Shown here in pieces: positions 1-6,249 of a stretch of DNA of 6,249 bases (within the stretch, counting starts at the first letter, position 1; each line of letters opens with the position of its first letter). A model generated the notes under the pieces. That model was not told where the DNA came from and searched no databases. It saw only the letters and a list, made by a program, of their open reading frames with translations. Source of the DNA: Chloroflexota bacterium. GTDB lineage: Bacteria > Chloroflexota > Dehalococcoidia > JACQGW01. The position numbers and the translations under genes are program-made. The stretch spans positions 1 to 6,249 of the forward strand of contig JACQGW010000157.1 in assembly GCA_016199325.1 (NCBI GenBank). The letters run 5' to 3'.

Positions 1-167
1 CCCACCAAGTCCCCTCGAACCTTGCGCTTCGGGGTCTTGCGCCAACCGACCTTGCCCGGCTTTGTCTGGCCCGGCGTACCGGTGAGTCCACACTTCACCG
101 CTCCAGGGTGAGACCATCGACTGGTTGCACGAAAAAAAGGTTAGCGCGGTTTCGACAGACAACGAAC

Positions 168-210
168 CGCCAAGACGCCAAGATCGCCAAGGAACACGCC
201 AAGAACGCCG
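168..210. repeat. Degenerate CGCCAAG short tandem repeat
   Basis: The heptamer CGCCAAG occurs exactly at 168-174, 176-182, 185-191 and 197-203, and a fifth, degraded copy (CGCCG) starts at 206. The copies are separated by 1, 2, 5 and 2 bases, so the period is irregular. Similar loose arrays built on an xCGCCAAGxA or xCGAAGGAx theme occur as dispersed intergenic elements in many GC-rich environmental genomes. That comparison is from general knowledge and was not tested here. It is too short and irregular for a CRISPR array. Confidence 0.6.
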
Positions 211-224
211 GTTAGTCATGACGA

Positions 225-290
225 GGTTTCTGGTTGATGGTTTATGGTTTCTCGTTAGGACGATGCTCCTCGAACCACAAACCAGAAACC
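225..290. repeat. Imperfect 18-bp inverted repeat
   Basis: The arm at 225-242 (GGTTTCTGGTTGATGGTT) is matched at 16 of 18 positions by the reverse complement of 273-290, leaving a 30-base loop. The GGTTTNTGGTTT theme also recurs inside the loop around 239-250. The block is richer in A and T than its surroundings. It could fold as a hairpin downstream of the minus-strand cyclase gene, but there is no clean U-tract, so I do not call it an intrinsic terminator. A dispersed repeat or a remnant of a small mobile element is equally possible. Confidence 0.5.
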
Positions 291-303
291 AGCAAACCCG
301 TCC

Positions 304-984
304 TTACTCGCCATCGACGACGGCGTAGGCTCGGACAGGGAATGACGCGACCCCCACGAACGCCATCGGAGCGGCGTGAAGGCGAAAGCCGCTCGGCGGC
401 AGCGCGTCGAGGTTGCGCAGATTCTCGACGATGGGGATCCGGGCGCGGAGCAGCGCTGTGTGGACCGGCCGCTTCGGATCGGTTGTGTCGTCCACGTTCA
501 GGAAGTCGACGCCGAGCAGGATGGCGCCCTCGTCGATCAAGCGGGCGGCCGTCTCGGCGACCAGGAACGGGCTCTCCTGCCAGTAGCGGTCCGTCTCCCA
601 ATGGGCGTCGAGCCCGGTGCGCAGGAGGACGGCGCGGCCGCGCCAGGGACCGGCGCCGAGATCGGCGGGCCGGATGGCGCGCTCGGGACGAGAGCGGACG
701 TCCACGACGACACCCGGCACGTCGGCGGCGGCCTCCAGCGGCATGCCGGCGAAGTCCGGCAGGCTGGGATCGCGGTGGTAGGGCGAGTCAAGATACGTGC
801 CCACACCGGCCACGACGCTGACCTGGGAGAAGGTCAGCTCGCACTGCCCCTGATATCGCGCGCGGGACGCCTCGTGGGTGAGGAAGGCCGTGATCGACGG
901 TCCCGGAATGCCAGGGTAGGTCCGCATGCCGTTGGCGATCGGGTGGCTCAGGTCGACGATCCGCCGGCTCACAGGAATACCCAC
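304..984 (-). CDS. Cyclase-family hydrolase (kynurenine formamidase-like)
   Basis: A 226-aa protein of the cyclase / kynurenine formamidase-like metal hydrolase family, whose members hydrolyse amide or lactone-type bonds; the substrate here is unknown. The N-terminal VDLSHPIANGMRTYPG (residues 10-25) is the usual family opening. The metal-binding region lies at residues 60-70, and the HTALLRARIPIVENLRNL block (175-192) matches the conserved C-terminal part. The canonical HxGTHxDxPxH motif reads GVGTYLDSPYH: two metal-ligand histidines are Gly60 and Tyr64, while Asp66, His70, His175 and Glu187 remain. The start is GTG at 984, chosen for the strong GGAGGTGA at 999-992, seven bases upstream. An in-frame GTG a few codons later is less well placed. 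The stop is TAA at 306-304. The gene is divergent from the CoxM-like gene and appears monocistronic in this window. No signal peptide is seen, so it is probably cytoplasmic. Confidence 0.88.
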   Translation of the reverse strand: MGIPVSRRIVDLSHPIANGMRTYPGIPGPSITAFLTHEASRARYQGQCELTFSQVSVVAGVGTYLDSPYHRDPSLPDFAGMPLEAAADVPGVVVDVRSRPERAIRPADLGAGPWRGRAVLLRTGLDAHWETDRYWQESPFLVAETAARLIDEGAILLGVDFLNVDDTTDPKRPVHTALLRARIPIVENLRNLDALPPSGFRLHAAPMAFVGVASFPVRAYAVVDGE

Positions 985-1088
985 CGTGTTCTCACCTCCA
1001 GGTCTCTGCTAACCATACGGCGAACCGAACCCGCCCGGCTAGGGCCGAACGCCACAGTGATCGCCGGGAAAAGTGGGCGGGTTGCACA

Positions 1089-1117
1089 TTGCCTCGGTGC
1101 AGTCGAAATGGAATAAT
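1089..1117 (+). promoter_or_regulatory. Candidate sigma70-type promoter for the CoxM-like gene
   Basis: TTGCCT at 1089-1094 (4 of 6 to consensus), a 17-base spacer, and AATAAT at 1112-1117 (5 of 6). The -10 sits in one of the few AT-rich spots of this GC-rich intergenic region. A transcript would start near 1124, leaving a leader of about 100 bases before ATG 1227. This is sequence matching only. Confidence 0.35.
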
Positions 1118-1226
1118 AGCACCATCGCGAAGATACTGCCGGAGGAACGTGCCCGTCTGGCCGAGGAAGGCTTGGCCGCCGGCGGCCCGCGCGAGAAGGG
1201 GTAGGCAGGGAGCGACAGGGAGCAAG

Positions 1227-2105
1227 ATGAAGCCTCCAGCGTTCGAATATCTGAGTCCGCGCTCGTCTGAAGAGGCCCTCAGTATCCTGGCCGAGCAGGG
1301 CGAAGAAGCCAAGCTGCTCGCCGGCGGACAGAGCCTTATGCCCCTCCTCAACTTCCGACTGACCCGACCCGGGATGCTCGTGGACCTGAACCGCATCGCG
1401 GGTCTGGACACGCTGACGTACGACGGCGCCACCGGAGAGGTCGTCTTCGGGCCGATGGTGCGACAGATCGACGCCGAGCGGTCGCCCCTGGTGCAGTCCC
1501 ATTGTCCCCTGCTGGTCGAGGCGCTGAAGCACATCGGCCATCGGGCGATTCGGAACCGGGGGACGGTTGGCGGCAGTCTGGCCCACGCCGATCCCGCCGC
1601 CGAGCTGCCGCTGATGCTGGTCGCGCTCGGCGGGCGCGTCAAGCTGGCCAGCCGGCGCGGCGAGCGCTGGCTGCCGGCCGAGGAGCTCTTTCTTTCCTAC
1701 CTGACCACGGCGATCGAGCCGGACGAGATGCTGGCCGAGGCGCGCTTTCCGGCTCAAGCGCCGACGGCCGGCTGGGCTTTCGAGGAGTTCAGCCGCCGGC
1801 ACGGCGACTTCGCCCTGGCGGCCGCGGCCGTCGTCGTGGGCTTCGACGAGGCCGGACAGATCGCGGAATCGGCGATCGCGATTGCCGGCGGGGGCGCGAC
1901 GCCGCTGCGGGCGACCGTTGCGGAGCAGGCGCTCCGCGGTCGGCGTCCCGGTCGCGACGTCGTGGTCGAGGCGAGCAATCTGGCGTCGGCGGCTTGCGAG
2001 CCGGAGCCCGACATCCACGGCTCAGTCGAGTATCGACGGGCGCTCATCGCCACGCTCGTCGAGCGGGCGCTGGTGAAGGCGAGCGCGCAGGTAGCTCTGG
2101 TGTAA
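1227..2105 (+). CDS. CoxM-like FAD-binding subunit of a xanthine dehydrogenase/CO dehydrogenase-family enzyme
   Basis: A 292-aa medium subunit of the molybdenum hydroxylase family, which passes electrons between FAD and the iron-sulfur subunit. Both FAD-binding signatures are present: LLAGGQSLMPLLNFRL (residues 30-45) and TVGGSLAHADPAAELP (113-128). A substrate-enzyme medium subunit C-terminal domain follows, with RRHGDFALAAAAV and the closing SVEYRRALIATLVERAL helix. The length is normal for CoxM/XdhB-type proteins. ATG 1227 is chosen because the family N-terminus (FEYLSPRSSEEAL) starts right there and GGGAG lies upstream at 1218-1222; an upstream extension to 1089 reads as basic, non-homologous sequence. 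No molybdopterin large subunit or 2Fe-2S small subunit is adjacent, which is unusual because these genes normally cluster. The substrate (CO, purine, nicotinate, an aldehyde or other) cannot be assigned. Confidence 0.93.
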   Translation: MKPPAFEYLSPRSSEEALSILAEQGEEAKLLAGGQSLMPLLNFRLTRPGMLVDLNRIAGLDTLTYDGATGEVVFGPMVRQIDAERSPLVQSHCPLLVEALKHIGHRAIRNRGTVGGSLAHADPAAELPLMLVALGGRVKLASRRGERWLPAEELFLSYLTTAIEPDEMLAEARFPAQAPTAGWAFEEFSRRHGDFALAAAAVVVGFDEAGQIAESAIAIAGGGATPLRATVAEQALRGRRPGRDVVVEASNLASAACEPEPDIHGSVEYRRALIATLVERALVKASAQVALV

Positions 2106-2295
2106 GTGGTACACTCATCGCGCTGATCGGCGCGCTCCCCCTGCTGAGCGGGCGCGTCCCCGCTCTCGGACGATTGCCGGGCGACATCGTCATCCAGAGC
2201 GACGGCATCACGTGCCTATTCCCTTCGCGACTGGGCTGCTGCTCTCCATCGTTCTGACGGTTCTTCTGAATCTGACCATTCGGCTGTTCCGTTGA
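2102..2295 (+). pseudogene. DUF2905-like small membrane protein, frameshifted and lacking a start
   Basis: Two frames together spell a DUF2905-type protein. From 2111, one frame gives TLIALIGALPLLSGRVPAL followed by GRLPGDIVI and ITCLFP. From 2224 the next frame continues FATGLLLSIVLTVLLNLT and IRLFR, ending at TGA 2293-2295. The family pattern is an N-terminal hydrophobic helix, the GRLPGDI signature, a YFP-type strand and a second hydrophobic helix. Joining the frames needs one extra base at about 2222-2224, in a CCC/TT run. The N-terminal helix also seems about six residues short, and no ATG, GTG or TTG lies in frame before it; the frame runs back into the CoxM-like stop codon. I read it as a decayed or fragmentary gene, or as sequencing errors. 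DUF2905 proteins have no established function. Confidence 0.7.
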
Positions 2296-2300
2296 GCACG

Positions 2301-2329
2301 TTGACCGGCGAGCAGGTGCGCGCTATGAT
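2301..2329 (+). promoter_or_regulatory. Near-consensus sigma70-type promoter
   Basis: TTGACC at 2301-2306 and TATGAT at 2324-2329 each match consensus at 5 of 6 positions, with an ideal 17-base spacer. This is the best promoter-like match I noticed in the window. Transcription would start near 2336. It is followed by AAGGAG (2377-2382) and ATG at 2391, eight bases on, a textbook initiation site. That ATG is not in frame with the permease that follows, so the promoter and start may have belonged to another gene or to an intact earlier version. Confidence 0.6.
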
Positions 2330-2397
2330 CGTGGCCGTTTTACACGGCGACATGACCGTTGTAGTCGGGCTAGTGGAAGGAGTCTGCAACATGAGAG

Positions 2398-3144
2398 GTG
2401 ACCCCATGGCTTCACTGTTTGATGGCACGCGACCAGGAGCTTCAGTTGCCTTCCGCCCTCCACTGGATCGGCACCGACGAGTACGGGCGGGACATCTTGA
2501 GTCGGCCCATCTACGGCGCTCGGGTGTCCCTCGGAGTGGGCGTGGCGGCGGTCGTGCTGGGTGCCAGCGTGGGCGTGGCGGCCGGGCTGGCTGCCGGCTA
2601 CTGGCAGGGCTGGATCGAAACGATCGTGATGCGTATCTGCGACTCGCTGCTGGCCTTCCCGGCCATCCTGCTGGGCATCGCCCTGGCCGTCCTGTTTCAG
2701 CCCGGCGTGGTGAACGTGGCGCTGGCCACCGCGAGCATCAGCGTGCCCCAGTTTGCCCGCATTGCCCGGGCCGGTGCGCTGCAGGAGAAGCACAAGGAGT
2801 ACGTGACGGCCGCGCGGGTGCTGGGCGCCTCAGACCGGCGGATCGTGCTGCGCCACATCCTGCCCAACGTCACGTCGCCCATTATCGTGCAGGTGAGCCT
2901 ATCCATGGCGTTTGCCGCCCTGCTGGAGGCCGGCCTCAGCTTCCTGGGACTTGGCGTGCAGCCGCCGGAGCCGTCCTGGGGCTCGATGCTGAACACCAGC
3001 CGCCGCTTTCTGCGCGACACCGCCTGGTATGCCATTGCGCCCGGCTTCGCGCTCACCCTGTTGCTGCTGGGGCTGAACTTCCTGGCGGACGGTCTGCGCT
3101 CGGCGCTCGACCCCCGCGGCCGGCGGGCTACGGCGAATGAGTGA
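2398..3144 (+). CDS. Dpp/Opp-type ABC transporter permease, N-terminally truncated
   Basis: An inner-membrane permease of the dipeptide/oligopeptide/nickel ABC importer family (DppC/OppC type). Family hallmarks are LPSALHWIGTDEYGRDILSR near the N-terminus, about five hydrophobic segments, the EAA loop that docks on the ATPase (EYVTAARVLGASDRRIVL, then ILPNVTSPIIV), LEAGLSFLGLGVQPPEPSWG, and a normal end (GLNFLADGLRSALDPR). DppC proteins usually run 270-300 residues with a first membrane helix about 60 residues before the GTDE motif. Here that part is absent. GTG 2398 gives 248 aa and ATG 2422 gives 240; TGA at 2392-2394 blocks any longer start. Neither start has a well-spaced Shine-Dalgarno; the good one serves the out-of-frame ATG 2391. 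No DppB, ATPase or binding-protein gene is adjacent. Probably a 5'-truncated, non-functional copy, though translation of a shortened protein is possible. Confidence 0.8.
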   Translation: MTPWLHCLMARDQELQLPSALHWIGTDEYGRDILSRPIYGARVSLGVGVAAVVLGASVGVAAGLAAGYWQGWIETIVMRICDSLLAFPAILLGIALAVLFQPGVVNVALATASISVPQFARIARAGALQEKHKEYVTAARVLGASDRRIVLRHILPNVTSPIIVQVSLSMAFAALLEAGLSFLGLGVQPPEPSWGSMLNTSRRFLRDTAWYAIAPGFALTLLLLGLNFLADGLRSALDPRGRRATANE

Positions 3145-3145
3145 G

Positions 3146-3166
3146 GCGTCATGCGTCATGCGTCAT
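3146..3166. repeat. Three perfect tandem copies of GCGTCAT
   Basis: GCGTCAT is repeated without interruption at 3146-3152, 3153-3159 and 3160-3166, starting two bases after the permease stop codon. Its origin and role are unknown. Replication slippage, part of a dispersed intergenic repeat, or a protein-binding array are possible. Confidence 0.75.
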
Positions 3167-3189
3167 GGGGCGGTTCGTGGTACGCACTT

Positions 3190-3211
3190 CCCGGCGCACC
3201 GGGGTATCTTT
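3190..3211 (+). terminator. Weak candidate terminator hairpin after the permease
   Basis: CCCGG at 3190-3194 pairs with CCGGG at 3199-3203 around a CGCA tetraloop, followed by GTATCTTT. The stem is only 5 bp and the T-tract is poor. It sits between the permease stop and the next promoter, where a terminator would be expected. Support is weak. Confidence 0.25.
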
Positions 3212-3237
3212 CCAAAGGCCGGTGAATGGGGTATACT
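3209..3237 (+). promoter_or_regulatory. Promoter for the riboswitch transcript
   Basis: TTTCCA at 3209-3214 (4 of 6), a 17-base spacer and TATACT at 3232-3237 (5 of 6). The predicted start near 3244 is about 14 bases before the first P1 base of the aptamer, the arrangement expected for a riboswitch leader. Confidence 0.55.
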
Positions 3238-3257
3238 GTGCCCGGCTATCCTGACCT

Positions 3258-3378
3258 GCGCTGAACCGGCGGCTCGGACCGCCGGACGGGGGACCCGTTT
3301 CGTGGGGTGAATTGCCTCCGGTTGGCATAGGGACCGGCCAACGCCGGCCCCGAACCCGTCAGCTTACCTCGTAAGCGC
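3258..3378 (+). ncRNA. Cyclic-di-AMP riboswitch (ydaO-yuaA leader)
   Basis: This matches the conserved ydaO-yuaA aptamer, which senses c-di-AMP. P1 is closed by GCGCT (3258-3262) with AGCGC (3374-3378). A perfect 7-bp hairpin follows (CCGGCGG 3266-3272 / CCGCCGG 3279-3285). The conserved core blocks appear in order: GGGGGACCC (3288-3296), GGGGTGAAT (3304-3312), a variable stem built on CCGGTTGGC (3318-3326), CCCGAACCCGTCAG, and then CTTACCTCGTAAGCG up to 3377. The last two blocks are nearly identical to the family consensus, with one U replacing A in CUAACC. It lies between a promoter and a small two-gene unit in the same orientation. Known targets of the class are mostly cell-wall hydrolases and ion or osmolyte transporters; the gene downstream here is of unknown function. 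Confidence 0.93.
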
Positions 3379-3404
3379 CGCTCGCCGAACAACGGGAGGG
3401 GCGC
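3375..3404 (+). promoter_or_regulatory. Predicted riboswitch expression platform (Shine-Dalgarno-sequestering hairpin)
   Basis: GCGCCGCTC (3375-3383) can pair with GAGGGGCGC (3396-3404) at 8 of 9 positions around a 12-base loop. The right arm covers much of the Shine-Dalgarno GGGAGG (3394-3399) and reaches the base before GTG 3405. The left arm shares 3375-3378 with the 3' strand of aptamer helix P1, so P1 and this hairpin exclude each other. No U-tract follows, which favours translational rather than transcriptional control. As drawn, ligand binding would stabilise P1 and free the ribosome site. This is a hand-derived fold. Confidence 0.5.
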
Positions 3405-3764
3405 GTGATCAAGACACGGCCGTCATCGCACCGGGAGGCCGGGGGGCTGGCATCTCATCTGTCCGCCGAAGCGATCCCCTACGCCGACGAGATTGTCGAG
3501 GCGTGGAAGTGGGAAGACCCCTGGCTGGTCCCGTATCTGGAGCGGCTGCCGCGCATTCTGTACTACGCGATGAAGGGCCTGCCGCCCAGTCGTATTGCCG
3601 GTTGTTTGCCCGGCCTGCATCCGGTTGACGCGCGCGCGATCGAGCGCGTCCTGCACCTCGTCGCCGGCGAAGTCAGGCGACGCGCAGAGCGGGACCGGCA
3701 GCTCCAGCGGCGTCGAGCCGTTACCCCGGGCAGTCAGAGATTGGGGGAGAGAGTCGATGGCTGA
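3405..3764 (+). CDS. Uncharacterised 119-aa protein under c-di-AMP riboswitch control
   Basis: I do not recognise this protein. It starts at GTG 3405, with GGGAGG at 3394-3399 five bases upstream and the riboswitch immediately before it. It is predicted mostly helical and soluble, with no signal peptide or membrane helix. Residues 22-58 contain an aromatic-rich stretch (PYADEIVEAWKWEDPWLVPY). Residues 52-90 (YYAMKGLPPSRIAGCLPGL and on to the RVLHLVAGEV helix) have the spacing of a helix-turn-helix: a helix, a GLPPSRIAG turn, then an amphipathic helix. The tail (88-119) is rich in Arg and Gln. Its last 8 bases overlap the start of the XRE-like gene, which suggests translational coupling and a joint role. 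A DNA-binding or partner-protein role is an inference from the shape and the neighbour only. Confidence 0.75.
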   Translation: MIKTRPSSHREAGGLASHLSAEAIPYADEIVEAWKWEDPWLVPYLERLPRILYYAMKGLPPSRIAGCLPGLHPVDARAIERVLHLVAGEVRRRAERDRQLQRRRAVTPGSQRLGERVDG

Positions 3765-3999
3765 ATACGCCCCGTTTGCCGATTGGCTCGCCGCGTCGAT
3801 GCAGCAGCACGACCTCAGCCGGCTCGACGTCGCCGCTGCGCTCCGGGTCTACTACAACGTGCTGCTGGACTGGCTCAGCGGCGCCGCAACGCCAACTCCC
3901 CAGGAAGTCAGCCGGCTGGCCGAGTACTTCGAGGTGCCGTCGGGGCAACTGGTCGCCCTGGTAAGGCTGGACGAAGAGCCCGAGCCCGCTATCGGCTGA
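3757..3999 (+). CDS. Small XRE-like helix-turn-helix protein
   Basis: An 80-aa protein that is little more than one Cro/C1-type DNA-binding domain. FADWLAASMQQHDLSRLDVA, continuing through AALRVYYNVLLDWLSG (residues 7-42), fits helices 1-4 of the HTH_3 fold. PTPQEVSRLAEYFEVPSGQL (46-65) matches the usual ending, in which a Pro-rich turn leads to a helix and a second short helix. The recognition helix (RVYYNVLLDWLSG) has Tyr-Tyr-Asn where many XRE proteins have Ser or Arg, so the DNA site cannot be guessed. ATG 3757 has a purine-rich GGGGGAGAGAG (3743-3753) close upstream and overlaps the previous gene by ATGGCTGA. It is therefore on the riboswitch transcript. Its last 11 bases overlap the 3' end of the converging CpaE/TadZ-like gene. 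Likely a transcriptional regulator with unknown targets. Confidence 0.8.
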   Translation: MAEYAPFADWLAASMQQHDLSRLDVAAALRVYYNVLLDWLSGAATPTPQEVSRLAEYFEVPSGQLVALVRLDEEPEPAIG

Positions 4000-5737
4000 G
4001 CGCGATCTCGACCGGCTCGGCAAGCGGCGCTCCCTGGACGCGCAGGATGAAGCTCCGGTTCTGATCGGGTACGTCGAAGACGAACGCGGTATTGACCGTC
4101 AGCCCGGGGGCGATCGGGGTCGCAAACGGGTTGGTCAGCCGTGAGCGCAGGTAGTAGCCCAGCCCGCCTTCCGACGAGACGTCGTACTCCCCACCGCGAT
4201 CGTCGCGCAGACGCACGTCGCGCTGTCCCAGAATGCCGTTCTGGCTGCTCACGTTCTGAAGCCGCAGGTTCACGGCGAGAAACCGTCCCGCCGGCCGGCG
4301 CGTGAAGTAGCGCGCGTCGGGCTCGACGGTCTCCAGCGATACGACGGTGTACTCCCAGTACCGATCGCGGACGGGCGTCCCGATTCCCGGTCTGGCCGCT
4401 GCGCTCGGCGGGACCGCAGCGATGGCGCTCAGCGGCGTTCCATTCAGCGCGCCGATGCCATAGAGAAGCGCGGCACCGCCGAGCAGCGTGCCGGCGACGA
4501 GCGCGACGCCCAGCCCGTAGAGCTCCCGCCGCCGGGCGGCGAGCTGCGCCACCTCCCACGGGGTCTGGACCCGCCGCGTCGCCACGTCGGCGAGGACCGT
4601 CGCCGCAGTGAGCGGCCCCGCGACGACCGCGGCAAGGTCGAGGAACCGCTGCGCGATCTTGCCGGCCGGATCGCGCAAGACCAGCGGCACGCCGAGATCC
4701 AGGCCGTCCCGCAGCGCCCCGTCGACCGGCAGCGCCACGCTGACGCGCTGGCCGAGGCGCCGCTCAACCTCAGCGGGCGAGATGGACGGACGTTCGTCTG
4801 CCCGGTTCACGACGAGCGAGGTTCGCTCGACGAGGCCTTGCCGCGTCAGCCGGTCGAGGACGCGCCCGACCTGGACGAGGGCGGCGATGTCGGTCGTCGT
4901 GACCAGGATAACGTTGTCGGCGAGCTGAAGCACGGCCTCGGTGCCGGCGTCCAGGTCGTGGCCGAGGTCGACCACCACGAAGCCGAAGCGTGCCCGCAGC
5001 GCCAGCACGGCGCTGGGGAGCTGGTCCGGGCTCAGCGATCGCTGGCTTGGCGGCAGGAGGATCTGCAGGCCCGACCAGTGCTCGACGAGCAGCCCTTCGA
5101 GATCGCCGCCGGTGCCGGCCGGCCATTGCACGATCTTCTTCTCGGCGTCGAGCGAGAGCGCAACGCCCACCGCGCCAAACTCAGGGCGGCCGTCGACGAC
5201 GGCCACGCGCGTGCCGGTGCGCATGGCGATGGTGCCCAGAGCGGCCGACAGATTGGCGACGACGGTGGTGCAGCCGGCGCCGCCTCGCGGGCTGAATACG
5301 GCCACGACCTTCCCGGCCGGTTGCTGCACAGGCGGCGCGACGGTCGCGGGCGGCGCGAGCGTCGCAGCCGGCGCCTGGGCGCGGGCAACCCGGCGGATGG
5401 CCTGAACGAGCTCGGCCTGCTCAATGGGACGGGTGAGGAACTCGTGGACGCCGGCCGACATCGCCCGCCGCATGACCTCGTACCCGGCAACGCTGGCGAC
5501 GGCGATGATCTCGCCGGAGATGCCCCGGCGGCGGAGTGTCTCGCTCACCGCGGCGAGCGTCTCGCCCAGGAAGTCGGCGTCCAGCACGATGGCGCTGGGC
5601 CAATCCGGGGCGACGCCGGTGCGGTCGGGGCCGGCCACCGACAGCACGTCGACCTGGCCGCTCGCCGTCAGGAGCCGACCCAGATCGCCGCCGGTCGGCT
5701 CCACGACGAGCACCTTCAGTCGGGCCGGGAAGACCAT
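3989..5737 (-). CDS. CpaE/TadZ-like pilus protein: receiver, ParA-like domain, membrane helix, DUF4352-like domain
   Basis: A 582-aa multidomain protein. Residues 7-118 form a receiver-like domain (KVLVVEP, VLDADF around Asp53/Asp55, AMSAGVHEFLTRPIEQAELV), with Arg103 where active receivers carry Lys, so it may be unphosphorylated. An Ala/Pro linker (119-142) leads to a MinD/ParA-type domain (143-375). Its Walker A reads PRGGAGCTT (150-158), with Arg151 and Cys156 in place of the two lysines of KGGxGKT, and a Walker B-like VVVDLGHD spans 254-261. This suits the structural, weakly or non-hydrolytic TadZ/CpaE group, which helps localise the Tad secretion machine. A membrane helix lies at 409-429. 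Residues 459-572 look like a DUF4352-type beta domain (YWEYTVVSLETV, RFLAVNLRLQNVSSQN), predicted extracytoplasmic. Ordinary CpaE/TadZ proteins stop after the ATPase-like domain. The gene starts at ATG 5737, 30 bases after the TadE-like stop, and probably shares its transcript. Confidence 0.85.
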   Translation of the reverse strand: MVFPARLKVLVVEPTGGDLGRLLTASGQVDVLSVAGPDRTGVAPDWPSAIVLDADFLGETLAAVSETLRRRGISGEIIAVASVAGYEVMRRAMSAGVHEFLTRPIEQAELVQAIRRVARAQAPAATLAPPATVAPPVQQPAGKVVAVFSPRGGAGCTTVVANLSAALGTIAMRTGTRVAVVDGRPEFGAVGVALSLDAEKKIVQWPAGTGGDLEGLLVEHWSGLQILLPPSQRSLSPDQLPSAVLALRARFGFVVVDLGHDLDAGTEAVLQLADNVILVTTTDIAALVQVGRVLDRLTRQGLVERTSLVVNRADERPSISPAEVERRLGQRVSVALPVDGALRDGLDLGVPLVLRDPAGKIAQRFLDLAAVVAGPLTAATVLADVATRRVQTPWEVAQLAARRRELYGLGVALVAGTLLGGAALLYGIGALNGTPLSAIAAVPPSAAARPGIGTPVRDRYWEYTVVSLETVEPDARYFTRRPAGRFLAVNLRLQNVSSQNGILGQRDVRLRDDRGGEYDVSSEGGLGYYLRSRLTNPFATPIAPGLTVNTAFVFDVPDQNRSFILRVQGAPLAEPVEIALSR

Positions 5738-5767
5738 CTCGAAGCCCCTATCATATCAGTCTGGCAG

Positions 5768-6190
5768 TCATTCGGCATACGTCGTGGAAACCGCACGGAG
5801 GAGGATCCCGCCCGATCCCCAGTACCGGGTGATGATCGGCGTGACCGGGTAGAACCGGTAGTCGACCGAGACCTGCACCCGGCTGCCGCTCACCGTCGTG
5901 CCGTCGGGATAGGTAACGCTGACCGTGAGCTGGGCCGGATCCAGGCCGATGGCGGCCGATTGGGCTGTTTGCCGAATGGTCGCCGTCGCGCTCGGCTGAA
6001 CCATGGCAAGGCGAGAAGCCTGTCGCGATGCGTGGGCAACCGTGTTGTAGGCGAAGGCCATGCGGCCGAAGTCCAGCACGCCGAAGAGCATCAGGATGAA
6101 CACCGGAAAGACCAGCGCAAACTCGACCATCGCCTGGCCGTGCTGCTTTCTTGCCGGCGCCATCGCTCCTGTCGTCGGCGCCTGCCACAC
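5768..6190 (-). CDS. TadE-like pseudopilin of the Tad/Flp pilus
   Basis: A 140-aa TadE/TadG-family protein. GQAMVEFALVFPVFI (residues 18-32) plus the following LMLFGVLDFGR is the hallmark: a short basic N-terminus, a G/A-MVEFA processing-like motif with Glu23, and one hydrophobic helix. The rest (ARQASR-like helix, then beta-rich TVSVTYPDGTTVSGSRVQVS) lies outside the membrane, as usual for these minor pilins. GTG 6190 is used here. ATG 6163, ten residues later, is an equally plausible start, with AGGAG very close upstream. The frame stays open to the right edge of the window, so a more distal start cannot be ruled out. The stop is TGA at 5770-5768, 30 bases before the CpaE/TadZ-like gene, in operon arrangement. 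Confidence 0.85.
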   Translation of the reverse strand: MWQAPTTGAMAPARKQHGQAMVEFALVFPVFILMLFGVLDFGRMAFAYNTVAHASRQASRLAMVQPSATATIRQTAQSAAIGLDPAQLTVSVTYPDGTTVSGSRVQVSVDYRFYPVTPIITRYWGSGGILLRAVSTTYAE

Positions 6191-6249
6191 GACGGCTGAG
6201 ACACCTTCGCGGCGGACGCCGGCAACCCACGCCCTGGCCCCCGACCCCC

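Follow-up and report, generated by a model that had tools for sequence, protein, structure and literature searches.

The targets named for c-di-AMP riboswitches in the available portions of two reports are transporters, osmotic genes and wall genes (PMC7266159, PMC3766115), and the sites listed for S. lividans in the accessible part of a third, six of six, precede secreted or wall enzymes (PMC8079986). In B. subtilis, the ligand-bound state of these riboswitches leads to termination of transcription (PMC5575661, PMC9960051), and the riboswitch of C. glutamicum nlpC represses its gene, most likely at translation (PMC9960051); OFF switching holds for the members described in the available text of these papers, also for the one that acts on translation (PMC9960051, PMC5575661). 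HTH proteins appear in the portions of this literature at hand, including PMC5575661, as regulators that bind the ligand and not as riboswitch targets. For riboswitches acting through antisense RNA, the accessible part of PMC9943018 gives two previously described examples and 292 computational predictions. A literature search returned nothing joining a ydaO riboswitch with Chloroflexi or XRE regulators; published gene lists may already include HTH targets.

The window analyzed here is a 6,249-nt stretch of a Chloroflexota contig, for which the initial annotation had proposed a c-di-AMP riboswitch upstream of a small gene pair and had named an RF00379 search in advance as the test. The Rfam covariance model matched end to end (1-134 of 134) with 70.6 bits (gathering score 38) and an E-value of 2.3e-15. 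The structural parts named at that stage, P1, the 7-bp hairpin and the conserved blocks, were all recovered by the RF00379 alignment and by base pairing: GGGGUGAAU, UAGGG, CCGAACCCGUCAG and ACCUCG are present together with the closing P1, and the one non-standard pair of the alignment falls in the variable stem that follows UAGGG. The core pattern GGGGTGAAT..TAGGG..CCGAACCCGTCAG is found once in the window and in none of 200 dinucleotide shuffles. P1 is short, with five pairs, as it is defined here by Rfam's four pairs 3259-3262/3374-3377 plus G3258-C3378, which was added in this analysis. The aptamer is almost certainly genuine and is an ordinary member of its riboswitch class. Two microRNA rows of the same Rfam scan fell below their own gathering scores and were dismissed as chance.

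Table. Features of the riboswitch locus and its downstream neighbors in the window
Feature	Position	Strand	Remarks
Sigma-70-like promoter (predicted)	3209..3237	+	-35 TTTCCA, 17 nt, -10 TATACT
c-di-AMP (ydaO/yuaA) riboswitch aptamer	3249..3392	+	RF00379, full-length model match
P1, 5' strand	3258..3262	+	pairs with 3374-3378
7-bp hairpin of the aptamer	3266..3285	+	3266-3272 with 3279-3285
P1, 3' strand	3374..3378	+	3377-3378, in short RNAs also 3375-3376, taken by the SD hairpin
SD-sequestering hairpin (5+3+3 bp), P1 competitor	3375..3404	+	-21.2 kcal/mol, z -3.72 (folding)
Shine-Dalgarno (SD) stretch GGGAGGGG	3394..3401	+	read from sequence; mostly paired in the hairpin
Gene A, 119 aa	3405..3764	+	GTG 3405 to TGA 3764; helical in prediction, basic, family-less
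Gene B, 80 aa	3757..3999	+	ATG 3757 to TGA 3999; Cro/C1-type HTH
CpaE/MinD-like ATPase gene with DUF4352	3989..5737	-	convergent with gene B, outside the A-B operon
TadE-like pilus gene	5768..6190	-	PF07811, E 3.4e-18

Within positions 3000-4100, a single promoter-like site was predicted (shuffle mean 0.1, sd 0.2), the -10 element of which ends 12 nt before the start of the aptamer; the first base of its -35 element coincides with the left limit, 3209, of the earlier delineation. The scan of the same interval detected no terminator-like site between the aptamer and gene A and none from gene B to 4100. The sole terminator-like site there, at 3189-3204, lies upstream of the promoter and does not exceed chance expectation (shuffle mean 0.6). 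Between the stop codon of the upstream permease gene and the riboswitch promoter, a perfect tandem repeat of the 7-nt unit GCGTCAT (3.1 copies, 3146-3167) was observed.

The first gene after the aptamer, which had been described as an unrecognized 119-aa protein, indeed has no family in Pfam, NCBIfam, PHROGs or PADLOC. Single-sequence AlphaFold2 modeling of gene A gave five helices with a mean pLDDT of 75.2, and its peak 19-residue hydropathy of 0.58 argues against the presence of a membrane or signal segment. Fold searches with gene A, in which an HTH or sigma region 4-like fold was considered, brought up no clear structural match, a point counted against the explanation preferred below. It is followed, with an 8-nt overlap, by gene B, whose XRE-like character was upheld by a match to PF01381 (HTH_3) narrowly above the cut-off (24.3 bits versus 23, E 3.2e-5), spanning residues 15-62 and profile positions 5-52 of 55. 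Weak support for the HTH also came from a PDB search (3op9, E 0.00098) and from PHROGs (transcriptional repressor, E 1.6e-5), and gene B probably encodes a DNA-binding regulator. The predicted net charges are +5 for gene A and -8 for gene B. On a codon score trained on five neighboring genes of the window, gene A reached 0.06 and gene B 0.22 per codon, compared with 0.28-0.35 for those five; both genes score best of the six frames, with the antisense frame of gene A close at -0.05. The low score of gene A was counted against the explanation we prefer below.

Downstream, gene B and the CpaE-like gene meet tail to tail with an 11-nt overlap. The CpaE/MinD-like ATPase has a receiver-like N-terminus and DUF4352 at its C-terminus. 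The adjacency to Tad-pilus genes stressed in the initial annotation holds as to position, given the TadE-like and CpaE-like genes; the genes lie on the opposite strand, and a link beyond convergent neighborhood found no support. Being tail to tail on the other strand, the Tad-type genes cannot belong to the A-B operon; it is no more than conceivable that gene B regulates these genes or that antisense transcription runs into them. Upstream, on the forward strand, the coding sequence of a DUF2905 protein is divided between two reading frames at 2102-2292, with 2102-2221 corresponding to PF11146 positions 8-45 (E 2.4e-8) and 2218-2292 to positions 45-63 (E 0.0012, below cut-off), so that either the gene is broken or the contig carries an indel. 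A lone OppC/DppC-type permease gene (2398-3144, forward strand; PF00528, E 2.9e-32) has no partner permease adjoining; an N-terminal truncation was considered doubtful, as the match starts late in some models (51 of 278 and 75 of 303), whereas the best model is matched from position 10 of 236.

Gene A starts 27 nt downstream of P1, and the interval is predicted to fold into a hairpin that encloses the SD. Its predicted pairs are 3375-3379/3400-3404, 3381-3383/3396-3398 and 3385-3387/3393-3395. When 3372-3410 was folded alone, 2 of 200 shuffles were as stable as the native sequence, and when the P1 strand was kept constant and only 3379-3410 was shuffled, the hairpin stability was matched in 8 of 2000. 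Without 3372-3378, the remaining 3379-3410 gave -9.7 kcal/mol (z -0.40) and a different shape. In ligand-free leaders starting at 3244 and ending at 3410, 3425, 3445 or 3465, the predicted pair probability of P1 was 0.00, and the nine inner pairs of the SD hairpin, including those of P1 bases 3377 and 3378, had probabilities of at least 0.96 in all four. The outer pairs (3375, 3376) reached 0.96 at the 3' end 3410 and 0.06-0.47 at 3425-3465, where 3374-3376 prefer pairing with 3362-3364; the overlap between P1 and the SD hairpin is thus smaller than the isolated hairpin suggests. Depending on the length folded, the SD hairpin takes two to four bases of the P1 3' strand, and P1 is displaced at every leader length, either by this hairpin alone or by it together with the 3362-3364 hairpin. 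Against the preferred explanation, the probability of the SD hairpin was 0.28 in 3340-3410, a piece without most of the aptamer. The use of P1 bases by the SD hairpin suggests, as far as folding models can tell, a platform fitted to the start of gene A.

The cost of opening the SD was then compared between the whole leader and the segment from 3379 onward folded alone, the latter standing in for a leader with P1 formed. The respective values were 9.3 and 0.5 kcal/mol for RNAs ending at 3410, 9.2 and 4.5 at 3425, 8.0 and 2.4 at 3445, and 7.7 and 3.9 at 3465, a gain that keeps its sign over the four lengths and varies in size. For the SD together with the start codon, the pairs of values were 11.2/4.8, 12.2/8.8, 10.9/6.6 and 11.4/8.2 kcal/mol in the same order, corresponding to a gain of 3-6 kcal/mol on P1 formation. 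Two results temper this picture. A 6-bp SD hairpin (3381-3398) can persist with P1 formed, which counts against the preferred explanation, and in the longer P1-formed RNAs four of the five SD bases are unpaired with probabilities of only 0.01-0.17. Furthermore, a fold constrained to contain P1 and the 7-bp hairpin is 9.4 kcal/mol less stable (-75.7 versus -85.1) in a model that contains neither pseudoknot contacts nor ligand, an amount that the ligand and tertiary contacts would have to repay. Among seven starts in the window, as assigned in this analysis, that of gene A alone is locally closed (10.7 versus 0.0-2.4 kcal/mol).

We propose that translation of a two-gene operon, A-B, is governed by a ydaO-class c-di-AMP riboswitch that has a promoter of its own. 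In the ligand-free RNA, P1 would be absent, with some of its 3'-strand bases pairing below the SD of gene A and keeping that site closed; once c-di-AMP is bound, P1 would be held, the base of the SD hairpin would be lost and gene A would be translated. Translation of gene B would follow from its 8-nt overlap with gene A and from an SD-like stretch of its own, read from the sequence at 3743-3753, and the gene B product, alone or with that of gene A, may bind DNA and so relay c-di-AMP to further genes. Control of gene A by the aptamer is very probable, and action at the level of translation is likely. An SD hairpin that takes P1 bases predicts translational control with c-di-AMP as the activator; since this direction opposes that of the OFF members described in the available literature, we place activation by c-di-AMP just short of an even chance and hold the complete statement, a translational ON switch of the A-B operon with an HTH relay, more tentatively still. 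The regulator relay is plausible on the one contig at hand.

To place the locus among other members of the class, it was compared with 19 further RF00379 sites in 11 records (9 + 4 + 5 + 1, the last in a Nonomuraea stretch), a biased set, the sites having been picked from plasmid records and a single IMG/VR record by their similarity to the window aptamer. Ten of the 12 matching plasmid records were used, leaving out Shinella and Halorubrum, and the Nonomuraea site came from one stretch of an 11.85-Mb record. The first gene was taken as the longest ORF with a start within 700 nt of the site; Pfam covered 18 of the 19 first proteins, L017 being identical to L014, and L026 and L027 are identical over the compared length. 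These genes encode AA_permease_2 permeases (seven), KdpA (two), TrkH (one), a Radical_SAM protein (one), a G5/3D protein (one) and, at the seven actinobacterial sites, wall enzymes of the M23, NlpC/P60, transglycosylase/M23 and GH25 types. An HTH gene was in first position at none of the 19, and the contrast with known targets that had been drawn at the outset is borne out by this set and by the S. lividans sites in the available part of PMC8079986.

Two of the compared loci are of interest in themselves. On a Niallia taxi megaplasmid, tandem c-di-AMP riboswitches (L013 and L018, NZ_CP102590.1 613053-613419) precede one kdpA gene. In Paenibacillus cellulosilyticus, a c-di-AMP riboswitch (L021, NZ_CP054613.1 1261332-1261475) lies upstream of a radical-SAM gene, which we take to be lysine-aminomutase-like, the Pfam assignment itself being Radical_SAM.

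The expression platform was compared with those of five of the seven actinobacterial sites, L008 and L028 having been dropped for ambiguous start codons, with the SD chosen by an automatic rule. The distance from the P1 end to the start is 28, 25, 22, 20 and 17 nt in these leaders and 28 nt in the window by the same measure, and this match gives the window the actinobacterial layout, terminator-less with a short spacer. In contrast, opening the SD in the presence of the P1 strand costs 0.0, 0.1, 3.6, 0.8 and 1.7 kcal/mol in the five leaders versus 10.7 kcal/mol in the window, and 0.9, 2.6, 0.8, 2.6 and 1.7 versus 8.3 kcal/mol in whole leaders. An SD lock of the window type was seen in none of the five. 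Both the target type and the SD/P1 arrangement are unusual among the sites compared. A different P1-competing layout is possible in the Embleya leader (L023): GGCGGC (1626-1631), in the region of the P1 3' strand, is complementary to GCCGCC (1647-1652) right upstream of the start codon, and pairing of the two would place the SD in the loop.

Searches for relatives returned little. The synteny across genomes that the initial annotation had named as support was thus neither seen nor contradicted, and its other refuting condition, homologues of gene A that lack the riboswitch, did not arise, as these searches found no homologue of gene A at all. The protein searches depend on shared 5-residue words and can miss distant relatives; they recovered gene A alone at E 0.01 among 237 scored candidates, gene B alone at E 0.001 among six, and the CpaE-like protein alone at E 1e-10 among 7992, which is odd for so common a kind. 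Genome scans with gene A (591 pattern matches) and the CpaE-like protein (78) and viral scans with gene A (80) and the permease (one) yielded no relative, and gene A had one chance match (E 10) among plasmids. At the DNA level, sequences like 3240-4020 covered at most 9% in plasmids among the matches listed (best 20 of 65) and at most 4% in phages (three of three matches). The aptamer block gave 18-nt matches in 30 Mycobacterium phage records (20 of the 30 listed); in viral_contigs the longest core pattern was absent, and three others led to one and the same record. The first-listed plasmid matches of the CoxM-like protein and the permease were to Thermomicrobium roseum (49.1%) and Deinococcus (52.9%), respectively; an RF00379 site was not found in the Thermomicrobium plasmid.

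Four other explanations were weighed. The same riboswitch and operon could work as an ordinary OFF switch, in which c-di-AMP closes the SD of gene A, by way of, for example, the residual 3381-3398 hairpin or a long-range pairing, with an effect as in C. glutamicum nlpC, and the HTH pair is made at low c-di-AMP. This is a substantial possibility, although short of even: the class members described in the accessible text of PMC9960051 and PMC5575661 are OFF switches, and in RNAs extending past 3410 most of the SD stays paired in the residual hairpin when P1 is formed, but P1 formation lowers the SD opening cost at all four lengths, and a non-systematic look brought up no element that closes the SD solely upon P1 formation. 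Another reading treats the aptamer as a relic that once served another gene, with A and B as recent arrivals or orphan genes in decay within a patchwork region and the SD pairing as a coincidence. The searches that found no relatives of gene A or B, the split DUF2905 gene upstream and the weak codon score of gene A fit such a history; the working spacing of promoter-like site, aptamer, SD and start, an SD hairpin stability that few shuffles attain, and two open, overlapping genes argue against it and make it rather improbable.

In HigBA modules, the small protein comes first and the HTH antitoxin second. Genes A and B, small and overlapping, with the HTH gene second and a basic product paired with an acidic one, could accordingly form a HigBA-like toxin-antitoxin pair brought under c-di-AMP control; the lack of a family for gene A in the four libraries and its all-helical prediction leave this very improbable. 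Slimmer still is the chance that the transcript runs beyond gene B and, depending on c-di-AMP, acts as an antisense RNA against the convergent cpaE-like gene. The tail-to-tail overlap, the scan that found no terminator-like site from gene B to 4100 and the antisense-acting riboswitches on record in the available part of PMC9943018 would accommodate it, but a translational-looking platform implies RNA levels that are largely untouched, and an open gene pair lies in between.

Under the translational ON switch proposed above, c-di-AMP would act via a relay and not directly on transport or wall genes, as do the c-di-AMP riboswitches of the available literature, which switch off genes for K+ transport, osmolytes and the wall without an intermediary. 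An SD-opening member with a regulator as its product would mean that the c-di-AMP signal can be inverted and relayed. New at this locus is the predicted SD lock built with bases of the P1 3' strand, and the position of the riboswitch before an orphan and an HTH gene is unusual among the sites compared. That an ON-switching riboswitch, with P1 withdrawing a strand from the SD lock, drives a small DNA-binding pair as an RNA-to-transcription-factor relay is on balance unlikely.

Compared with known systems, the window resembles the ydaO/yuaA riboswitches (RF00379) such as B. subtilis ydaO/kimA in its full-length aptamer and conserved blocks; it differs from ydaO/kimA in that no terminator was found, the start lies close behind P1, the first gene does not encode a transporter and the SD is predicted to be closed with help of P1's own strand. 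The C. glutamicum nlpC riboswitch likewise has no canonical terminator and most likely acts at translation; according to the available text of the report, it represses and precedes a cell-wall peptidase gene, whereas activation of an orphan and an HTH gene is predicted here (PMC9960051). The Vc2 c-di-GMP riboswitch of V. cholerae tfoY, as described in the accessible part of its source, differs in ligand and aptamer class and is an OFF switch, and is alike as a dinucleotide riboswitch acting on the translation of a regulator, with the same idea of a relay (PMC7371385).
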